Assembly (NCBI GenBank): GCA_009937425.1
Contig: JAACFO010000005.1
Location: forward strand, 1 to 64,000
Direction of reading: 5' to 3'
Source: Gammaproteobacteria bacterium
GTDB taxonomy: Bacteria; Pseudomonadota; Gammaproteobacteria; HK1
DNA length: 64,000 nt
Shown here: positions 1 through 64,000 of the stretch, one piece after another
Layout: each line of letters opens with the position of its first letter
Position numbering within the stretch: the first letter of the stretch is position 1
Translations under genes and position numbers: made by a program
Notes under the pieces: generated by a model
What the model was told of the DNA's origin: nothing
Databases searched by the model: none
What the model saw: the letters and a program-made list of their open reading frames with translations, nothing else

Positions 1-93
1 CGTGAGAAATCGATGAAGGCATTTCGCAGATTCGAACGCAGCGAGGAGCTGCATTCAAGAATTTTGACGATGCGCATGCAGAGAGACCCCAAT

Positions 94-122
94 AGAAATC
101 GGTATGCTGTCCCGTAATTCGC
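94..122 (+). repeat. Degenerate RAYT/REP-type repeat, copy 1
   Basis: The stretch AGAAATCGGTATGCTGTCCC followed by GTAATTC closely matches the repeat at 15207-15245 (AGAAATAAGTATACTGTCCC then CGTAATTCC). The shared skeleton AATAAGT..ATACTGTCCC.GTAATT is also seen, more loosely, around the transposase gene near 46-47 kb. The first 140 bases hold nothing else that can be supported. Confidence 0.55.
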
Positions 123-140
123 GCAAATCCGCTGGCCCGA

Positions 141-467
141 TTAACCCACCTTGGAATACGACGTCGGCGTCAGGATGTAATTGGTAATGTGGCCGACGAT
201 GGGTCCGTCCTTCTCCGTTTCGGCGCGGGCTTTCTGCCACTCCGGGTCGGCCTGGAAGGCGTTCCACTTCCTGTCGCGGTCGGCCAGGTCTTCCCATTCC
301 AGCAGATAGTAGAGATCGTGGTTGCTCTCCCCGATCAAGACCGTCCAGAAGCCCGCCTGCCGGATACCGTGCTTCTCCCACATCTTGAGGGTGATGGTCT
401 CGAAGCGATTGTTGAGTGCGGGCAACCGGCCCGGTACACAGTGGTAAATTCGCAATTCGTGGATCAT
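141..467 (-). CDS. NIPSNAP family protein
   Basis: This 108-residue protein has the layout of a stand-alone NIPSNAP domain, a dimeric ferredoxin-like alpha/beta-barrel fold of about 100 residues. It opens with the family-like MIHELRIYHCVPGRLPAL, has YYLLEWEDLADRDRKW in the middle and ends on a beta strand with ILTPTSYSKVG. NIPSNAP proteins in bacteria often sit beside catabolic oxidoreductases, but their chemistry is mostly undefined. The ATG is preceded by a clear AGGAG at good distance. It lies 29 bases downstream of the SDR gene on the same strand, so the two are probably one transcript. Family call is secure; the substrate is unknown. Confidence 0.85.
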   Translation of the reverse strand: MIHELRIYHCVPGRLPALNNRFETITLKMWEKHGIRQAGFWTVLIGESNHDLYYLLEWEDLADRDRKWNAFQADPEWQKARAETEKDGPIVGHITNYILTPTSYSKVG

Positions 468-496
468 TTCGACTCCTTAGAAGAATTTCAGTGCAT

Positions 497-1249
497 TCAG
501 GCGCCGGCGAAAAGCATGCCGCCGTTGACGTGAATGGTCTGTCCGGTCACGTAGCGCCCGGCGGGCAGGCACAGATGGCAGACCATGGCGGCGATTTCCT
601 CGGGTTGCGCCTTCCTGGCCATGGCGCGCTCGCTGGACACCGAGGATGATTGCCCGGCCGATTTGCCGCGGGTGGTGTCCACATGGCCGGGGGCAACCAC
701 GTTGACATTGATGCCGTGCTCCCCGAGCTCATTGGCGAGTACCCGCGCGAGACCCACGACGCCCATCTTCGCCGCGCATACGTGGGAGCGGCCGCGGGTG
801 CCCAGGTGCGACGGGCTGCCACCGAGACAGACCATGCTGCCGCCCCCGGCGGCAACAATGTGTGGCGCCGCGGCGCTGGTCATGAGGAACACGCTGTCCA
901 GATCCACCGCGAGCACTTCGCGCCACTCGGCGAAGGTGGTTTCCAGAAACGGTTTTTGGCGCCGGATGGCGGCGTTACATACCAGGATATCGAGACGCCC
1001 GTACTCGGACATCGCCGCGTCCACGAGACCCCGGCAGGCCTGTTCATGGGCGAGATCGGCAAGATGCACAATGGCGTTTCCGCCCTTATCGACGATCTCC
1101 CCGCGTACCGACTCCGCCGCCGCTTGGTCCTGCTGGCCGTGAATTACGACGGATGCGCCACGCGCGGAGAGCGCGTGGGCGATGGCGCGCCCGATGTTGC
1201 GGGCCGAACCAGTGACGATGGCGACCTTGCCCGCGAGTGTGTCGGTCAT
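497..1249 (-). CDS. SDR family oxidoreductase lacking the usual catalytic tyrosine
   Basis: A 250-residue short-chain dehydrogenase/reductase. The NAD(P)-binding motif TGSARNIG is at residues 14-20, the NAG-like motif reads CNAAI at 91-95 and the C-terminal VTGQTIHVNGG is typical. The catalytic serine is probably S145 (LGGSPS). In the YxxxK motif, Lys161 is present (VCAAK) but the tyrosine position is Val157, so classical carbonyl chemistry may be altered. A subgroup of SDRs with HVSAAK-like motifs exists, so this may be a family trait and not damage. It precedes the NIPSNAP gene, probably co-transcribed. The substrate cannot be named. Confidence 0.88.
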   Translation of the reverse strand: MTDTLAGKVAIVTGSARNIGRAIAHALSARGASVVIHGQQDQAAAESVRGEIVDKGGNAIVHLADLAHEQACRGLVDAAMSEYGRLDILVCNAAIRRQKPFLETTFAEWREVLAVDLDSVFLMTSAAAPHIVAAGGGSMVCLGGSPSHLGTRGRSHVCAAKMGVVGLARVLANELGEHGINVNVVAPGHVDTTRGKSAGQSSSVSSERAMARKAQPEEIAAMVCHLCLPAGRYVTGQTIHVNGGMLFAGA

Positions 1250-1271
1250 TGCCCGTGTATCCCTTTTTTCC

Positions 1272-1290
1272 GTGCGAGGGATTGTCGCAC
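1272..1290. repeat. Short inverted repeat upstream of the SDR gene
   Basis: GTGCGA and TCGCAC flank a 7-base spacer, 22 bases upstream of the SDR start codon. The flanking T-run is on the wrong side to make a terminator for the leftward genes. It could be an operator for the SDR/NIPSNAP pair or chance. Confidence 0.3.
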
Positions 1291-1348
1291 CTTTAGTCGT
1301 TCGACGCTTCCTCGGGCAATCTATTTCATCCAGCTTGGCCGCAAGGGA

Positions 1349-2629
1349 TCAGGCTCGAGCGCGCCCTCGATTGGAAGAACGGTGGCGCTGACCACTGCGG
1401 GCTTTCGGTGCAGTCTTTCTTCCGGGATTTCGTCCACCGGCACGTTGCCCGCTGGGACGCTGCCCACGTCCGGTCTCGATGGGTTCTGCCTTGATGCGGG
1501 GATCGGGCTCGTAGCCGGAAATGATTTGCTCTTCGATCCGGCATTTGAGCAAACGCTCGATGCCGCGCAACAATCCTCGCTCATCGATGCAGACCAGGGA
1601 TACGGCGTGGCCCTCCTGGCCGGCTCGGGCCGTTCGCCCGATGCGATGCACGTAATCCTCCGGAACATTGGGCAATTCGTAGTTGACCACGTGGGGCAGT
1701 CGGTCGATGTCGAGACCTCGGGCGGCGAGGTCGGTGGCGACCAGGACCCGAACCTTGCCGGCTTTGAAGTCCTTGAGCGCACTTGTTCGCGCAGCCTGCG
1801 ACTTGTTGCCGTGGATCGCCACGGCCTTCAGGCCATCGTCGGTCAGCTGGCCGGCGAGGCGGTTGGCGCCGTGCTTGGTGCGCATGAATACAAGCACTTG
1901 TTGCCAATTCTCCGCGCCGATGCGGTGAGAAAGCAGCTCGCGTTTGCGGCGTCGATCCACCGGATGGACGATCTGCGTGACGCCCTCCACCGGCGTATTT
2001 CGTGGCGCGACCTGAAGCTCCGTGGGCGAATTCAGAAAATCCGCCGCAAGGCGTCGGATGTCGTTCGAGAAGGTTGCCGAGAACAGAAGATTCTGGCGCT
2101 TCTTCGGCAATACTTGAAGAATCCTGCGTATGTCGCGGATGAAGCCCATATCGAGCATGCGGTCCGCTTCATCCAGCACGAGTATCTCGATCTCGGACAA
2201 GTCGATGGTTCTTTGTTGCATGTGGTCGAGCAAGCGACCGGGCGTGGCGACCACGATGTCGACGCCCTTGCGCAATTTCGCAATCTGGGGGTTGATGCTG
2301 ACGCCGCCGAAGATTTCAGCCACTCTGAATGGCAAGTAACGGCCGTAGTCGCGCACGCTCTCGCCAACCTGGGCAGCGAGCTCACGGGTTGGCGTGAGAA
2401 TCAGGACGCGCACGCGACGCACGCCGGGAGGCGAATCTTGCAGCCGCTGCAACAGCGGCAAAGTAAAGCCGGCAGTCTTACCGGTACCGGTTTGGGCGCC
2501 GGCAAGAATATCCCTGCCTTCAAGAATGAGTGGAATCGCCTGCTGCTGAATTGGGGTCGCTTGACGATACCCCTTGTCATCAATCGCGCGCAGCAATTCG
2601 GCCGACAGGCCGAGTTGGTTAAATAGCAT
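1349..2629 (-). CDS. rhlE: DEAD-box ATP-dependent RNA helicase, RhlE type
   Basis: This 426-residue protein carries the full DEAD-box set in order: Q motif (FNQLGL through [10 protein letters not shown]), motif I AQTGTGKT, Ia PTRELA, Ib TPGR, II DEAD, III SAT, IV-like [18 protein letters not shown] and [12 protein letters not shown]. It ends in a basic, arginine- and glycine-rich tail, as in RhlE proteins that unwind structured RNA during ribosome assembly and cold growth. An in-frame upstream extension exists to 2770. I chose the ATG at 2627-2629 because MLFNQLGL is where RhlE homologues begin. It is divergent from an RRM RNA-binding protein gene, which fits a shared role in RNA remodelling. 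Confidence 0.93.
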
Positions 2630-2931
2630 TATTTCAAGTACTCCAGGAACGCCTGACCCGATGGCGGCATCCGCCGCATCTGGTTCGGTCCAGGCTGGAA
2701 AGGTGTGGGTAGCTCCGTTACCCGCGAAATTGCCGGGCTGGAGCGAATGGCGCAGACCGAAGTGCGCCAAGGCGGGGCGGACTATAACAGACGTCTATCT
2801 AAATGGAAGCACTAATTTCTGGGATTGAGCGTCCAAACTGGATGGCCCAGAGACGCCCGGATGGTGCCCCGGGGTTCGAAAACGCCGGAATATGGCCCCA
2901 ACCATGGATCCATCGATGCTTGTCTGCGGGG

Positions 2932-2959
2932 TTTTCAGCCCCCGGAAAAGATGTATACT
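2932..2959 (+). promoter_or_regulatory. Candidate sigma70 promoter for the RRM gene
   Basis: TTTTCA (2932-2937) and TATACT (2954-2959) are spaced by 16 bases. The -10 is near consensus and the -35 is weak. Transcription from about 2966 would give a leader of roughly 80 bases before the ATG at 3047. Confidence 0.45.
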
Positions 2960-3002
2960 TTCCGCCCCTTTCATATCGCTTCTATTGAGTCTGCTGGCAT
3001 TG

Positions 3003-3044
3003 TGCCTCCATCCTCTTGAGCGGTTATCGAACCTTTTGGAGGTA
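3003..3044 (+). promoter_or_regulatory. Leader hairpin that can sequester the RRM Shine-Dalgarno
   Basis: TGCCTCCA (3003-3010) can pair over eight positions, with one G-U, to TGGAGGTA (3037-3044). The latter contains the GGAGGT ribosome binding site three bases before the start codon at 3047. The 26-base loop could make it a temperature- or protein-sensitive switch. Cold-inducible RRM genes are often controlled post-transcriptionally, but this structure is only read by eye. Confidence 0.45.
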
Positions 3045-3046
3045 TC

Positions 3047-3355
3047 ATGGGCAGGAAACTTTATGTTGGCAATTTGCCGTATTCAGTCAGCGAGCAATCT
3101 CTGCAGGATACGTTCAGCGCGTGCGGCACGGTGGAGTCGGCCAACGTGATCACGGATCGCGATACGGGTCAGAGCAAAGGCTTCGGTTTCGTCGAAATGT
3201 CGAGCGACAGCGAAGCACAGAAGGCCATCCAGGAACTCAATGGTTCCAGCATTGATGGACGCGAAATCAAGGTCAATGAAGCAAAGCCGAAGGCGCCTCG
3301 GGACAACCGTGGCGGTGGCGGTGGCTACGGCGGCGGCCGCGGCAATCGCTGGTAG
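3047..3355 (+). CDS. Single-RRM RNA-binding protein with glycine-rich tail
   Basis: The 102-residue protein is one RNA recognition motif followed by a short Gly/Arg-rich tail (GGGGGYGGGRGNRW). RNP2 is LYVGNLPY (residues 4-11) and RNP1 is KGFGFVEM (around 45-52). Such small bacterial RRM proteins resemble cyanobacterial Rbp and plant glycine-rich proteins. They bind single-stranded RNA and are often cold-induced. A strong GGAGGT precedes the ATG. A leader hairpin and a rho-independent terminator bracket the gene, so it is probably monocistronic. Its place opposite the rhlE helicase gene suggests a shared low-temperature or RNA-folding role, which is inference. Confidence 0.92.
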   Translation: MGRKLYVGNLPYSVSEQSLQDTFSACGTVESANVITDRDTGQSKGFGFVEMSSDSEAQKAIQELNGSSIDGREIKVNEAKPKAPRDNRGGGGGYGGGRGNRW

Positions 3356-3425
3356 CGACCTTTTTGCCGGCATGGGCCGGCTGAGTCGCGGACCGGCGTA
3401 AAGCCGAATCCCGAAAAAGGACTTG

Positions 3426-3452
3426 AAACCCGGCCCCGCGCCGGGTTTTTCT
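3426..3452 (+). terminator. Rho-independent terminator after the RRM gene
   Basis: AACCCGG (3427-3433) pairs with CCGGGTT (3441-3447) around a 7-base GC-rich loop. The T-run starts at 3446 and is followed by CTT. It lies about 70 bases past the RRM stop codon and before the YaiI-type gene. Confidence 0.88.
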
Positions 3453-3473
3453 TGATGGGTGAATAACCGTTAA

Positions 3474-3929
3474 ATGAAAATCTGGGTAGACGCCGACGCA
3501 TGCCCCGTGGTGATCAAGGAGATATTGTTCAAAGCCGCGGAGCGCACCGGAATACCGCTGACGCTGGTGGCCAATCAACCTGTGCGCATACCCCGATCAC
3601 GCTTCATTGACACGCTTCAAGTGAAGGCCGGGTTTGATGTCGCCGACAACGAGATAGTCAAGCGGCTTGGCGTTGGTGATCTCGTAATCACAAGCGACAT
3701 CCCTTTGGCGGCGGAAGTGATAGAAAAGGGAGCTCATGCGCTCAACCCCCGCGGGGAGCTGTATTCAGCGGACAGTATTCGATCCCGTCTGAATATGAGG
3801 GATTTTCTGGATACGATGCGAGCCAGTGGAATCAATACAGGCGGGCCTCCTGCATTGAGCCAGAGTGATCGCCAATCCTTTGCGAATCATCTCGATAAGC
3901 TATTAGCCGCGTACGCGAGAGATGCCTGA
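3474..3929 (+). CDS. YaiI/YqxD family (DUF188) protein
   Basis: This 151-residue protein is full length for the UPF0178/YaiI family. It starts with the hallmark [16 protein letters not shown], has VITSDIPLA in the middle and NPRGELY before the helical C-terminus. The family has a PIN-like fold with conserved aspartates (here in VDADACP and TSD), and a nuclease role has been suggested but is not established. It starts 21 bases past the RRM terminator, so it needs its own promoter or read-through. Its 3' end faces the enoyl-CoA hydratase gene. The family is certain; the function is unknown. Confidence 0.92.
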
Positions 3930-3943
3930 GGTCGGAAGCGAAT

Positions 3944-4732
3944 TCAGTGTCCCTTGAATTGCGGCTCACGCTTTTCCATGAATGCCCGGCGGCCCTCTGA
4001 GTAATCCTCGCTGGCGAAACAACGATCCACCGCGACCTGGCAATCATCCAAATCGCGCTCGGCAGGGTTCTTCACGAGCTCCACGAATATCTTCTTCATG
4101 GCAGCAATGGTCAGCGGTGCATTGGCGGCGATTTTCGCCGCGTACTCATCCACGTAAGCATCGAGCTCGGCGTCAGGCAGGACGCCGTGCACCAGCCCCA
4201 TGGCCTGCGCTTCCCTTGCGTCGTAACGCCGGGCGCTCAGGCAGATGTCCTTCGCGACCGGGATCCCGACGACGTCCGTGAGACGCTTGATACTCGAAAG
4301 CGAGTAGCCAAGCCCCAGTCTTGCAGCCGGTAAGCCGAATCGAGAGCCCTCGGTGCAGAAGCGGATATCGCAGCAGGCGGCGAGACCGAGACCGCCCCCG
4401 ATGCAGTAACCCCGGATCATGGCGATGGTGGGCTTCGGCGAATCGTAGAGATTCGAGTAGGCGCGTGCGGTGGCCGCGCTGTATTGTTTAACGGCATCGG
4501 CGCTGGCCCGCTCGTCTTCGAACTTCGAGATGTCGGCGCCCGAGACGAACGCCTTACCACCCGCGCCGGACAGCACTATGACACGAATTTCCGGGTCGCT
4601 GTTGAAATCCGACAGGATCGTTTCCGCCGCCTCCCACATCTCCCTGGAAACGGCATTGTGCCGATCGGGATTGTTGAAAATCATGTGTGCGACGGCGCCA
4701 TCTTTACGCGCCAGCATTTTGTCACTGCTCAT
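3944..4732 (-). CDS. Enoyl-CoA hydratase/isomerase family protein
   Basis: The 262-residue protein is a crotonase-fold enzyme. It shows the oxyanion-hole segment SGAGGKAFVSGADISKF and the second one in IRGYCIGGGLGLAACCDIRF, and ends in the family helix FMEKREPQFKG. The crotonase family hydrates enoyl-CoAs or rearranges acyl-CoA substrates. The precise substrate cannot be read from sequence. The catalytic-glutamate positions of true hydratases are not clearly both present, so isomerase or hydrolase activity is possible. I chose ATG 4730-4732 (MSSDKMLARK); a start at 4780 would overlap the RidA gene. The RidA gene lies 23 bases upstream and the two are probably one operon. Confidence 0.87.
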   Translation of the reverse strand: MSSDKMLARKDGAVAHMIFNNPDRHNAVSREMWEAAETILSDFNSDPEIRVIVLSGAGGKAFVSGADISKFEDERASADAVKQYSAATARAYSNLYDSPKPTIAMIRGYCIGGGLGLAACCDIRFCTEGSRFGLPAARLGLGYSLSSIKRLTDVVGIPVAKDICLSARRYDAREAQAMGLVHGVLPDAELDAYVDEYAAKIAANAPLTIAAMKKIFVELVKNPAERDLDDCQVAVDRCFASEDYSEGRRAFMEKREPQFKGH

Positions 4733-4755
4733 TGACTGAATCGTTCCATTTGTAA

Positions 4756-5202
4756 TTAGCTGGCCACTTCGACGATGCACTCGATCTCGACGGTGATTTG
4801 ATTTGGAAGCGATCCCATTCCCACCGCGGAACGCGCATGGCGACCGCGCTCGCCCAGCACTTCGACGAACAAGTCCGAGCAGCCGTTGATAACCTTCGGC
4901 TGCTCGCCGAATTCGGGCTCCCCATTGACCATTCCCAGCACCTTCACCACGCGTACGACACTATCGAGTGAGCCCAACTCGTGGCGCATGACCGCGAGAA
5001 GAATCAACCCGACCTCCCGGGCGTCGCTGTATGCCTGCTCAACGCTCACCGCTCCCCCGACCTTGCCTTTCGAGTTGCGGGGACCTTTTCCGGAGAGAAA
5101 CAGCAGATTACCCGTGCGTACAGCTTGCACATAATTGCCAGCGGGTTCAGGGATCCCGGGCAGCTCGATGCCAAGCGCTTGCAGGTTTTTCTCAGTATTC
5201 AT
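4756..5202 (-). CDS. RidA (YjgF/UK114) family protein
   Basis: This 148-residue protein belongs to the RidA superfamily, longer than the classic 125-130 residues. It has the N-terminal GIELPGIPEPAGNYVQAVRTG, the LLFLSGKGPRN segment and the C-terminal ARSAVGMGSLPNQITVEIE, where the arginine corresponds to the imine-binding Arg of RidA. RidA proteins hydrolyse reactive enamine/imine intermediates from PLP or amine-oxidase reactions. The longer form with the GKGPR motif often accompanies catabolic operons instead of acting as the housekeeping RidA. It precedes the enoyl-CoA hydratase gene on the same strand. Confidence 0.9.
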   Translation of the reverse strand: MNTEKNLQALGIELPGIPEPAGNYVQAVRTGNLLFLSGKGPRNSKGKVGGAVSVEQAYSDAREVGLILLAVMRHELGSLDSVVRVVKVLGMVNGEPEFGEQPKVINGCSDLFVEVLGERGRHARSAVGMGSLPNQITVEIECIVEVAS

Positions 5203-5296
5203 TATCTCCCCCTATGATCGCCGAGGATCACAGAATAACCGTTCCAGGAAATTCATGAACCAGTCGTGTTGCACCGCATTCTGCGGGCACGGGGAA

Positions 5297-6022
5297 CTAT
5301 TTGAAATAGTGGCGCAGACCGATCTGCACCGCAGTGTTTCCCACGTTCTCCGCCCCCATGAGGCCGAAGACACCGGAACGATGGTGCAGGCGGTAAACGA
5401 GTTGCCAATCCGGGCGCTTGGGAAGTGCGAATGTGGCTTCGACCGCAATGTAATGCAGAAGCCGCTTGTAGTTGCCATCCGGCTTATTCGGGTGTATCTC
5501 GATGCTCGGAATGTCGCTAGCGTACGACAGGCCGCCTCCCAGTCCGAAAGTCGTGCGGATGGTCTTACTCCAGGGAAAGTTGCTCCAGCGGGCCATTATG
5601 AACGCACTGATCTCATAAATATCTCCGGCCGGGTCGTCCTGATAGGTGACGTTCGTGGCCACGTCGATGCTGCTGAGCACCGGGTCCAGAAACTGCACCA
5701 TTGGGTTGCTCTCCTTGAGCGTGTAGCCGACCTCGCCTGTAAGCAGCTTCGCCTCTTCCCAGTCAAAACTGAAGACAAAAACGTCGACCAGGGCTGCATC
5801 GGTCATCTGCCCGTACAGCAGACTCGCATTCCAGGATCCGCCGACGTTGTCGGCCGGGCGAAGCGGGGCTTTCAAGTCGCTGCTCCAGGAGGCGCTGGCC
5901 TCGGCGCTGGAATCGGTGTCGGTGTCGCTGCCGGTGGATTGGGCCTTGGATGCGATGCTCACGCCAAGCAAGACGGCCAGTAAGAGCGCACGCAGGCCTG
6001 CCAAGGGCGGATAAATCACCAT
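5297..6022 (-). CDS. Outer-membrane beta-barrel protein, tentatively lipid A deacylase-like
   Basis: The 241-residue protein begins with a signal peptide (hydrophobic LRALLLAVLLGVSIASKAQS) and ends in a strand closing with aromatic residues (QIGLRHYF before a final Lys), typical of outer-membrane barrels. The stretch RLHHRSGVFGLMGAE has a histidine-x-serine pattern and a downstream Glu reminiscent of the His-x-Ser...Glu triad of PagL-type lipid A 3-O-deacylases, but the spacing to the Glu is shorter than I recall for PagL. The family call is therefore tentative. It is monocistronic, leftward, and divergent from the dipeptidase-like gene. Confidence 0.6.
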   Translation of the reverse strand: MVIYPPLAGLRALLLAVLLGVSIASKAQSTGSDTDTDSSAEASASWSSDLKAPLRPADNVGGSWNASLLYGQMTDAALVDVFVFSFDWEEAKLLTGEVGYTLKESNPMVQFLDPVLSSIDVATNVTYQDDPAGDIYEISAFIMARWSNFPWSKTIRTTFGLGGGLSYASDIPSIEIHPNKPDGNYKRLLHYIAVEATFALPKRPDWQLVYRLHHRSGVFGLMGAENVGNTAVQIGLRHYFK

Positions 6023-6239
6023 CGGTACCTTGCCTTCTAGAAAGAGTGGTGGGTCAACGGACTATGTGGTCGCGGTCGCTGGAGTCCAAGTAGGACATGT
6101 AGAATCTAGACCCTGGCAGCAAAGCGCGCCACTCTATGTTGCAACGGGGGTATGCTGCAACCCTGGCCGGTCGACGTGGGAGGACCCTGGGGGGCTTCTC
6201 GCCGATGCTTCACGATCTCACACACAGAGGGCCAACGAG

Positions 6240-7238
6240 ATGAGCGACCAGGCACCCATTCGTATCGACGCCCTGCAATATGGCAACTGGTCTGGAAAGA
6301 TTTTCCAGCAGATGCGCGAAGGCGGCGTGGATGCCGTTCACGTAACCATTTGCTACCACGGCAATTTTCGCGACACGGTCACCAATATCGAAGATTGGAA
6401 TCGTCTTTTTGAACGCCACGCAGACTTGATCGTGCACGGACGGTGGGCCGACGACGTCCACGAGGCGCGTCGAAGCGACCGCACCGCCATATTTTTCGGA
6501 TTTCAGAATTGCTCGCCCATTGAGGAAGACATCGGTCTGGTGGAGATTTGCCACGCACTCGGCGTGCGATTCATGCAGCTCTCTTATAACAACCAGTCGT
6601 TGCTGGCCACCGGCTGTTATGAGTCCGAGGATCCAGGCATTACCCGCATGGGACGCGCCGTAGTCAAAGAGATGAACCGGGTTGGGCTGGTCGTCGACAT
6701 GTCGCACTCGGCGGAACGCTCGACCTTGGACGCTATCGAAGTTTCCGAGCGCCCGATAGCGATCACCCACGCCAACCCGAGCACCTGGCACCCGGCGCGC
6801 CGCAACAAATCCGACCGGCTGCTGACGGCGCTGGCCGAATCCGGCGGGATGCTCGGGTTGTCACTGTATCCACACCACCTTCTCGGTGGTTCGGACTGCA
6901 CCTTGAGCAGTTTCTGTACCATGGTGGCGCGGCTGGTCGACAAAATTGGCATAAGCCACGTGGGGATCGGATCGGATCTCTGCCAGGACCAGCCCGACTC
7001 CGTGGTCGAGTGGATGCGCAGCGGGCGCTGGACGAAGCAGGTGGATTTCGGCGAGGGATCACAAGACAACGCCGGCTTCCCATCGCAACCGCAATGGTTT
7101 CGTGACAACCGCGACTTTCCAAATCTGGACCAGGGACTGGCGTCAGCGGGATTTTCGCAGCAGGAGGTGGCTATGATTGCCGGCCAGAACTGGCTCGATT
7201 TTTTCGAGCGTTCCTTCGGACCCAGGTCCTCTGGCTAG
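6240..7238 (+). CDS. Membrane-dipeptidase-like (peptidase M19) protein with altered zinc site
   Basis: The 332-residue protein is an M19 TIM-barrel protein. The two conserved histidine regions are DMSHS (H156) and ITHAN (H177), the arginine motif is RRNKSD (187-191) and the late aspartate is in GIGSD. The N-terminal HxD pair of renal-type dipeptidases is replaced (IDALQYGNW, residues 9-17) and the bridging glutamate is Gln89 (FGFQN). The same GFQN pattern occurs, as I recall, in M19 proteins beside dimethylglycine/sarcosine genes in Pseudomonas, so this is probably a distinct subfamily with another substrate. The start at 6240 has AGAGG upstream; the open frame extends to 6030 without support. 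It converges with the LysR gene, overlapping by 4 bases. Confidence 0.82.
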   Translation: MSDQAPIRIDALQYGNWSGKIFQQMREGGVDAVHVTICYHGNFRDTVTNIEDWNRLFERHADLIVHGRWADDVHEARRSDRTAIFFGFQNCSPIEEDIGLVEICHALGVRFMQLSYNNQSLLATGCYESEDPGITRMGRAVVKEMNRVGLVVDMSHSAERSTLDAIEVSERPIAITHANPSTWHPARRNKSDRLLTALAESGGMLGLSLYPHHLLGGSDCTLSSFCTMVARLVDKIGISHVGIGSDLCQDQPDSVVEWMRSGRWTKQVDFGEGSQDNAGFPSQPQWFRDNRDFPNLDQGLASAGFSQQEVAMIAGQNWLDFFERSFGPRSSG

Positions 7239-8098
7239 GTCGTACTCTCCAGTAGCTCATCTTCGATTGCGTCACGCAGTGTGACGACGATCTCCGACGG
7301 ATTTGGAATCGCCGAACGCGCCACGTATACGACCCGCGGCGGCTTGGGAAGCGCAATGCCGGCTTCGACGCATCCCGGGCGCAGGTTGCGGCGATTGATA
7401 AGCGCCAGGCCGAGCCCACTGCGCACCGCATCCGCGACCCCTTCTACGCTCGGGCATACGAGCACCAGACTGAGTGACCGCCGGGTATCGTTCAGGACTT
7501 CGGCAGCCCATGTTCGGTAGAAGCATCTTTCGTGGAAGGCTATGAACGGCAGTGAGCCGTTTCCCGCTTCCTCAAAATCCTCTGACTGCACCCAGATGAC
7601 ATCATCCCACCAGAGAATCCGGTCTTCCTCGAGAAGCTCCTCCTCGAATAGCTGCATCAGCGCCAAATCGATCTCGCCGCGGCGCAACTGATTGTTCAAT
7701 ATCAAGCTATGGGCCACACGGGATACCAGCGATACGTTGGGATAAACCATCGAGAAGCGCGCGAGCACCCGTGCGATTCCCGATCCGGTGACGTCCTGGG
7801 TGACGCCCAGGCGGATGTGCCCGGAAAGTTCGTTTCGACTGAATAGCGCCACCGCCTCGTCGTGAACACCTACCAGGCGCTCGGCGTAGTTGAGGAGGTG
7901 CGCGCCATCCTCCGTAATAATGAGGCTGCCATCGGTACGCAGGAAGATCGGCCTGCCGATTCTCTCCTCCAGGCGTTTTATTTTGTGGCTGACCGCGGAC
8001 TGGGTGAGGTTCAGCTTGACCGCCGCCCGGGTGACGCTGCCGGCGGTGGCGACCGCCTTCATGGCACGCAGTGATTCGATGTCCAGCCGAATCTTCAT
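7235..8098 (-). CDS. LysR family transcriptional regulator, divergent from the dddP cluster
   Basis: This 287-residue protein is a standard LysR regulator. The winged helix-turn-helix is at the N-terminus (SVTRAAVKLNLTQSAVSHKI, about residues 21-40) and a periplasmic-binding-protein-like effector domain follows (SGHIRLGVTQD onward, RRGEIDLALMQ, GLGLALINRR). It is divergently transcribed from the dddP-headed cluster, the classic arrangement for a LysR protein controlling its neighbour. The intergenic region holds an ATAAT-N9-ATTAT inverted repeat that could be its site. The ligand is unknown; DMSP, acrylate or a cluster metabolite are candidates by position only. Confidence 0.92.
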   Translation of the reverse strand: MKIRLDIESLRAMKAVATAGSVTRAAVKLNLTQSAVSHKIKRLEERIGRPIFLRTDGSLIITEDGAHLLNYAERLVGVHDEAVALFSRNELSGHIRLGVTQDVTGSGIARVLARFSMVYPNVSLVSRVAHSLILNNQLRRGEIDLALMQLFEEELLEEDRILWWDDVIWVQSEDFEEAGNGSLPFIAFHERCFYRTWAAEVLNDTRRSLSLVLVCPSVEGVADAVRSGLGLALINRRNLRPGCVEAGIALPKPPRVVYVARSAIPNPSEIVVTLRDAIEDELLESTT

Positions 8099-8114
8099 AG
8101 TATGACAAAAGTTA

Positions 8115-8133
8115 ATAATCTTGATGAAATTAT
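8115..8133. promoter_or_regulatory. Candidate LysR operator
   Basis: ATAAT and ATTAT flank a 9-base spacer between the divergent LysR and dddP genes, in an AT-rich stretch that contrasts with the flanking GC-rich genes. Partial dyads of this size suit LysR regulators, but the exact T-N11-A form is not present. Confidence 0.35.
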
Positions 8134-8202
8134 GTCGATTTCTTCTGCCTGCAACAACCGATATCTTCAGCCCTGTTTGATGAACTCGGAGACGAAGCGA
8201 CC

Positions 8203-9543
8203 ATGTCAGCCGTACAAGGCTTCAGCATTACGACCCCCAAGATTGACCCTTCGCGGCCGCCCAGGCAGGGGCGCAAACCGGACGGCACACCCGACGATGA
8301 CGATCGGGTCGAAATCGGTCCCACGGATCTCGCCTTCCAGGAATGGGCAGCCCTGGGCCTGGCACCGCCCAATCTCGAAGGCATGCGCCAGGAGCATTTA
8401 CAGCGCGTCTGTCGCCAGCTTCAAACTCGGGATTACGGCGGGATCCTGCTGTTCGACCCACTCAATATTCGCTATGCCACCGACTGCTCCAACATGCACC
8501 TGTGGATTGCCCACAACCCGGCTCGTGCCGTTTTCGTCAGCGCCGACGGCTATGTCATCTTGTGGGACTTTCACCACTGCGGGCATTTATCCGCGCATCT
8601 TCCTCTGGTTTCCGAAGTCCGCGACGGCGCCGGATTTTTCTACTTTCTGGCGGGAGATTCCGAGGAGCAGCAGGCGCGGCAGTTCGCCAACGAGGTCGAC
8701 GACGCTTTGCGTCAGCACGCCGGCCGCAACCGCCGGCTCGCCATCGACAAGATGGAAATATCGGGTATACAGGCGGTTCAGAAACTCGGTATCGAGATTA
8801 AGAGCGGACAACAGGTGATGGAGCACGCCCGCCTGGTCAAAAGCGAGAATGACATCCGTGCCATGCGCTGCGCCCTCGCCACCTGTGAGATTGCCGTGGA
8901 CGCCATGGGTCAAGCGTTGACGCCGGGGATCGCGGAGGTCGAGCTGTGGTCTGTGCTGCATGCAGAAAACATCAAGCGCGGTGGCGAGTGGATCGAGACC
9001 CGCATCCTGAGCTCTGGTCCGCGTACTAATCCGTGGATGCAGGAAGCGGGACCTCGCAAGATCCGCGAAGGCGAGCTGGTGGCCTTCGATACCGACCTCA
9101 TCGGTCCCTACGGCTACTGTGCCGACATCTCCCGTACCTGGTATTGCGGTGACGACAAGCCGAGCGACGAGCAACGCCGTCTATACCAACTAGCTCACGA
9201 ACACATGACGGCCAACATGAACATGCTCGCGCCGGGGGTGTCGTTTCGCGAGCTGACTGAGAAGGGCCACCGCTTACCGGAAAAATTCCGGGCGCAACGT
9301 TACGGTGTCATGGGGCACGGTGTCGGCCTGTGTGATGAATTTCCGGCCATCTACTATCCCGAGGATTTTGTCGATGGTGCTTTCGATTACATCTTCGAGC
9401 CGGGCATGACCATGTGCGTCGAGGTGTATATCGGCGAGGTGGGTGCAAAGGAGGGAGTGAAGCTCGAAGACCAAGTTCTCATAACCGAGACGGGGGTCGA
9501 GAATCTTACCCGTTGCCCGTTCGACGAACGCCTGATGGCCTGA
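8203..9543 (+). CDS. dddP: DddP-type DMSP lyase (M24 family)
   Basis: The 446-residue protein matches the DddP branch of the M24 (creatinase/aminopeptidase P) fold along its whole length. Metal ligands are D296, D298, D308, H372, E407 and E422. These are one residue offset from D295, D297, D307, H371, E406 and E421 that I recall for the structurally studied DddP. The proposed catalytic aspartate (D378 in HGVGLCDE), the active-site tyrosine (Y367) and the NMHLW motif are also kept. DddP cleaves dimethylsulfoniopropionate to dimethyl sulfide and acrylate in the cytoplasm. It heads a tight rightward cluster, 15 bases before a Rieske oxygenase gene and opposite a LysR gene. Related M24 proteins can have other substrates, so the reaction needs assay. 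Confidence 0.82.
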   Translation: MSAVQGFSITTPKIDPSRPPRQGRKPDGTPDDDDRVEIGPTDLAFQEWAALGLAPPNLEGMRQEHLQRVCRQLQTRDYGGILLFDPLNIRYATDCSNMHLWIAHNPARAVFVSADGYVILWDFHHCGHLSAHLPLVSEVRDGAGFFYFLAGDSEEQQARQFANEVDDALRQHAGRNRRLAIDKMEISGIQAVQKLGIEIKSGQQVMEHARLVKSENDIRAMRCALATCEIAVDAMGQALTPGIAEVELWSVLHAENIKRGGEWIETRILSSGPRTNPWMQEAGPRKIREGELVAFDTDLIGPYGYCADISRTWYCGDDKPSDEQRRLYQLAHEHMTANMNMLAPGVSFRELTEKGHRLPEKFRAQRYGVMGHGVGLCDEFPAIYYPEDFVDGAFDYIFEPGMTMCVEVYIGEVGAKEGVKLEDQVLITETGVENLTRCPFDERLMA

Positions 9544-9558
9544 ACCGGAGATCGATTC

Positions 9559-10752
9559 ATGGCAAACGTAATAAAGGACAAGAGCCCTGGGTTGGCGGTG
9601 AGCAATCGCTCTATTCGGATCGAGACAGTAATGGATGGAGTGGATTGCTCTCTTGCCGAGGCACGGGGAATCGGTAACGACGCATACACCCACGACTCCT
9701 TTTTGACATTGGAGCGCGACCGGTTAATGTCGCCGACTTGGACTTGCATTGGTGTCGGCAGCGATGTGCCTGAGCCCGGTGATATCAAACCCGTGGAATT
9801 CATCGGCTTCCCCCTGCTCATGGCGCGCGCGGAGAACGGCGAGGTGCGTGTTTTACACAACGTGTGCAGTCACCGCGGTGTACGTTTAGTAGAACAAGCC
9901 GGGCACGTGAAGCGCGTCATTGTTTGCCCCTATCACTCGTGGTCTTATAACCTGGATGGTACGTTGTTCTCCACACCACATATCGGTGGACAAGGCAAGC
10001 ATGGTTGCGAAGGCTTCGACAAGGAAAAGCACCCCCTGCGCCGCGTGCGCTCGGTGATCTGGTTCGACATGGTGTTCATCAATCTGTCGGGTGACGCGCC
10101 ACCGTTCGAGGACCACATCGCACCAATTGCCGAACGTTGGAAGCACTACGACACGTCCCGTTTTCACCACGGGGGGGCCGACTCGCGCTGGGCACTCGAG
10201 CTCGCCTGCAATTGGAAACTGGCCGTGGAGAATCACAACGATGCTTATCATCTGCCGTGGGTTCATCCTGGACTCAACAGCTACTCCAGATTCGAGGATC
10301 ACTACGAAATCATAGGGGACGACTTTTACGCCGGCCAAGGTAGCAACGCGTACCACCCGCGACGGCCTGAAAACGCGCCGCAACTGCCCCGCTTGCCCGA
10401 CATTCCCAATGAGTGGCAAGGGCGGTCCGAGTACATCGCGATTTTCCCGAACGCCATTGTCGGCATACACATGGACCACTACTGGTCAGTGTGGCTGGAG
10501 CCGGTCGCCTGCAACCGCACCATCGAGCGGATGAACCTGTACTTTGTCGGTGACCAACCGCTCGCCGCTGAGTTCGACATTGTTCGCAAGGTGGTGACGG
10601 CGGAATGGCTGCAGATCTGGAGCGAGGATCAGGAGATCGTCGAGCGGATGCAGCGCGGCCGAAATTCTCCAGCCTTCCAGGGTGGCGTGTTTTCTCCTGC
10701 TCTGGACGCTGCTACGCACCAACTCCACCGTTGGTACGCGCGACGTATGTAG
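9559..10752 (+). CDS. Rieske non-heme iron oxygenase, alpha subunit
   Basis: The 397-residue protein has a Rieske [2Fe-2S] domain with C103-x-H105 and C123-x2-H126 (CPYHSW) and a catalytic domain with the D228-x2-H231-x4-H236 mononuclear iron motif (NDAYHLPWVH). The length and the absence of a beta subunit fit the homotrimeric oxygenase group that includes glycine betaine, stachydrine and carnitine demethylases. These need a separate reductase, which is not seen nearby. It follows the DddP gene by 15 bases, so it is probably co-transcribed and acts on a small methylated or zwitterionic compound. That substrate guess is contextual. Some Rieske oxygenases take aromatics, and this cannot be excluded. 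Confidence 0.9.
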   Translation: MANVIKDKSPGLAVSNRSIRIETVMDGVDCSLAEARGIGNDAYTHDSFLTLERDRLMSPTWTCIGVGSDVPEPGDIKPVEFIGFPLLMARAENGEVRVLHNVCSHRGVRLVEQAGHVKRVIVCPYHSWSYNLDGTLFSTPHIGGQGKHGCEGFDKEKHPLRRVRSVIWFDMVFINLSGDAPPFEDHIAPIAERWKHYDTSRFHHGGADSRWALELACNWKLAVENHNDAYHLPWVHPGLNSYSRFEDHYEIIGDDFYAGQGSNAYHPRRPENAPQLPRLPDIPNEWQGRSEYIAIFPNAIVGIHMDHYWSVWLEPVACNRTIERMNLYFVGDQPLAAEFDIVRKVVTAEWLQIWSEDQEIVERMQRGRNSPAFQGGVFSPALDAATHQLHRWYARRM

Positions 10753-10787
10753 AGAGTCATCACGAGGGGAAGGCATGGAGTCGGACT

Positions 10788-12479
10788 GTGAATAAGGCAT
10801 TCGCCGTTCCCTTGCGCGCGCCCGCCACGGTCATGCGCCTGGAGCGCATGGGGTCCTTTCACCAGACCCGCCTGAGTTTCATGCGCACGCTGCTGCGTCG
10901 ACTGGCCCGGGAGCACTGGTCCGTCGATTGCCCGGTGTGGCGAATCGGCGCCGCCGGCGAAGGGATCGCCGTTTATCGCGCGCGCGGCCCGCAGTCTTCA
11001 TACAGTCTGGTCTGCTTCGCCCATCACCTGGAACCCGAAGAGCGAACCGATCGGGTGATCGCCGAGCGCTGGGATAGCACCTTCACTCTATTCGACGGCG
11101 ATCCCAGCGAGGCCGATCTGACACGCCTGGCGGCTAACGTGCCGTTGCAGGAAGCGGGGCGTTGCTCCGAGCACGAGCTGGTTCTTGCGCGCGCCAACAA
11201 GAGCGTGCGATTGTTCGAACACGTTGTGGAGCGGCTGGCCGAGGGAAATCAGCCCGACACCGATCAAATCGAGGCGGTAGGCTACTTGATGCGCACCACG
11301 GCGGTATACGGTAACGGCAAGTTCGGTGTTGCCGATCGCGGTCGCTTGGTCGGTCGACCCGCGCTCACCGGCCCATTTCAGGCTGAGATGCTGACCGTGT
11401 GGCTGATCCGCGCTTTTACCGTGGATCTCGCCGAGTCTCTGGCAAAAACACGGTCTCCGAATACCGCAGTGGCGCTGAATGACAATATTCGCCGCAAGCT
11501 CGGCGTGGGTAACGCCACCGGCCTCGGCATGGCGCCGTTTCTAATCAACCATCCGCCTTTATTGCATGCCTGGATGCTGGCACGGGAATCGGCCCTGTCC
11601 AGGGTACGGTCGTTATCCAGAGCGGCACCGGAAGCGGTTGAATCATTTTCCGAAATGCTATCGCGGGCGAAACATCAAGTAGCGGGCTGGCGCACCGTTG
11701 ACCCCAGGCAGCAGGTGCGCATTGAAGCCCTCGCTCTCGACCTCGAGCGCCTGTGCGCACGGATTGCCGGAGGCGCACTCCGGGCGAAGGCGCCCTGGGA
11801 TGCTCTTTATCGCTGGGGAGAGGACGCTTTGTCCTTGGAAGGCCAGGAAATGCTCGTATCACTGCTGATCGAGCCCCACGGTGCTTTGGTAGATGAGCTC
11901 GCGGATACTATGAGCGTCGATGAGGACGCCTCGTTTCACATCGACGGGGCGATGTCCATTGCCGGTATAAAAGATCTGATTGACCGTGACTACGCATGGG
12001 CGCTCGAGACGGACTACGCAAGCGCAGAGACGACGGCACGATTCTGGTACGTATCCGAAGAGAAGCTCGAGCCACGGCTCGGCGAGCGGCACGCCGAGCC
12101 AGGGGCTGAGCTGGAGCAGCCATTTGCGGTGGGCCGGGACATCGCCGGTTTGTACCGCGCACTGAGCGCGTTTGCGAGTGATGATTCCCTGGCAAGCCTG
12201 CTGCTCGCCCATCCGGAACATCGGCATACGGCGCGCAGAATTCAGATCGCGGCTCGTTACCCTTACGCGGAGATCCGCGACAATTTGATTTCGGCAACAA
12301 TGCTTCCGATTGATCTACTGCGTTGCAAGCTGTCTTTTTTCGGTGCCACGCGTTTCGACCCGCGTTCCGATCGCTGGGTGCGCATTACCATGTTCAAAGA
12401 CGCTCCATTTCCCGACGAGCTGGGGGAGGTTCCGGCGGACAGCTGGGCGTTTCCGCCGATTCACGGAGATGGCGCGTGA
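10788..12479 (+). CDS. Conserved-looking protein of unknown function in the dddP cluster
   Basis: I do not recognise a family for this 563-residue protein. It is soluble in appearance, with no signal peptide or membrane segment. It is rich in charged residues and helices and has few cysteines. A GTG at 10788 (VNKAFAVPLRAP) has GGAG seven bases upstream and I prefer it; the frame stays open back to 10605 inside the preceding Rieske gene, and ATG 10833 is the other option. Its stop codon overlaps the next start (GTGA). This translational coupling to the DUF3726-like protein suggests the two act together. Position inside the cluster implies a role in the same pathway, perhaps as a partner of the Rieske-GltS fusion. 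Confidence 0.8.
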   Translation: MNKAFAVPLRAPATVMRLERMGSFHQTRLSFMRTLLRRLAREHWSVDCPVWRIGAAGEGIAVYRARGPQSSYSLVCFAHHLEPEERTDRVIAERWDSTFTLFDGDPSEADLTRLAANVPLQEAGRCSEHELVLARANKSVRLFEHVVERLAEGNQPDTDQIEAVGYLMRTTAVYGNGKFGVADRGRLVGRPALTGPFQAEMLTVWLIRAFTVDLAESLAKTRSPNTAVALNDNIRRKLGVGNATGLGMAPFLINHPPLLHAWMLARESALSRVRSLSRAAPEAVESFSEMLSRAKHQVAGWRTVDPRQQVRIEALALDLERLCARIAGGALRAKAPWDALYRWGEDALSLEGQEMLVSLLIEPHGALVDELADTMSVDEDASFHIDGAMSIAGIKDLIDRDYAWALETDYASAETTARFWYVSEEKLEPRLGERHAEPGAELEQPFAVGRDIAGLYRALSAFASDDSLASLLLAHPEHRHTARRIQIAARYPYAEIRDNLISATMLPIDLLRCKLSFFGATRFDPRSDRWVRITMFKDAPFPDELGEVPADSWAFPPIHGDGA

Positions 12480-13138
12480 TCGTCTGCTCCCTCAATGAAA
12501 TTCAAGCCTACGGCCAGCGGGCGGCGCGCGGGGCCGGCATGTCGTGGGGGTTGGCGCAAGAGGCAGGTAAGGCGACCCGCTGGCTTGCCGAGCGCGGACT
12601 ACCCGGGGTGGAATTACTGGTCGGGCTGCTCACGGCCAACGACAAGCGCTCCTATGCGAGCATGGCCCCGGTGATGGCCGACGGCCACTGGCGGGCAGGC
12701 GATGGAGAACTCTGTCCCGTATGCAGCGGGGCGGCGTTGTGCGATCGTATCGATCTCCTGATCCGGGGTGAACAGATCCGCATGAGCGCGCTCGCCTATC
12801 CTCTGCTACTGGCGCCGTTTCTCGATCAATCCTCGCGTTCGGACGCTTCGACTTACGAATTGTGCTGGCAGAAGGCCCGCGTTCTGGTCTGCGCAGACAG
12901 TGTGACACTCGAAGGTGAATCCCAATCGGCATTCCTGGTCGACTTTGCCGGCGAGGTCACTGTGTCCATAAGTGATTGCCCCGAAGCGCTTCCGACCCAC
13001 CAATTTCGCGTGGCCGGGGTAAAGACATCAACCGCCGCCTGGCGCGCGATGGACGCGCTGGCCAAACGCACCTACGTGCCGGCAAGCGAAGAATCCCGGG
13101 CGCTGGGCGCCGGAGCCGGTCGTATCGACAACGACTGA
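12476..13138 (+). CDS. DUF3726-like protein
   Basis: This 220-residue protein starts with a GTG that overlaps the previous stop codon. Its N-terminus (CSLNEIQAYGQRAARGAGMS, then WGLAQEAGKATRWLAERGLPG) fits what I remember of the DUF3726 family. Nothing in the sequence gives a catalytic motif. A CPVCSG stretch and scattered cysteines in the middle could bind metal but lack a clear pair of CxxC motifs. Translational coupling to the 563-residue protein and its position before the Rieske-glutamate synthase fusion tie it to that system. The function is unknown and the family assignment is from memory. Confidence 0.75.
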   Translation: MIVCSLNEIQAYGQRAARGAGMSWGLAQEAGKATRWLAERGLPGVELLVGLLTANDKRSYASMAPVMADGHWRAGDGELCPVCSGAALCDRIDLLIRGEQIRMSALAYPLLLAPFLDQSSRSDASTYELCWQKARVLVCADSVTLEGESQSAFLVDFAGEVTVSISDCPEALPTHQFRVAGVKTSTAAWRAMDALAKRTYVPASEESRALGAGAGRIDND

Positions 13139-13201
13139 CACGCTGCGACAGCGCCTCGGACCTGTGAGTAAGTAAAACAACACAGCAAGGACACTTCGAA
13201 G

Positions 13202-14815
13202 ATGAACAAGATTGGCATTGTGAAATGGAATGAGCTCGAAGATCGTTCACCCGTGTACGGGCTCGTCGCGGGTGTTGACCTGGTAATCGTCCGTTTTGAC
13301 GACGACGTAAGAGTCCTGTACGGCCGCTGTGCCCACCGGGGAGCCTTGATGGCGGACGGCCACGTGGACGGCAACAATTTGATCTGCGGCGTCCACGGTT
13401 GGGATTACCGTCTCGATACCGGCATCAGCGAATACAACAACAGCGAACGACTGGCGACCTTCAAGGCCTGGGTCGAAGAGGGGCAGGTCTGGGTGGATGA
13501 AGACGAGATCAACGCCTGGGCGTCACAGAACCCGCAACCGTACCAGCGCGATGCCTATCAAGGGCTGTACCAAGATCCTTCGGGAACGGTGGACGAGCCC
13601 CATGTGAAGTTCATTCGCAAGCTGGCCGATGAGGGGCTCACCAAGGTCGGACATCATGGCCCGGCCGCCGCGATGGGCGTACCACGGGACAGTTTGCCCA
13701 AATGGGAAGATCTGCAACTGATTGTCGGGCAGCTTCAGAATCTGCCCCTGCTCGATGACGAACCGGTCGGCACCGATATCACTATCGGCCCGCGCGCCGA
13801 GAGACCACTGCGCCTGGACATCCCCCTGTTCGTTTCCGACATGAGCTTCGGCGCTTTGTCGGAAGAAGCCAAAGTGGCCTTGTCCAAAGGAGCAGCACTT
13901 GCCGGCACGGGAATTTGCTCAGGCGAGGGTGGCATGTTGCCTGAGGAACAGGCCGCTAACTCCCGCTATTTCTATGAGCTCGCCTCGGCACGATTCGGCT
14001 TCTCCTGGGACAAGGTGCAGAAAACCCAGGCTTTTCATTTCAAGGGCGGACAAGGCGCAAAAACCGGAACCGGTGGTCATTTGCCCGGAGCCAAGGTGCA
14101 AGGCAAAATCGCCGAGGTACGTGGGCTGCCGGAAGGGCAATCCGCTATCTCACCCGCGCGCTTCCCGGAGTGGTCCGAGTTAAGTGAATTTCGCGATTTC
14201 GCCGCCGAGGTGCGGACGAAAACCGGCGGCATCCCGGTCGGGTTCAAACTCTCCGCCCAGCACATCGAAAAAGACATCGACGCAGCGCTCGAAGTCGGCG
14301 TCGACTACATCATCCTCGACGGCCGCGGTGGAGGGACGGGCGCGGCTCCCCTGATCTTCAGAGACAATATCTCAGTGCCGACGATTCCTGCCCTGGCCAG
14401 AGCCCGCCGCCATTTGGATAAGTGCGATGCCGCCCATGTCACGCTCATTGCGACCGGAGGCCTCAGGCATCCGGCCGACTTCGCCAAGGCGATGGCTTTG
14501 GGCGCCGACGGCATTGCAGTATCCAATGCGGCCATACAGGCGATCGGGTGCCTTGGCATGCGCGCCTGTCACACGAACAATTGCCCGGTTGGCATCGCGA
14601 CACAGAAACCGCATCTGCGCGCGCGTCTACCGGTGGACATCGCTGCGGAACGCCTTGCACGGTTTTTCTCGGCGGCGGTAGAGTTGATGACAGTGTTGGC
14701 GCGAGCAGCCGGACATCAACACTTGAGCGAATTCACCATCGACGATTTGACCACCTTCAAGTCGGACATGGCGGAACTGACCGGTGTCGCTTACGGTGGC
14801 GTCGGCCGGTCCTGA
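13202..14815 (+). CDS. Fusion of Rieske [2Fe-2S] domain and FMN-binding glutamate synthase domain
   Basis: The 537-residue protein joins two redox modules. Residues 1-105 are a Rieske ferredoxin domain with C43-x-H45 and C62-x2-H65 (CGVHGW). Residues of about 150-530 are a GltB2-like FMN barrel: DMSFGALSEEAKVALSKGA, ICSGEGGM, LDGRGGGTGAAP and the 3Fe-4S motif C450-x5-C456-x4-C461 followed by PVGIATQ. No amidotransferase or GXGXG domain is present. In standard glutamate synthase this barrel reduces an imine made from 2-oxoglutarate and channelled ammonia. Here electrons could enter through the Rieske cluster. It may therefore work as a reductive or oxidative amine-transferring enzyme fed by, or feeding, the upstream oxygenase. 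Role inferred; domains are clear. Confidence 0.9.
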   Translation: MNKIGIVKWNELEDRSPVYGLVAGVDLVIVRFDDDVRVLYGRCAHRGALMADGHVDGNNLICGVHGWDYRLDTGISEYNNSERLATFKAWVEEGQVWVDEDEINAWASQNPQPYQRDAYQGLYQDPSGTVDEPHVKFIRKLADEGLTKVGHHGPAAAMGVPRDSLPKWEDLQLIVGQLQNLPLLDDEPVGTDITIGPRAERPLRLDIPLFVSDMSFGALSEEAKVALSKGAALAGTGICSGEGGMLPEEQAANSRYFYELASARFGFSWDKVQKTQAFHFKGGQGAKTGTGGHLPGAKVQGKIAEVRGLPEGQSAISPARFPEWSELSEFRDFAAEVRTKTGGIPVGFKLSAQHIEKDIDAALEVGVDYIILDGRGGGTGAAPLIFRDNISVPTIPALARARRHLDKCDAAHVTLIATGGLRHPADFAKAMALGADGIAVSNAAIQAIGCLGMRACHTNNCPVGIATQKPHLRARLPVDIAAERLARFFSAAVELMTVLARAAGHQHLSEFTIDDLTTFKSDMAELTGVAYGGVGRS

Positions 14816-14863
14816 CTACGACGGTAGAGACAACAATAAGGTTGTTCAGGGAGAGGACAAATT

Positions 14864-15138
14864 ATGAGTAGCGATGACACACGGCTGGAATGGTATCGCG
14901 TCGCCGATACGAAGGACGTCCCCCCCGGCCGGGTCAAGACGGTGACGGCGGGCACCCATTCCATGGCACTGACCAATATCGATGGCGATTTCACGGCCAT
15001 GGACAATCGCTGCCCTCACCAGGGCGGACCACTCGGCGAGGGTTCGGTGGAAATCGGTGCCGATGGTCAATGTTGGATGCACTGAATCATGCGGGTCCCT
15101 CCCTGGTGGAGGTCATCACCGACGCAGACTTGATCTGA
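14864..15138 (+). pseudogene. Broken Rieske/ThDP-enzyme fusion gene (internal deletion)
   Basis: The ATG at 14864 opens a Rieske domain (RLEWYRVADTKDVPPGRV, then DNRCPHQGGPLGEG) that stops at 15085 right after its second motif CWMH. Directly beyond, in another frame, translation reads LNHAGPSLVEVITDADLI and stops at 15138. That is a typical C-terminus of acetolactate-synthase-like thiamine diphosphate enzymes. Proteins with a Rieske head on a ThDP enzyme are known to me, so this looks like a gene that lost about 1.6 kb or more between the two pieces, with a frameshift at the join near 15075-15085. A RAYT-type repeat lies 70 bases downstream. The short Rieske ferredoxin of 73 residues could still be made, but lacks the final strands of the fold. 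Confidence 0.75.
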
Positions 15139-15206
15139 CGGGGGCGATTGCAGGAACAGTAGCCTTTTCTCCCGGCGCGATCTTCCCAGTACGGCGCATC
15201 CGTTGC

Positions 15207-15245
15207 AGAAATAAGTATACTGTCCCCGTAATTCCGTCTCCGTAA
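15207..15245 (+). repeat. RAYT/REP-type repeat, copy 2
   Basis: The sequence AGAAATAAGTATACTGTCCC continues as CGTAATTCCGTCTCCGTAA, including the near-direct repeat GTCCCCGTAA / GTCTCCGTAA. It matches copy 1 at 94-122 and is of the kind often found near REP-associated tyrosine transposases. It sits between the broken Rieske/ThDP gene and emrA. Confidence 0.65.
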
Positions 15246-15290
15246 ACCCGGTACTGCTTTGTATTCGTTTCTTGTCACGAGCTCTCCTGC

Positions 15291-16406
15291 ATGAGCGCAT
15301 CCGCGGACAAGTCCGCAAGAGATGCCCGCCATCGTGGTCTTCAGCGTTCGCTGCTGTTGCTGGTGCTATTGGCGGCCGTCGTGCTGGGAATTCGCGAGAT
15401 CCATGACCGGCTCGCCTTCGTGTCGGAATCCGATGCACGGGTGACCGCTAATCTGGTCGTGGTCAGCAGCCGCGTGGCCGGCTGGCTCACGGATGTGAGC
15501 ATCGCCGAAGGCGCACCGGTGAAAACCAAGCAAATTCTCGCCAGAGTCGATGACCGTGACTCGCGCCTGCGCGCGAAACAGCTCGAGGCCCAGCTGGCCG
15601 CGACCGAGTCGGAGAAAGCGCGTTTGCGCGCGGAGCGCGAACTGGTGGATCAGCAGACATCCAGCCGCCTGGCAACCCAGCACAAACATCTGGCAGCGGC
15701 CAACGCATCGGTCACCGCCCTGGAAGCCAGGCTCAAACTGGCGCGATCCGAACTCGTGCGCGCCCAGTCTCTGTACGACAAGCGCGTGAGCACCCGACAG
15801 CAGCTCGAGCAGGCCCGTGCCGAGGCGGACCGTATCGAAGGGGAGCACCGCATGACGATGGCGGAGGCCGAGGAGTCAACAGCAAAGTTGGAAGAGGCCC
15901 GCGCCGAGCGCGCCCGCCTGCAGGTTCTCGATCGCGAGCTCGACGTGCTGGAAAATCGTAAAGTTGAGCTGCGTGTGAAGATTTCACAGCAGAACCTCGA
16001 CATTTCCGATCGCAGTATCCGCAGTCCTACTTCCGGCGTAGTCGACCGGGTATTCGTCGAGCCCGGCGAGTACGTTACCCCGGGCCAGCGCCTGGCCGTC
16101 GTGCACGATCCGCAAAGCATCTGGGTGGAAGCCAATATAAAGGAGACGGCCATACGCAAGCTGGCCATCGGGCAGAAGGTCGCGATCACCGTGGATGCCT
16201 TTCCCGACGAGACCTTCGAGGGCAAAATCACCACCATCGGCAATTCCACCACCGGCAGCTTCGCCCTGCTGCCAACGCCCAATCCCAGCGGCAATTTCAC
16301 CAAGATAACCCAGCGCCTGCCGGTGAGAATCGGCATCGAACAACGCCAGCAGAAGCTCCGACCAGGCATGATGGTCGAGGTCGAGATTGACATCCGCGAG
16401 CGCTGA
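15291..16406 (+). CDS. HlyD/EmrA-type membrane fusion protein
   Basis: This 371-residue periplasmic adaptor has an N-terminal membrane anchor (SLLLLVLLAAVVLGIREI, about residues 20-38). A half-lipoyl motif (VVSSRVAGWLTDVSIAEG) precedes a long coiled-coil hairpin rich in Arg/Glu/Ala (about 95-225). The second lipoyl half (RSPTSGVVDRVFVEPGEYV) and a beta-barrel (IWVEANIKETAIRKLAIGQ) follow. It would link the inner-membrane pump encoded next to an outer-membrane channel not found in this window. The following emrB-like gene starts inside its last codons, so they are translationally coupled. Export of a cluster metabolite or toxic intermediate is possible but unproven. Confidence 0.9.
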   Translation: MSASADKSARDARHRGLQRSLLLLVLLAAVVLGIREIHDRLAFVSESDARVTANLVVVSSRVAGWLTDVSIAEGAPVKTKQILARVDDRDSRLRAKQLEAQLAATESEKARLRAERELVDQQTSSRLATQHKHLAAANASVTALEARLKLARSELVRAQSLYDKRVSTRQQLEQARAEADRIEGEHRMTMAEAEESTAKLEEARAERARLQVLDRELDVLENRKVELRVKISQQNLDISDRSIRSPTSGVVDRVFVEPGEYVTPGQRLAVVHDPQSIWVEANIKETAIRKLAIGQKVAITVDAFPDETFEGKITTIGNSTTGSFALLPTPNPSGNFTKITQRLPVRIGIEQRQQKLRPGMMVEVEIDIRER

Positions 16407-17952
16407 GCGGGAAGCCGGCGCCGTCAGCGCCACGTACCGTTGGCTGGTCACAATCACCGGGATGACAGCCGCTTTTACGATGGTACTGTCCGGCACCATC
16501 GTCAATGTCGCGGTGCCGAACGTCATGGGCGCCTTCGGGGTCGGCCAGGACGAGGCGCAGTTTCTGGCGACGGCCTATATCGCCACCATGACGGCCAGTC
16601 AACTTCTCAACGCCTGGTTCGTGGCCGTATTCGGTCAGCGGCTGGCCTTCTTCCTGGTGCTGATACTGTTTGCCGCCGGTGGTCTTCTGTGCGCCTACAG
16701 CCCTACCCTGGACTTCATCATTTTCGGGCGCATCATGCAGGGTTTTTCCGCCGGCATTGTCCAGCCGCTGGTGATGGTAACCATATTTCAAGTGTTCCCG
16801 TCCCACCGACGGGGCACCGCCATGGGGATTTACTCCATGGGCCTGGTGCTGGCCCTAGGTCTTGGCCCGGTAGTCGGTGGTCTCACCACCGACGCCTTCG
16901 GCTGGCGCTACATCTTTTTCGTGCCGCTGCCTTTCGTGGCAGCGGCGCTGCTGCTTGGCGCTCTATTCCTGCCCGGCGGCCGCCCCGGCGGCGTCCGTCC
17001 AGCCTTCGACTGGACCGGCTACGCCCTGTTGTGCACAGCCATTTACTGCCTGATGACGGCCATCGCCAACGGTCAGCGCGACGGTTGGGGCTCGGACTCC
17101 ATCCTGATGCTGTTTACCGTCGGCATCATCAGCGCGGCCGGGTTCCTGCATTCCCAGCGTCGCGCCGGCGCCGCCTTACTGGACTTGTCGTTATTCGGTT
17201 ACGCCGGCTTCGCCTCGGCAGCACTGGTGGCATTCGTCTACGGCGTCGGCAACTTCTCCATCACCTACGCGGTGCCGGTTTTCGGTCAGTTGGTTCAGGG
17301 TTACACGCCCACCGTTGCAGGTTTTCTGCTGTTACCGGCGAGCTTGGTGTTGGTCGCTCTGTTTCCACTGACCGGACGGCTTTCCGACCGGGTCGCCCCC
17401 GTGTACCCCATCGCCGGGGGACTGATTCTATTCACTGCCGGCACCTTACTGCTGGCCGGCGCGGACATTAACACCGTCTTCTGGAGCATGAGCCTTTTCG
17501 CCGTCGTCGGACGCATCGGCATGGGATTCATCACACCGCCGTTGATGTCCTGCGCCCTCAGTGCCGTGCCTCCGGACCGCCTGCACTATGCATCCGGAAC
17601 CATCAATTTCACCCGCCAGCTGGGGGGCGCCTTCGGGATCAACATCCTGGTAGCGCTGCTGGAGGTACGCACGCACTTCCATCTGGACGCCATGACCGCC
17701 ACGCAGAGCGCCGACAACGCGGCGACCCGCGAACTGCTCCAGCAGACCAGCCGGCTTCTGGCCGAAGAAGGTGTGCCGGCGACGCTGCGCGAGGCACTGG
17801 CGCTCGACCATCTCGCCCGCATGCTGGAGGCCCAGGCCGAGACTCTCGCCTTCCAGGATGGCTTTCGCATGCTCGCCCTGGTTTTTATCGCCGCCCTGAT
17901 TCCGGCCTGGAAGCTCGGCCGCACGAGCAGCAAACCCCCTCCGGGGCCATAA
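16387..17952 (+). CDS. EmrB-type MFS drug/proton antiporter (DHA2 family)
   Basis: The 521-residue protein is a 14-helix DHA2-family transporter. It shows TIVNVAVPNVMGAFGVGQDE in helix 1, the family motif LGLGPVVGG in helix 5, the loop ending DGWGSDSILM and a late NFTRQLGGAFGINILVAL. It partners the EmrA-like adaptor to move substrates across the inner membrane using the proton gradient. The frame opens with TTG at 16387, overlapping the emrA stop by 20 bases. No better upstream start exists and the next ATG (MTAAFTMVL) would cut into helix 1. Substrate unknown. Confidence 0.9.
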   Translation: MTSASAEREAGAVSATYRWLVTITGMTAAFTMVLSGTIVNVAVPNVMGAFGVGQDEAQFLATAYIATMTASQLLNAWFVAVFGQRLAFFLVLILFAAGGLLCAYSPTLDFIIFGRIMQGFSAGIVQPLVMVTIFQVFPSHRRGTAMGIYSMGLVLALGLGPVVGGLTTDAFGWRYIFFVPLPFVAAALLLGALFLPGGRPGGVRPAFDWTGYALLCTAIYCLMTAIANGQRDGWGSDSILMLFTVGIISAAGFLHSQRRAGAALLDLSLFGYAGFASAALVAFVYGVGNFSITYAVPVFGQLVQGYTPTVAGFLLLPASLVLVALFPLTGRLSDRVAPVYPIAGGLILFTAGTLLLAGADINTVFWSMSLFAVVGRIGMGFITPPLMSCALSAVPPDRLHYASGTINFTRQLGGAFGINILVALLEVRTHFHLDAMTATQSADNAATRELLQQTSRLLAEEGVPATLREALALDHLARMLEAQAETLAFQDGFRMLALVFIAALIPAWKLGRTSSKPPPGP

Positions 17953-18005
17953 TTACCGGAGCCTGCCCACATCAATACGTTGAATCACTTATAACGGAGC
18001 GACTC

Positions 18006-18647
18006 GTGATCCAGATCCTCTCCGATGGCCGTTACGCGCTTTTTCTTCTAATACTGACAGCGCTGGTGCTTTCCCTGTGCCTGCATGAATTCGGTCATGC
18101 GTTGGCGGCAAAACTCTACGGCGACGACACGGCACAAAAGGCGGGTCGGCTGACGCTCAATCCCATCCGCCATATCGATCCCATGGGCCTGATGATGGTG
18201 GTTCTGGTGGGTTTTGGATACGCGAAGCCGGTTCCAACGGATCCTCGCAACTTCAAATCGCGATCGGGGGATGTGGTCGTATCGGCGGCCGGCCCGGCGA
18301 TGAACCTGCTCCTCGCGGCAGCGTCCATAAATTTCTATTTGTTGGGGCTGCAATGGGGATATGACGCATTGCAAGAACCCGGCCCGCGATTCTTCTTTAT
18401 CTACCTGGCACAAATTAATCTGATCTTGATGGTATTCAATCTGATTCCGCTTGGTGCGCTCGATGGGCACTACATCCTGCCCTACTTCCTACCTGAGAAG
18501 CCGGCACTATGGTACCGATATTACAACGCGCGCTACGGAAACCTCGTGCTTCTAGGCCTTGTCGTCTTGAGCATCATGGGGCTGCCCATATTCGAGCACG
18601 TACTTTCCATCAGCGAGCGCCTGCTCCCGCTGATCATCTTCGTGTAA
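18006..18647 (+). CDS. Site-2-protease-like M50 family metallopeptidase
   Basis: The 213-residue integral membrane protein has the M50 zinc motif HEFGH (residues 27-31) inside the first helix and a second metal-binding motif NLIPLGALDGH in a later helix, with about five to six membrane segments. There is no PDZ domain, as in the short YfiD/SpoIVFB-like rhomboid-size group. Such intramembrane proteases cleave regulators or small membrane peptides. A GTG start with GGAG upstream is used. It stands alone after emrAB and converges with the transglycosylase gene. The target is unknown. Confidence 0.87.
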   Translation: MIQILSDGRYALFLLILTALVLSLCLHEFGHALAAKLYGDDTAQKAGRLTLNPIRHIDPMGLMMVVLVGFGYAKPVPTDPRNFKSRSGDVVVSAAGPAMNLLLAAASINFYLLGLQWGYDALQEPGPRFFFIYLAQINLILMVFNLIPLGALDGHYILPYFLPEKPALWYRYYNARYGNLVLLGLVVLSIMGLPIFEHVLSISERLLPLIIFV

Positions 18648-18667
18648 TTTTATTCAAAGAAGAACGC

Positions 18668-20200
18668 TCACCTTCGGTATCGTGAGTAGCTCTGCTTCCA
18701 TGCCTGCAGTGCTTTTTCGTGTTTGGCAAGCTCCGCTTGCTGAGCCCGCTGTTGACGCAGGCTGAGGCGTTGCTCTTGGCGCTCTATGGCGAATTTGTAT
18801 GCGATATAGTACTTGTTGACGTTGGCTACGTAGTCGACAGTCTCCCGTCCGATGGACTCAGACGCCATGTGCTCCACATTGTTGAACCACTTGTTCGGAT
18901 CGTATCCGCGCTTGGCCGCCTTTTTGCGCAGCTTTTGAATTCTTGTCGGTCCGGCATTGTACGCAGCCCATGAAAAATCGACCCGATCCACGACACTGAT
19001 GGCTGGATCGCTGAAATAGTGTTCCCGAATGAAATTCAGATACTTTACGCCTGCGTGAATGTTGTTTTCGACACTCGATATGTCTTTGATGTAAATCGGC
19101 CTCTGGGAAGCCGTACTGGGTAGAACCTGCATGATGCCGATTGCACCCGCGGGACTGACCTTACTGTGAACGAGCGCTGATTCCTGATAAGCCTGAGCGG
19201 CGACGGCTATCCAGTCCCAGCTGTAGCGTTCCCCATATTGCTTCATGTACTTCACGACAGTATCGAGCTTCGAAAGCTCATCTGGATCCAGGGGGTTCCT
19301 TACCCAGCGACGGCTTTTATAGTAGCTGTCAAAGGCAATATTGCCTTTCAAGGTACCTTTCTTGATCTTCTTAACGTAGGAATTCACGCTCGCCATGAAC
19401 TCCGGAATGTTTTTACGAACAGCCCATGCGATGCTTCCACCGTTACTGACGACAACATCGGATTTCAGAACGATATTTGGAAAAATTGACCGCCACACCT
19501 TCGCAATGTGCTCATCTGCAACCGTTAATTCCACGACACCGGAGTTGACCAATTCGAGAATGTCCGCATGATCAAAGTCGGCCTTGGCTTCGATGATAGC
19601 CATGGGCTTCTTCCCCTCGCTGACGAATCTGTCGTTCAGCGCGTCAAGGTGCTCGACATAGCTGCTGCCCGCCAGGACATAGAGGCTACGGCCCGCAAGG
19701 TCGTCGATGGAATCGATCGCCGGCCCATCTCGGCTGGTGATTACGATCTCGTTGACATTCGGAAGATAGGGCTCAGCAAAATCGACCGTCTTCGCACGTT
19801 CATCGGTGACGGTCAGATTCGCTGCGGCTATGTCTCCACGACCTTCGGCCAGCGCCGGCAGGATATCTTCGAAGCGCATGGGGATGAATACCAGGTAATA
19901 ACGCTCGGAAGCCTTCTTTCGTCCTCGATTGATGAATTCCTCGTAGCCTTTGAGAATGTCGTATTCAAAGCCCCGGTAGCGTCCCTTTGCGTCGATGAAG
20001 AAATTCGTCTTGTTGTAGACGGTCAAAACGTAAATGGATCGACTCTCGGAATCTGTCAACGGCTCCCCGAAGTATGGGGTCGTGATGCGCTCATCGAGGG
20101 CTTTGAGTTCCTCGTCGCTGAGCTGGCCGACAGCGGTGCCGGAGCCCAACAGGAGAACTGCCGTGACCAGCGAACAGGCTAAGGTGGCGACGATGCGCAA
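18668..20200 (-). CDS. MltF-like membrane-bound lytic transglycosylase
   Basis: This 510-residue exported protein starts with a signal peptide (IVATLACSLVTAVLLLGSG). A family 3 solute-binding domain follows (about residues 55-290: FEDILPALAEGRGDIAAANL, TVTDERAKTVDFAEPYL). The SLT transglycosylase domain is at about 320-450 with the catalytic glutamate in AQAYQESAL and the GAIGIMQVLPSTA motif. The order matches MltF, which cleaves peptidoglycan and senses muropeptides or ligand through its binding domain. The C-terminus is helical and charged (ERQEQRLSLRQQRAQQAE). It follows the cNMP-domain gene by 16 bases and is probably in one operon with it. Confidence 0.92.
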   Translation of the reverse strand: MRIVATLACSLVTAVLLLGSGTAVGQLSDEELKALDERITTPYFGEPLTDSESRSIYVLTVYNKTNFFIDAKGRYRGFEYDILKGYEEFINRGRKKASERYYLVFIPMRFEDILPALAEGRGDIAAANLTVTDERAKTVDFAEPYLPNVNEIVITSRDGPAIDSIDDLAGRSLYVLAGSSYVEHLDALNDRFVSEGKKPMAIIEAKADFDHADILELVNSGVVELTVADEHIAKVWRSIFPNIVLKSDVVVSNGGSIAWAVRKNIPEFMASVNSYVKKIKKGTLKGNIAFDSYYKSRRWVRNPLDPDELSKLDTVVKYMKQYGERYSWDWIAVAAQAYQESALVHSKVSPAGAIGIMQVLPSTASQRPIYIKDISSVENNIHAGVKYLNFIREHYFSDPAISVVDRVDFSWAAYNAGPTRIQKLRKKAAKRGYDPNKWFNNVEHMASESIGRETVDYVANVNKYYIAYKFAIERQEQRLSLRQQRAQQAELAKHEKALQAWKQSYSRYRR

Positions 20201-20216
20201 CTGTGTCCGCCCCGGC

Positions 20217-20573
20217 CTAAACTTTCGCCGTGGTTCGCCTGAGTCTGTCCGCCAGAATTCGCATCACATGCAGCGAAAAGTGCGGCGTCTCCTGCACCAT
20301 CTGCAGAAAACGTTCCTCGCCCACCGGTGCGATGCGGCACGTGCTGCGTGTCAGGGCGCTGGCGCTTCGCGGTTTTGAATCGATGAGCGCCATCTCTCCG
20401 AGGAGGTCGCCCGGTCCAAGGGTCTCGACGAGCACACCGTTTGCGAAAATATCGACTTCGCCGTCCAGAATGACGTACATGACGTCTCCGGGAGTCTCCT
20501 CGTCGAAAATGACCGTTCCATCTTCGACATCCCTGGCATCTTCGGCATCTTTGAATAGGGTCAATAATTCCAC
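20217..20573 (-). CDS. Stand-alone cyclic-nucleotide-binding domain protein
   Basis: At 118 residues this is little more than one cNMP-binding domain. It has VIFDEETPGDVMYVILDGEV, and a phosphate-binding-cassette-like GDLLGEMALIDSKPRSASA with the arginine that contacts the cyclic phosphate in CRP-type domains. No DNA-binding or enzymatic domain follows. It may be a ligand-controlled partner protein or regulator of the co-oriented MltF-like enzyme. A large adenylate/guanylate cyclase-domain protein is encoded 2.2 kb away (22813-26193), a potential source of ligand, though this link is inference. Confidence 0.9.
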   Translation of the reverse strand: MELLTLFKDAEDARDVEDGTVIFDEETPGDVMYVILDGEVDIFANGVLVETLGPGDLLGEMALIDSKPRSASALTRSTCRIAPVGEERFLQMVQETPHFSLHVMRILADRLRRTTAKV

Positions 20574-20602
20574 CGTGCTTCTCCCGTATTCGGCTCGTGC
20601 AA

Positions 20603-21370
20603 TCAGTCGGCGTAACCGGGCAGTTCGCGATTGAGAATTCGCTTCATCGCCTCAAAAAAGAGACGTGCCCTTTCTCCTCCCGGGTGTCGATCGTTCCCCG
20701 GAGGCGTCTGCACCTGGGCGACGATGTCGTCGGCCAGCACTGCCAACGGTTCGCCGGTGCTCATGGCCAGCACCTGGGCACGGCATACACGTTCGAGCAT
20801 ATAAAGGCACCTGTAAGCTTCCGCGACGGTCTCGCCGGTCACCAGAACGCCGTGATTCTTCATGAATACCACGGGCTTGTCGCCGACTACCCGGGCAAGG
20901 CGCTCCCCCTCTTCCAGGCTGTCCGCGGTTCCGGTGTAGGTATCGTCGTAGGCGATGTGTCCGTGGAAGAAGGCCGCGCTCTGGCTCGCGGGCACCAGGC
21001 GGTTGTTCTCCAACATATTGAGCGCCAACGCCCAGGTCTGGTGGGTATGTAGAACGACCCGTGCTCCGGTGACGCGGTGGATGGGCGCATGAATGCATTG
21101 GGCCGACAGCTCGACAATACCTTCCCCCTCCAGGGTACTCCCCGACTCGTCGAAGGCGATGATGTCGCTGGCCCGCGCTTCGGACCAGTGCAGGCCGAAG
21201 GGCAGAATCAAAAAACGGTCCTCGTGACCCGGAACCGTGACGGTGAAGTGGTTGTCGATGCCCTCCTCGAGCTCGTGGAGCGCGGCCAGACGATGGGCGG
21301 CGGCGAGATCGATTTTCGCCTGGGCGACCGGATCGGCCACCTGGGTGGGGGATAGTGCGTGGACGGACAT
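20603..21370 (-). CDS. Class II aldolase/adducin family protein
   Basis: The 255-residue protein has the class II aldolase fold. It shows the N-terminal ELEEGIDNHFTVTVPG, the zinc-binding histidines in VVLHTHQTWALAL and the third in FMKNHGVLVTGETVAEAYRC. Family members cleave sugar phosphates (fuculose- or ribulose-phosphate type), decarboxylate, or act on adducin-like substrates, and this one cannot be narrowed further. The upstream Glu acting as acid/base in aldolases is in the SAQCIHAPIH region but is not certain. It is transcribed leftward, 29 bases before the cNMP-domain gene, and divergent from the PLP enzyme gene. Confidence 0.88.
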   Translation of the reverse strand: MSVHALSPTQVADPVAQAKIDLAAAHRLAALHELEEGIDNHFTVTVPGHEDRFLILPFGLHWSEARASDIIAFDESGSTLEGEGIVELSAQCIHAPIHRVTGARVVLHTHQTWALALNMLENNRLVPASQSAAFFHGHIAYDDTYTGTADSLEEGERLARVVGDKPVVFMKNHGVLVTGETVAEAYRCLYMLERVCRAQVLAMSTGEPLAVLADDIVAQVQTPPGNDRHPGGERARLFFEAMKRILNRELPGYAD

Positions 21371-21592
21371 GTCAGGCCTCCGAGCGGATATTCTCCCGGC
21401 CGATTATAGCGCCCCGGCGTGCGCAGCGGGCCCGGGAATTGTGCTGCGCCGTGGGAAGCGCGTGCCTGAACCGATCGTGGGCGTCGGGGTCATCCAGGGG
21501 AATGGGTGAAGATTCACCTGTTTGACGTTACCTTACGAATAGCGACGGCGCGGCAGTTAGCCGACTTTCCCAAGCGAGTGAGTGCAGCCGAC

Positions 21593-22807
21593 ATGACTGA
21601 CAAACAATACGACGACCGCTGGGGCGACCGCACCCGGGCGATTCACTGCGGCGAAGGCATCGACCCGGCGACCCGGGCCTCGTCCCCCAACCTGGTGATG
21701 TCGGCGACCTTTGCCCGGGATCACGTTGGGGGCTTTTCCGCGCTCAATCGCACGGAGAACGATGGTTTCAGCTATGGCCGGGTCTCGAATCCCACCGTCA
21801 GTCAGCTTGCGGACAAGCTCGCGGCCCTGGAGCACGCCCAGGCGGCGCTTTGCTTCGCCTCCGGCATGGCCGCCTCCCACGCCCTCATGGCGGGGCGCTT
21901 GAGTCACGGCGATCATCTGATCGTCTCGGACACGAACTACGTGGGCACCGCCGAACTGGTTCGAGACAGCCTGCCCCGCTGGGGAATCGACATATCGCCG
22001 GTAGACACCTCGGATCTGTCGCAGGTGGAAGCCGCCGTCACGGCGAAAACGAAAATGCTCTGGATCGAGACTCCGGCCAATCCCATCATGCGCCTGAGCG
22101 ATATCCGGGCGCTGGCAGAGCTCGCCCACGGCCGCGGCATCGACGATGTGGTGGTCGACTCCACCTTTGCAACGCCCATGGCCACCCGTCCCCTGGAGCT
22201 GGGAGCGGATTTTGTCGTGCACTCATTGACCAAGTACATCGGCGGACACGGCGACGCCATGGGCGGCGCGGTTCTGGGACGAAGACTGGATTTGGACGCC
22301 CTCAACCTGGAAGCGATGGTGCACTACGGCGGCGTTCTGTCACCCTTCAACGCCTGGTTGATCATGCGCGGCGCGGCCACTTTTCCCCTGCGCATGAAGG
22401 CCCACGAGGAAAACGCCCTGCAGGTGGCTCGCTTCCTCGAGGCGCACCCGGGCGTAGCCCGGGTCTCCTATCCCGGCCTGCCGTCCCATCCTCAACACGA
22501 ACTGGCTCGGCGCCAGATGCGCAATTTCTCCGGCATGTTGACTTTCCAAACTCACCAGGACGGAAGACTAGTCGCCGAGCGCATGATCGACACCCTGGAG
22601 GTCATCCATTACGCCGTGTCCCTGGGCCATCACCGATCCCTTATCTATTGGATCCCCACCGAGATGCTCATGCAGTCGACCTTCCGGCTCGCTCCGGCTG
22701 CCGAGGCCCGTTACAGGGACTTTGCCGGTGACGGAGTATTCCGATTCTCGGTGGGCATCGAGGATGCGGACGACCTGTGTGCGGATCTTGAACGCGTGCT
22801 GGCTTGA
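21593..22807 (+). CDS. Cys/Met-metabolism PLP-dependent enzyme (trans-sulfuration family)
   Basis: The 404-residue protein is a gamma-family PLP enzyme of the cystathionine gamma-synthase/gamma-lyase type. The motif YGRVSNPTVSQLADKLAALE, the CFASGMAAS loop, the aspartate in VVVDSTFATP and the PLP lysine in VHSLTKYIGGHGD are all present. The group includes cystathionine gamma-synthase, cystathionine beta/gamma-lyase, O-acylhomoserine sulfhydrylase and methionine gamma-lyase, which sequence reading alone cannot separate. I chose the ATG at 21593 (MTDKQYDDRWGDRTRAIH); the frame extends to 21506. A methionine gamma-lyase role would link to sulfur metabolism, but this is speculation. Confidence 0.88.
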   Translation: MTDKQYDDRWGDRTRAIHCGEGIDPATRASSPNLVMSATFARDHVGGFSALNRTENDGFSYGRVSNPTVSQLADKLAALEHAQAALCFASGMAASHALMAGRLSHGDHLIVSDTNYVGTAELVRDSLPRWGIDISPVDTSDLSQVEAAVTAKTKMLWIETPANPIMRLSDIRALAELAHGRGIDDVVVDSTFATPMATRPLELGADFVVHSLTKYIGGHGDAMGGAVLGRRLDLDALNLEAMVHYGGVLSPFNAWLIMRGAATFPLRMKAHEENALQVARFLEAHPGVARVSYPGLPSHPQHELARRQMRNFSGMLTFQTHQDGRLVAERMIDTLEVIHYAVSLGHHRSLIYWIPTEMLMQSTFRLAPAAEARYRDFAGDGVFRFSVGIEDADDLCADLERVLA

Positions 22808-22812
22808 GAATC

Positions 22813-25800
22813 TCAAGGCAACTCTGCAAGAACGGATCGGGCCAGCCTCAAGTCGGCTGTGTCGAGACCTTCCGTGAAGCACGCGTAAATGGGTTTCAGT
22901 ACTTCGCGGGCTTCATCGTATCTTCCCTGAGTGCTCCACAGCCTGGCGAGGCTCGTGGACGCACGAAACTCCAGGGATTTTGCCCCCGTGCGCCGCGCGA
23001 CCTCGCGTGCGCGTTCGTATTCAGGCTGGACCAACTCAGACGGCTTTTCGCCCGACATGGAAAGCACGTCGCCGGTTAGACGGTGCAGCTCGGATTCCCA
23101 CATGCGTTCACCGGATTGATCCACCAGGCGTTTTGCCTCGTCCAGTGTTCGCAACGCATCGTCGGCATTTCCTGAATCAATATGAAGTTGCGTCAACAAT
23201 GCGAGATAACCGGGCAGGAAGTATCTGTTGCCTCCCCCGTCAATTATTACCAGTCCGTCCTGAAACTGCGCAATCCCGGCATGCAGATCACCGGAACGTC
23301 CGTCTACCCAGCCCTTGATCACAGTCCCCGCTGCCATGTACATGGGTAAACCTCGATGGTTCGCCAATTCTAACAACTCGTCCCCGAAGTCCCGTGCCGC
23401 ACCCGGGTCGTCGCTGAACGTAGCCAACCAGCACCCTGCGTGAAACAAGGCGTAGGCCAAACTGGTTGCGTGCTCGAGTCCGCGAGCATAGGAGATGGTT
23501 TCGTCGCGCGTAGCGAGAGCTTGGTCGGGAAATCCGCAGAGCCACTGATGGATCGCTATACAGGAAAGCGTCGCGACTCGGTGATCATGGTGCGAACGAA
23601 GCCGGAGTTCACTAAACTTCACCCGGTCCTGATCGTAAATGGAAAGGGCTTGTTCCAAGTGGGCACCAGCCTCGTCCAAGTTGCCGCGAAACACCGCATT
23701 CCATCCAGACAGCCGGTGACCGATCATGCGAGCAGCCTCTATGTCCTCCCGTTCACCCATACGCAGAAGCTGTGCTGCGACCTTCCCCGCTTCGCGGTGC
23801 GAAAGCGCCGCTGTGTGCCTCACCCACTGACCATGGAACACAGTTACCAGTTGCTCCGTTGCGCCGAGCACCTCACAAAGCTCATGTGCCCGATCATAGG
23901 ACGCGTCACTCTCCGGTGAGCCGAACCCGGATATCGCCGTAATCGGCGTGGTCATGGCGATCTGCAGGGAAAGCTCCAACCGATCGCGTTCCACAGACGG
24001 CGCCAACTCCTTCAGTTCTTCGAGCCCGCACAGCAGATGACGCACGGCTTCCTTGTTCGCCGAACGTTCCGTGGCACGGCGACCGGCCTGCAGCCAGTAA
24101 TCGGTCGCGGTCGCGGCCTGACCGGCCGCGGAGAAGTGACGGGCGAGCATCTCTGGTTGTCCCGTGACGATTTCGGGAAACCGGTCTTGAATAGCATCGG
24201 CAATACTCCCATGCAGTTGACGGCGCCGCTTGCGCAGCATCGAATCGTAGGCAGCCTCCTGGACCAAAGCGTGCTTGAAAATGTAGCTGTGCCGCGTGCG
24301 CCCATGGGGGAAAATCAGCTCGGCCTCCACCAGCTGACCGAGGGCATCTTGCAACGCATCGTCGGCCAGCGGAGAAACGGCCGCCAGCAGCGCATAAGAA
24401 AATTCCCGTCCGATTACCGCCGCGGTTTGTGCCACGTCCTTAATCGGCCCCAGCCGATCCAGCCGCGCCATCAATGAATCATTGAGGGTGGATGGAATGG
24501 CCAGCGGCGGTAGTGGCCCGGTCAGGACATAGCTCGCACCGCGTTCTTCGAGCAAACCCGATTCCAGCACCGTTTTTGTCAGCTCTTCCACAAACAGTGG
24601 CACCCCATCGGTTCTGTCGATTATCTGCTCGCGCACCTCATCGGGAAGCGACTTGCCGCGGGTGACTTTCTCCACCATGGTGTTGACGAGACCGCGACTG
24701 AAGCGATTGAGATTAAACGACGTGATGTGCATGTAATCCGACCAGGATGGCGAAAACTCGGGTCGTGCCGTGATGAGGATGAGCACCTGGGCGGATCTCA
24801 CCTGCTCGATCAGCATGGCGAGAAGTTCCAGCGATGTCGGGTCCGCCCAATGGGCATCCTCGAAGAGCACCAACACCGGCCGCCGACGGCTGAGACCTTC
24901 TACTTGTTCGTAAAGCGCTTCCAGAGTCCTGGCCTTCAGCGCCTCCGCGCTCATATCCAGTGGCGGATAGCGAGTGCCCGTGGGCACGGACAGCAGAGCC
25001 GCAAACAGGGGAGCGACCGCTGCAACGTCATCGGTGCCCTGAGACAGTAACGATTCCAGCTTCTCGAGCTTATCCGCCGCAGCGTCCGAGTCCTTGAACT
25101 GAGCCGCACGCTGAAAAGCTTCCACGAACGGAAACAGCTCGCTGTTGGAATGATGGGGAGAACACTGGTAGCGCAGCCGCATGGGCTGCTCGGCCGCCGT
25201 ACGATCTCGCAGGGTCTCGGCGATTCGGGACTTTCCGATCCCCGCCTCACCGGTCAGCACCACGACCTGGCCGTCTCCATCCTTGGCCTGCTGCCAGCGG
25301 TCCAGAAGCAATGCAATTTCGTGCTCGCGACCAATGAGCGGCGTGAGCATGGATCTGTGCAGTGCTTCGAAACGGCTGCGGGCGGCGCTGCGACCAATCA
25401 CCCGCCAGGTGCGCACGGGCTCTGCGATCCCCTTGATCCCATGGGTGCCAGCGTCCTGGTACTCGAACTGCCGGCCGGTCAGAGCGTAGGTGCCGGGAGC
25501 GATAATTACGCTACCGGGCTCGGCAAGAGCCTGCAGGCGCGCAGCCACGTTCGGTGTCTCACCGACCACGGCGTTTTCCCGGGATGCACCCTCACCGATG
25601 AGGTCGCCTACTACAACCGGACCGGTGGCGATACCAATTCTGATGGACAGGTCGACTTCATGGTCTTTTGAAATCTCTGCATTGAGTCCGGCCATCGCTT
25701 GTAGAAGATCAAGGCTCGCCAGAACCGCCCGTTCCGCATCGTCTTCGTGGGCCTGTGGGTAGCCGAAGTAGGCGAGCACTCCGTCCCCCATATAGCGGGC

Positions 25801-26193
25801 GATAGTTCCTTCATAGGACTCGAGGGTATTCTTGCAGAGGTCCTGATAGGCGCGGTTTATCTCGCGCAGATCTTCCGGATCCAGCCGCTGGGACAGTTCC
25901 GTCGAGCCCACCAGATCGCAGAACATCACGGTGAGCTGACGGCGCTCGGCCTGGGAGGAATCCGCTGCCTGTGACTGCGTATCGGGTCGGCCCGAGGACG
26001 GCGCGGAGTCCGCTTCGAGCCCCTCGATGGCCCTGAGGAGCTTCTTGCGAGGCCCCAGGGGGATACCGAGCTTTTCCAGGTCCCCATCCGTGAGATGCGG
26101 GAGCACCTCCTGGTCTATCCGCTGCTCGGCAAAGATCCCCGCATACTCCTCGAGGCCGAGCTGCCGAAGCCAGTGTTCCGTGGGATCCGCCAT
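22813..26193 (-). CDS. SAM-domain class III nucleotide cyclase fused to AAA ATPase and TPR region
   Basis: This 1126-residue signalling protein has four parts. Residues 1-62 are a SAM domain (WLRQLGLEEYAGIFAEQRID). Residues of about 85-270 are a class III cyclase domain with metal-binding D93 (FCDLVGST) and D137 (YMGDGVLAYFG) and the VGETPNVAARLQ helix. Next is an NTPase with Walker A GEAGIGKSR (about 310-320) and LFEDAHWAD. A long helical, TPR-like C-terminus runs from about 650 to the end. The type is widespread in proteobacteria and may make cAMP or cGMP in response to binding partners. It is divergent from a receiver-kinase gene and close to a cNMP-binding protein gene. Confidence 0.9.
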   Translation of the reverse strand: MADPTEHWLRQLGLEEYAGIFAEQRIDQEVLPHLTDGDLEKLGIPLGPRKKLLRAIEGLEADSAPSSGRPDTQSQAADSSQAERRQLTVMFCDLVGSTELSQRLDPEDLREINRAYQDLCKNTLESYEGTIARYMGDGVLAYFGYPQAHEDDAERAVLASLDLLQAMAGLNAEISKDHEVDLSIRIGIATGPVVVGDLIGEGASRENAVVGETPNVAARLQALAEPGSVIIAPGTYALTGRQFEYQDAGTHGIKGIAEPVRTWRVIGRSAARSRFEALHRSMLTPLIGREHEIALLLDRWQQAKDGDGQVVVLTGEAGIGKSRIAETLRDRTAAEQPMRLRYQCSPHHSNSELFPFVEAFQRAAQFKDSDAAADKLEKLESLLSQGTDDVAAVAPLFAALLSVPTGTRYPPLDMSAEALKARTLEALYEQVEGLSRRRPVLVLFEDAHWADPTSLELLAMLIEQVRSAQVLILITARPEFSPSWSDYMHITSFNLNRFSRGLVNTMVEKVTRGKSLPDEVREQIIDRTDGVPLFVEELTKTVLESGLLEERGASYVLTGPLPPLAIPSTLNDSLMARLDRLGPIKDVAQTAAVIGREFSYALLAAVSPLADDALQDALGQLVEAELIFPHGRTRHSYIFKHALVQEAAYDSMLRKRRRQLHGSIADAIQDRFPEIVTGQPEMLARHFSAAGQAATATDYWLQAGRRATERSANKEAVRHLLCGLEELKELAPSVERDRLELSLQIAMTTPITAISGFGSPESDASYDRAHELCEVLGATEQLVTVFHGQWVRHTAALSHREAGKVAAQLLRMGEREDIEAARMIGHRLSGWNAVFRGNLDEAGAHLEQALSIYDQDRVKFSELRLRSHHDHRVATLSCIAIHQWLCGFPDQALATRDETISYARGLEHATSLAYALFHAGCWLATFSDDPGAARDFGDELLELANHRGLPMYMAAGTVIKGWVDGRSGDLHAGIAQFQDGLVIIDGGGNRYFLPGYLALLTQLHIDSGNADDALRTLDEAKRLVDQSGERMWESELHRLTGDVLSMSGEKPSELVQPEYERAREVARRTGAKSLEFRASTSLARLWSTQGRYDEAREVLKPIYACFTEGLDTADLRLARSVLAELP

Positions 26194-26371
26194 GATCTGA
26201 AATTGGAGCTCCGAACCGCCCCCAGGGCCGATAATTGCGCCAGTTTACCCGGATTGGGCGGGTGTCACATTGGCACCATCGAGGGCTCAAAAACACCGGA
26301 AATCGGCCGATAGTATAAGGATCATCCCGTTTTCCCGGCGGGGCTGGACTGACTCACTATTCGGTGGATCC

Positions 26372-27634
26372 ATGAAAATTCTGCTGATCGACGATTGCGA
26401 AATTACGCTCGAATCCATGCATGTTTTCCTCGAGCAGGAAATTCCCGGCGTGGAGGTCACCGAATACCCGAGCCTGAGCCTGGGAAAACCCAAGCCGGAT
26501 TTCAACTGGGCTGCCTACGACGTGCTGCTTCTCGACTACGAATTGGGAAACGGCCAGACAGGCACCGACTGGCTGAGGGAAGTTATTCATCGCCCGGGAT
26601 TCCCGCGCACGATCCTCATTACCGGGGTCGGTGATTCCTACGTGGTGGCGGACGCCATCAAGCTTGGCTGTGGAGGTTACCTCAACAAGGCTGATTTGAA
26701 CCCGGAGCGCCTGGCTGCCGTGGTCTACGAAGTCCTCGCCCACTCCAGCAGTGAGTCCTCAGAGATATCGCCGGTCAGTCCCCTGGAAGCCGAAGCCATG
26801 ACCCATGGCTTCGAAAACGAGCGGGCTTCAAAGGGCGAGCCGGGAAGGCCGACTTACCGCTTTGGCGGCGTCATCGGCCGGGGGCTCGCCAGCACCGTAT
26901 ACATTGCGGAGCGCGTCCAGGACGGCCTGACCGTGGCGGTCAAGATTCTGGACCGGTCCGTAGCGCATGATCCGGAACATCTGCAGCGCTTTATCCGCGA
27001 AGGCAAGCTCGTGTCCGAGGTCGACAGTCCCTACGTCGTGAATATTCTTGAACAGGGATTCACCAACAAGTACGGATTCATCGCCATGGAGTTTTTCGGG
27101 CGCGGCAGCCTCAAGCAGCGCATCGAGCACGGCATCTCCATGGATGACGCCGTCAATTGTCTGTACCAAATCGCCTCTGGACTGCAAGCCATCCACGAAG
27201 TCGGCATCGTGCATCGTGACCTGAAGCCGGCCAATATCATGTTCAGGGATGACGACAGCATGGCCCTGGCGGACTTCGGGATCTCGAAGCGCATCAGCGA
27301 AGGGTCCGATCTGACCTGCGCTGGAACCGTCATCGGGACACCCCATTACCTGAGTCCGGAACAGGCACAAGGGGTGCAGGCCGACCGGGGCTCGGATCTC
27401 TACAGCCTTGGCGTAATCCTCTACGAGATGCTGACCGGCCGGAAGCCCTATCACGGCGACACCGTCAGCGCACTGATCTTCCAGCACCTGCACGCACCGA
27501 TCCCCAAGCTGCCCATGGACTTCTTCAAGCTGCAACCGTTGCTGGTAAAGCTGATGGCCAAGAATCCCGACGACCGCTTCAAGAGCACCTCGGAGCTCTT
27601 CAGCATGCTCACCCACATGGGCATCGCGGCCTGA
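26372..27634 (+). CDS. Response-regulator receiver fused to Ser/Thr protein kinase (first copy)
   Basis: The 420-residue protein joins a receiver domain (residues 1-125) to a Hanks-type kinase (about 150-410). The receiver has the acidic pair D7/D8, the phosphoacceptor D55 (LLLDYELG), T84 and K106. The kinase has a glycine loop VIGRGLASTVY, ATP lysine AVKIL, catalytic loop HRDLKPANIMF, DFG in ADFGISKR and GTPHYLSPEQ in the activation segment. There is no membrane segment, so a soluble kinase under phosphorelay control is implied. I chose ATG 26372 (MKILLIDDCE) over an in-frame start at 26270. It is divergent from the cyclase gene. A paralogue lies at 35281-36690. Confidence 0.92.
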   Translation: MKILLIDDCEITLESMHVFLEQEIPGVEVTEYPSLSLGKPKPDFNWAAYDVLLLDYELGNGQTGTDWLREVIHRPGFPRTILITGVGDSYVVADAIKLGCGGYLNKADLNPERLAAVVYEVLAHSSSESSEISPVSPLEAEAMTHGFENERASKGEPGRPTYRFGGVIGRGLASTVYIAERVQDGLTVAVKILDRSVAHDPEHLQRFIREGKLVSEVDSPYVVNILEQGFTNKYGFIAMEFFGRGSLKQRIEHGISMDDAVNCLYQIASGLQAIHEVGIVHRDLKPANIMFRDDDSMALADFGISKRISEGSDLTCAGTVIGTPHYLSPEQAQGVQADRGSDLYSLGVILYEMLTGRKPYHGDTVSALIFQHLHAPIPKLPMDFFKLQPLLVKLMAKNPDDRFKSTSELFSMLTHMGIAA

Positions 27635-27649
27635 GGGGCGCGCCGCCCT

Positions 27650-28048
27650 CTACCCCATCTTGGTAAAGCCCAGCGGGGCAATCTTGTAGATTACCCGCAC
27701 CTCCCCGGCCCGGCGGTTGGGATAGGTGTCCACTCCCAGGTACTTGTGCGCCAACTGGTCGATATGCTCGTCGGCACCATCCTCGGTGATCTCGACGACC
27801 TCCCCACGAATTTCCAGATAGCGAAAGGGATTGTCCGGATCGCAAAGCGACAGGGAGACCCTCGGATCCCGGCGCATGTTGCGGTCCTTGCGGCGGCCCT
27901 TTGCGGAGTTGATGCGTACGTGGGTGCCGTCGAAATCGCACCACACCGGTGTCGACTGGGGGCGGCCGTCGGGCATCAGAGTGGCCAAGTGGGCAAGAGC
28001 CTTCCTATCCAGAATGTCGCGGTGGGACTCCGGTATTGGTTGAGTCAT
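27650..28048 (-). CDS. PPOX-class (pyridoxamine 5'-phosphate oxidase fold) protein
   Basis: This 132-residue protein has the split-barrel flavin or F420-binding fold. Typical stretches are ALAHLATLMPDGRPQSTPVW, RINSAKGRRKDRNMRRDPRV and LEIRGEVVEI. Short PPOX proteins reduce or bind FMN, F420 or haem-type ligands, and the exact cofactor is not evident. The start at 28048 (MTQPIPESHRDIL) is chosen over an in-frame start at 28138. It converges with the receiver-kinase gene with only 15 bases between stops. Confidence 0.88.
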   Translation of the reverse strand: MTQPIPESHRDILDRKALAHLATLMPDGRPQSTPVWCDFDGTHVRINSAKGRRKDRNMRRDPRVSLSLCDPDNPFRYLEIRGEVVEITEDGADEHIDQLAHKYLGVDTYPNRRAGEVRVIYKIAPLGFTKMG

Positions 28049-28220
28049 GATTGTTGATCCTTTGACGTTAAGAGTTTTGCTAAATACTATTGGTAACTGT
28101 TTGATATTACCCGAATTGATGTAAGCATTCGGTGACAAGGCCAGATGCCATGGGTGCCGTGAAGAGATTACTTGCTCACCGGCGGGTCAAGTCAACTTCA
28201 GAACAGTCGAGGAAGTGCTC

Positions 28221-28889
28221 GTGCGGAAGATCGCGTTTATTTGCCTGCTCAGTATCCTGACCGGTCCCCTTCATGCCCAAACAGTGCGCTATGTGACTGA
28301 TTCTCTACGCCTGGAGACGCGCCAGGGGCCGAGCACCACGCACCGCATCACCCATATGCTGAGCAGTGGCGCCCGAGTGACGGTTCTCGAGGAAGATGCC
28401 GATACGGGATATTCCCGGGTCGCCCTGGACGACGGTACGGAGGTTTGGATCCTGACCCGCTTTCTCATGGAGGAGCCGGCGGCGCGAGCGCAACTGGCGG
28501 AAGCCGTGGAAAATTTCGCCAGGGAGCGCGAGATTGCCAGGGACCTGGCAAGCCAGCTGGAAACATTGGGTCAAACGGCGGGCGAGATCGAGCAGAGTAG
28601 AAGCGAGCTTGCGAAAGACAAGAAAGTGCTGCAAACCGAGCTGGCCCAGATCAAGCAGGCAGCGGCCGATACGTTGGCCATCAACGAACGCAACCAAAGC
28701 TTGAACAGTCAGCTCGAGGAACTGACCACGGATTTGGACACGGCCCAGCAACGAAACCGCGCCTTGAAAGAGCGTTCGGAACGAGACTGGTTCATTGCCG
28801 GAGCCGGGGTGTTGCTCGGTGGTATGATCCTCGGTCTGGTGATACCGAAGATTCGGTGGAAACGCCGCCGTGGTTGGGGCGAGCTGTGA
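28221..28889 (+). CDS. SH3-domain protein with coiled coil and C-terminal membrane anchor (YgiM/TIGR04211 type)
   Basis: The 222-residue exported protein begins with a signal-like segment (IAFICLLSILTGPLHAQ). It then has a bacterial SH3 domain (about 25-95: DSLRLETRQGPSTTHRI, DDGTEVWILTRFLM) and a coiled coil (about 100-185, Glu/Gln/Leu-rich). A C-terminal membrane helix follows (WFIAGAGVLLGGMILGLVIP) with a basic tail. This is the TIGR04211 architecture seen across gammaproteobacteria, function unknown. GTG 28221 has GAGG eight bases upstream and is preferred to GTG 28215. The next gene starts 16 bases after its stop. Confidence 0.87.
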   Translation: MRKIAFICLLSILTGPLHAQTVRYVTDSLRLETRQGPSTTHRITHMLSSGARVTVLEEDADTGYSRVALDDGTEVWILTRFLMEEPAARAQLAEAVENFAREREIARDLASQLETLGQTAGEIEQSRSELAKDKKVLQTELAQIKQAAADTLAINERNQSLNSQLEELTTDLDTAQQRNRALKERSERDWFIAGAGVLLGGMILGLVIPKIRWKRRRGWGEL

Positions 28890-28905
28890 CGCTTTAGCCA
28901 GGCGC

Positions 28906-30063
28906 ATGGAACATTCACTGCAGGTCGAGCTCGCCCGCGAGGTATTCAAACACCTGGACGCCGGCACTACCTGCCTCGCGGACGCTGTCAGCACGAATCC
29001 AATCGTAAATTACACGGATCCGGATCGGCTGGAACGCGAAATTCAAATTCTGTTTCGCCGCTATCCATTGATGATGGGGCTCGGCTGCCGCATTCCAGAA
29101 CCCGGCGATTACTTTACCGACGCCAACTGCGGCGTCCCGATTCTGATTGTGCGTGACAGTGACGGTAAAGTGCGTGCGTTTTTGAATGTCTGCCGCCACC
29201 GGGGGGCACAGGTTGCCGCGGGTTGCGGCCACATGAAACGCAGTTTTGTCTGTCCTTATCACGGGTGGAGTTACGACGACCAGGGAAAGCTGGTCGGGAT
29301 CCCCGACGGCCGGAACTTCGAAGGCGTCGACCGTGACGCCCACGGTCTGGTGGCGCTTCCCGCGTGCGAGCGATTCGGCTGTATATGGGTTCAACCAGAA
29401 CCGGGCGGGAGCTTCGATATTGACCAGGAACTCGCCGGGCTCGGTCCTGAGCTCGCGAGCTATGGCTTCGGAAACTACCATCACTACACGACACGTGTTC
29501 TGCGTCGCCAAATGAATTGGAAGATGCTCATCGACACCTTCCTCGAATCCTATCATTTCGCCGTGCTGCACACGCAAACCGTCGCGCCGATATTTCTACA
29601 CAATGTGTGCTTGTTTCAACCCTTCGGCTCGAACATGCGTGAGACACTTCCACGGAAGAGCATCAACGATATGCGCAGGCTGCCGGAAAGCGAATGGGAT
29701 CTCGTAAAGCACACGGCGCTGGTATATATCCTGTTTCCCAATTCGGTCATCGTCATGCAAAGCGATCACGCCGAAGTCTGGCGCGTCTTTCCCAACGGCC
29801 ACAAGGTCGACGAGTGTGTGGCCTTTCTCGATTTCTACATTCCTGAGCCGGCTACCAGCAAAAGCGCCCATGAGCACTGGCGGCGTAACATCGACCTCAC
29901 GCTGCGTACTGTGGAGGAGGAGGATTTCCCCGTAGGCGAGGGCATCCAGCGAGGCCTGCGCTCGGGGGCGCAAACCCACCTCACCTACGGCCGCAACGAA
30001 CCGGCTCTGCAGCACTGGCAGCGGTCTGTTGCCGCCGCCGTGGACGGCGCTCCCGGAGAGTGA
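28906..30063 (+). CDS. Rieske oxygenase alpha subunit with glutamate bridge residue
   Basis: This 385-residue oxygenase has Rieske ligands C96-x-H98 and C116-x2-H119 (CPYHGWSYD) and mononuclear iron histidines H217 and H222. The inter-subunit bridge position is Glu214 (LESYHFAVLH) instead of the usual Asp. Glutamate here is a feature I recall for carnitine monooxygenase-type enzymes, so a quaternary-amine substrate is possible. The long region QMNWKMLIDTFLESYHF is a typical helix. There is no reductase gene beside it. ATG 28906 (MEHSLQVELAREVF) is used; an in-frame start at 28870 overlaps the SH3 gene. It is separate from the first Rieske gene at 9559. Confidence 0.87.
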   Translation: MEHSLQVELAREVFKHLDAGTTCLADAVSTNPIVNYTDPDRLEREIQILFRRYPLMMGLGCRIPEPGDYFTDANCGVPILIVRDSDGKVRAFLNVCRHRGAQVAAGCGHMKRSFVCPYHGWSYDDQGKLVGIPDGRNFEGVDRDAHGLVALPACERFGCIWVQPEPGGSFDIDQELAGLGPELASYGFGNYHHYTTRVLRRQMNWKMLIDTFLESYHFAVLHTQTVAPIFLHNVCLFQPFGSNMRETLPRKSINDMRRLPESEWDLVKHTALVYILFPNSVIVMQSDHAEVWRVFPNGHKVDECVAFLDFYIPEPATSKSAHEHWRRNIDLTLRTVEEEDFPVGEGIQRGLRSGAQTHLTYGRNEPALQHWQRSVAAAVDGAPGE

Positions 30064-30080
30064 CCAGCGCCGAGCGCTGG
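30064..30080 (+). terminator. Hairpin directly after the Rieske oxygenase stop codon
   Basis: CCAGCGC and GCGCTGG flank a 3-base loop immediately after the TGA stop. No T-run follows (a C-rich stretch does), so it is a transcript-end or stability hairpin, not a classic intrinsic terminator. Confidence 0.4.
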
Positions 30081-30233
30081 CCCCCCGCCGCCCCATTCCC
30101 GGGATCGGCCCCAACGTCCACCCCCATCCGCCGGCGCCTTAGGTTTCATTGCCAGAGCGTCTACACTTAAATCGTTCCATTTCTCTTCGTCCGCCGCCCC
30201 AGGGCATCGTGGCGAAGCCAGGGAGACCGATAG

Positions 30234-31058
30234 ATGAACGATTTTCCGCTGTCCGCCAGCGATTGCCGGGACCTGTTGTCCGGCCTTCCCGCGGGCATCG
30301 TCTTGTGCGACGCGCGAGACCAGGTGATTTGGGCGAATGAGAGCTTTTGCGAGCTCCTGGAAACCGACCCCGAGGCCATAGTCGGAGCCGACATGTCGGC
30401 GGTGCTCGGCCGGGATTCCGATCCTGTCCGGACCCAGGTAGACCGCTACGTGGTCACCTCGGATTCCGGAAAGTCCCGCTGGCTGGAATGCGCGCTGTCG
30501 CACATCGAGGCCGAAAACGGGCAGGTGGGGTCGCTGCGTATCTTCACCGACGTGTCCGCCTTCGAGAGCCGTCAGAAGGGACGGGTGGCCACCGCCGCCG
30601 GCCGCGATCCTTCCAGGCTCGACTCGAAAAGCGGCATATTGAACCGTCAGGCCATCGTCCAGGAATTGAGTTCCCAGGTATCGCGCAGCCGCCGCTATGG
30701 AAATGACTTAACCCTGGTACAGGTGCGTTTTGGCCCTGTCAGTGGCAGCGAACCCACCGAGGAATGGCAGGACACGGCACGCCAGCGCATCGCCGAGGGC
30801 CTCAAAGGGGCGCTGCGCTGGGCCGACTTCGTCGGCGCCCTGTCTGCTGTGGAAATACTCGTCATCTTGCCGGAGTGCGGGATCGACGCGGCCTACGGAG
30901 TCATCAGGAAAGTCCAGACGGCTCTTGCCGATAAGCCACCTTTTCAAGGGGACGATAAGATAGATGCCGCCTTCGCGACCACCACATGGGACATAGGCGA
31001 TGATCCCCACGGCATGCTGCAGATATTGCACAGGGAGCTGCAGGCCGCCGATAGCTAG
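30234..31058 (+). CDS. PAS domain protein with degenerate GGDEF domain
   Basis: The 274-residue protein has an N-terminal PAS domain (about residues 15-110: LLSGLPAGIVLCDARDQVIW, NESFCELLETDPEAI) and a C-terminal GGDEF-like fold (SGILNRQAIVQELSSQ, RRYGNDLTLVQVRF). The signature position reads SAVEI within GALSAVEILVILPE, so the active-site loop and metal-binding residues of diguanylate cyclases are lost. It is therefore unlikely to make c-di-GMP and may bind a ligand or partner. A GGGAGA precedes the ATG. It stands alone between the Rieske gene and the pot operon. Confidence 0.82.
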   Translation: MNDFPLSASDCRDLLSGLPAGIVLCDARDQVIWANESFCELLETDPEAIVGADMSAVLGRDSDPVRTQVDRYVVTSDSGKSRWLECALSHIEAENGQVGSLRIFTDVSAFESRQKGRVATAAGRDPSRLDSKSGILNRQAIVQELSSQVSRSRRYGNDLTLVQVRFGPVSGSEPTEEWQDTARQRIAEGLKGALRWADFVGALSAVEILVILPECGIDAAYGVIRKVQTALADKPPFQGDDKIDAAFATTTWDIGDDPHGMLQILHRELQAADS

Positions 31059-31089
31059 ACGGGGCAACACCGTAACTGCCGGGCCGCCG

Positions 31090-32178
31090 TCATTCGGTAA
31101 GTATCAAGGTATCTCCGGGAATCCAGCTCACCCACAGCCGCTGGCCGTGCGTGCTTCGCGCATTTGTGCGGGTTGCGTTCTGTACCGTGGCTGTCAGCTG
31201 CGCGCCTGAATCGGTGGTAAAGAACATATGGCTTTCGCTGCCATGGTACGCGACGTTATCGAGCACGGCGGGAAAGCAGATGCAGGCTTGTGCCGGTTGT
31301 TCCACCGAGACGCGGAGTTTCTCCGGCCGGATGGCAATCCCGATGTCCCCGGATGCATCTCCGTCGTAGGGCACTTCAAGATCCCCCAGTCCGGAAATCG
31401 TCACCTGGAGGACTCCACCGCGAGACGATATTACCCGCCCTTCGAACAAGTTCATCTTGCCGATAAAATCCGCCACGAACTGGCTGGCGGGATACTCGTA
31501 CAAGTCGCTCGGCGGCGCAATCTGCCGCACTTTCCCCACTTCCATTACGGCGACGCGATCAGCCATGGAAAGCGCCTCGTCCTGGTCGTGGGTGACGATG
31601 ATGAAAGTAATGCCGACGGTCTGCTGAAGACGCACCAGCTCGAGCTGCATGGCCTCGCGAAGCTTTGCATCCAGCGCCGACAGTGGTTCGTCGAGTAATA
31701 ACACGCGCGGGCGCTTGACCAACGCTCGTGCCAACGCAACGCGCTGACGCTGGCCGCCAGACAGCTGGTCGGGTTCGCGACTGCCGAATCCATCGAGCTG
31801 CACGAGCCCCAGGGCTTCTTCGACACGCTCCTTGATCTCTGCCTTTGCAACGCCCGTCACCCTGAGTCCGTAGGCGACATTATCGAATACTCTCATGTGA
31901 GGAAAAACGGCGTAAGACTGAAACACCATATTTACCGGACGGCGGTTCGGATCCACGCCTTCCATATCCATGCCGTCTATGGTTATCGTCCCTTCACTGG
32001 GAATCTCGAATCCGGCAAGCATTCTCAGCAAAGTTGTCTTCCCACACCCAGATGGGCCCAGCAGCGCGAAGAACTCACCCTCCATTATCTCGAGTGAAAC
32101 GTCGTCGACGGCAGTCACGACATCGCCGAAGCGTTTGCTGACATTCTTAATCGATATGATGGATTCACGCTCGATCAT
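31090..32178 (-). CDS. potA: Polyamine ABC transporter ATP-binding protein
   Basis: This 362-residue ATPase has Walker A GPSGCGKTT, the signature LSGGQRQRVALARAL, Walker B VLLLDEPLSALD and the switch-loop histidine in VTHDQDEA. The C-terminal TOBE-like domain (from about residue 245) is the length of PotA. It energises uptake of spermidine, putrescine or a related cation through the PotBC channel. It is the last gene of the leftward potDBCA operon, starting 4 bases after the potC stop. The substrate is inferred from the binding protein. Uptake of other compounds by this transporter class, such as gamma-glutamyl or mannopine-like ones, cannot be ruled out. Confidence 0.92.
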   Translation of the reverse strand: MIERESIISIKNVSKRFGDVVTAVDDVSLEIMEGEFFALLGPSGCGKTTLLRMLAGFEIPSEGTITIDGMDMEGVDPNRRPVNMVFQSYAVFPHMRVFDNVAYGLRVTGVAKAEIKERVEEALGLVQLDGFGSREPDQLSGGQRQRVALARALVKRPRVLLLDEPLSALDAKLREAMQLELVRLQQTVGITFIIVTHDQDEALSMADRVAVMEVGKVRQIAPPSDLYEYPASQFVADFIGKMNLFEGRVISSRGGVLQVTISGLGDLEVPYDGDASGDIGIAIRPEKLRVSVEQPAQACICFPAVLDNVAYHGSESHMFFTTDSGAQLTATVQNATRTNARSTHGQRLWVSWIPGDTLILTE

Positions 32179-32182
32179 GGCT

Positions 32183-33028
32183 TCAATTCACTGCGTTGTC
32201 GTTCTGATTTCGGTTCTGTAGCCACAATGCCATGGAGGTGAGCACCACGGTTATCACGATCAACACTGTCGAGGCAGCATTGACTTCGGGTGTAACAGAA
32301 AATCGCACCATCGAATAGACTTTTACCGGGAAGGTAATCGTGTCGGGTCCGGAGGTAAAAAAGGTGATAACAAAATCATCCAGGGAAAGCGTGAATGCCA
32401 GCAACGCGCCGGCGACGATCCCGGGCCGGAGAAAAGGCAATAGAATATCGCGAAAGATTTGCCACTCACTGGCGCCGAGATCCTTGCCCGCCTCTTCCAG
32501 CTCGCGGTTAAAATTCACCAACCGGGCACGAACGACCACGGCCACGAAAGGAAAACTGAACGATATGTGGGCGATAGTGATCGCGCTCAGGTTCAGTGGC
32601 CAGGGGAGTCCGGTAGGCCAGCCGACGCGGGCGAAAAACGCAAGCATCGCAATGCCCATGCAGATTTCCGGAATGACGATTGGCAGCGCCATCGCACCTT
32701 CGTAGGCTCCCTTGAAGGGAAATCGAAATCTCCACAACATGACTGCTACCATGGTGCCGAGAACAGTGCTGATGATCGTGCTGAAGAAGGCGATGCTCAG
32801 TGAATTGGTAAAAGCCTCGAGTAGGCTCTCATTGTTCCAGGCCTTTTCGTAGTACTTCATCGTAAACCCGCGCCAGACTATGTTGCGCCGGCTGTCATTA
32901 AAACTAAAAGCAATGAGGGTTACGATGGGTGCGTACAAAAACACGAAGGTCGCGAGCAGGCTCGCGCGTATCCAGAGTCGCCGGCTGTAATCCAGCGGAC
33001 CGATGGCTTGGCGGTGAAAAATGGCCAC
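32183..33028 (-). CDS. potC: Polyamine ABC transporter permease PotC
   Basis: The 281-residue permease has six membrane helices. It carries the EAA-type loop EEAGKDLGASEWQIFRDILLP, and its N-terminal helix is LLATFVFLYAPIVTLIAFSF. The start is GTG at 33026-33028, overlapping the potB stop by one base (TAGTG), so it is translationally coupled. The longer open frame to 33136 runs antiparallel into the potB coding region and is not used. Confidence 0.92.
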   Translation of the reverse strand: MAIFHRQAIGPLDYSRRLWIRASLLATFVFLYAPIVTLIAFSFNDSRRNIVWRGFTMKYYEKAWNNESLLEAFTNSLSIAFFSTIISTVLGTMVAVMLWRFRFPFKGAYEGAMALPIVIPEICMGIAMLAFFARVGWPTGLPWPLNLSAITIAHISFSFPFVAVVVRARLVNFNRELEEAGKDLGASEWQIFRDILLPFLRPGIVAGALLAFTLSLDDFVITFFTSGPDTITFPVKVYSMVRFSVTPEVNAASTVLIVITVVLTSMALWLQNRNQNDNAVN

Positions 33029-33948
33029 TAGCCGGCCTCCATGGCGGAGGTGCCTTTGGACATGAGGGCGCGAACCGCCAGTGCGAAAAAGGTTATGTAC
33101 ATGAGCAGAAACGACAACGCCGCACCGAAGGGCCAATCGTTCGCCGACTTGAACTGGCGCTCGATGACATTGGCGATCATCTGGCTATCGGTGCCACCCA
33201 GAAGATCCGGTGTCAGAAATGCACCAAGGGTCGGAATGAAGGTGATGATGACGCCGGAAACGATCCCCGGCATCGCAAGCGGCACTACGATGGACAGAAA
33301 GGTCCGCAGCTGGCTCGCGCCCAGATCCAGACTCGCCTCCAGATAGGACTTGTCCATACGATCCAGCGACGCGTAAAGGGGCAGTACCATGAACGGCAGG
33401 TACACGTACACCAGGCCGAACACGACCGCGAAATTGTTGTAAAGCATCTGCAGGGGTTGAAATTGCGCACCGAGCAGTTGCAAATCCCCGAGGCCGAGGG
33501 CGGTCAGGAAGCCATTGGCTCCGTCCCACATCCATTCCAATCCAAAGTTGACGTATCCCCGCGTTCGCAGCACGGCGATGAGCGCGTAGGTCCGAATCAG
33601 CAGGTTGGTCCAGAAAGGCAGGATGACGATGAGCAGCAGTACGGGTTTCCAGCGCGGGCTGGTGAAGGTTATAGCCAGCGCGATGGGAAATGCCACGACG
33701 AGGCAGATTGCCGTAGTAAGGCCTGCATACCAGAAAGATTTCGCGAATATTTGAAGATAGAGAGGATCCAGCGCCCGCCAGTAGTTCTCCAGCGTGCCGG
33801 TGATGGCGATGTCGACGATGCCGCGCTTTTCACCAAAGCTCATCACCCACACGAGCGCCAGGGGTGCGATGAAGAAGACGGCTAACCAGAGGCTGGGTGG
33901 GATACTGAAGATCCAGAAGACCAGCGGATTGCGACGCCAGCTATCCAC
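33028..33948 (-). CDS. potB: Polyamine ABC transporter permease PotB
   Basis: The 306-residue permease has about six helices (SLWLAVFFIAPLALVWVMSF, AICLVVAFPIALAITF, LLLIVILPFWTNLLIRTYAL). The EAA motif is YLEASLDLGASQLRTFLSIV. It forms the channel with PotC. It lies 101 bases downstream of potD, with a stem-loop in between, and overlaps potC by one base. It is slightly longer than typical PotB at the C-terminus. Confidence 0.92.
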   Translation of the reverse strand: MDSWRRNPLVFWIFSIPPSLWLAVFFIAPLALVWVMSFGEKRGIVDIAITGTLENYWRALDPLYLQIFAKSFWYAGLTTAICLVVAFPIALAITFTSPRWKPVLLLIVILPFWTNLLIRTYALIAVLRTRGYVNFGLEWMWDGANGFLTALGLGDLQLLGAQFQPLQMLYNNFAVVFGLVYVYLPFMVLPLYASLDRMDKSYLEASLDLGASQLRTFLSIVVPLAMPGIVSGVIITFIPTLGAFLTPDLLGGTDSQMIANVIERQFKSANDWPFGAALSFLLMYITFFALAVRALMSKGTSAMEAG

Positions 33949-34000
33949 GTGGCGCTTTACTCAACATCGTCGCCCCCCAACGCCGATCGCCGGCCATGCG

Positions 34001-34037
34001 GAAAACCAGGGCAGCCCCTTCCGGGAGCCGCCCTGCC
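34001..34037 (-). terminator. Attenuator-like hairpin between potD and potB
   Basis: CAGGGC (34007-34012) pairs with GCCCTG (34030-34035), with additional pairing inside. On the leftward transcript it is followed by GTTTTCC, a short U-run. It would let part of the transcript end after potD, giving more binding protein than permease, as is common in ABC operons. Confidence 0.55.
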
Positions 34038-34049
34038 AAGCTCAGACCA

Positions 34050-35126
34050 CTACGCAGCTTGAATGCGCGTCCAGGTCTCATCGATGACGCGCTGGCGATC
34101 TTCTCCAAGATAGAGCGCGGCTTCGCTTACCGCGATCACCGAATCCGGCGGAAAGATTGCCGGATTCTTGCTGTACTCATCCGGTAACAGTGCCTTCGCC
34201 GCTTTGTTCGGCGTTGCGTACTGAATGTAGTCGGCGATTGCCGCACCGGCCGTGCCGTCGAGAATGTAGTTGATGAACTTGTGGGCATTCATCGGATGCG
34301 CGCCGCCCTTGGGAATGCACATGCAATCCTCCCACAGCAGCCCGCCCTCCTTGGGTACGGCGTAACCGATGTCATCATCCTCTGCCATGACCTGAAGAAT
34401 ATCGCCATTCCATTCCATGGTGAGATCCACTTCTCCGGAAGCGAGCAGGTCCTGACCATTGTCCTCGGCAAAAACCTTGATGTGCGGCTTCTGCTTGATG
34501 ACCATGGCCTCGATCTCTTTGATAAGTGCCCTATCCTTGGAATTCAAAGAGTGGCCTTTGTACTTGAGACCCATGCCAACTACGGTGCCGCCGTCGGCGA
34601 GCAAAGCGATACGGCCGGAATACTTGTCTGAGTCATACAACCATTTCCAGCTGTCCGGCACGCCATCGACCTTGGATTTGCGGTAGCCGATTCCGATGGA
34701 CCCCCACATATAGGGCAGGCTGTACTTGCGGCCCGGATCGAAATCCGCATCGAGAAAGTTCGGATCGATGTTCTTCATATTGGGGATCAGAGAATGATCG
34801 ATTGGCACCAACATTTCGGCCGTCACCATACGCTCGACGAAATCGTTCGTGGGAATGATCAAATCGTAGCCGGGGTTGCCTTCCTTGAGCTTGGCGAACA
34901 ACTCTTCGTTGTCGGCGTAGAGATCCATTTTGACCGCGATACCCGAGGCTTTCTTGAAATCATCCAGGGTCGTCTCGCCGATGTATGTGTCCCAATTATA
35001 AAAATTCAGTTTCGCTTCCTCGGCGGCGAGGGCGTGGCGCGGTACGAAATGGATACCAGCGGCGACAGCGCCCATTCCCGCGAGGAATGAACGGCGTGAG
35101 AGATTAGGGCGTCTGGTTTTGATCAT
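34050..35126 (-). CDS. potD: Polyamine ABC transporter substrate-binding protein (Tat-exported)
   Basis: The 358-residue binding protein has a twin-arginine signal (RRSFLAGMGAVAAGIHFVPR), unusual for Sec-exported PotD but found in Tat-exported relatives. It has the PotD/PotF fold: LNFYNWDTYIGETTLDDFKK near residue 40 and GYDLIIPTNDFVERM about 50 residues later. WKWLYDSDKYSGRIALL and the C-terminal AAALILP-like region follow. Strong AGGAGG upstream. It heads the potDBCA operon. Substrate is a polyamine or related amine by family; the pocket residues were not checked in detail. Confidence 0.92.
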   Translation of the reverse strand: MIKTRRPNLSRRSFLAGMGAVAAGIHFVPRHALAAEEAKLNFYNWDTYIGETTLDDFKKASGIAVKMDLYADNEELFAKLKEGNPGYDLIIPTNDFVERMVTAEMLVPIDHSLIPNMKNIDPNFLDADFDPGRKYSLPYMWGSIGIGYRKSKVDGVPDSWKWLYDSDKYSGRIALLADGGTVVGMGLKYKGHSLNSKDRALIKEIEAMVIKQKPHIKVFAEDNGQDLLASGEVDLTMEWNGDILQVMAEDDDIGYAVPKEGGLLWEDCMCIPKGGAHPMNAHKFINYILDGTAGAAIADYIQYATPNKAAKALLPDEYSKNPAIFPPDSVIAVSEAALYLGEDRQRVIDETWTRIQAA

Positions 35127-35280
35127 TTTTGGTCTCCTCCTGCGGGGAAATACGAGGTTATTCTTCAGGAACTCACTACCCCTTGGCCGCTAGTGTTACG
35201 TGGGGCCCGGGACAAATCAAGTCGGCTGAGGCAGCCTGGGAGACTGGGATCCGCCGCGCAGCGGAGGGCCCCGGGACAGG

Positions 35281-36690
35281 TTATTCCGGGCCCAGGGCGA
35301 CCAGCAGTTCAGGAACCGACTGAAAGCGCTCCGTGGGATTCTTCGCCATCAGGCCATCCAGCACGAACTGCATGTGCTTATGCTCTTGGGGCAGTCGCGG
35401 CAGCGGGTCTTCGGTGTGCGCGCGCAACAGGGCCGGGAGCCGGGTCTGAGGGTAGGGACGCTCGCCGGTAAGCAACTCGAACAGAATCACTCCGAGACTG
35501 TAAAGGTCGCTGCACGCGGTGGCCGGCTCACCGTCGATCTGCTCCGGGCTGATGTAGAAGGGCGTTCCCATGACGAAGCCGACTACGGTAATTGCAGTGC
35601 TGGCACCGAGGGACTTCGAAATGCCGAAATCCGCGATGGCCAGGCTGTCATCCTTGCGCAGGAGTATATTGGCTGGCTTGATGTCCCGGTGCACGATTCC
35701 CATCTCGTGGGCGGCTCCAAGCCCCTTGGCGACGTCGCGAAAATACTCGAGAGCCTTGCCCTCCGGGACACCGGCATCGATACGTTTCCTGAGATCGCCT
35801 CCGGGGAAATACTCCATGGCGATATAGGCGCTGTCGTCGGTAACGCCGCCGGCGTATATCTTCACGACGTTTGGATGACGAAGCTTCGCAAGCATCGCCT
35901 GTTCACGCATGAACCGCTTGAGAATTTTTTTGTCGTCCTTCACGTCGGTGGATATGACTTTGAGCACGGCGAGCCTGTCGTCTTTTTTGCGCTCCGCCAG
36001 CAGCACAAGAGACGATGCACTGCTCGAAAGAATTCGATGCAACCGATAACCCGGAATCGCGACGTTGAACGGTAATGACTGAAGCGGCTCTCCGATTTCC
36101 TTCAGATTCGGTTCGTCGCTACCGGATCCGAAAACACCCGCCAGTTCCTCTTCGATAATCGGCTCGGATCCTTCGTCGTCGTAAAGCTCCAGATCAAGTG
36201 CCGGCAGCTCAGCATCGATGATGCTGTCGAGATCATCAATCTCCACCATATCGGCGTCATCGTCGGTATCGTCGAGGCCATCATTTGCACTGGCGCCGAT
36301 CCAGGCACGGTTTTCGAGAATTGCTTCGACGGCGCTGGCCAGTAGACGGGGAGACAGGTCGTGCTTATCGATGTAGTACCTCGCGCCCAACTTGCGTGCA
36401 ATGGCGGAGGATTCTTCAGAAACCTGATCGGTCAGCACGATGACCGGAGGGAGCTTGCCATCTCGGCTGAACTCCTTCAGCCAACTCAGCCCGTCCTTGC
36501 CGGTCACCCCGAAATGGGCATCCAGAAATATGAAATCGTAACGAGACCAGTCAAAATCGGCGGCGGGTTTACCCTCGGCGACAGGATCGTACCAATCCAC
36601 TTCCGCCTGGGGCCAATTACGCCGCGCGCAAAAACTGATGAGATCCTGTACGTCCTTGGCGTCGTCGATTACGAGTAGGCGGTCTACCAT
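35281..36690 (-). CDS. Response-regulator receiver fused to Ser/Thr protein kinase (second copy)
   Basis: The 469-residue protein has the same build as 26372-27634. The receiver has D9/D10, phosphoacceptor D57 in IFLDAHFG and the conserved Lys in YYIDKHDLS. An acidic linker (about 135-195, rich in Asp/Glu) leads to a Hanks kinase with LRHPNVVKIYAGG, HRDIKPANILL, ADFGISKS and GTPFYISPEQ. The kinase glycine loop (RILSSSASSLVLL) is poor in glycine, so ATP binding may be altered. It is leftward and separated from the pot operon by 154 bases. The two fusions probably act in related but separate phosphorelays. Confidence 0.9.
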   Translation of the reverse strand: MVDRLLVIDDAKDVQDLISFCARRNWPQAEVDWYDPVAEGKPAADFDWSRYDFIFLDAHFGVTGKDGLSWLKEFSRDGKLPPVIVLTDQVSEESSAIARKLGARYYIDKHDLSPRLLASAVEAILENRAWIGASANDGLDDTDDDADMVEIDDLDSIIDAELPALDLELYDDEGSEPIIEEELAGVFGSGSDEPNLKEIGEPLQSLPFNVAIPGYRLHRILSSSASSLVLLAERKKDDRLAVLKVISTDVKDDKKILKRFMREQAMLAKLRHPNVVKIYAGGVTDDSAYIAMEYFPGGDLRKRIDAGVPEGKALEYFRDVAKGLGAAHEMGIVHRDIKPANILLRKDDSLAIADFGISKSLGASTAITVVGFVMGTPFYISPEQIDGEPATACSDLYSLGVILFELLTGERPYPQTRLPALLRAHTEDPLPRLPQEHKHMQFVLDGLMAKNPTERFQSVPELLVALGPE

Positions 36691-36890
36691 TGCGTGAAAT
36701 TGCTGGCGGCCACACGGCCCATGCCAGAGCTTAGCCCCTTTCCGGTCCCTGACATAGGATAGACCAGTGGCGGCGCCGGGTAGTCTGCTTCCTTGAAAGC
36801 TGTGATCCAGTACTCTACGGTGAGCGCTCGAAACCGGCTCTGAGCACCGGTTCCAGCATCTGGATACTCACTATATATGGAGCTCCGACC

Positions 36891-37268
36891 ATGAGAGCAG
36901 TTGAGTTCGCCACCATTGCGGCAATCGTGATGGTTTCAATCGCCCCGTCCGCGTACAGCCAGGCTTTGGGATTCATGGATTACAGCCCGATTGCGTACTA
37001 CACGACGGAGGACAACAGGATCGCCGACGAAGCGGGTCTCGACGCTCTGGACAACTATGCCGATATGACCGTCAGGAAGTGGAGCAATCCCGCAACCGGC
37101 GCCTCGGGCACCATCACGCCGTTGGAGACCTACAGCAACGAAGCGGGTCATACCTGCCGGAAAGCCAGGGCCATCGACCGCACGACGTCACCGCCATTGC
37201 AAGGACAGTTCACATTCCATCTCTGCAAGGATCCGGAGAAAGGCTGGCAATTCGTCAAGAAAAAGTAG
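36891..37268 (+). CDS. Secreted protein resembling RT0821/Lpp0805 surface-protein family
   Basis: This 125-residue protein has a signal peptide (VEFATIAAIVMVSIAPSAYS). The mature part includes MTVRKWSNPATGASGTITP, then a conserved-looking pattern of two cysteines (HTCRKAR and FHLCKDPEKGW). The WSNPATG-SGTITP motif matches what I recall of the RT0821/Lpp0805-type surface proteins, which carry an outer-membrane or periplasmic domain of unknown function. The pair of cysteines could form a disulfide. It is monocistronic with a GGAG ribosome binding site and converges with the thiolase gene. Confidence 0.72.
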   Translation: MRAVEFATIAAIVMVSIAPSAYSQALGFMDYSPIAYYTTEDNRIADEAGLDALDNYADMTVRKWSNPATGASGTITPLETYSNEAGHTCRKARAIDRTTSPPLQGQFTFHLCKDPEKGWQFVKKK

Positions 37269-37298
37269 CAAGCCTTCCAGTTGGCGGGCCGCGGGCTG

Positions 37299-38486
37299 TC
37301 AATTAACTTCGAATAGCCCTGCCGCCCCCATTCCGCCACCGACGCACATGGTCACGACGACCCGCCGTGCGCCGCGACGCCGGCCTTCCAGGAGTGCGTG
37401 ACCCGCCAGACGAGCACCGCTCATACCGTAAGGATGGCCGATGGCGATTGCGCCGCCATCCACATTCAACCGTTCCAGGGGTATTCCCAGCCGCTCCCGA
37501 CAGTAGACGACTTGCACGGCGAATGCCTCATTGAGCTCCCAGAGATCGATGTCGTCAACACTCAATCCGTGGCGTTGCAACAGTCTCGGCACGGCGAACA
37601 CGGGACCGATACCCATCTCATCGGGTTCACAGCCTGCTACGGCAAAGCCTCGGAAGACGCCCAATGGTTCGATGCCACGCCTTTCGGCAAGCGCGGCATT
37701 CATAACGACACAGGCCGACGCGCCATCGGAGAGTTGACTGGCATTGCCGGCGGTGATGCTGCAATCCTCCCCGCGAACCGGCGCCAATCCGGCAAGACCC
37801 TCGGCGGTGGTGCCGGGGCGATTGCCCTCGTCTTGCTCCAGCGTCACGCTTTCCTCACGGGTTTCGCCGCTGTCCCTGTCCGTGACCAGCTTGGTGGTCT
37901 CCAGCGGCACGATCTCCTCGTCCAGGCGCCCGCTCGCCTGGGCCGCGGCGGTGCGCTGCTCGCTCATGAGGGCGTATTCGTCCTGGGCGTCGCGGCTGAT
38001 CGCATAGCGCTCGGCGACGGTATCGGCAGTCTCGATCATCGGCATCCACAATTCGGGCTTGTGTTGCATGAGCCACTCTTCGGTGAAGTGCTGTTGATTG
38101 AGATTGCCCTGCACCAGGCTGATGGATTCCACACCGCCCGCAACAGCAACCGGCACGCCGTCGAGCATGATCCGCTGGCAGGCCAGTGCAATCGCCTGGA
38201 GTCCTGAGCTGCAAAGACGGTTAATGGTGGTGGCCGCGGTCGTCACTGGAAGACCGGCACGAATGGTGGATAATCTGGCAATGTTCTTGCCCGTGGCGCC
38301 CTCCGGCATGCCGCAGCCGAGGACCACGTCCTCCACCTCGCCAGGGTCGACCCCGGCGCGCGCCACGGCATGGGCGATGGCGTGTCCCGCCATGACGGCG
38401 CCGTGGGTGTTATTGAAAGCGCCGCGGAAGGCTTTGCCAATGGGCGTGCGGGCCGTGGATACGATAACCGCTTCCGGTATGGTCAT
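37299..38486 (-). CDS. Acetyl-CoA acetyltransferase (thiolase)
   Basis: The 395-residue thiolase has the nucleophilic cysteine in [16 protein letters not shown] and the C-terminal [16 protein letters not shown] and [12 protein letters not shown] motifs with the second cysteine and histidine. It condenses or cleaves acyl-CoAs; whether it is degradative or biosynthetic cannot be said. It is divergent from an acyl-CoA dehydrogenase gene 115 bases away, which suggests fatty- or amino-acid-derived acyl-CoA breakdown. No ketoacyl-CoA dehydrogenase is adjacent. Confidence 0.93.
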
Positions 38487-38601
38487 GTAAATCGCCCCTC
38501 ATAATTCAACTGAGCAGAAATATGCTACAAAGCAGCTGCGGCGCTACTCGAGTAGGTTGCAGTCAACAAGTGAACCAGCCATCCCTTTGAGGACACGCAC
38601 T

Positions 38602-39843
38602 GTGAACTTATCTTACTCGCACAAGCAACTGGCGCTCCAGGCCCGTCTGGCCGCGTTCATGGACGAGCACGTGTACCCGGCTGAAGCGCTTTACTATGAA
38701 CAGCTCGAGGGCGGCGAATCGCGCTGGCAGCTGCCGGCGATTATGGAAGAATTGAAGGCACGGGCTCGCCAGGCGGATCTGTGGAATCTGTTTCTACCGG
38801 AATCCGATCTCGGCGCCGGCCTCAGCAATCTCGACTATGCCCCGCTTTGCGAGATCATGGGCCGCTCACCCATCGGTCCTGAAGTGTTCAACTGCTCGGC
38901 GCCGGACACGGGGAACATGGAGGTACTGGCACGCTTTGGGAGCCGCGAGCACAAGGAGCGCTGGCTGAGGCCGTTGCTCGATGGGGAGATCCGTTCCGGG
39001 TTCGCCATGACGGAGCCCGCCGTCGCTTCTTCAGACGCCACCAATATACAGGGCTCTATCCGGCGCGATGGTGACCAATACGTTCTTAACGCCCGCAAGT
39101 GGTGGACTTCGGGGGCCGGCGATCCGCGCTGTAATGTGCTCATCTTCATGGGGAAGACCGACGCCGAAGCCGCGCCCCACAAACAGCAATCCATGATCCT
39201 GGTGCCCATGGACACACCGGGCGTGCGCGTGCTGCGCCATTTATCCGTGTTCGGCTACGATGACGCGCCCCACGGCCACATGGAGATCGATTTTGACGAT
39301 GTCCGGGTGCCGCTGGAGAATCTCCTGCTCGGCGAAGGACGCGGATTCGAGATCGCTCAAGCCCGCCTGGGGCCGGGGCGCATCCACCACTGCATGCGGT
39401 TGATCGGCATGGCCGAGCGATCCCTGGACGCCATGTGCCAGCGTGCCTCGAGCCGGGTTGCATTCGGAAAGCCGCTGTCGGAGCAAGGCGGCGTCATGGA
39501 CGCCATTGCCGATTCCCGCATCGCCATCGAGCAGGCACGTATGCTGGTCCTGAAGACTGCCTTCGACATCGACACGGACGGGGCCAGGGCAGCCCGCGCC
39601 CACATCGCCATGATCAAGGTTATCGTGCCGAACATGGCCCTGGCGGTGATGGACCGCGCCATCCAGGTGCACGGGGCGGCAGGCGTCTGCGACGATTTCG
39701 GGCTTGCCAAAGCCTGGGCCCGGGCCCGCAGCCTGCGCCTGGCCGATGGGCCCGACGAGGTGCACCGCCGGACCATTGCCCGAGAGGAGCTGAAGAAGAA
39801 TCCGGGACAGGGGTGGCGGCAGAAACGCGAATCCGGTACCTGA
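38602..39843 (+). CDS. Acyl-CoA dehydrogenase family protein
   Basis: This 413-residue flavoprotein has [19 protein letters not shown] (FAD/substrate loop), [20 protein letters not shown] (beta domain), [12 protein letters not shown] and [15 protein letters not shown] near the C-terminus. It belongs to the ACAD10/11-like long-chain branch rather than short-chain enzymes, judged by [10 protein letters not shown] and length. GTG 38602 with GAGGA upstream is used; the frame opens further back at 38557. An APH-like kinase of the ACAD11 partner type is encoded at 43944-45005. Confidence 0.9.
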
Positions 39844-39851
39844 TCGAGGGA

Positions 39852-40865
39852 TCAGTCGAGAACCCGAAACGCGGTAAAAGCGCTGCTTGGAAGCTCTCCC
39901 TTCCACATACCTTCGGCTGGGGTCGTTATTCCAACGGCTGCCGGCTGATAGACGATACGAAAGCTGTCGTTGTTGGCGTACCTGCCTATTTCCCCGGTTT
40001 TTCCGCCGACACTCATGTACCAGCGCGGCTCGGTCAGATCGAGTTCCACCGTATAGGCCTCGCCGGGTGCAAGCTCGACGAGATCGAGACCGGATACCTG
40101 GATGTTCCGACAGCCGTCATAGACCGACGAATACTGCCTGGACACCCGCGCCGTCGGTTCCATGCGAAAGCCACAATGGTTACCGGGATCAACTACGAAT
40201 AAGGGTGCGTCGGAAACGTTCTGCAGAGTGATCTCCAGCTTGGGACTCAAAGGCTCGGTGACCTCATCGAGATTCGTATTGCGATCGCGGCGATGGAAGC
40301 GCAACATTTTCAGACTCATGCCCAGCCTGCTCCAGCGAAAATCCCGAATCACGGATGTACCGCCGGAGCCAACGGCAACCTCCACCTCCATGGGAACCTG
40401 CAGGCTATTGCGCGCACCCCGGCGTTTTTCGATGTCCTTACCGCTGCCCTGCTCCACGAATAGCTGCTCGATGCCATAGCTCACGGCAACGCCGCTGCCT
40501 GTGCGCCCGAGGCGCCAGTCACGGTTGAGCCGGCCGCGCAGAAAGATCCCCTCCCCGGGCTTTTCATCGGTCAGATAATCGACGCTGTAGAGATCTTCCG
40601 TTCCCTTCTTGAGCATCGCATATACCGGGTACCCTTTTTCCTTTGCGTGATCGCGCACGCCCCCACGGATTTTCCCGGCTGCCACGACAGAAATATCGTA
40701 GCGTAGCCGTACGAAGTCTCCGCGAAACGGATCCCGCGGATCGATGGGTGCTGTTCGCAGAAATATTCTCTCGCCGGTGGCCAGAATGAGCTCGCGCTCT
40801 CCCGCCATGACACCAAGCACCAGCACTTGCGCAGCGATGCAAAGAATAACCAGATACTTACGCAT
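39852..40865 (-). CDS. GDYXXLXY-motif membrane-anchored protein
   Basis: The 337-residue protein has an N-terminal membrane segment (YLVILCIAAQVLVLGVMAG) and the signature GDFVRLRYD in the GDYXXLXY position. The rest is a beta-rich periplasmic region including LDLTEPRWYM. The family is defined by this motif and pairs almost always with a DUF2157 protein, as here. The start overlaps the upstream DUF2157 gene by 8 bases. Function unknown. Confidence 0.85.
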   Translation of the reverse strand: MRKYLVILCIAAQVLVLGVMAGERELILATGERIFLRTAPIDPRDPFRGDFVRLRYDISVVAAGKIRGGVRDHAKEKGYPVYAMLKKGTEDLYSVDYLTDEKPGEGIFLRGRLNRDWRLGRTGSGVAVSYGIEQLFVEQGSGKDIEKRRGARNSLQVPMEVEVAVGSGGTSVIRDFRWSRLGMSLKMLRFHRRDRNTNLDEVTEPLSPKLEITLQNVSDAPLFVVDPGNHCGFRMEPTARVSRQYSSVYDGCRNIQVSGLDLVELAPGEAYTVELDLTEPRWYMSVGGKTGEIGRYANNDSFRIVYQPAAVGITTPAEGMWKGELPSSAFTAFRVLD

Positions 40866-42156
40866 GACTGGTGCCTTGCTGCTTCTTGCGGCGTGAATAG
40901 AAGTTACCGATTAAGAACAATCCTGCTCCCATCGCCAGGAAAAACAGCGAACGCATCAATAGATCGTCGAAGAGATCCGTGAATCGCGCGAACACGAGTG
41001 CCGAGAACAACACGCATCCAAGGCTCACCTGTTTCCAGTTCAGACGGGCCGTGCCGCTGATAATCATGATGATGCAATGACCCAGGAAAACGAGATTGAA
41101 TATCAGCATAACGATGCCGGCATGCTCGCGGGACATGCCGAACTGAGCGATCAAAACGAGCAGCATGGAGGTCAGTATGAGACTTACTTCCCAGCGTCGA
41201 ATTACGTCGGCCCTTTGCCAGGCGCCGGTGGCGAGCAGAGCCATCCATGCAACCAGTGCGGCAATAAAAGGAACGACGAAATACGACCAGGCGTCGATAC
41301 TCTCAGGATTCAATTTCGCCAGCTCTCGCGCAATCTCCTTGAAGCTGAACAGATAAAGGAGAACCAGATAAACGCTGTACCCAACGATGTTGAAAAGCGG
41401 AGCGCTCTGCGCAAATACACTGCGGATGCTGAGCCGGCCCGCAGCCAGATACAGGCAAGCACAATAAAAAAGCGCCCCGATAAGCAGGTCATCCTCTACC
41501 TGCCCTACGTTGAAGGCGTACAGTGTAATGAAGGCAACCAGGGCGAAGAACAATAACACCCGCGAGCGTTGCATCCAGGCCAGAGGCAGGATGCCGATCA
41601 ATACAATCCACGGACCCGGATAATTGGGTGAAGAAAAGCCGAACACCTCGAAGCAGCTCCAGAGAAATATCAACAACACCGCCATTAAGCCCTGAGCGAC
41701 GGATGGCATGGCCCAGGCCAGCGCCAGTGCGCCAAGGCCCCAGACGAAGAAGGCGTTCGGGTAATGCTCATTGATGTGGTAGATCTGGGCCACCAGCCAA
41801 ATCCCGGCGCCGAACAGCATCGTCCCCATGACATGCAGGCTCTCCACCAGGCCGCGTTTTGCATCGTCCGAGGCGGACAGATAGAGGCCGGTGCCATGGG
41901 CCGCAAGCACAGCCCCGAAGACCAGCGCCAGCTTGACGAACTTGTGCATGTCCGCCCAGTTGTAGGCGAAGAACAGAATGATGCCGAGGCCGAATACGAC
42001 GGCCCCGACGCTCGAAATGATTATACGGCTCCAGGGGGTATCCTGATCGCCGCTGGGATAACGGGCCCGCAGGGTTTCGGCCAGCGCTGCGTCGATCAGA
42101 CCTTCGTCCAACCAGACGCCGATTTGATCCTGCAGCCAGCGGGTGGTTTTGCTCAT
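40858..42156 (-). CDS. DUF2157 membrane protein
   Basis: This 432-residue protein starts with a helical cytoplasmic domain (MSKTTRWLQDQIGVWLDEGL, IDAALAETLRARY) and continues with about ten to twelve hydrophobic segments (IIISSVGAVVFGLGIILFFA and so on). That is the DUF2157 layout, which lacks a biochemical role. It is coupled by an 8-base overlap to the GDYXXLXY protein. I set the start at 42156; the frame runs to 42285 without homology. The pair faces away from the ThDP enzyme gene. Confidence 0.85.
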   Translation of the reverse strand: MSKTTRWLQDQIGVWLDEGLIDAALAETLRARYPSGDQDTPWSRIIISSVGAVVFGLGIILFFAYNWADMHKFVKLALVFGAVLAAHGTGLYLSASDDAKRGLVESLHVMGTMLFGAGIWLVAQIYHINEHYPNAFFVWGLGALALAWAMPSVAQGLMAVLLIFLWSCFEVFGFSSPNYPGPWIVLIGILPLAWMQRSRVLLFFALVAFITLYAFNVGQVEDDLLIGALFYCACLYLAAGRLSIRSVFAQSAPLFNIVGYSVYLVLLYLFSFKEIARELAKLNPESIDAWSYFVVPFIAALVAWMALLATGAWQRADVIRRWEVSLILTSMLLVLIAQFGMSREHAGIVMLIFNLVFLGHCIIMIISGTARLNWKQVSLGCVLFSALVFARFTDLFDDLLMRSLFFLAMGAGLFLIGNFYSRRKKQQGTSHA

Positions 42157-42303
42157 TGTGCTATTGAGTATCGGCAATCCATTGTGCTTCTGCACCCTTG
42201 GGCGCATTGCCAGCTTGGTCAGCCTCTGCCAGATTAGCCGGGGCCATGGGCAGCCGGAGGGAGATTCAGGCATGAACAACCGCATACGGGGCAGCGAGAG
42301 CCT

Positions 42304-43944
42304 ATGAACGGTGGTGAAGCGCTTGTCGACACGCTTCTCGCTCTTGGCGTCGACACCGGATTTACGGTACCCGGGGAGAGTTTTCTCACCGTCATCGAGG
42401 CCCTTCGGGTCAAGCGCGACAGCTTTCGTTTACTCAGCACCCGCCATGAGGGCGGCGCGGCCTTTGCCGCCGAGGCCTACGGCAAGCTGAGCGGCCGGCC
42501 GGCGGCGGTGTTCGTGAGCCGCGGACCCGGCGCCACCAATGCCGCCATCGGCATTCATACTGCACGCCAGAGTTCCACCCCACTGCTCTTGTTCATCGGT
42601 CATGTGCGCACGCGATCCAAGGGCCGGGAGGCGTTCCAGGAAATCGATCACCACGCGATGTTCGCGCCCGTTGCCAAGGCCGTCATGGAGCCCGGCAGCG
42701 CCACCGACATTCAAACAATCACAAGGCAGGCGGTACGGGAATCCATGGCCGGACGCCCGGGCCCGGTAGTGGTCGTGTTACCCAGGGATATCACCGAGGC
42801 CCGAGTCGACGAGGCAGTTCCCATCGTTGCGGTGGATTCGAACCGCCACCCTGCACCGGCGGAATCCATCCGGGCTGCGCTGGACGCCGTTACGACAGCG
42901 CGCTTTCCCATCATCATCGCCGGAGAAATGGTGTCGCAGGAGCGCGCGGGGAAATTGCTGGTGGAATTTGCCGCAAAGCTGGCGGCACCGGTGGTATCCG
43001 CCTATCGCCAGATGGACGTTTTCCCTAACGAGCATCCCGCCTACGCCGGGCATCTGGAAATCAATCGCGCCGATTTTCAACGGGACGCATTCGCACGTGC
43101 GGATCTCGTGCTCGCCGTCGGCACGCGCCTCGATGGCATCACTACGGAAGACTACTCGCTGTTGCGCTCGGATCAAAAACTCGTTCATCTTTATCCGGAC
43201 GCAAAAGTTCTCGAAGGTGCGGCAGCGGACGTGACTATTCATTCCGACGTTGGGTCGGCATTGACCAGTCTGAATCGTGAACTCGACGGCTTTCCTGAAG
43301 AACGTGCAGCGTGGCGCGACGAATTGCACGCGGCCTACTTGAACCTGTCTTCTATCACCACCGGCGAAGCCCACGGGGCGGTGGATTTGTCCGCCGTGGT
43401 CCAGATCATCAGCGAGACCGCGGGCGAGGAAGCCGTGGTGCTTACCGACGGCGGCAGTTTCGCCCGCTGGGTGCACCGATACTACCGATTCTCCGCACCG
43501 CGACGTTTTGCTGGCCCCGTCTCCGGCGCCATGGGTTATGCGGTTCCCGGCGCAATCGGCGCGGCGCTTGCCGTTCCGGATGCGCCAATCATCGCCTTCG
43601 TGGGCGATGGCGGCTTCATGATGACCGGCCAGGAACTTTCCACGGCCGCACAGGAGCGCTTGAACATCGTCGTCATCGTCTGTGACAACCAGGCGCACGG
43701 TTCGATACTTCACGCACAGTGGCAACAGTATGCTGACGGGAGCGACTACGCGACACGCATCGCCAGTCCGGACTTCGTCGCCGTGGCGCGCGCCTACGGG
43801 GTACCCGGGTGGCGCGTCGAGCACAGCGCGGACTTCGCTGCCGCACTGCAGGCCGCGATGGCCAGCGACGGACCGGCTCTACTGCACCTGATCACGGACC
43901 AACGTGATATCGTCCCCGGCCGCCCTGAAGATGACGTCGTCTGA
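42304..43944 (+). CDS. Thiamine-diphosphate-dependent enzyme (acetolactate-synthase-like)
   Basis: The 546-residue protein has the ThDP-enzyme three-domain build. The conserved catalytic glutamate is E49 (STRHEGGAAFAAEA), followed by the GPGATNAAIGI stretch, and the C-terminal ThDP-binding motif GDGGFMMTGQELSTAAQE with the closing N in CDNQAHGS. It belongs to the acetolactate synthase/sulfoacetaldehyde-type group with unknown substrate. The stop codon overlaps the next start (TGATG). It heads a three-gene operon with an APH-like kinase and an SDR. Confidence 0.9.
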   Translation: MNGGEALVDTLLALGVDTGFTVPGESFLTVIEALRVKRDSFRLLSTRHEGGAAFAAEAYGKLSGRPAAVFVSRGPGATNAAIGIHTARQSSTPLLLFIGHVRTRSKGREAFQEIDHHAMFAPVAKAVMEPGSATDIQTITRQAVRESMAGRPGPVVVVLPRDITEARVDEAVPIVAVDSNRHPAPAESIRAALDAVTTARFPIIIAGEMVSQERAGKLLVEFAAKLAAPVVSAYRQMDVFPNEHPAYAGHLEINRADFQRDAFARADLVLAVGTRLDGITTEDYSLLRSDQKLVHLYPDAKVLEGAAADVTIHSDVGSALTSLNRELDGFPEERAAWRDELHAAYLNLSSITTGEAHGAVDLSAVVQIISETAGEEAVVLTDGGSFARWVHRYYRFSAPRRFAGPVSGAMGYAVPGAIGAALAVPDAPIIAFVGDGGFMMTGQELSTAAQERLNIVVIVCDNQAHGSILHAQWQQYADGSDYATRIASPDFVAVARAYGVPGWRVEHSADFAAALQAAMASDGPALLHLITDQRDIVPGRPEDDVV

Positions 43945-45005
43945 TGTCCAGCCACGACGATCCCGAGCTCATCGCGCCGCGCGCCGACGAACAACTCAGC
44001 CTGAAACGGCTGGAGCCCTATCTGCGCGAGCGACTGCCGATCGCCGACGGTGAATTCCTCCTGCGGCAGTTTCGCGGCGGGCACGCAAACCTCACCTATC
44101 TGCTTCGATTCGGCGATACGGAATACGTCCTGCGCCGTCCGCCCCTGGGGCCAATTGCTCCCGGCTCCCACGACATGCAGCGCGAGTTTCGCGTGCTCTC
44201 GAAGCTGCACCGGCACTTTTCGCTGGCTCCCGAGTGTCATCTCTACTGCGACGACGAGACTATTCTGGGCGCGCCCTTTCAGGTCATGGAGCGCCGCCAC
44301 GGCATCGTCATTCGTAATCGCTTACCGCCCCTGGCGGCGGATGGACCGGCGCTTCGCCGGCGTATCGGGGAGATGATGGTGAGCGTTCTGGCAGATCTGC
44401 ATGGCGTCGATCGCGAGGCCGCCGGGCTTGCCGATCTGGGCCATCCCCAGGGCTTTGTCGAACGTCAGCTGCAGGGCTGGAGCAAGCGTTGGCAGGCGGC
44501 CGCTCACGAGGAGAACGCCGAAATGGCGAAGCTCATCGCCTGGCTCGAGCGACGACAACCGACGACACGTCATGTGTCAATTCTGCATAACGACTACAAG
44601 CTCGATAACATGTTGGTCGACGCACAGGATCCGGCCATCGCCGTTGCCGTTCTCGATTGGGACATGTGCACCAGCGGTGATGCGCTGATGGATCTCGGCT
44701 ACCTGCTCAACCAGTGGGTGGAACCCGGCGACGATCCGGCGTGGATAGAGTGGGCCGCCATGCCGACGTGGCAACCGGGCTTTGCCAGCCGCGAAGAGAT
44801 CGTAGAACAATACTGTAAATGCAGCGGATTCGATGTCGACGACATTCAATGGTATTACGCCTTTTCGGTAATGAAGTTCGCGGTCATCATTCAACAGATC
44901 TACATACGCTATCGGCGTGGTCAGACCATGGACGAACGCTTTGCGCACTACGATCAGCGCGCGGCGTCATTCGTATCCAAGGGTTGCCGAATCGCCGAGA
45001 TTTAG
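43944..45005 (+). CDS. APH-fold phosphotransferase family protein (ACAD10/11-type kinase domain)
   Basis: This 353-residue protein is an aminoglycoside-phosphotransferase-fold kinase: FRGGHANLTYLLRF, HNDYKLDNMLV (catalytic loop) and AVLDWDMCTSGDALMDLGYL (metal-binding DxD). This branch is the one fused to ACAD10/11 in eukaryotes, where it phosphorylates hydroxyacyl-CoAs for dehydration. The start overlaps the ThDP gene stop. With the acyl-CoA dehydrogenase at 38602 it could feed 4-hydroxyacyl-CoA breakdown, an inference from family and neighbourhood. Confidence 0.88.
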   Translation: MSSHDDPELIAPRADEQLSLKRLEPYLRERLPIADGEFLLRQFRGGHANLTYLLRFGDTEYVLRRPPLGPIAPGSHDMQREFRVLSKLHRHFSLAPECHLYCDDETILGAPFQVMERRHGIVIRNRLPPLAADGPALRRRIGEMMVSVLADLHGVDREAAGLADLGHPQGFVERQLQGWSKRWQAAAHEENAEMAKLIAWLERRQPTTRHVSILHNDYKLDNMLVDAQDPAIAVAVLDWDMCTSGDALMDLGYLLNQWVEPGDDPAWIEWAAMPTWQPGFASREEIVEQYCKCSGFDVDDIQWYYAFSVMKFAVIIQQIYIRYRRGQTMDERFAHYDQRAASFVSKGCRIAEI

Positions 45006-45024
45006 GTCAGGGAGGCTCAGATCC

Positions 45025-45795
45025 ATGTTTTCTCTCGAGGACAAGGTTGCACTGATCACAGGATCGTCTCGGGGAATTGGCAGGGCGATCGCCGAAGCCA
45101 TGGCGAGCGCCGGCGCGAAGGTCGTGATCTCGAGCCGCAAAGGCGAAGTTTGCGACAAGGTTGCCGCGGGCATTCGCGATGCGGGTGGTGAGGCCATTGC
45201 AGTTCCCTGCAATGTTTCCGACCGGGATCAGATTCAGTCGCTCGTAGATGCCACTTTAAAGCAGTGGGGGAAAATCGACGTGTTGGTCTGCAATGCGGCT
45301 GTCAACCCGCATTTTGGTTCGTCTATGGAAATCAGCGAAGAAGCTTACGACAAGATCATGTCGACAAACGTCAAAAACGTTCTGTGGCTATGCCGCGCCG
45401 TAATACCTCAGATGGCGGAGCGCAAAGATGGCGCCGTTATCATCGTCTCGAGCATTGCCGGCTTCAAGGGCACCCGCAGACTCGGCACCTATGCCATCAG
45501 CAAGGCCGCCGACATGCAGATGACCCGCAACCTGGCAATGGAATGGGGCCATGAGAATGTCCGCGTGAACTGCATCGCACCGGGACTGGTGCGCACGGAT
45601 TTCGCCCGCGCCCTGTGGGAGGATCCGGAAAATCACGCGAAAGCGCTGGCCGCCTACCCCCTCGGCCGGCTGGGAGAGCCGGATGACGTCGCCGGCGCCG
45701 CCGTATTCCTGGCCGCAAAAGCAGCATCCTGGATCACCGGCCAAACGCTGGTCGTGGATGGGGGCACCAGCGCCGCCGGCGGGCAGTACAGCTGA
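45025..45795 (+). CDS. SDR family oxidoreductase with intact catalytic triad
   Basis: The 256-residue classical SDR has TGSSRGIGRAIAEAM, CNAAVNP, catalytic serines in IIVSSIAG and YAISK (Tyr and Lys present), plus the C-terminal SWITGQTLVVDGG. Unlike the SDR at 497-1249 it keeps all active-site residues. The strong AGGGAGG is upstream of ATG 45025; the open frame begins at 44917 inside the kinase gene. It ends the ThDP-APH-SDR operon. Substrate unknown, but a hydroxyacyl or hydroxyketone is plausible. Confidence 0.92.
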   Translation: MFSLEDKVALITGSSRGIGRAIAEAMASAGAKVVISSRKGEVCDKVAAGIRDAGGEAIAVPCNVSDRDQIQSLVDATLKQWGKIDVLVCNAAVNPHFGSSMEISEEAYDKIMSTNVKNVLWLCRAVIPQMAERKDGAVIIVSSIAGFKGTRRLGTYAISKAADMQMTRNLAMEWGHENVRVNCIAPGLVRTDFARALWEDPENHAKALAAYPLGRLGEPDDVAGAAVFLAAKAASWITGQTLVVDGGTSAAGGQYS

Positions 45796-45808
45796 CGGCC
45801 GGGCCGTC
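45794..45808. repeat. GC-rich perfect palindrome at the SDR gene end
   Basis: GACGGCC and GGCCGTC flank a single base between the convergent SDR and small HIG1-like genes. It can form a stable hairpin in either transcript, but has no T-run. It might be a factor-dependent terminator. Confidence 0.35.
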
Positions 45809-45810
45809 GT

Positions 45811-46005
45811 CTAAAAGTTGGCGACGTACAGCGCCACCAACATCAAGACCACCGCAACACCCTGAAATCCGACGCGTGCAGCCATCAGCTGCGTGCCGTG
45901 CTCGCGATCGTACTCACCGCCCCGCACCATGGAAACAATACCGGCACCAAGGGCGCCTACGGTCGCCAATAGAGCAAGGACGATCATGAAGGATAAAAGA
46001 GACAT
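45811..46005 (-). CDS. Small twin-transmembrane protein (HIG1-like)
   Basis: The 64-residue protein has two membrane helices (FMIVLALLATVGALGAGIVS and VGFQGVAVVLMLVALYV) joined by a basic loop with the pattern RGGEYDREHGTQLMAARV. This matches the small bacterial twin-TM/HIG1-domain proteins, which are often linked to respiratory complexes. The start codon follows AGGAGGT with a suitable gap. Monocistronic. Confidence 0.82.
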   Translation of the reverse strand: MSLLSFMIVLALLATVGALGAGIVSMVRGGEYDREHGTQLMAARVGFQGVAVVLMLVALYVANF

Positions 46006-46113
46006 ACTCCAAACCTCCTGCGCGTGGTCAACCCCACGCTAGCAGTGCCACAAACCCCGACATTGATATAGATCAACTAACAACCAAGAACCCGACCGCC
46101 GATTAGAGCAAGA

Positions 46114-46157
46114 GGTACCGGGTACCGGTGTGCACCAGTCTTGACTTATTTAGGGGG
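46114..46157 (+). repeat. RAYT flanking repeat, left copy
   Basis: GGTACCGGGTACCGG, then TTGACTTATT and GGGGG, matches the right-hand copy at 47192-47227 in the same orientation. The transposase stop codon is inside it. Confidence 0.6.
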
Positions 46158-47034
46158 TCCAGGCGCCTTGGTTGTTTTGGTACCGAATCATGGTGCGCAA
46201 AACGACTGATTCCGACCTGCCGAATCGTCTTGAGATTTCCGCCAATGTCGCTATGCCCTCCTCGATCGCATCGCGGGCGATTGCTGCTCGTGCTTTCGCG
46301 AACCGGCGTTCCCTGCTCGAAGAAGTCAGTTCGTCAGGTGAAATCTCGAGATGCAGGCAATATTGTTCGATGAGCGACTCTAAGGGCGCAACAGTGCAGG
46401 ATACAGCGTCCGGGTCAGGAGACGGCGGGTTTTCGGGCTGATGCCGGTTGGACTTTGTATCGACGTCTGCTGTCCATTCACAATCCGGATCCGGCGGATC
46501 AGCAATGAACTGGGCGAACTGAGCACGGGATCTCGGTTCGTCTTCGCCGAAAATCGATAGAATCAAACTCGTGGTCATCCACGGGACATGGTCTTCGCCC
46601 AGGTATGCTCGATGACTGCTCCACCGATATTCTTCAGGCTTGACCACAATCCCCGCACCCACCGGATTCAGGTGGATGTAACGCGCCAGCGACAATATAT
46701 ATGCGTCGTCCTCCACGAATTTCGCCCAGTGGCGCCGCTCGAATACATGCCCACGTCGACTGTATCGGCGATTGAAGCCCCGGGCGTATTGGGAACCCAA
46801 CCAGCGCATGAGCCTTCCTAAGGGAATTGTGCCCACCTGAGCAGCAAGGTGGATGTGATTGGTCATCCAGCAAAACGCATGCACACGGGTGCCATAGCGC
46901 TCACATCCTTCCGCAATCAGCTTCTCGAGTCGTTGAAAATCCCACTCGTCGACAAAGATAACTTGTCCATTGTTACCCCTGAGAATGACGTGGTAGATGC
47001 CACCTGGCACGTGCAGGCGAGGTTTTCGAGGCAT
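46150..47034 (-). CDS. REP-associated tyrosine transposase (RAYT)
   Basis: The 294-residue protein is a Y1-type HUH transposase. It has the HUH motif H60-x-H62 (TNHIHL) and the catalytic tyrosine in LARYIHLNPV (Y119). The GHVFERRHW motif is typical of RAYTs. The C-terminal third (about 215-294) resembles the DnaA helix-turn-helix region (EEGIATLAEISRRFGRSES). RAYTs are single-copy domesticated transposases that move or shape REP repeats rather than themselves. Direct repeats with a GGTAC core flank it and related repeats are spread through the window. The last codons lie within the left repeat. Confidence 0.9.
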   Translation of the reverse strand: MPRKPRLHVPGGIYHVILRGNNGQVIFVDEWDFQRLEKLIAEGCERYGTRVHAFCWMTNHIHLAAQVGTIPLGRLMRWLGSQYARGFNRRYSRRGHVFERRHWAKFVEDDAYILSLARYIHLNPVGAGIVVKPEEYRWSSHRAYLGEDHVPWMTTSLILSIFGEDEPRSRAQFAQFIADPPDPDCEWTADVDTKSNRHQPENPPSPDPDAVSCTVAPLESLIEQYCLHLEISPDELTSSSRERRFAKARAAIARDAIEEGIATLAEISRRFGRSESVVLRTMIRYQNNQGAWTP

Positions 47035-47191
47035 CCGTGCCTCCAGTTAAACTTTTGTCGGTGCGGCAGTTTAATCTACACGGCTGGAAACTACCCCACC
47101 CGAAATCTCGCGGATCCGTCGACTTTCGCTGATATTGGTAGGGCAGAACGTCTGGTTGCGGCTATGTAGGGTTCGACAATAAGGCAACACC

Positions 47192-47227
47192 GGTACCGTA
47201 TTGGGTACTGTATTGACTTATTGGGGG
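47192..47227 (+). repeat. RAYT flanking repeat, right copy
   Basis: GGTACCGTATTGGGTACTG, then TATTGACTTATTGGGGG, shares the GGTAC..., TTGACTTATT and GGGGG blocks with 46114-46157. The stop codon of the adjacent receiver-GGDEF-EAL gene lies in it. Confidence 0.6.
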
Positions 47228-48987
47228 TTGCCTTGGAGTTTTGAGAGGAAGTCGGGGGCTTCGAGGGGAGTGCTCAGGTGTTTGCCCTGGTACTCGTCGC
47301 AGCCTCGATCTTTGAGAAAACTCAGCTGCTCGGTGTTCTCTACGCCGTCGGCTACGACTGTCATTCCGAGACTGTGAGTCATTGGTATGAATGAAGCGAC
47401 GATGGCGGCATTGTCGGTGTTGTTTGGAATTTCGTTTAAAAAGGATCGATCGATCTTGAGTTGGTCGACGGGAAAGCTTCTCAGGTAACTCAAGGATGAG
47501 TGGCCTGTGCCGAAGTGGCCAATGGAGATCTCTACGCCCATGTCCTTGATGCCCTGCAGGGCAGTCATGTTCTCTTCGGGACTGTCGACGAAAATGCTTT
47601 CCGTGAATTCAACCCCAAGGCATTCCCCGGAAATTCCGGCACCATTCAATGCCGTGCGGATGGCAAGCATCAGCCTGCTCAGATCAACCTGCCGGCTGGA
47701 CACACCAACCGTAATGCGTACCGGCGCGGTGCTGGAGGATTGCCATTGAGACGCAAGCTTGCACGCTTCGTATATGGTCCACTCACAGAAAGGCACAATA
47801 AGCCCTGCTTCTTCCGCGATTGGAATGAATTGTTCGCGGGGCACCTCGCCGAGTTCCTGACTGTTCCAGCACAGCAATGCCTCGGCGCCTGTCAGTTGGT
47901 CGGTCCAAACGCTGGCTTTCGGCCTGAATCTCAGAGACAGCTCATGGCGCTCCATCGCCTGGCGCAACTGCAGTTCGAAGTTCAAACGTTCGAGGGACTT
48001 GGCACTGAGTTCTTTGGTGTATTGTTGCGGTCTGTTTTTTCCGAGCCGCTTGGCTTCCGACATCGCGATATCGGCATTGCTGAGAAGCATATCCATGATC
48101 TCGCCGTCGGCTGTCTCCGGAGTGGCGTACTCGTCAACGGGGTATCCAGCGACACCAACGCTGGCGGTAACAAAGATCTCACGGCCGCTTACCCGATAGG
48201 GCTTATCCAACTTGGAAATTACGTCGCTTGCGATTTTTTCGGCGTTTTCCATGCGGGCCACATCGTGAAGGATCAGGATGAACTCGTCTCCGCCAATGCG
48301 AGACAACGCGATGTCCTCGAGTTCGACACCCGTTATTGCAGCGAGATCGGTATCGCGTAGCCAACCCTCCAATCTCTTGGCGACTCCCTTCAGAAGTCCG
48401 TCGCCGGCGCTGTTACCCAGTGTGTCGTTAATCTTCTTGAAGTTGTCGAGATCGATATGCAACAAGGCGAAGCCCGTGGAATTTTCCTTGGCTCGCGTCA
48501 GTGCCCTGGCAAGCTGCGCCATGAACAGGCGGCGATTCGGAAGTCCCGTCAGCGCGTCAAATTTCATCAGGCGATCTTGATTAGCTTTTGTTGCAAGCGT
48601 ATTTCGCACGCGCAGCGCCAGCTCGCTGGGATCCACCGGCTTGTTGAGTACATCGGTGGCGCCGAGCTCCAGAGCTTTCAATTTAGTTTCGGAGTCAGTG
48701 GCCGCTGTAATTATGATCGACGGAAGAAATTGGAGCTCTGCATCCATCCCCATGGTTTCGAGCAGATCCAATCCGGTAACTTCCGGCATCATCAAATCCA
48801 GAAGCACGATGTCAGGCTTTTTTGACTGCATCAGATCGATGGCTTCTTTCGGGTTTGTCGTCGACACGAAGTTCTTGTAGCCGGCATCCCCCAGGAGATT
48901 TTCCAGCGTCTCGACGATGATCGGTTCGTCATCGACCATCATGATGGTGGCCTGTTCGATGGCACCTGTTTTCTGTGTTTCCGGCAT
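47218..48987 (-). CDS. Receiver-GGDEF-EAL protein with intact GGDEF and weakened EAL
   Basis: The 589-residue protein has an N-terminal receiver (MMVDDEP, phosphoacceptor in IVLLDLMMP, Lys in VLNKPVDPSE), then GGDEF (SRIGGDEFILI), then an EAL domain. GGDEF is intact and lacks the RxxD inhibitory site. In EAL the EAL loop is present (GAEALLCW), but DDFGTG is GHFGTG, and the metal-binding Asn and one Glu are changed, so phosphodiesterase activity is doubtful. It may be a diguanylate cyclase whose output depends on phosphorylation. Its stop codon lies in the RAYT repeat. It is a paralogue of the next gene. Confidence 0.9.
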   Translation of the reverse strand: MPETQKTGAIEQATIMMVDDEPIIVETLENLLGDAGYKNFVSTTNPKEAIDLMQSKKPDIVLLDLMMPEVTGLDLLETMGMDAELQFLPSIIITAATDSETKLKALELGATDVLNKPVDPSELALRVRNTLATKANQDRLMKFDALTGLPNRRLFMAQLARALTRAKENSTGFALLHIDLDNFKKINDTLGNSAGDGLLKGVAKRLEGWLRDTDLAAITGVELEDIALSRIGGDEFILILHDVARMENAEKIASDVISKLDKPYRVSGREIFVTASVGVAGYPVDEYATPETADGEIMDMLLSNADIAMSEAKRLGKNRPQQYTKELSAKSLERLNFELQLRQAMERHELSLRFRPKASVWTDQLTGAEALLCWNSQELGEVPREQFIPIAEEAGLIVPFCEWTIYEACKLASQWQSSSTAPVRITVGVSSRQVDLSRLMLAIRTALNGAGISGECLGVEFTESIFVDSPEENMTALQGIKDMGVEISIGHFGTGHSSLSYLRSFPVDQLKIDRSFLNEIPNNTDNAAIVASFIPMTHSLGMTVVADGVENTEQLSFLKDRGCDEYQGKHLSTPLEAPDFLSKLQGNPQ

Positions 48988-48996
48988 TGTTCTGGT

Positions 48997-50946
48997 CTAT
49001 GCGCTCTTGCTCTTGCTCTTGCTCTTGCTCTTGTTATCGAGTGCTTCTGCAGCCTTGCGGGCGTTTTTCTGCCAGTCGGTTGTTTGCTCGATGGAAAGCT
49101 TCCCTTGATACTCGTCACACCCCCACTTCTTGAGAAAGGTCAGTTGGTCTTCCGATTCAATACCTTCGGCGACAACCTTCAAGCCCATTCCCTGAGCGAG
49201 CTTGATGGCTGCGATCACTACTGCGGCTGCATCCTTGTTCCCCGGAACATTCTTGACCAGAGAACCATCGACCTTGATTTCATCGAGGGGAAAATGTCGT
49301 AAATAGCCCATTGATGAAAGTCCCGTGCCGAATTGATCCAGGCACAATCTGATCCCCAAACTCTTGAGCTCCTGCAATGCTGTCACGTTTCTCTCTGGAT
49401 TTTCCATGAGAACGGCTTCCGGAAACTTCAAAGTCAGAAATTTTCCGTCGAGGCCGGTCTTATCCAGTACTCGCCGTACCGTGTTCACAAGGTTTTCCAG
49501 ATTACGAAATTGACGCCCTGATACATTCACCGACACACGGATCGCTTCGATACCCGATGACTGCCACTGCTTGTTCAATGCGCAAGCCAGGTTAAGCGCT
49601 TGCTCCCCCGCCGGTATGATGAGCCCGGTTTCTTCCGCAATCGGAAGAAACTTCTCCGGCGCGACAATGCCCCAAGTCGCATGTTTCCAACGCAACGTTC
49701 CTTCGGCGCCCGCCACACGACCCGACTGCACTTCGAGTTTGGGTTGAATCGAGAGAAACAACTCGCGGCGAGTGGGAGCCAGTTGCAGCTCCGCCTCCAA
49801 CTCCTGACGCTCCCGGGATTTGGCATTGTGTTCCGTGGAGTGATGGTGGTAGCCGTTGCCGCCGCTTTTCTTGGCTGCCGCCATGGCGGCCCCTGCGCTC
49901 GCGAGCAATGCATCCGTCGTCTCGCCGTCGCCGGGATAAACGGTAATGCCGATACTGGCGGTAATATGAACTTCCTGGCCACCTACGTGAAAAGGCTTCT
50001 CCAACATCGACAGTATTCGCCGCGAGAACAGATCGCAGATCTCCGCATGGGGAAGATTCGGGATGATTAATGCGAACTCGTCGCCGTCGACCCGGGACAA
50101 CGCGATCTCTTCCTCATCCACGCCCGACAATCCAGGCAGATCGCTCTCCCGCGTGTGCTCCTCCAGGGCGGCCGCAAAAGCCGTCAGGAGCGCATCGCCG
50201 ATTTCCGTACCCAGGGTATCGTTGACCTTCTGGAATCGGTCCAGGCCGAGCAACAGCAGCGCACATTGACCGGACTTCTCGCCGGCGCGCGCCAGGGCCT
50301 TTGCATACCTTTCCATGAACAGGCGGCGATTCGGCAGGCCCGTGAGTGCATCGAAGTTCAACAGGCGATCCTGGTGTGCCTTGGCGGTTAAGGTATTGCG
50401 CACCCGCAGCGCCAGCTCACTGGGATCAACTGGCTTGCCGAGGACGTCGGTGGCTCCAAGCCCCAGGGCGAGCAGTTTTGTGGCGGAATCCGACGCCCCG
50501 GTAAGAACGATGGCCGGAATGTGCTTCAAGGCCTCGTCAGCGCGTATCCCGTTAAGAATGTCGAGCCCGCTGACTTCCGGCATGTTGACATCCAGAAGCA
50601 CCAAATCGGGCTTATTTTCCGACAGAAGTTCCAGAGCACCCGTAGAGTCGCTGGTTTCGATGAAGCTGTGATAGCCCGCATCCTCGAGAACGCTTCTGAG
50701 AATGTCGACGATGACGGGCTCATCGTCGATGATCATGATGGTGGCATTCCTGGTCGCCTGGAAGCGTGGATCCGGGTCCGCCCCATGGCCGTTGGAGGGC
50801 GCTCCGGCAACGGCGCTTTGCGCACTGGCGTCCGTCCTGGGGGGAGGCTGAGACGGTTTGGCGCCCGGGCGCGCATCTGCCGCCTCGGGGGCCTGCTCAG
50901 AGTCGGATCGCGCGCCGGTTTGCATCAAATATTCGGAGGTAACCAC
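48997..50946 (-). CDS. Receiver-GGDEF-EAL protein, degenerate paralogue
   Basis: The 649-residue protein resembles the adjacent gene product, but has an extra Pro/Ala-rich N-terminal stretch (about 1-65) and a Lys/Ser-rich tail. The receiver (IMIIDDEPVI, VLLDVNMPEVSG, DVLGKPVDPSE) is intact. The GGDEF signature is DGDEF, so activity is uncertain. The EAL domain has EGTLRW instead of EALLRW and LDQFGTG for DDFGTG, which points to a lost phosphodiesterase activity. The start is uncertain: GTG at 50946 or ATG at 50925, neither with a clear ribosome binding site. It lies 9 bases upstream of its paralogue, a tandem duplication. Confidence 0.85.
   Translation of the reverse strand: MVTSEYLMQTGARSDSEQAPEAADARPGAKPSQPPPRTDASAQSAVAGAPSNGHGADPDPRFQATRNATIMIIDDEPVIVDILRSVLEDAGYHSFIETSDSTGALELLSENKPDLVLLDVNMPEVSGLDILNGIRADEALKHIPAIVLTGASDSATKLLALGLGATDVLGKPVDPSELALRVRNTLTAKAHQDRLLNFDALTGLPNRRLFMERYAKALARAGEKSGQCALLLLGLDRFQKVNDTLGTEIGDALLTAFAAALEEHTRESDLPGLSGVDEEEIALSRVDGDEFALIIPNLPHAEICDLFSRRILSMLEKPFHVGGQEVHITASIGITVYPGDGETTDALLASAGAAMAAAKKSGGNGYHHHSTEHNAKSRERQELEAELQLAPTRRELFLSIQPKLEVQSGRVAGAEGTLRWKHATWGIVAPEKFLPIAEETGLIIPAGEQALNLACALNKQWQSSGIEAIRVSVNVSGRQFRNLENLVNTVRRVLDKTGLDGKFLTLKFPEAVLMENPERNVTALQELKSLGIRLCLDQFGTGLSSMGYLRHFPLDEIKVDGSLVKNVPGNKDAAAVVIAAIKLAQGMGLKVVAEGIESEDQLTFLKKWGCDEYQGKLSIEQTTDWQKNARKAAEALDNKSKSKSKSKSA
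49003..49032 (-). repeat. Hexanucleotide repeat in the tail of the GGDEF-EAL gene
   Basis: Five tandem copies of GCTCTT on the plus strand encode alternating Lys-Ser near the C-terminus. Slippage would change the tail by two residues and not the frame, so it is not a phase-variation switch. Confidence 0.8.
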
Positions 50947-51109
50947 GCCGGAATGCGGGCGTCAGAAGACACTCCTGAAGCATAGTCCCGGATTGCCCTG
51001 GCGATGGAAAACGATGGTGAAGCCGGTCACAGGCTGCGTTTTCCGCAGCGATTCTTGCCGGCCTCGGTCGCGACAGAATTTAGGAACGAGGCGAGTATCG
51101 GGAGCGGCA

Positions 51110-51131
51110 TACGACCCCGGCCGGGGCCGTA
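51110..51131. repeat. GC-rich inverted repeat downstream of the HdeD-like gene
   Basis: TACGACCCCGG and CCGGGGCCGTA form an 11-base stem with one mismatch and no loop bases, 21 bases past the HdeD-like gene end and upstream of the GGDEF-EAL gene. No T-run follows. Possible factor-dependent terminator or cruciform. Confidence 0.35.
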
Positions 51132-51152
51132 CACCGTCTCCCGTAGAATTTC

Positions 51153-51785
51153 TTATCCGGTGGAGGGTTCTCCGATCTCATTGGATTGGGTGGCATTGCC
51201 ACTTTTCTGCCCGCTTCGCGCGGCCTGGGCGATCATCACGAATGACCAACCGCTGAAGATCATTTCGATGCCAAACAACATCCCGATCACCCACAGGGCG
51301 CTGGTGGGAAACTGGCTTCCAATATAGATCGCCAGCACCAGCGACATAATGCCGCTGACCGTTACCCATCCCCGTTGAGGTAAATGTTCCACGCGGATGG
51401 CGAGAATAATTTTGAAAATGCCCGATACGACAAAATAAACCAGCACCGTCACCGTGAGGGCCAGCAATCCGGTGATGGGGTTCCTGATCATCATCACGCC
51501 CACACCGAGATAAAGAAGTCCGCACAGGATCTGGACCAGCCCGCCGCGCCAACCCGAGGACTGGAACGCGTGAATGCCGTGGGCGACGCCACTGATTACC
51601 AGCAACCATCCGATCAGGAGACTGACGGCGACCCCCGATGCCAACGGTCCGCCGATGGCGATCATGCCGAGCACGATCAAGAGAATACCCAGTGCCATGA
51701 ACCAGCCCCATCGATCGCGCACCACCTTCATATCCAGGTCGACAACCTTCTCCACAAGACCACTTCCACCTACTGTCTCATTCAT
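51153..51785 (-). CDS. HdeD/DUF308 family membrane protein
   Basis: The 210-residue protein has six hydrophobic segments in the HdeD-type DUF308 arrangement, with GWFMALGILLIVLGMIAIGG in the first and GVMMIRNPITGLLALTVTV later. HdeD is linked to acid resistance in E. coli; most homologues are uncharacterised. The ATG at 51785 (MNETVGGSG) has a GAGG upstream; the open frame extends to 51881. It is separate from its neighbours. Confidence 0.85.
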   Translation of the reverse strand: MNETVGGSGLVEKVVDLDMKVVRDRWGWFMALGILLIVLGMIAIGGPLASGVAVSLLIGWLLVISGVAHGIHAFQSSGWRGGLVQILCGLLYLGVGVMMIRNPITGLLALTVTVLVYFVVSGIFKIILAIRVEHLPQRGWVTVSGIMSLVLAIYIGSQFPTSALWVIGMLFGIEMIFSGWSFVMIAQAARSGQKSGNATQSNEIGEPSTG

Positions 51786-51855
51786 GACGCTTTCCTCCCG
51801 TTTCGATAAAGCTGCATTATACCGGTCGAGTGCCGGCGATTGGTTACTTATGGCC

Positions 51856-53166
51856 CTAAGTCCCGCGCTCCAGCCAGTCACGAAACCGATACCACTCGAT
51901 GGCGGCGGGCACTGTTTGGCACGTCACATAATGCGCGGGATAATTGCGGAAATCGAGATCGTCGAACGCGGTATGACCTTCCTTGTCACCGAGAATTTTC
52001 AGTGCGATCTTGTTGCCGAGGTAGGTCGCGCGTACGACCCCCGTGCCACAGTAGCCCATGGCGTGATAGATACGGTCCCGATGACCCAGATGTGGAAAAA
52101 TGTCGCGGGTATAAGCGACATACCCCGACCAGCAGTGGGTAATCCGCGTTCCCGTGAGTTCGGGAAAAACCCGCAGCATGTCGCGATAAAGATGCACGAA
52201 TCCGGATGGATCTTCGGGTAATCCCCAGCCTTTCACCCTTCCGCCCCACAGAAATCGTTTTCCTTCTGGACACAGCCGGATGTAGTGATAGATGCGTGAG
52301 CTGCTACCGACGACCCGGTTCTTCGGCATGAGGCGCCGAAGCAGTTCCGCATCGAGCACCTCGGTAGCGATCATGGCGCTGCCGATGGGGACGATGCGGC
52401 GATTAAACTGCGGCAGCGCGGCACCAGTATATCCGTTGGTGGTAATCAGCGCGCAGGGCGCCTGTAAGCGGCCGCGGGCCGTGCTCACCGTGACCTGTTC
52501 GGATTCAACGGCCACTTTGGTCACCGGTGTGTGGCCGATGACCTGAACGCCCGCCTCCTCGGCCCGTTGCAGCAATCCCAGGTGGTAGAGAGCCGGGTGC
52601 AGCGATCCATCGTCGGGCAGCACCGCGCCGCCATGATAGAAGTCGCTGCCCACCTCCGCGTGCTGCTCGGCACGGGGCACCATGTGCGACTCGAACCCGG
52701 CGAGCTTGCGCATATCCTGCATATCCCGGGCGAGATTTTCGTAGTGGCGCGGAATTGCCGCGCCGCGGAAACGCCCGACTCGGGAGAAGTCGCATTCGAT
52801 GCCCTCGGCTTCGATGAAATCACCGAGATAACGCAGCGCCGCCAGGCCTTCGGCGACCAGCTCCCTGGCTTTTTTCTCTCCGTGCCTGGCAATGAGCTCG
52901 GCGGCGGTGAACTTCTGGTTACCACTGCCACATTGACCGCCATTGCGGCTGCTGGCGCCGTAGCCGGGGGCCTCGGCATCGACGACCACGACCTGGCGCC
53001 CGGCGCGGGCCAAAGTCAGCGCAGCCGACAGCCCACTGTAACCGGCACCGACAATGGCGACATCAGCACGCGCCGGCAGGGCTGTCTCGCTTTTCGGTCG
53101 CAGAGGCGCCGCTTCCCACCACCACGGGGTGAACTTCGGATCCTGGGATAAGGCTTCTAAAGTCAC
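51856..53166 (-). CDS. FAD-dependent amine oxidase (DAO family, PuuB-like)
   Basis: The 436-residue flavoprotein has the Rossmann motif AIVGAGYSGLSAALTLARAG, then SSRNGGQCGSGNQK with the conserved NGG loop. It ends with GYCGTGVVRATYLGNKIA and is the size of gamma-glutamylputrescine oxidase or PuuB-type enzymes. These oxidise secondary or primary amines of short polyamine derivatives. GTG start with AGGAGG eight bases upstream. It stands next to an EamA exporter. The polyamine link also fits the potDBCA operon, but its substrate is inferred. Confidence 0.85.
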   Translation of the reverse strand: MTLEALSQDPKFTPWWWEAAPLRPKSETALPARADVAIVGAGYSGLSAALTLARAGRQVVVVDAEAPGYGASSRNGGQCGSGNQKFTAAELIARHGEKKARELVAEGLAALRYLGDFIEAEGIECDFSRVGRFRGAAIPRHYENLARDMQDMRKLAGFESHMVPRAEQHAEVGSDFYHGGAVLPDDGSLHPALYHLGLLQRAEEAGVQVIGHTPVTKVAVESEQVTVSTARGRLQAPCALITTNGYTGAALPQFNRRIVPIGSAMIATEVLDAELLRRLMPKNRVVGSSSRIYHYIRLCPEGKRFLWGGRVKGWGLPEDPSGFVHLYRDMLRVFPELTGTRITHCWSGYVAYTRDIFPHLGHRDRIYHAMGYCGTGVVRATYLGNKIALKILGDKEGHTAFDDLDFRNYPAHYVTCQTVPAAIEWYRFRDWLERGT

Positions 53167-53212
53167 AAACGCAACCTCCTGTTTACCGGGTCATAGGGAA
53201 TCAGTGCTGTGA

Positions 53213-54079
53213 TCATGCCTGAATTCCAGACAGGGTGGCGACGCCGAGAAGGATTATTGCGATTCCCAGCCACTGCCCCCAGCTCATTGCTTCGCGAATA
53301 AAAATGCGTGCGAGAATGACGGTGACTGCCGAGAAGGTCGACGCCAGAACCGCGGTTACGGCGGAACCCGCGCCCTGGCTGCCGGCGAGAATTGCCACCA
53401 GCGCGCTCCCGTCGAGGACACCCTGGGCACCCAGGGCCGGCCACCAGCGCAAGGGAATGCGCGGTGCTTCACGCCGCAGGGCGAGCAGCAGGGCGCAGCA
53501 GGCGAGGCTTATCCAGCGGCCGAGGAAAACCGCCTGAACGTCGCCGTAAATCGCCCCGGCTTCTTGCCCCGCCGCCACGGTCACGGCAAACATGAACGAC
53601 GCGGCGAAAGAAATAATGACCGTCGAACGAAGCTGCGCGCGGGTATAGTGACCGCGCACCTCGTAGTGCCTCGCCGCACGCGCGACGATGAGCACCCCCA
53701 CCATGACCGCTGCCATGGCGGCCCACTCCACAGGAGTCGGTCTTACGCCGAGCAGCAGCGCGAGCAGGATGTTGAAGGCCGGGAAGGTCCCGGCGATGGG
53801 CGCGGCGACCGTTACAGGGCCGCGCACCAGGCTCTGGTAGAGCAACAGGGTCGCCAGCATCAATCCAGCGCCGGTGAGCAACAGCAGCCACCACCCGGCA
53901 CGCAGGTCGCCTATGGGGAAACCCATGAAAAACACCACGCCGGTCAGGACGACGGCACTCGCGACCAGCATGCCGAACAGCGCATTGACGTGCCCAACGG
54001 CGGCACCTGTGAAGCGCGCGATGAAATCTGCGCTGCCCCAGGCGAGTGCGGCCAGAATGCCACCCAGTGCAGCGTTCAT
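53213..54079 (-). CDS. EamA/DMT family transporter
   Basis: The 288-residue protein has ten predicted membrane helices in two EamA repeats. Features include GGILAALAWGSADFIARFTG in the first and EAMSWGQWLGIAIILLGVAT in the last. DMT proteins export amino acids, amines or metabolites; the substrate is unknown. It lies 46 bases upstream of the oxidase gene on the same strand, with which it may be co-transcribed. Confidence 0.87.
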   Translation of the reverse strand: MNAALGGILAALAWGSADFIARFTGAAVGHVNALFGMLVASAVVLTGVVFFMGFPIGDLRAGWWLLLLTGAGLMLATLLLYQSLVRGPVTVAAPIAGTFPAFNILLALLLGVRPTPVEWAAMAAVMVGVLIVARAARHYEVRGHYTRAQLRSTVIISFAASFMFAVTVAAGQEAGAIYGDVQAVFLGRWISLACCALLLALRREAPRIPLRWWPALGAQGVLDGSALVAILAGSQGAGSAVTAVLASTFSAVTVILARIFIREAMSWGQWLGIAIILLGVATLSGIQA

Positions 54080-54174
54080 GGCGCGCTGCCCATTCCGTTA
54101 TGATGTCCCAACTGAAGGGTTGGCATGAATTCTCCAACAACACGGATGGCCCGAAACCAATAGCTGGCAAGAGC

Positions 54175-54741
54175 ATGATCGAAGACGACCCGAAAGTTGC
54201 GCTACTGGATCCCGCCGGTCAAGCCGCACGCCACGAGTTTCTCGGCTGGCAGTGCCGCATCCGCCAGCTATCGGTGCGCCAATCCGGGGGCCGGCCGACT
54301 TCGGGGATGCGACCCAGAGTACTCCTGGCGCCCGACGATACGGATCTGGGTGGCATCGTCGTCCTCATCCGCAAGAAAGCCTCACAGGAAGTGACGAGTC
54401 AACTTCAGCACATGGCGAGAAAGACCCGCGACCCCGCCGAACGCCGTGAAAGCGCCCTGCACTTCCTCGCGGCTGCGTATTATCAACGACCAGGCGAGTT
54501 CAGCGACGAGTTGACAGCGCTATTCGGACCGCGCTCCGCACGCGTAGGGCAGCTTGTCCAAGCACGCCAGTGCACACTGGACTTCGAGCAATTCGAACAA
54601 CGTTATCGTTTGAGTTGCCGCGTCGAGGAGTTGATGGAATCCGACGAAGCCTTTCAGTTCACCTACTGGCACAACAGCTTGTTCAATCCATCGATCCCCG
54701 GCGATGCGCAGATACTGCGCTTCAAACCGAATTGGTCGTAG
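54175..54741 (+). CDS. Conserved-looking protein of unknown function
   Basis: I do not recognise this 188-residue protein. It is charged and helical (MIEDDPKVALLDPAGQAARH, FLGWQCRIRQLSVRQSGG), contains LLAPDDTDLGGIVVLIRK and ends HNSLFNPSIPGDAQILRF. It lacks membrane segments. The start could be ATG 54175, or 54100/54103 in the same frame. It runs opposite to the glutamate-synthase-type operon and ends three bases before the small gene at its 3' end. That position, next to an amine-utilisation cluster, is its only functional clue. Confidence 0.7.
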   Translation: MIEDDPKVALLDPAGQAARHEFLGWQCRIRQLSVRQSGGRPTSGMRPRVLLAPDDTDLGGIVVLIRKKASQEVTSQLQHMARKTRDPAERRESALHFLAAAYYQRPGEFSDELTALFGPRSARVGQLVQARQCTLDFEQFEQRYRLSCRVEELMESDEAFQFTYWHNSLFNPSIPGDAQILRFKPNWS

Positions 54742-54744
54742 GGG

Positions 54745-55155
54745 TCAGAACTTCCCGTAAGCCTTTCTCAGATCTACCATGGGGTGGCGCCGGGACATCT
54801 GGAATTTCACCAACAGTTCCCGCGCCAGCATATCCCGATCCTGCTGATTGTCCGGTAGCTCCATGTTCTCCGGGATACTGACCCAGCCGTTAATATTGCG
54901 ATCGAAAACGGCAGGCCGACTCTCCTCGTAGCCCATGTGGACGTCTTCCAGCCAGTTGAGATCCTCCCAACCCATGGTTTCCATGTATTTTTTTAAAAAC
55001 GGCGTCAAACGCGCATAATCCGGCACCAGATTCACGTCGTAACGGTAGCCGATGTGCTGCCCAATCAGCTGCTCGCGATCGCTGTCGATTCCGGCGCCCT
55101 TTAAATACCGGTCGACGTCATCTGCAGCACCACCCTTGTCGCTTTTTCCAGTCAT
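54745..55155 (-). CDS. Small unknown protein of the split glutamate-synthase operon
   Basis: This 136-residue protein has no motif I recognise. It is acidic and helical (SDREQLIGQHIGYRYDVNL, MGWEDLNWLEDVHMG) and ends with an MVDLRKAYGKF tail. It starts 12 bases after the FMN-domain gene with AGAGG upstream, so it is the last gene of the operon. Its conservation as a partner of the GOGAT-like proteins should be checked; it could be an auxiliary or assembly subunit. Confidence 0.75.
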   Translation of the reverse strand: MTGKSDKGGAADDVDRYLKGAGIDSDREQLIGQHIGYRYDVNLVPDYARLTPFLKKYMETMGWEDLNWLEDVHMGYEESRPAVFDRNINGWVSIPENMELPDNQQDRDMLARELLVKFQMSRRHPMVDLRKAYGKF

Positions 55156-55167
55156 CGAATCGATCCT

Positions 55168-56553
55168 CTAGAATCGCGTCATGTCGGGCCGGCCGACAGT
55201 GTGTTGGGTACCGGCAAGCGGCACCTGTGCCATGGCGGATGCTTCCGAGGTGAGCGCCGCCAGATCTTCCGGTTCCAGGGAATGCACATTGGTCTTGCCA
55301 CAGGCGCGGGCCATCATCTGGCATTCGATGGTCAAGGTGTGCAAGAAATTGTAAACCCGCTCGGCGGCGGCGTCCGGATCCAGGCGCTTGCGTAGCTGTG
55401 GGTCCTGGGTCGCCACACCCACGGGGCAACGCCCCGTATGACAGTGATAGCAGTATCCGGCGGGAACACCGATCTCGCGTTCGTAATCCGCCTCGGGAAT
55501 ATCCTTATTGCAGTTCAGCGCCATTAATGATGAATGCCCGATGGCCACGGCATCGGCACCCAGCGCCAGCGCCTTGGCCACGTCGCCGCCGTTTCGAATA
55601 CCGCCGGCGTAGATGAGCGAAATTTCACCAGACCTGCCCACGTCATCCAGCGCGCGCCGCGCCTGGCGAATTGCCGCGATCCCCGGCACACCGGTTTCTT
55701 CCGTGGCGAGATGCGGGCCGGCACCGGTGCTGCCTTCCATGCCATCCATATAGATGCAGTCGGGATCGGTCTTCGCCGCCATGCGCACGTCGTCGTACAC
55801 GCGCGCCGCCCCCAGTTTCAACTGAATGGGGATCTCCCAGTTGGTGGCCTCGCGGATCTCGTCGATCTTGAGCGCCAGATCGTCGGGACCCAACCAGTCC
55901 GGGTGGCGCGCCGGCGAACGTTGGTCGATGCCCGCAGGCAGCGAGCGCATCTCGGCCACCTGGTCGGTGACCTTCTGACCCATGAGATGCCCGCCCAGGC
56001 CCACCTTGCACCCCTGTCCGATGAAGAACTCGCAGGCATCGGCGAGTTGCAGATGATGGGGATTGAAGCCGTAGCGGGACTGGATGCACTGGTAAAACCA
56101 CTTCTCCGAGTAGCGACGCTCGTCGGGAATCATGCCGCCCTCGCCGGAGCAGGTAGCGGATCCGGCCATGGTTGCGCCCCTGGCAAGCGCCGTCTTGGCT
56201 TCGTAGCTCAAGGCGCCGAAGCTCATGCCGGTGATGTAGACGGGAATATCCAGCACCAACGGCCGCTTGGCCCGCGGGCCGAGCACGGTCTTGGTGTCGC
56301 ACTTCTCGCGATAGCCCTCGATGACGAAGCGCGTCAACGTTCCAGGGAGAAATGTCAGATCATCCCAGCTCGGAATTTTCTTGAACAAGGAAAATCCGCG
56401 CATGCGATAGCGCCCGAGCTCCGACTTGATGTGAATGTCGTTGATGACCTCGGGGGGAAACATGAAACTCTTCCCGAGTCTGTAGCGCTCGCTCTCCGCC
56501 GGCTCGGATGCATCCGGCTCAGCAACGGGCGACTTGGCAGTTTTACTCGTCAT
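55168..56553 (-). CDS. FMN-binding glutamate synthase large domain (GltB2/GlxD/MgsC-like)
   Basis: The 461-residue protein has the GltB2 barrel: GMSFGALSYEAKTALARGAT, CSGEGGMIPDERR, LDD-type flavin contacts, MDGMEGSTGAGPHLA and a cysteine cluster CYHCHTGRC followed by PVGVATQDP (iron-sulfur). It lacks amidotransferase and GXGXG domains, which are separate adjacent genes. Together they form a split glutamate synthase like GlxBCD or N-methylglutamate synthase. I chose ATG 56553 over an open frame to 56640. It is downstream of the GXGXG gene by 19 bases. Confidence 0.88.
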   Translation of the reverse strand: MTSKTAKSPVAEPDASEPAESERYRLGKSFMFPPEVINDIHIKSELGRYRMRGFSLFKKIPSWDDLTFLPGTLTRFVIEGYREKCDTKTVLGPRAKRPLVLDIPVYITGMSFGALSYEAKTALARGATMAGSATCSGEGGMIPDERRYSEKWFYQCIQSRYGFNPHHLQLADACEFFIGQGCKVGLGGHLMGQKVTDQVAEMRSLPAGIDQRSPARHPDWLGPDDLALKIDEIREATNWEIPIQLKLGAARVYDDVRMAAKTDPDCIYMDGMEGSTGAGPHLATEETGVPGIAAIRQARRALDDVGRSGEISLIYAGGIRNGGDVAKALALGADAVAIGHSSLMALNCNKDIPEADYEREIGVPAGYCYHCHTGRCPVGVATQDPQLRKRLDPDAAAERVYNFLHTLTIECQMMARACGKTNVHSLEPEDLAALTSEASAMAQVPLAGTQHTVGRPDMTRF

Positions 56554-56572
56554 GGTAATCCTCTCCGCGGCG

Positions 56573-57418
56573 CTAAAGCACCAGCTTCTTTTCGGTGGGC
56601 TCGAGGTTGTCGTAGTTCCACAACTGTTTACCCGAGACAATCTTCGTCATGTTCTCAACGCCGTTGGCCGCTTCGAGGTCGTACATGGCGAGTTTTTTCC
56701 GCAACCATGACACGTCCAGATCCGTCATCTCGGCTTCAACAGCGTCGACGCCCAGATCCGCGATTTTGCCACCCACGTAAATGGTGCCGTCATACATGGA
56801 GTCGCCAAGATTCTTGCCGGCGTCGCCGCATACGACCATGCGGCCACGCTGCATCATGAAACCGCTGAAAGCACCGGTGCGACCGCCAACGAGGATGGTT
56901 CCACCCTTCATGTCGATGCCTGTGCGGCTGCCCACGTCACCCTTACACACCAAATCCCCGCCGCGGATCGCTGCACCGAAAGTGGAACCGGCATTCTTTT
57001 CCACCACCACGGTTCCCGCCATCATGTTCTCGGCACAGGACCAGCCGACACGACCGGAGATACGCACGTTGGGGCCATCGATGAGACCGACGCCGAAGTA
57101 GCCGAGACTGCCCTCGAAGTAGAGCTGCAAGCGGTTCAATATACCGACACCGATGGAGTGCTTGGCGCCGGGATTTTTCACCACGATAGTGCCGTAGCCC
57201 TGACTCATGAGCGCACGGATCTCGAGGTTGATGGACTTGGTATCCATGTCCGCCACGTCGAGCTCGGTACGCTTGTTGAAGTCGACGTCAAAGGCCCCGG
57301 GGTAGGTGAAGTTCTCCCCCTCCTCGGGCAAAAAGAACACCTGCTGGGTGCGACCCGCCAGCTGCTCCGTGTGCATCCCCATGTCATAGGATGCATGTTC
57401 GCTGTCTAGCTCTGCCAT
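56573..57418 (-). CDS. GXGXG-motif glutamate synthase subunit (GltB3/GlxC/MgsB-like)
   Basis: The 281-residue protein consists largely of the right-handed beta helix with repeated G-x-G-x-G turns, as in YFGVGLIDGPNVRISGRVGW and RTGAFSGFMMQRGRMVVCG. In normal glutamate synthase this is a C-terminal domain with structural and channelling roles; here it is a separate subunit. It overlaps the amidotransferase gene by 13 bases, with GGAGGT ahead of its ATG. Its N-terminal 60 residues are less typical. Confidence 0.88.
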   Translation of the reverse strand: MAELDSEHASYDMGMHTEQLAGRTQQVFFLPEEGENFTYPGAFDVDFNKRTELDVADMDTKSINLEIRALMSQGYGTIVVKNPGAKHSIGVGILNRLQLYFEGSLGYFGVGLIDGPNVRISGRVGWSCAENMMAGTVVVEKNAGSTFGAAIRGGDLVCKGDVGSRTGIDMKGGTILVGGRTGAFSGFMMQRGRMVVCGDAGKNLGDSMYDGTIYVGGKIADLGVDAVEAEMTDLDVSWLRKKLAMYDLEAANGVENMTKIVSGKQLWNYDNLEPTEKKLVL

Positions 57419-58341
57419 ACGCGGACCTCCCCTTCGTACGGGTCATAGGTGTCGATCTCGTGGGGGAAGATGCTGCGGATGGCGACTTCTTCCGATGCCA
57501 GCGCCACGAACTCGTCGCTCTCGTACAAGACCATGGGTTTTGCCGCCATGATGTCCTTCGCCATTCCGAGCTTGTCTCCGGTTGCAACCACATAGGTGAA
57601 CACGCCGTCCAACTCGTGAATTGAGCGGCCCATGGCTTCCTCCAGCTCCTCGCCTCGATCGATGGAGTCGGCGAGGTAAACGGCGATGAGCTCGGAGTCG
57701 CAATTGGACATGAACCGATGCCCGCGCCGTTCCAGGTCCCGGCGCTTGCCCCAGTAGTTCGTCAGCTGTCCGTTGTGAACCACGGACACATCGTTAAAGG
57801 GATAGGCCCAATAGGGGTGGGCAGACCGGATATCGACGTCGGATTCCGTGGCCATGCGTGTATGACCGATGGCATGGGTGCCTTCGAAGTCGTCGAGCCC
57901 GTACTGCGTGGAAACGCGGCCCGCATCGCCCAGATCCTTGATGAGTTCCAAGGCATGCCCCAGGGACAGGATCTCCGCGCCATCCACATCCTCGATATAG
58001 TCCGCCAGCCGTTTCAGGTCACCGTCGAAGCTGAAGATATAGCGATGGGCATACTCAGTGACCTGTTCTTCCGATTCGATGCGGGCGCCCATCTCCACTA
58101 AGCGATCATCGACAACGGATTTGCGTTCCTTCATCTGATGGATGATGTCGAAGCCCTTGTTCACATCTTCCTGCTCGGCAACCTTGAATCGCATGACATG
58201 CTTGTCTGCCATCGGATTGCCATACAGAGCGAATCCAGTGGAATCGGGGCCGCGATGCTTCAACGCCTGCAGCATCGCGGTCAACTCTCCGCCGATGTTC
58301 GCGCTCTTTCCCTTGTGAATCAGTCCGGCTATTCCGCACAT
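57406..58341 (-). CDS. Class II glutamine amidotransferase subunit (GltB1/GlxB/MgsA-like)
   Basis: This 311-residue protein begins with MCGIAGLIHKGKSANIGG, the N-terminal-nucleophile cysteine of class II glutamine amidotransferases, and carries ALKHRGPDSTGF and HTRMATESDVD (substrate loop). It releases ammonia or a methylamine-like group from a gamma-glutamyl compound, which the FMN subunit then uses. The start has GGAGGT. It is the first of the three split-GOGAT genes, 21 bases after the GS-like ligase gene. Confidence 0.9.
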   Translation of the reverse strand: MCGIAGLIHKGKSANIGGELTAMLQALKHRGPDSTGFALYGNPMADKHVMRFKVAEQEDVNKGFDIIHQMKERKSVVDDRLVEMGARIESEEQVTEYAHRYIFSFDGDLKRLADYIEDVDGAEILSLGHALELIKDLGDAGRVSTQYGLDDFEGTHAIGHTRMATESDVDIRSAHPYWAYPFNDVSVVHNGQLTNYWGKRRDLERRGHRFMSNCDSELIAVYLADSIDRGEELEEAMGRSIHELDGVFTYVVATGDKLGMAKDIMAAKPMVLYESDEFVALASEEVAIRSIFPHEIDTYDPYEGEVRVWQS

Positions 58342-58362
58342 GATTTCCCACCTCCAACAAAA

Positions 58363-59835
58363 CTACGGCAAGCAGTCGAGATAAGTGTCGATGTCCCACT
58401 CGGTGACCGTATGGTTGAAACGCTCCCACTCGTCACGCTTGTAATGCATGAAAACCTTGAGCATCTCATCGGGCATGGATTGCTGGATGACCTCGTCTGA
58501 GTCCAATCGATCCAACGCTTCACCCAGGGACATGGGCAATTTGTTCACCAACTTACCCGCCTCCATGGCCTGGTAAATATTGCGCTCCTCCGGCTCACCG
58601 GGATCGATGTTGTTGTCGATACCGTCCTCGAATGCTTTCAGCAGCGCACTGCCCATCAAGTACGGGTTGACCATGGAGTCCACGGAGCGGTACTCGAAAC
58701 GCCCCGGCGCCGAGATGCGCAAGGCGCAGGTGCGGTTCTGATAGCCCCAGTCGGCAAATACCGGGGCCCAGAAACCGGTGTCCCAGAGACGACGGTAGGA
58801 GTTAACGGTAGACGAACCCAGCGCCGTCAGCGCACCCAGGTGCTTCATGACGCCGCCGATGCACTGCAATCCCACCGGGCCCGGCTTGCGTTCGTCGAGC
58901 TTGGGATCCGGCATGAACAAGTTCTCGCCGCCGGTGCGATACGAGAATGCCCCCGCCATACCCGGCAACGGATCCTGATGCAGCGTGTTGACTTCATCTT
59001 CGCCGCCGGTCCACAAGGACATATTGTGATGACAACCGGATGCGGAGACGCCCATGAAAGGCTTCGACATAAAACACGCGATCAATCCTTGTTCGCGCGC
59101 CACCTGGGCGCAGACCTGGCGGTAGGTGGTCAGCCGATCACTATTTCGCAAGATGTCGTCGAAGGTCCAGTTGAGCTCGAGTTGCCCGGGTGCGTCCTCG
59201 TGATCACCCTGGATCATATCGAGGCCCATGGCTTGCGCGTATTCGATGACCTTCATGAAGGTCGGCCGCAACTCCTCGAACTGATCAATGTGGTAGCAAT
59301 TCGGTTTTGTAACACCACCATTGGGTGCACCGTCCTCGCCGCGTTTCAGCCACATCATTTCCGGTTCGGTGCCGGCGCGCAGATGCATGCCCTTGTACTT
59401 CTTCTGGAACTCTTCGTGGATGATGCGCAGGTTTCCGCGGCAATCCGAGGTCAGGTGGCCACCGGGATTTTCCTGCTCCTCCCGATTGCGGAAACAAGTA
59501 CAAAATACTCTGGCGACGCGCTTATCCCAGGGGAGTTGACAGAAGGTTTCCGGATCCGGGATGCCCACTAGCTCCGATGCCTCCGGACCGTAACCAATGT
59601 ATTGGCCGTGGCGATCGAGGAACAGATTTGCCGTCGAGCCGTACACCAGCTGAAAGCCGCGCTCGGCAGTTCGCTCCCAGTGATCGGCGGGGATCCCCTT
59701 GCCGACTATACGCCCGGTCACGGAAACAAACTGGTAGTAGATATACTTTATATCCAGCGCATTGATCTTGTCTCGAACCTGTTTTACGAGATCCGCTCTT
59801 CCCGGCGCATTCACATGGGCTTCCAGGTCGGTCAT
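58363..59835 (-). CDS. Type III glutamine synthetase-like ligase (GlnT/GMAS-type)
   Basis: The 490-residue protein has the glutamine-synthetase catalytic core: GTEPEMMW, GDHEDAPGQLELNWTFDD, the ASGCHHNMSLW loop, and PGRFEYRSVDSMVNPY. It is the type III or gamma-glutamylmethylamide synthetase-like branch, longer than GMAS as I recall it (about 430-450 residues). Such enzymes ligate glutamate to ammonia or methylamine/other amines using ATP. Next to a split glutamate synthase, gamma-glutamyl-amide formation followed by transfer of the amine is the expected role. ATG has GGAGGA upstream. It is 51 bases after the FAD-oxidase gene. Confidence 0.87.
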   Translation of the reverse strand: MTDLEAHVNAPGRADLVKQVRDKINALDIKYIYYQFVSVTGRIVGKGIPADHWERTAERGFQLVYGSTANLFLDRHGQYIGYGPEASELVGIPDPETFCQLPWDKRVARVFCTCFRNREEQENPGGHLTSDCRGNLRIIHEEFQKKYKGMHLRAGTEPEMMWLKRGEDGAPNGGVTKPNCYHIDQFEELRPTFMKVIEYAQAMGLDMIQGDHEDAPGQLELNWTFDDILRNSDRLTTYRQVCAQVAREQGLIACFMSKPFMGVSASGCHHNMSLWTGGEDEVNTLHQDPLPGMAGAFSYRTGGENLFMPDPKLDERKPGPVGLQCIGGVMKHLGALTALGSSTVNSYRRLWDTGFWAPVFADWGYQNRTCALRISAPGRFEYRSVDSMVNPYLMGSALLKAFEDGIDNNIDPGEPEERNIYQAMEAGKLVNKLPMSLGEALDRLDSDEVIQQSMPDEMLKVFMHYKRDEWERFNHTVTEWDIDTYLDCLP

Positions 59836-59886
59836 GGTTTTCTCCTCCTACCGCCGATTGACTGCATCGGCATTGTTTTTAATAGA

Positions 59887-61230
59887 TCAGCTCCAGGGGA
59901 ACGGACTGTTGGATACAGGATGCAGCTTGCCCTCGGCGTAACGTGAAAAGCGAAAAGGTTTAAGCAACGCACTCTCGGAGCCGCAGATCTCGCCGGCCAC
60001 GAGCTTACCCACGCCAATCATCTTGTAGCCATGATTGGAATCAGCAATGACGAAGCAGTTTTCCCGAAACACATCGATTACGGGAAAGCTGTCGGGGGTG
60101 AACGCACCGATGCCCCCCGACGGCTCGTTCTTGTACCTGAAGCTTTGGCCCGAGAAGCGCTTCTGGCAGTGGGCCAGCGCCGAGCACCACATGTGCGCGA
60201 ATCTTTCGTCGACGACGTAGTCCGGAGACTCCGTACCGTAAGGGTCCACCTTCACATCGTCGGGTGGTGTCTCGATCTTGTCCGGCGCCGCACCACCCTG
60301 GATGCCGCCGAAGTGGAAATCCGGCTTGTAGTAGATGCCCCACATTTGCTCGGTGATGAGCGATCCGTCGATATCCGAGAGTAGCGGCGCATCGCTGTCC
60401 ACGTGGATGACCGGTGGAAAATTACCGTCGTTGGTTTTTTGCAGCTCCGGATCGACTCCCAGCGTGCCTTCCTGCAGTGACCAGAACACCCACATGGGGA
60501 TGTCGTCGTGCAACGTTTCATCACTTCCTTTGATGGTGACGGTGCGCGGCAACTCGAGCATCTCCCAGACGCTCTTGGCCCAGGGCCCCGCCGCCACCAC
60601 GACGAAATCACATTCGATGGGGCCGCGCTCGGTTAGCACCGCGCTTATGGCGTCGCTCCCGTTGGCGCTTTCGAAGCCGGTTACCGCTACGCCGGTGAGA
60701 ATTCGCACGCCCTCCGCTTCCGCCTTATCGGCAAGACCGTAAAGGCTGCTGGTGTTGTTCGCGTAGCCGCCGGGCTTTTCGTGCAACACCGACGTAATGC
60801 CCCGGGCCTGCCAGTCGTCGAACATACCGCGCATGTAGTCGGCCGACGCCTTCGCGCCTTCCACGAAAACGGACTCGTAGCCGATCTGCTTCTGCTGCTC
60901 GGCGATGCTGGCGACATCTTCACGCATGCATTCCGGGCTGATCTGCATGTAGCCCACCGCATGGTAGTGATACTTCTCGGGATCGCTCTCCCATACGGAA
61001 ACGCTGTGGGCCATGAGCTCGCGCATGGCCGGCTGAAAGTAATTGTTGCGAATAACGCCGCAGGCGATGCCGGAGGCCCCGGCGCCTATGGAAGTCTTAT
61101 CCACCACCAGAATGTCCTCACCACTGCCGCGGCCACAATTCTTGAGTTCCAGGGCCAGATGGAAGGCGGTGCTCAGGCCGTGGATGCCGGCGCCGATAAC
61201 CACGTATTTCGTGCTGGTTGGGAACGCCAT
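59887..61230 (-). CDS. FAD-dependent oxidoreductase (sarcosine oxidase beta/DAO-like)
   Basis: The 447-residue flavoprotein has the Rossmann motif VVIGAGIHGLSTAFHLALEL and a DAO-type C-terminal FAD region. It is the size of sarcosine oxidase beta or N-methylglutamate dehydrogenase MgdA-type subunits. SGIACGVIRNNYFQPAMREL replaces the classical SoxB loop. No alpha, gamma or delta subunit gene is nearby, so it may act as a monomeric oxidase, or with a distant partner. It is the first gene of the leftward operon, with AGGAT upstream, and divergent from the FadR-type regulator. Confidence 0.83.
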   Translation of the reverse strand: MAFPTSTKYVVIGAGIHGLSTAFHLALELKNCGRGSGEDILVVDKTSIGAGASGIACGVIRNNYFQPAMRELMAHSVSVWESDPEKYHYHAVGYMQISPECMREDVASIAEQQKQIGYESVFVEGAKASADYMRGMFDDWQARGITSVLHEKPGGYANNTSSLYGLADKAEAEGVRILTGVAVTGFESANGSDAISAVLTERGPIECDFVVVAAGPWAKSVWEMLELPRTVTIKGSDETLHDDIPMWVFWSLQEGTLGVDPELQKTNDGNFPPVIHVDSDAPLLSDIDGSLITEQMWGIYYKPDFHFGGIQGGAAPDKIETPPDDVKVDPYGTESPDYVVDERFAHMWCSALAHCQKRFSGQSFRYKNEPSGGIGAFTPDSFPVIDVFRENCFVIADSNHGYKMIGVGKLVAGEICGSESALLKPFRFSRYAEGKLHPVSNSPFPWS

Positions 61231-61243
61231 CGAGTAATCCTAA

Positions 61244-61371
61244 TTAGACCAAAATCAGGCCGAAGTTTGACAGCTGCCTGGTCGCAACTTGCAGCTGATT
61301 CAACAGAGAAGGTATATTCAAACCGCCTTTCGGACCAATTTCAAGCCTGACGAGAATAAATAATGGTCCAA
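61244..61371. promoter_or_regulatory. Three GACCA-type operator-like repeats between oxidase and GntR genes
   Basis: TTAGACCAAAAT (61244-61255), TCGGACCAATTT (61330-61341) and, on the other strand, TTGGACCATTAT (61360-61371) share the core YRGACCAWWWT. They lie in the 172-base divergent region, two of them close to the GntR gene. A FadR-subfamily regulator could bind these to control both transcripts. Confidence 0.45.
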
Positions 61372-61402
61372 TTCGATACCACAGCTGCTGGCGTCATACC
61401 AG

Positions 61403-62137
61403 ATGGCCAATAACGCCCACGGCTATCCAGGGCCCTCGACACCACGTGCCGAGGGGGACCTGACTCGCCCCGCTCTCAGCGGCTCGGCACGCATCGTCAC
61501 CCAGCTGCGCCGCGCCATTCTCGACGGCGGCTACGGCTTTCGGGAACGGGTACCCTCGGAGCGGGAACTGGCCACCGAGTACGGCGCGGCGCGGGGCACG
61601 GTGCGCACCGCCCTCAAGCAGCTGGAGGACATGAATCTGGTTATCCGGCGTCCGGGGAGCGGCACCTTCGTGCGTTACCGGGGCCACGCCGACGAAGAGG
61701 ACATCGCCGAGCAGACATCGCCGCTGGAGTTGATCGAGGTGCGCCTGTCGGTGGAACCATCCGTGGCACGCCTGGCCGTCTTGCACGCCAATGCCCAGGA
61801 CATGGAACGCATGGGCGAGGCCCTGCTCCGGGTGGAGGCTTGCCGCGGGGACCCGGACGCCTTCTCCCGCGCCGATGAGACTTTTCATCTGGCACTGGCC
61901 GAGAGCACGCGCAACCCGCTGATGGTCTGGCTTTACCGCCACATCAATGACGTGCGCGGACATGCCCAGTGGAGCGTGCGCAAGGACAAGATCCTGACCT
62001 CGGAGCGCATCGCCGAGTACAACAAGCAGCACCGCGCCCTATTTGCCGCCATCGAGAGCCGCGACACCCAGGGCGCCGTCAGTATCATGACCGAACACCT
62101 GGAAAAGGCCAGAGGCGATCTGCTGGGCACCGGCTAG
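61403..62137 (+). CDS. GntR family regulator, FadR subfamily
   Basis: The 244-residue protein has an N-terminal GntR winged helix (about residues 27-95: IVTQLRRAILDGGYGF, RVPSERELATEYGAARGTVR, RRPGSGTFV) and a helical FadR-type FCD domain with a metal-binding pattern (ADETFHLALAESTRNPLM and RSDTQ-like C-terminus with the histidine in MTEHLEKA). FadR-type proteins usually sense an organic acid or amine. It is divergent from the oxidase-GS-GOGAT operon and separated by the operator-like repeats. It probably controls that operon; the ligand is unknown. Confidence 0.92.
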   Translation: MANNAHGYPGPSTPRAEGDLTRPALSGSARIVTQLRRAILDGGYGFRERVPSERELATEYGAARGTVRTALKQLEDMNLVIRRPGSGTFVRYRGHADEEDIAEQTSPLELIEVRLSVEPSVARLAVLHANAQDMERMGEALLRVEACRGDPDAFSRADETFHLALAESTRNPLMVWLYRHINDVRGHAQWSVRKDKILTSERIAEYNKQHRALFAAIESRDTQGAVSIMTEHLEKARGDLLGTG

Positions 62138-62186
62138 AATTGCGCGCCGCCGCGACCGACTACCGGGTTCATCCGGAATCACCGCC

Positions 62187-63272
62187 TCAGAATACGATGA
62201 CGTTGCGCAATGCTTCGCCGCGGTTGACCGAAGCGATGGCCTCGTTGATTTTCTCCAGGGGATAACGGCCGCTGATCAGTTCGTCGAGCTTCAGCGTTCC
62301 CTGCCGGTACAGATCCACGAGCCTGGGAATATCGACACGGATTCTGGAGGATCCCATCTTGCTGCCGAGTACCACCTGACAATCATTGGCAACTCTCAGG
62401 GGTTCGAACCCGGCTATCTCACCGGATGCCGGCATGCCCACCAGCACCAGGGTGCCGCCTTTGCGGATAAGTCTGAACCCTTGCTCGATGACGGACTTCA
62501 CGCCGACGGTGACGAATGCGTAGTCGGCGCCACGCCCGTCGGTCAAAGCGCGAACCGCCACGGCTGCCTCTTCCCGGGTGGAGTTGATGGCATGTGTCGC
62601 GCCGAAGCGCCTGGCTGCGCTGAGCTTCTCATCGGAGATATCGATAGCGATAATTTTCCGGCAATCACTCAAGGCAGCACCCTGGATGCTGTTTAATCCA
62701 ACGCCTCCGGTACCGATGACGACCACGTTGGAATCCGGCTCGACTCCGGCGGTGTTCACCACCGCTCCGAGCCCGGTGATCACGCCACATGCCAGTAGCG
62801 ACGCACTGTCGAAGGGAATCTCGTCCGGGATGACGACGACCTGGGACGGATCCACCACCACTTGCTCGGCGAAGGCGCCGGTCCTGAGTCCCTGGGCGAC
62901 GCGCCCGCCATCGGCGGCGGTAATAGGCCCGTCCCGATCCAGGGAAAACTCCTCTTCGCACAAGACCTCGTCGCCGTCTCGACAGAAATAACAGTGGCCG
63001 CAAGACCGAATCAGGGTCACCACGACATGATCGCCGATCTGAAATCCTTCCACGCCGGCGCCGATCTCCTCGATGACGCCGGATGCCTCGTGTCCGAATA
63101 CCGACGGAAGATCGCCGCCCCAGGCCCCGTCCGCGTAGTGAATATCGCTGTGGCAGATCGCGCAGACCGCCACCTTAACGCGAATTTCGCCGGCCCCCGG
63201 TGGTGCGAGCTCGAGCTCTTCGATGCTCAGCGGTTTGGCAAATTCCCTGCAGACCGCGGCTTTGATTTTCAT
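62187..63272 (-). CDS. Zinc-dependent alcohol dehydrogenase (class III-like)
   Basis: This 361-residue MDR-family dehydrogenase has catalytic zinc ligands C40 and H61 (FGHEASG). The structural zinc site is C91-x2-C94-x2-C97-x7-C105. The loop ACGVITGLGAVVNTA and the NAD motif VIGTGGVGLN follow. The pattern matches the class III and related formaldehyde or alcohol dehydrogenases, but the class III arginine region was not checked. Formaldehyde released by demethylation in this region would be a fitting substrate, by context. Convergent with the GntR gene and 9 bases from the next gene upstream. Confidence 0.9.
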   Translation of the reverse strand: MKIKAAVCREFAKPLSIEELELAPPGAGEIRVKVAVCAICHSDIHYADGAWGGDLPSVFGHEASGVIEEIGAGVEGFQIGDHVVVTLIRSCGHCYFCRDGDEVLCEEEFSLDRDGPITAADGGRVAQGLRTGAFAEQVVVDPSQVVVIPDEIPFDSASLLACGVITGLGAVVNTAGVEPDSNVVVIGTGGVGLNSIQGAALSDCRKIIAIDISDEKLSAARRFGATHAINSTREEAAVAVRALTDGRGADYAFVTVGVKSVIEQGFRLIRKGGTLVLVGMPASGEIAGFEPLRVANDCQVVLGSKMGSSRIRVDIPRLVDLYRQGTLKLDELISGRYPLEKINEAIASVNRGEALRNVIVF

Positions 63273-63281
63273 GTGCTCCCC

Positions 63282-63779
63282 CTACATGACCGGCGTAAGA
63301 ATAAATCCACCGGGATTGGTTGGCGAAGACGTAACCCGGAACACTGCCTCGTCAGGGGAATAAGGATTTTTCACATGCACAAACTCCGCCCGGTCGCGGC
63401 GGAACTCCAGATAGTTCACCAGCTTGCCGTCACGCAAGAACACGATGACCGTGAGCAAATCCCCGGCGATGAGCTCGTCGCGGGTATCCCGGGACCAGTC
63501 CCATTGAAACGGGCAATCGGTGGTCGCGCCACCGGGCTTGTAGTTGACGAGAATGTCGGCTCGGTCCCAGGGGAATTCAGTAATTCGCGCCAGCTGAACG
63601 GGCGCAGCACTGTCGGCGCCCGCCTGGATGGCGGCGCGCAGCGATCCCCGCAGCTCTGCGTGGCTGTTGCAGCTTTGATAGGTCGTCAGGAAATGGTACC
63701 CGAGCCCCAGGACGAGCACGGTCAGCGAGAGGTAGAGAACCGGCCGCGTCGGCAGGCCGGCCAGGGCGTCCTTCAACAT
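63282..63779 (-). CDS. Membrane-anchored protein of unknown function
   Basis: The 165-residue protein has one N-terminal membrane helix (PVLYLSLTVLVLGLGYHFLT) and a periplasmic part with two cysteines (SCNSHAELRG, TDCPFQW) that could form a disulfide. It ends FILTPVM. I recognise no family. It is 9 bases upstream of the dehydrogenase gene on the same strand, so the pair may be one transcript. A terminator-like hairpin lies upstream of it, between it and the next gene. Confidence 0.72.
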   Translation of the reverse strand: MLKDALAGLPTRPVLYLSLTVLVLGLGYHFLTTYQSCNSHAELRGSLRAAIQAGADSAAPVQLARITEFPWDRADILVNYKPGGATTDCPFQWDWSRDTRDELIAGDLLTVIVFLRDGKLVNYLEFRRDRAEFVHVKNPYSPDEAVFRVTSSPTNPGGFILTPVM

Positions 63780-63803
63780 GCGGAATTAAACACGGCAATC
63801 AAT

Positions 63804-63845
63804 GAAAAACCCCTCGCCGGCATAAAGACACCAGCGAGGGGTTTG
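63804..63845 (-). terminator. Rho-independent terminator for the upstream leftward gene
   Basis: CCCCTCGC (63810-63817) pairs with GCGAGGGG (63834-63841). On the leftward strand the stem is followed by TTTTT (the A-run 63805-63809). It lies just past the stop of the partial gene at the window edge. Confidence 0.85.
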
Positions 63846-63858
63846 TTGGCATTGTGCC

Positions 63859-64000
63859 CTATGGGTTTTCCGGCGATTCCTTGTCGATGATCTTTCTCAA
63901 CGACTCGGTGCCGCCGAAGCGCTTTATCTCCTCTTCGTAGGTCTTGCGCTCGCGTTTCGTTTGCACAATGTGCCACCAGATCCAGAACACCAGCCCGGCA
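63859..64000 (-). CDS. C-terminal part of a small membrane protein (cut by the window edge)
   Basis: The last 46 codons of a leftward gene read AGLVFWIWWHIVQTKRER, then KTYEEEIKRFGGTESLRKI, and stop at 63859-63861. A membrane helix rich in tryptophan is followed by a charged, helical cytoplasmic tail. The N-terminus is beyond the window. A strong terminator follows. I do not recognise it. Confidence 0.7.
   Translation of the reverse strand, partial: AGLVFWIWWHIVQTKRERKTYEEEIKRFGGTESLRKIIDKESPENP

Follow-up and report, generated by a model that had tools for sequence, protein, structure and literature searches.

The interval directly behind a glutamate-synthase-like gene in the window (the whole 64,000-nucleotide stretch of DNA that was analysed, from a gammaproteobacterial contig) raises the question of whether two short pieces of coding sequence, together spanning 14864-15138, are the remains of one gene, and if so how the rest of it was lost. 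They are very probably a deletion pseudogene, in which both ends of a Rieske/ThDP fusion gene are kept in order and the middle and the reading frame are lost. The surviving 5' part, or head (14864..15076, + strand), corresponds to the first ~71 codons. The open reading frame that contains it (14864-15085, 73 aa) matches Pfam Rieske (E 9.4e-14) over profile positions 1-65 of 88; the first Rieske ligand motif, CPH, is retained, and the second, CPWH, is gone. The head is 78-82% identical to the N-termini of the nearest intact Rieske/ThDP proteins (locus L030 and genome G007). The surviving 3' end, or tail (15076..15138, + strand), comprises the last 20 codons and the stop, and reads DALNHAGPSLVEVITDADLI in a different frame from the head. 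It is ~45-70% identical to Rieske/ThDP C-termini (60-70% in the nearest relatives), which are its best matches among all loci compared. No stop codon is found within the head or within the tail in their respective frames. The result of the deletion is a null allele.

The deletion junction is placed at 15075..15076 (+ strand) by comparing head and tail, codon by codon, with L030, L031, L033 and G007. The missing segment corresponds to positions 10658-12371 of L030 (~1714 bp) and to 1711 bp of G007, close to the ~1.6 kb that an earlier note on this DNA had predicted. Both sizes equal 1 modulo 3, which explains the +1 frameshift at the junction. All the near relatives have a head reading ...DGQ-CWL-RCPWHGW, or close to it, and a tail reading ...LDEALAHNGPALVEI.TDA.LI before the stop. 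In the window, the head reaches TGT TG and the tail restarts with GAT GCA CTG AAT CAT. Microhomology at the deletion ends is 0-1 bp: with an ancestral tail reading LD(E/D)AL, as in the nearest relatives, the ends would overlap by no more than 1 bp, and by up to 4 bp with a tail unlike theirs. The earlier note had a Rieske frame ending at CWMH followed by the tail of a ThDP enzyme, and this holds, except that the H of CWMH is not a native Rieske ligand. CWMH consists of the non-ligand Cys of QCW (native sequence QCWLRCPWHGW) plus tail-derived sequence, and the C-x2-H with which the head ends arose by chance at the junction.

To the 5' side lies the intact partner gene, RGltS (13202..14815, + strand), with an N-terminal Rieske domain and an FMN glutamate-synthase-like domain (Pfam Glu_synthase 1.2e-86, Rieske 5.5e-12). 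Among 80 loci retrieved with RGltS as the query, 34 carry an intact Rieske/ThDP gene (~660 aa) near RGltS, downstream and on the same strand in 30 and in most cases directly behind RGltS. In the same family, G007 has an RGltS 84% identical to that of the window, followed by DUF5996 and then by an intact 659-aa Rieske/ThDP gene. The earlier note had made its reading depend on a relative with such a gene at this position; relatives of this kind are present (34 of the 80 loci, and G007), and their gene begins like the head and ends like the tail, as expected from the single ancestral fusion that it proposed. Two further breaks were not counted as decay: that in L042 is a run of N, and a single-base frameshift in the Rieske/ThDP gene of L033 (10780-10830) is either decay or a sequencing error.

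In a plasmid collection, the best tblastn hits to the head were four haloarchaeal genes annotated 'thiamine pyrophosphate-binding protein'. One of these, from Halorubrum salinarum (WP_173230874.1, 662 aa), has a Rieske domain at its start and ends in ...DGPALVEILTDADPV. The Rieske/ThDP fusion thus exists as a gene family. Over the head, this H. salinarum homologue of the wreck is ~53-57% identical; unlike the window gene it is full-length and intact, and it lacks a glutamate-synthase-like neighbour on that plasmid stretch.

These comparisons suggest that the gene for a ~660-aa enzyme, a Rieske ferredoxin-like domain joined to a pyruvate-oxidase/acetolactate-synthase-like ThDP enzyme, would once have stood directly behind RGltS. 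A single ~1.71 kb deletion with essentially no repeat at its ends, and so of an illegitimate, end-joining- or slippage-type, would have broken the reading frame and taken out the second Rieske ligand motif together with the three ThDP domains, of which 20 codons at the end are left. The loss would be one recent event in a dispensable gene, at a locus prone to shedding downstream accessory genes. Bacterial deletion pseudogenes formed by illegitimate recombination show the same internal deletion, with head and tail in place, a broken frame and no long repeats at the ends. There is no difference of principle between these and the window, which would have been caught early and whose neighbouring accessory gene has parallel deletions in relatives. 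As a pseudogene the wreck is ordinary in mechanism; its mild interest lies in the enzyme pair, and its use is comparative.

It is improbable that the junction is an artefact of assembly or binning, with the middle of the gene present but skipped, or with two populations joined. The assembly is a draft of 320 contigs with 5.08% estimated contamination, as such an artefact would have it; however, the contig is continuous across the region, without N, and the missing middle turns up on no other contig. Neither an intact nor a partial copy of it was found on any contig of the window's genome (G000, assembly estimated 96.5% complete). A search of that genome with the intact L030 protein gave hits only to the head, to two further Rieske stretches, and to ThDP enzymes that are at most 32% identical to it and have no Rieske part. 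The deletion ends also share almost no sequence, which makes an overlap-based join without a spanning read unlikely.

Even less likely is a deletion by transposition or recombination at the repeat downstream, the mechanism that the earlier note had offered. The repeat itself is genuine. A REPIN-like inverted pair occupies 15139..15245 (+ strand), with a degenerate left arm at 15146-15163 and a right arm at 15212-15235 that includes TAAGTATACTGTCCCCG (15212-15228). The 13-mer core GTATACTGTCCCC has three exact copies in the window's genome and ten in G007, against none for a reversed-pattern control, and the window pair aligns with four other copies, making five inverted pairs in two genomes. 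REPINs are described in PMC3116915. In the window element, too, a dispersed repeat forms an inverted pair, and the genomes have RAYT-like transposases, but its copy number is low, and no cognate RAYT was found in the window's genome. The high copy number and stable hairpin of a REPIN were not seen, with 3 and 10 exact cores and a window copy whose predicted fold is not better than those of shuffled sequences (z -0.86). Y1_Tnp has a single match in the genome, a Y1 transposase of RAYT-like type whose tail is a DnaA-C-like helix-turn-helix (46150-47034, - strand). It scores 64.9 bits against NF047646, below the cut-off of 80. This gene was rejected as the RAYT matching the downstream repeat, being flanked by AATAAGTCAA repeats without the TGTCCCC core.

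In favour of the repeat as the cause, the element starts just past the stop codon, ~63 bp downstream of the junction, and the intact Rieske/ThDP gene of G007 is followed, ~24 bp after its stop, by the start of a RAYT-like relic that has the same ends. The 59-aa RAYT-like fragment of G007 owes its name to a weak similarity (30-42%) to RAYTs within G007 itself, and is not recognised by Pfam or NCBIfam. The relic and the window repeat together indicate that the 3' side of the Rieske/ThDP gene holds such elements in two genera. However, both deletion ends lie within the coding sequence, at least 60 bp outside the repeat, and neither has repeat-end sequence; the element has both its arms and is wholly outside the deletion; and in G007 such an element stands beside an intact gene. 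The repeat is a neighbour of the deletion and not its demonstrated cause. Further downstream, an HlyD/EmrA-like membrane fusion protein gene (15291..16406, + strand, Pfam HlyD_D23 1.5e-24) is intact and separate from the lost gene.

The deletion pseudogene is probably recent, judging from the substitutions in its head. Here dN/dS is 0.10-0.14 against G007, L030 and L031 (64 codons), compared with 0.09-0.28 among those intact genes, with 6 amino-acid changes and 13 synonymous codons private to the window lineage. The low ratio suggests, for this short stretch, that little of the history of the head passed without selection. That the 73-aa head is instead a retained small Rieske-like protein with a function is scarcely credible: dN/dS is still low and the junction restores by chance a C-x2-H at Rieske-like spacing (CPH-x17-CWMH), but a short time since the deletion accounts for the low dN/dS, the native CPWHGW and all later strands are gone, the frame ends right after the H, and no relative has a similar truncated gene.

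The relatives appear to have lost the Rieske/ThDP gene repeatedly, and the loss is probably recurrent, an ordinary decay of an accessory enzyme with the conserved neighbour gene left intact. Among genomes that keep RGltS, about half lack the ThDP gene. A Rieske/ThDP gene more than 50% identical is absent from 28 of 44 RGltS-carrying genomes, and no match to the gene was found in 15 further genomes searched, both sets having been chosen largely because the locus lacks it. On an RGltS tree of 85 rows, the gene is present in 42, absent in 42 and a wreck in one. The tree needs at least 22 changes between presence and absence (shuffled labels give a mean of 28.6, and 1 of 200 shuffles reached so low a count), and the 12-row clade that surrounds the window needs at least 3. 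These counts are inflated by draft genomes and do not separate gain from loss. Absence in other drafts may be partly due to missing contigs, and horizontal gain could be behind some of the patchiness. The relatives compared are represented by one genome per species.

As direct evidence of decay at this place, two close relatives have deletions in the accessory gene DUF5996 behind RGltS. In L032 (9600-9730) only ~10 codons from its start and ~25 from its end are left, fused to each other, and in L036 (5960-6640) it has an internal deletion; both loci lack the Rieske/ThDP gene. The deletion in the window is thus one of several eroding the genes behind RGltS. In relatives without the Rieske/ThDP gene, no further remnant of it was found behind RGltS beyond that of the window, the only remnants being those of DUF5996 in L032 and L036.

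The regular partner of the lost gene is RGltS, sometimes with DUF5996 and a cation/proton-antiporter-like gene, the latter (so named by inspection of its sequence and not by a profile match) being the one recurrent further neighbour of RGltS (20 loci). RGltS orthologues are up to 86% identical to that of the window (L028), and occur in contigs labelled Proteobacteria, Acidobacteriota, Nitrospinaceae, Planctomycetota and others; the ThDP half is also found in haloarchaea. In L007 (G050, a single-contig genome), a copy of RGltS has one in-frame TAG.

Among characterised enzymes, the ThDP part of the intact homologues is nearest to pyruvate oxidase and acetolactate synthase, with scores far below any equivalog cut-off. 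The pyruvate oxidase PoxB (NCBIfam NF006377, PDB 3eya) differs in that the homologues score 394 of the 742 bits of its equivalog cut-off and have an N-terminal Rieske domain added. The intact proteins retain RHEGAAAF, with the catalytic Glu, and GDGG...NN, the cofactor motif of the ThDP enzyme family. On these retained motifs they are plausible ThDP enzymes. It is speculation that the Rieske domain accepts electrons from a ThDP intermediate.

No description of the Rieske/GltS/ThDP pair was found in full-text literature searches. A tentative reading, and one that we would hold rather doubtful, is that antiporter–Rieske/GltS–DUF5996–Rieske/ThDP is an undescribed redox module of two unrelated enzymes, each with its own Rieske domain, in which the ThDP half would be optional and shed repeatedly, the window being one fresh loss. 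The wreck fixes the ancestral gene order and shows the Rieske/GltS-like enzyme kept without the Rieske/ThDP enzyme. It also draws attention to a widespread enzyme pair whose function is open to experiment.

The Rieske/ThDP gene is outside the DddP/Rieske-oxygenase cluster upstream, and the suggestion that this pathway had lost a step is not upheld. The DddP, GbcA-like, M19 and DUF3726 genes never adjoin the RGltS–Rieske/ThDP pair in the relatives seen; the immediate upstream genes of the window adjoin RGltS in none of the 80 loci, and eight DUF3726 or DddP loci from other genomes have neither RGltS nor Rieske/ThDP. These are five loci with U624–DUF3726, mostly with an M19 dipeptidase, and three with DddP homologues.

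Within the upstream region itself, 8203-9543 scores as DddP, a dimethylsulfoniopropionate lyase, with 610.9 bits for NF043017 (cut-off 600), and adjoins a GbcA-like Rieske oxygenase (9559-10752) with a score below the GbcA family cut-off. The M19 dipeptidase, U624 (10605-12479, with no Pfam or NCBIfam match) and DUF3726 genes in 6030-13138 are a conserved group in other genomes. In the window, this M19–U624–DUF3726 group is interrupted by a LysR gene, DddP and the Rieske oxygenase.
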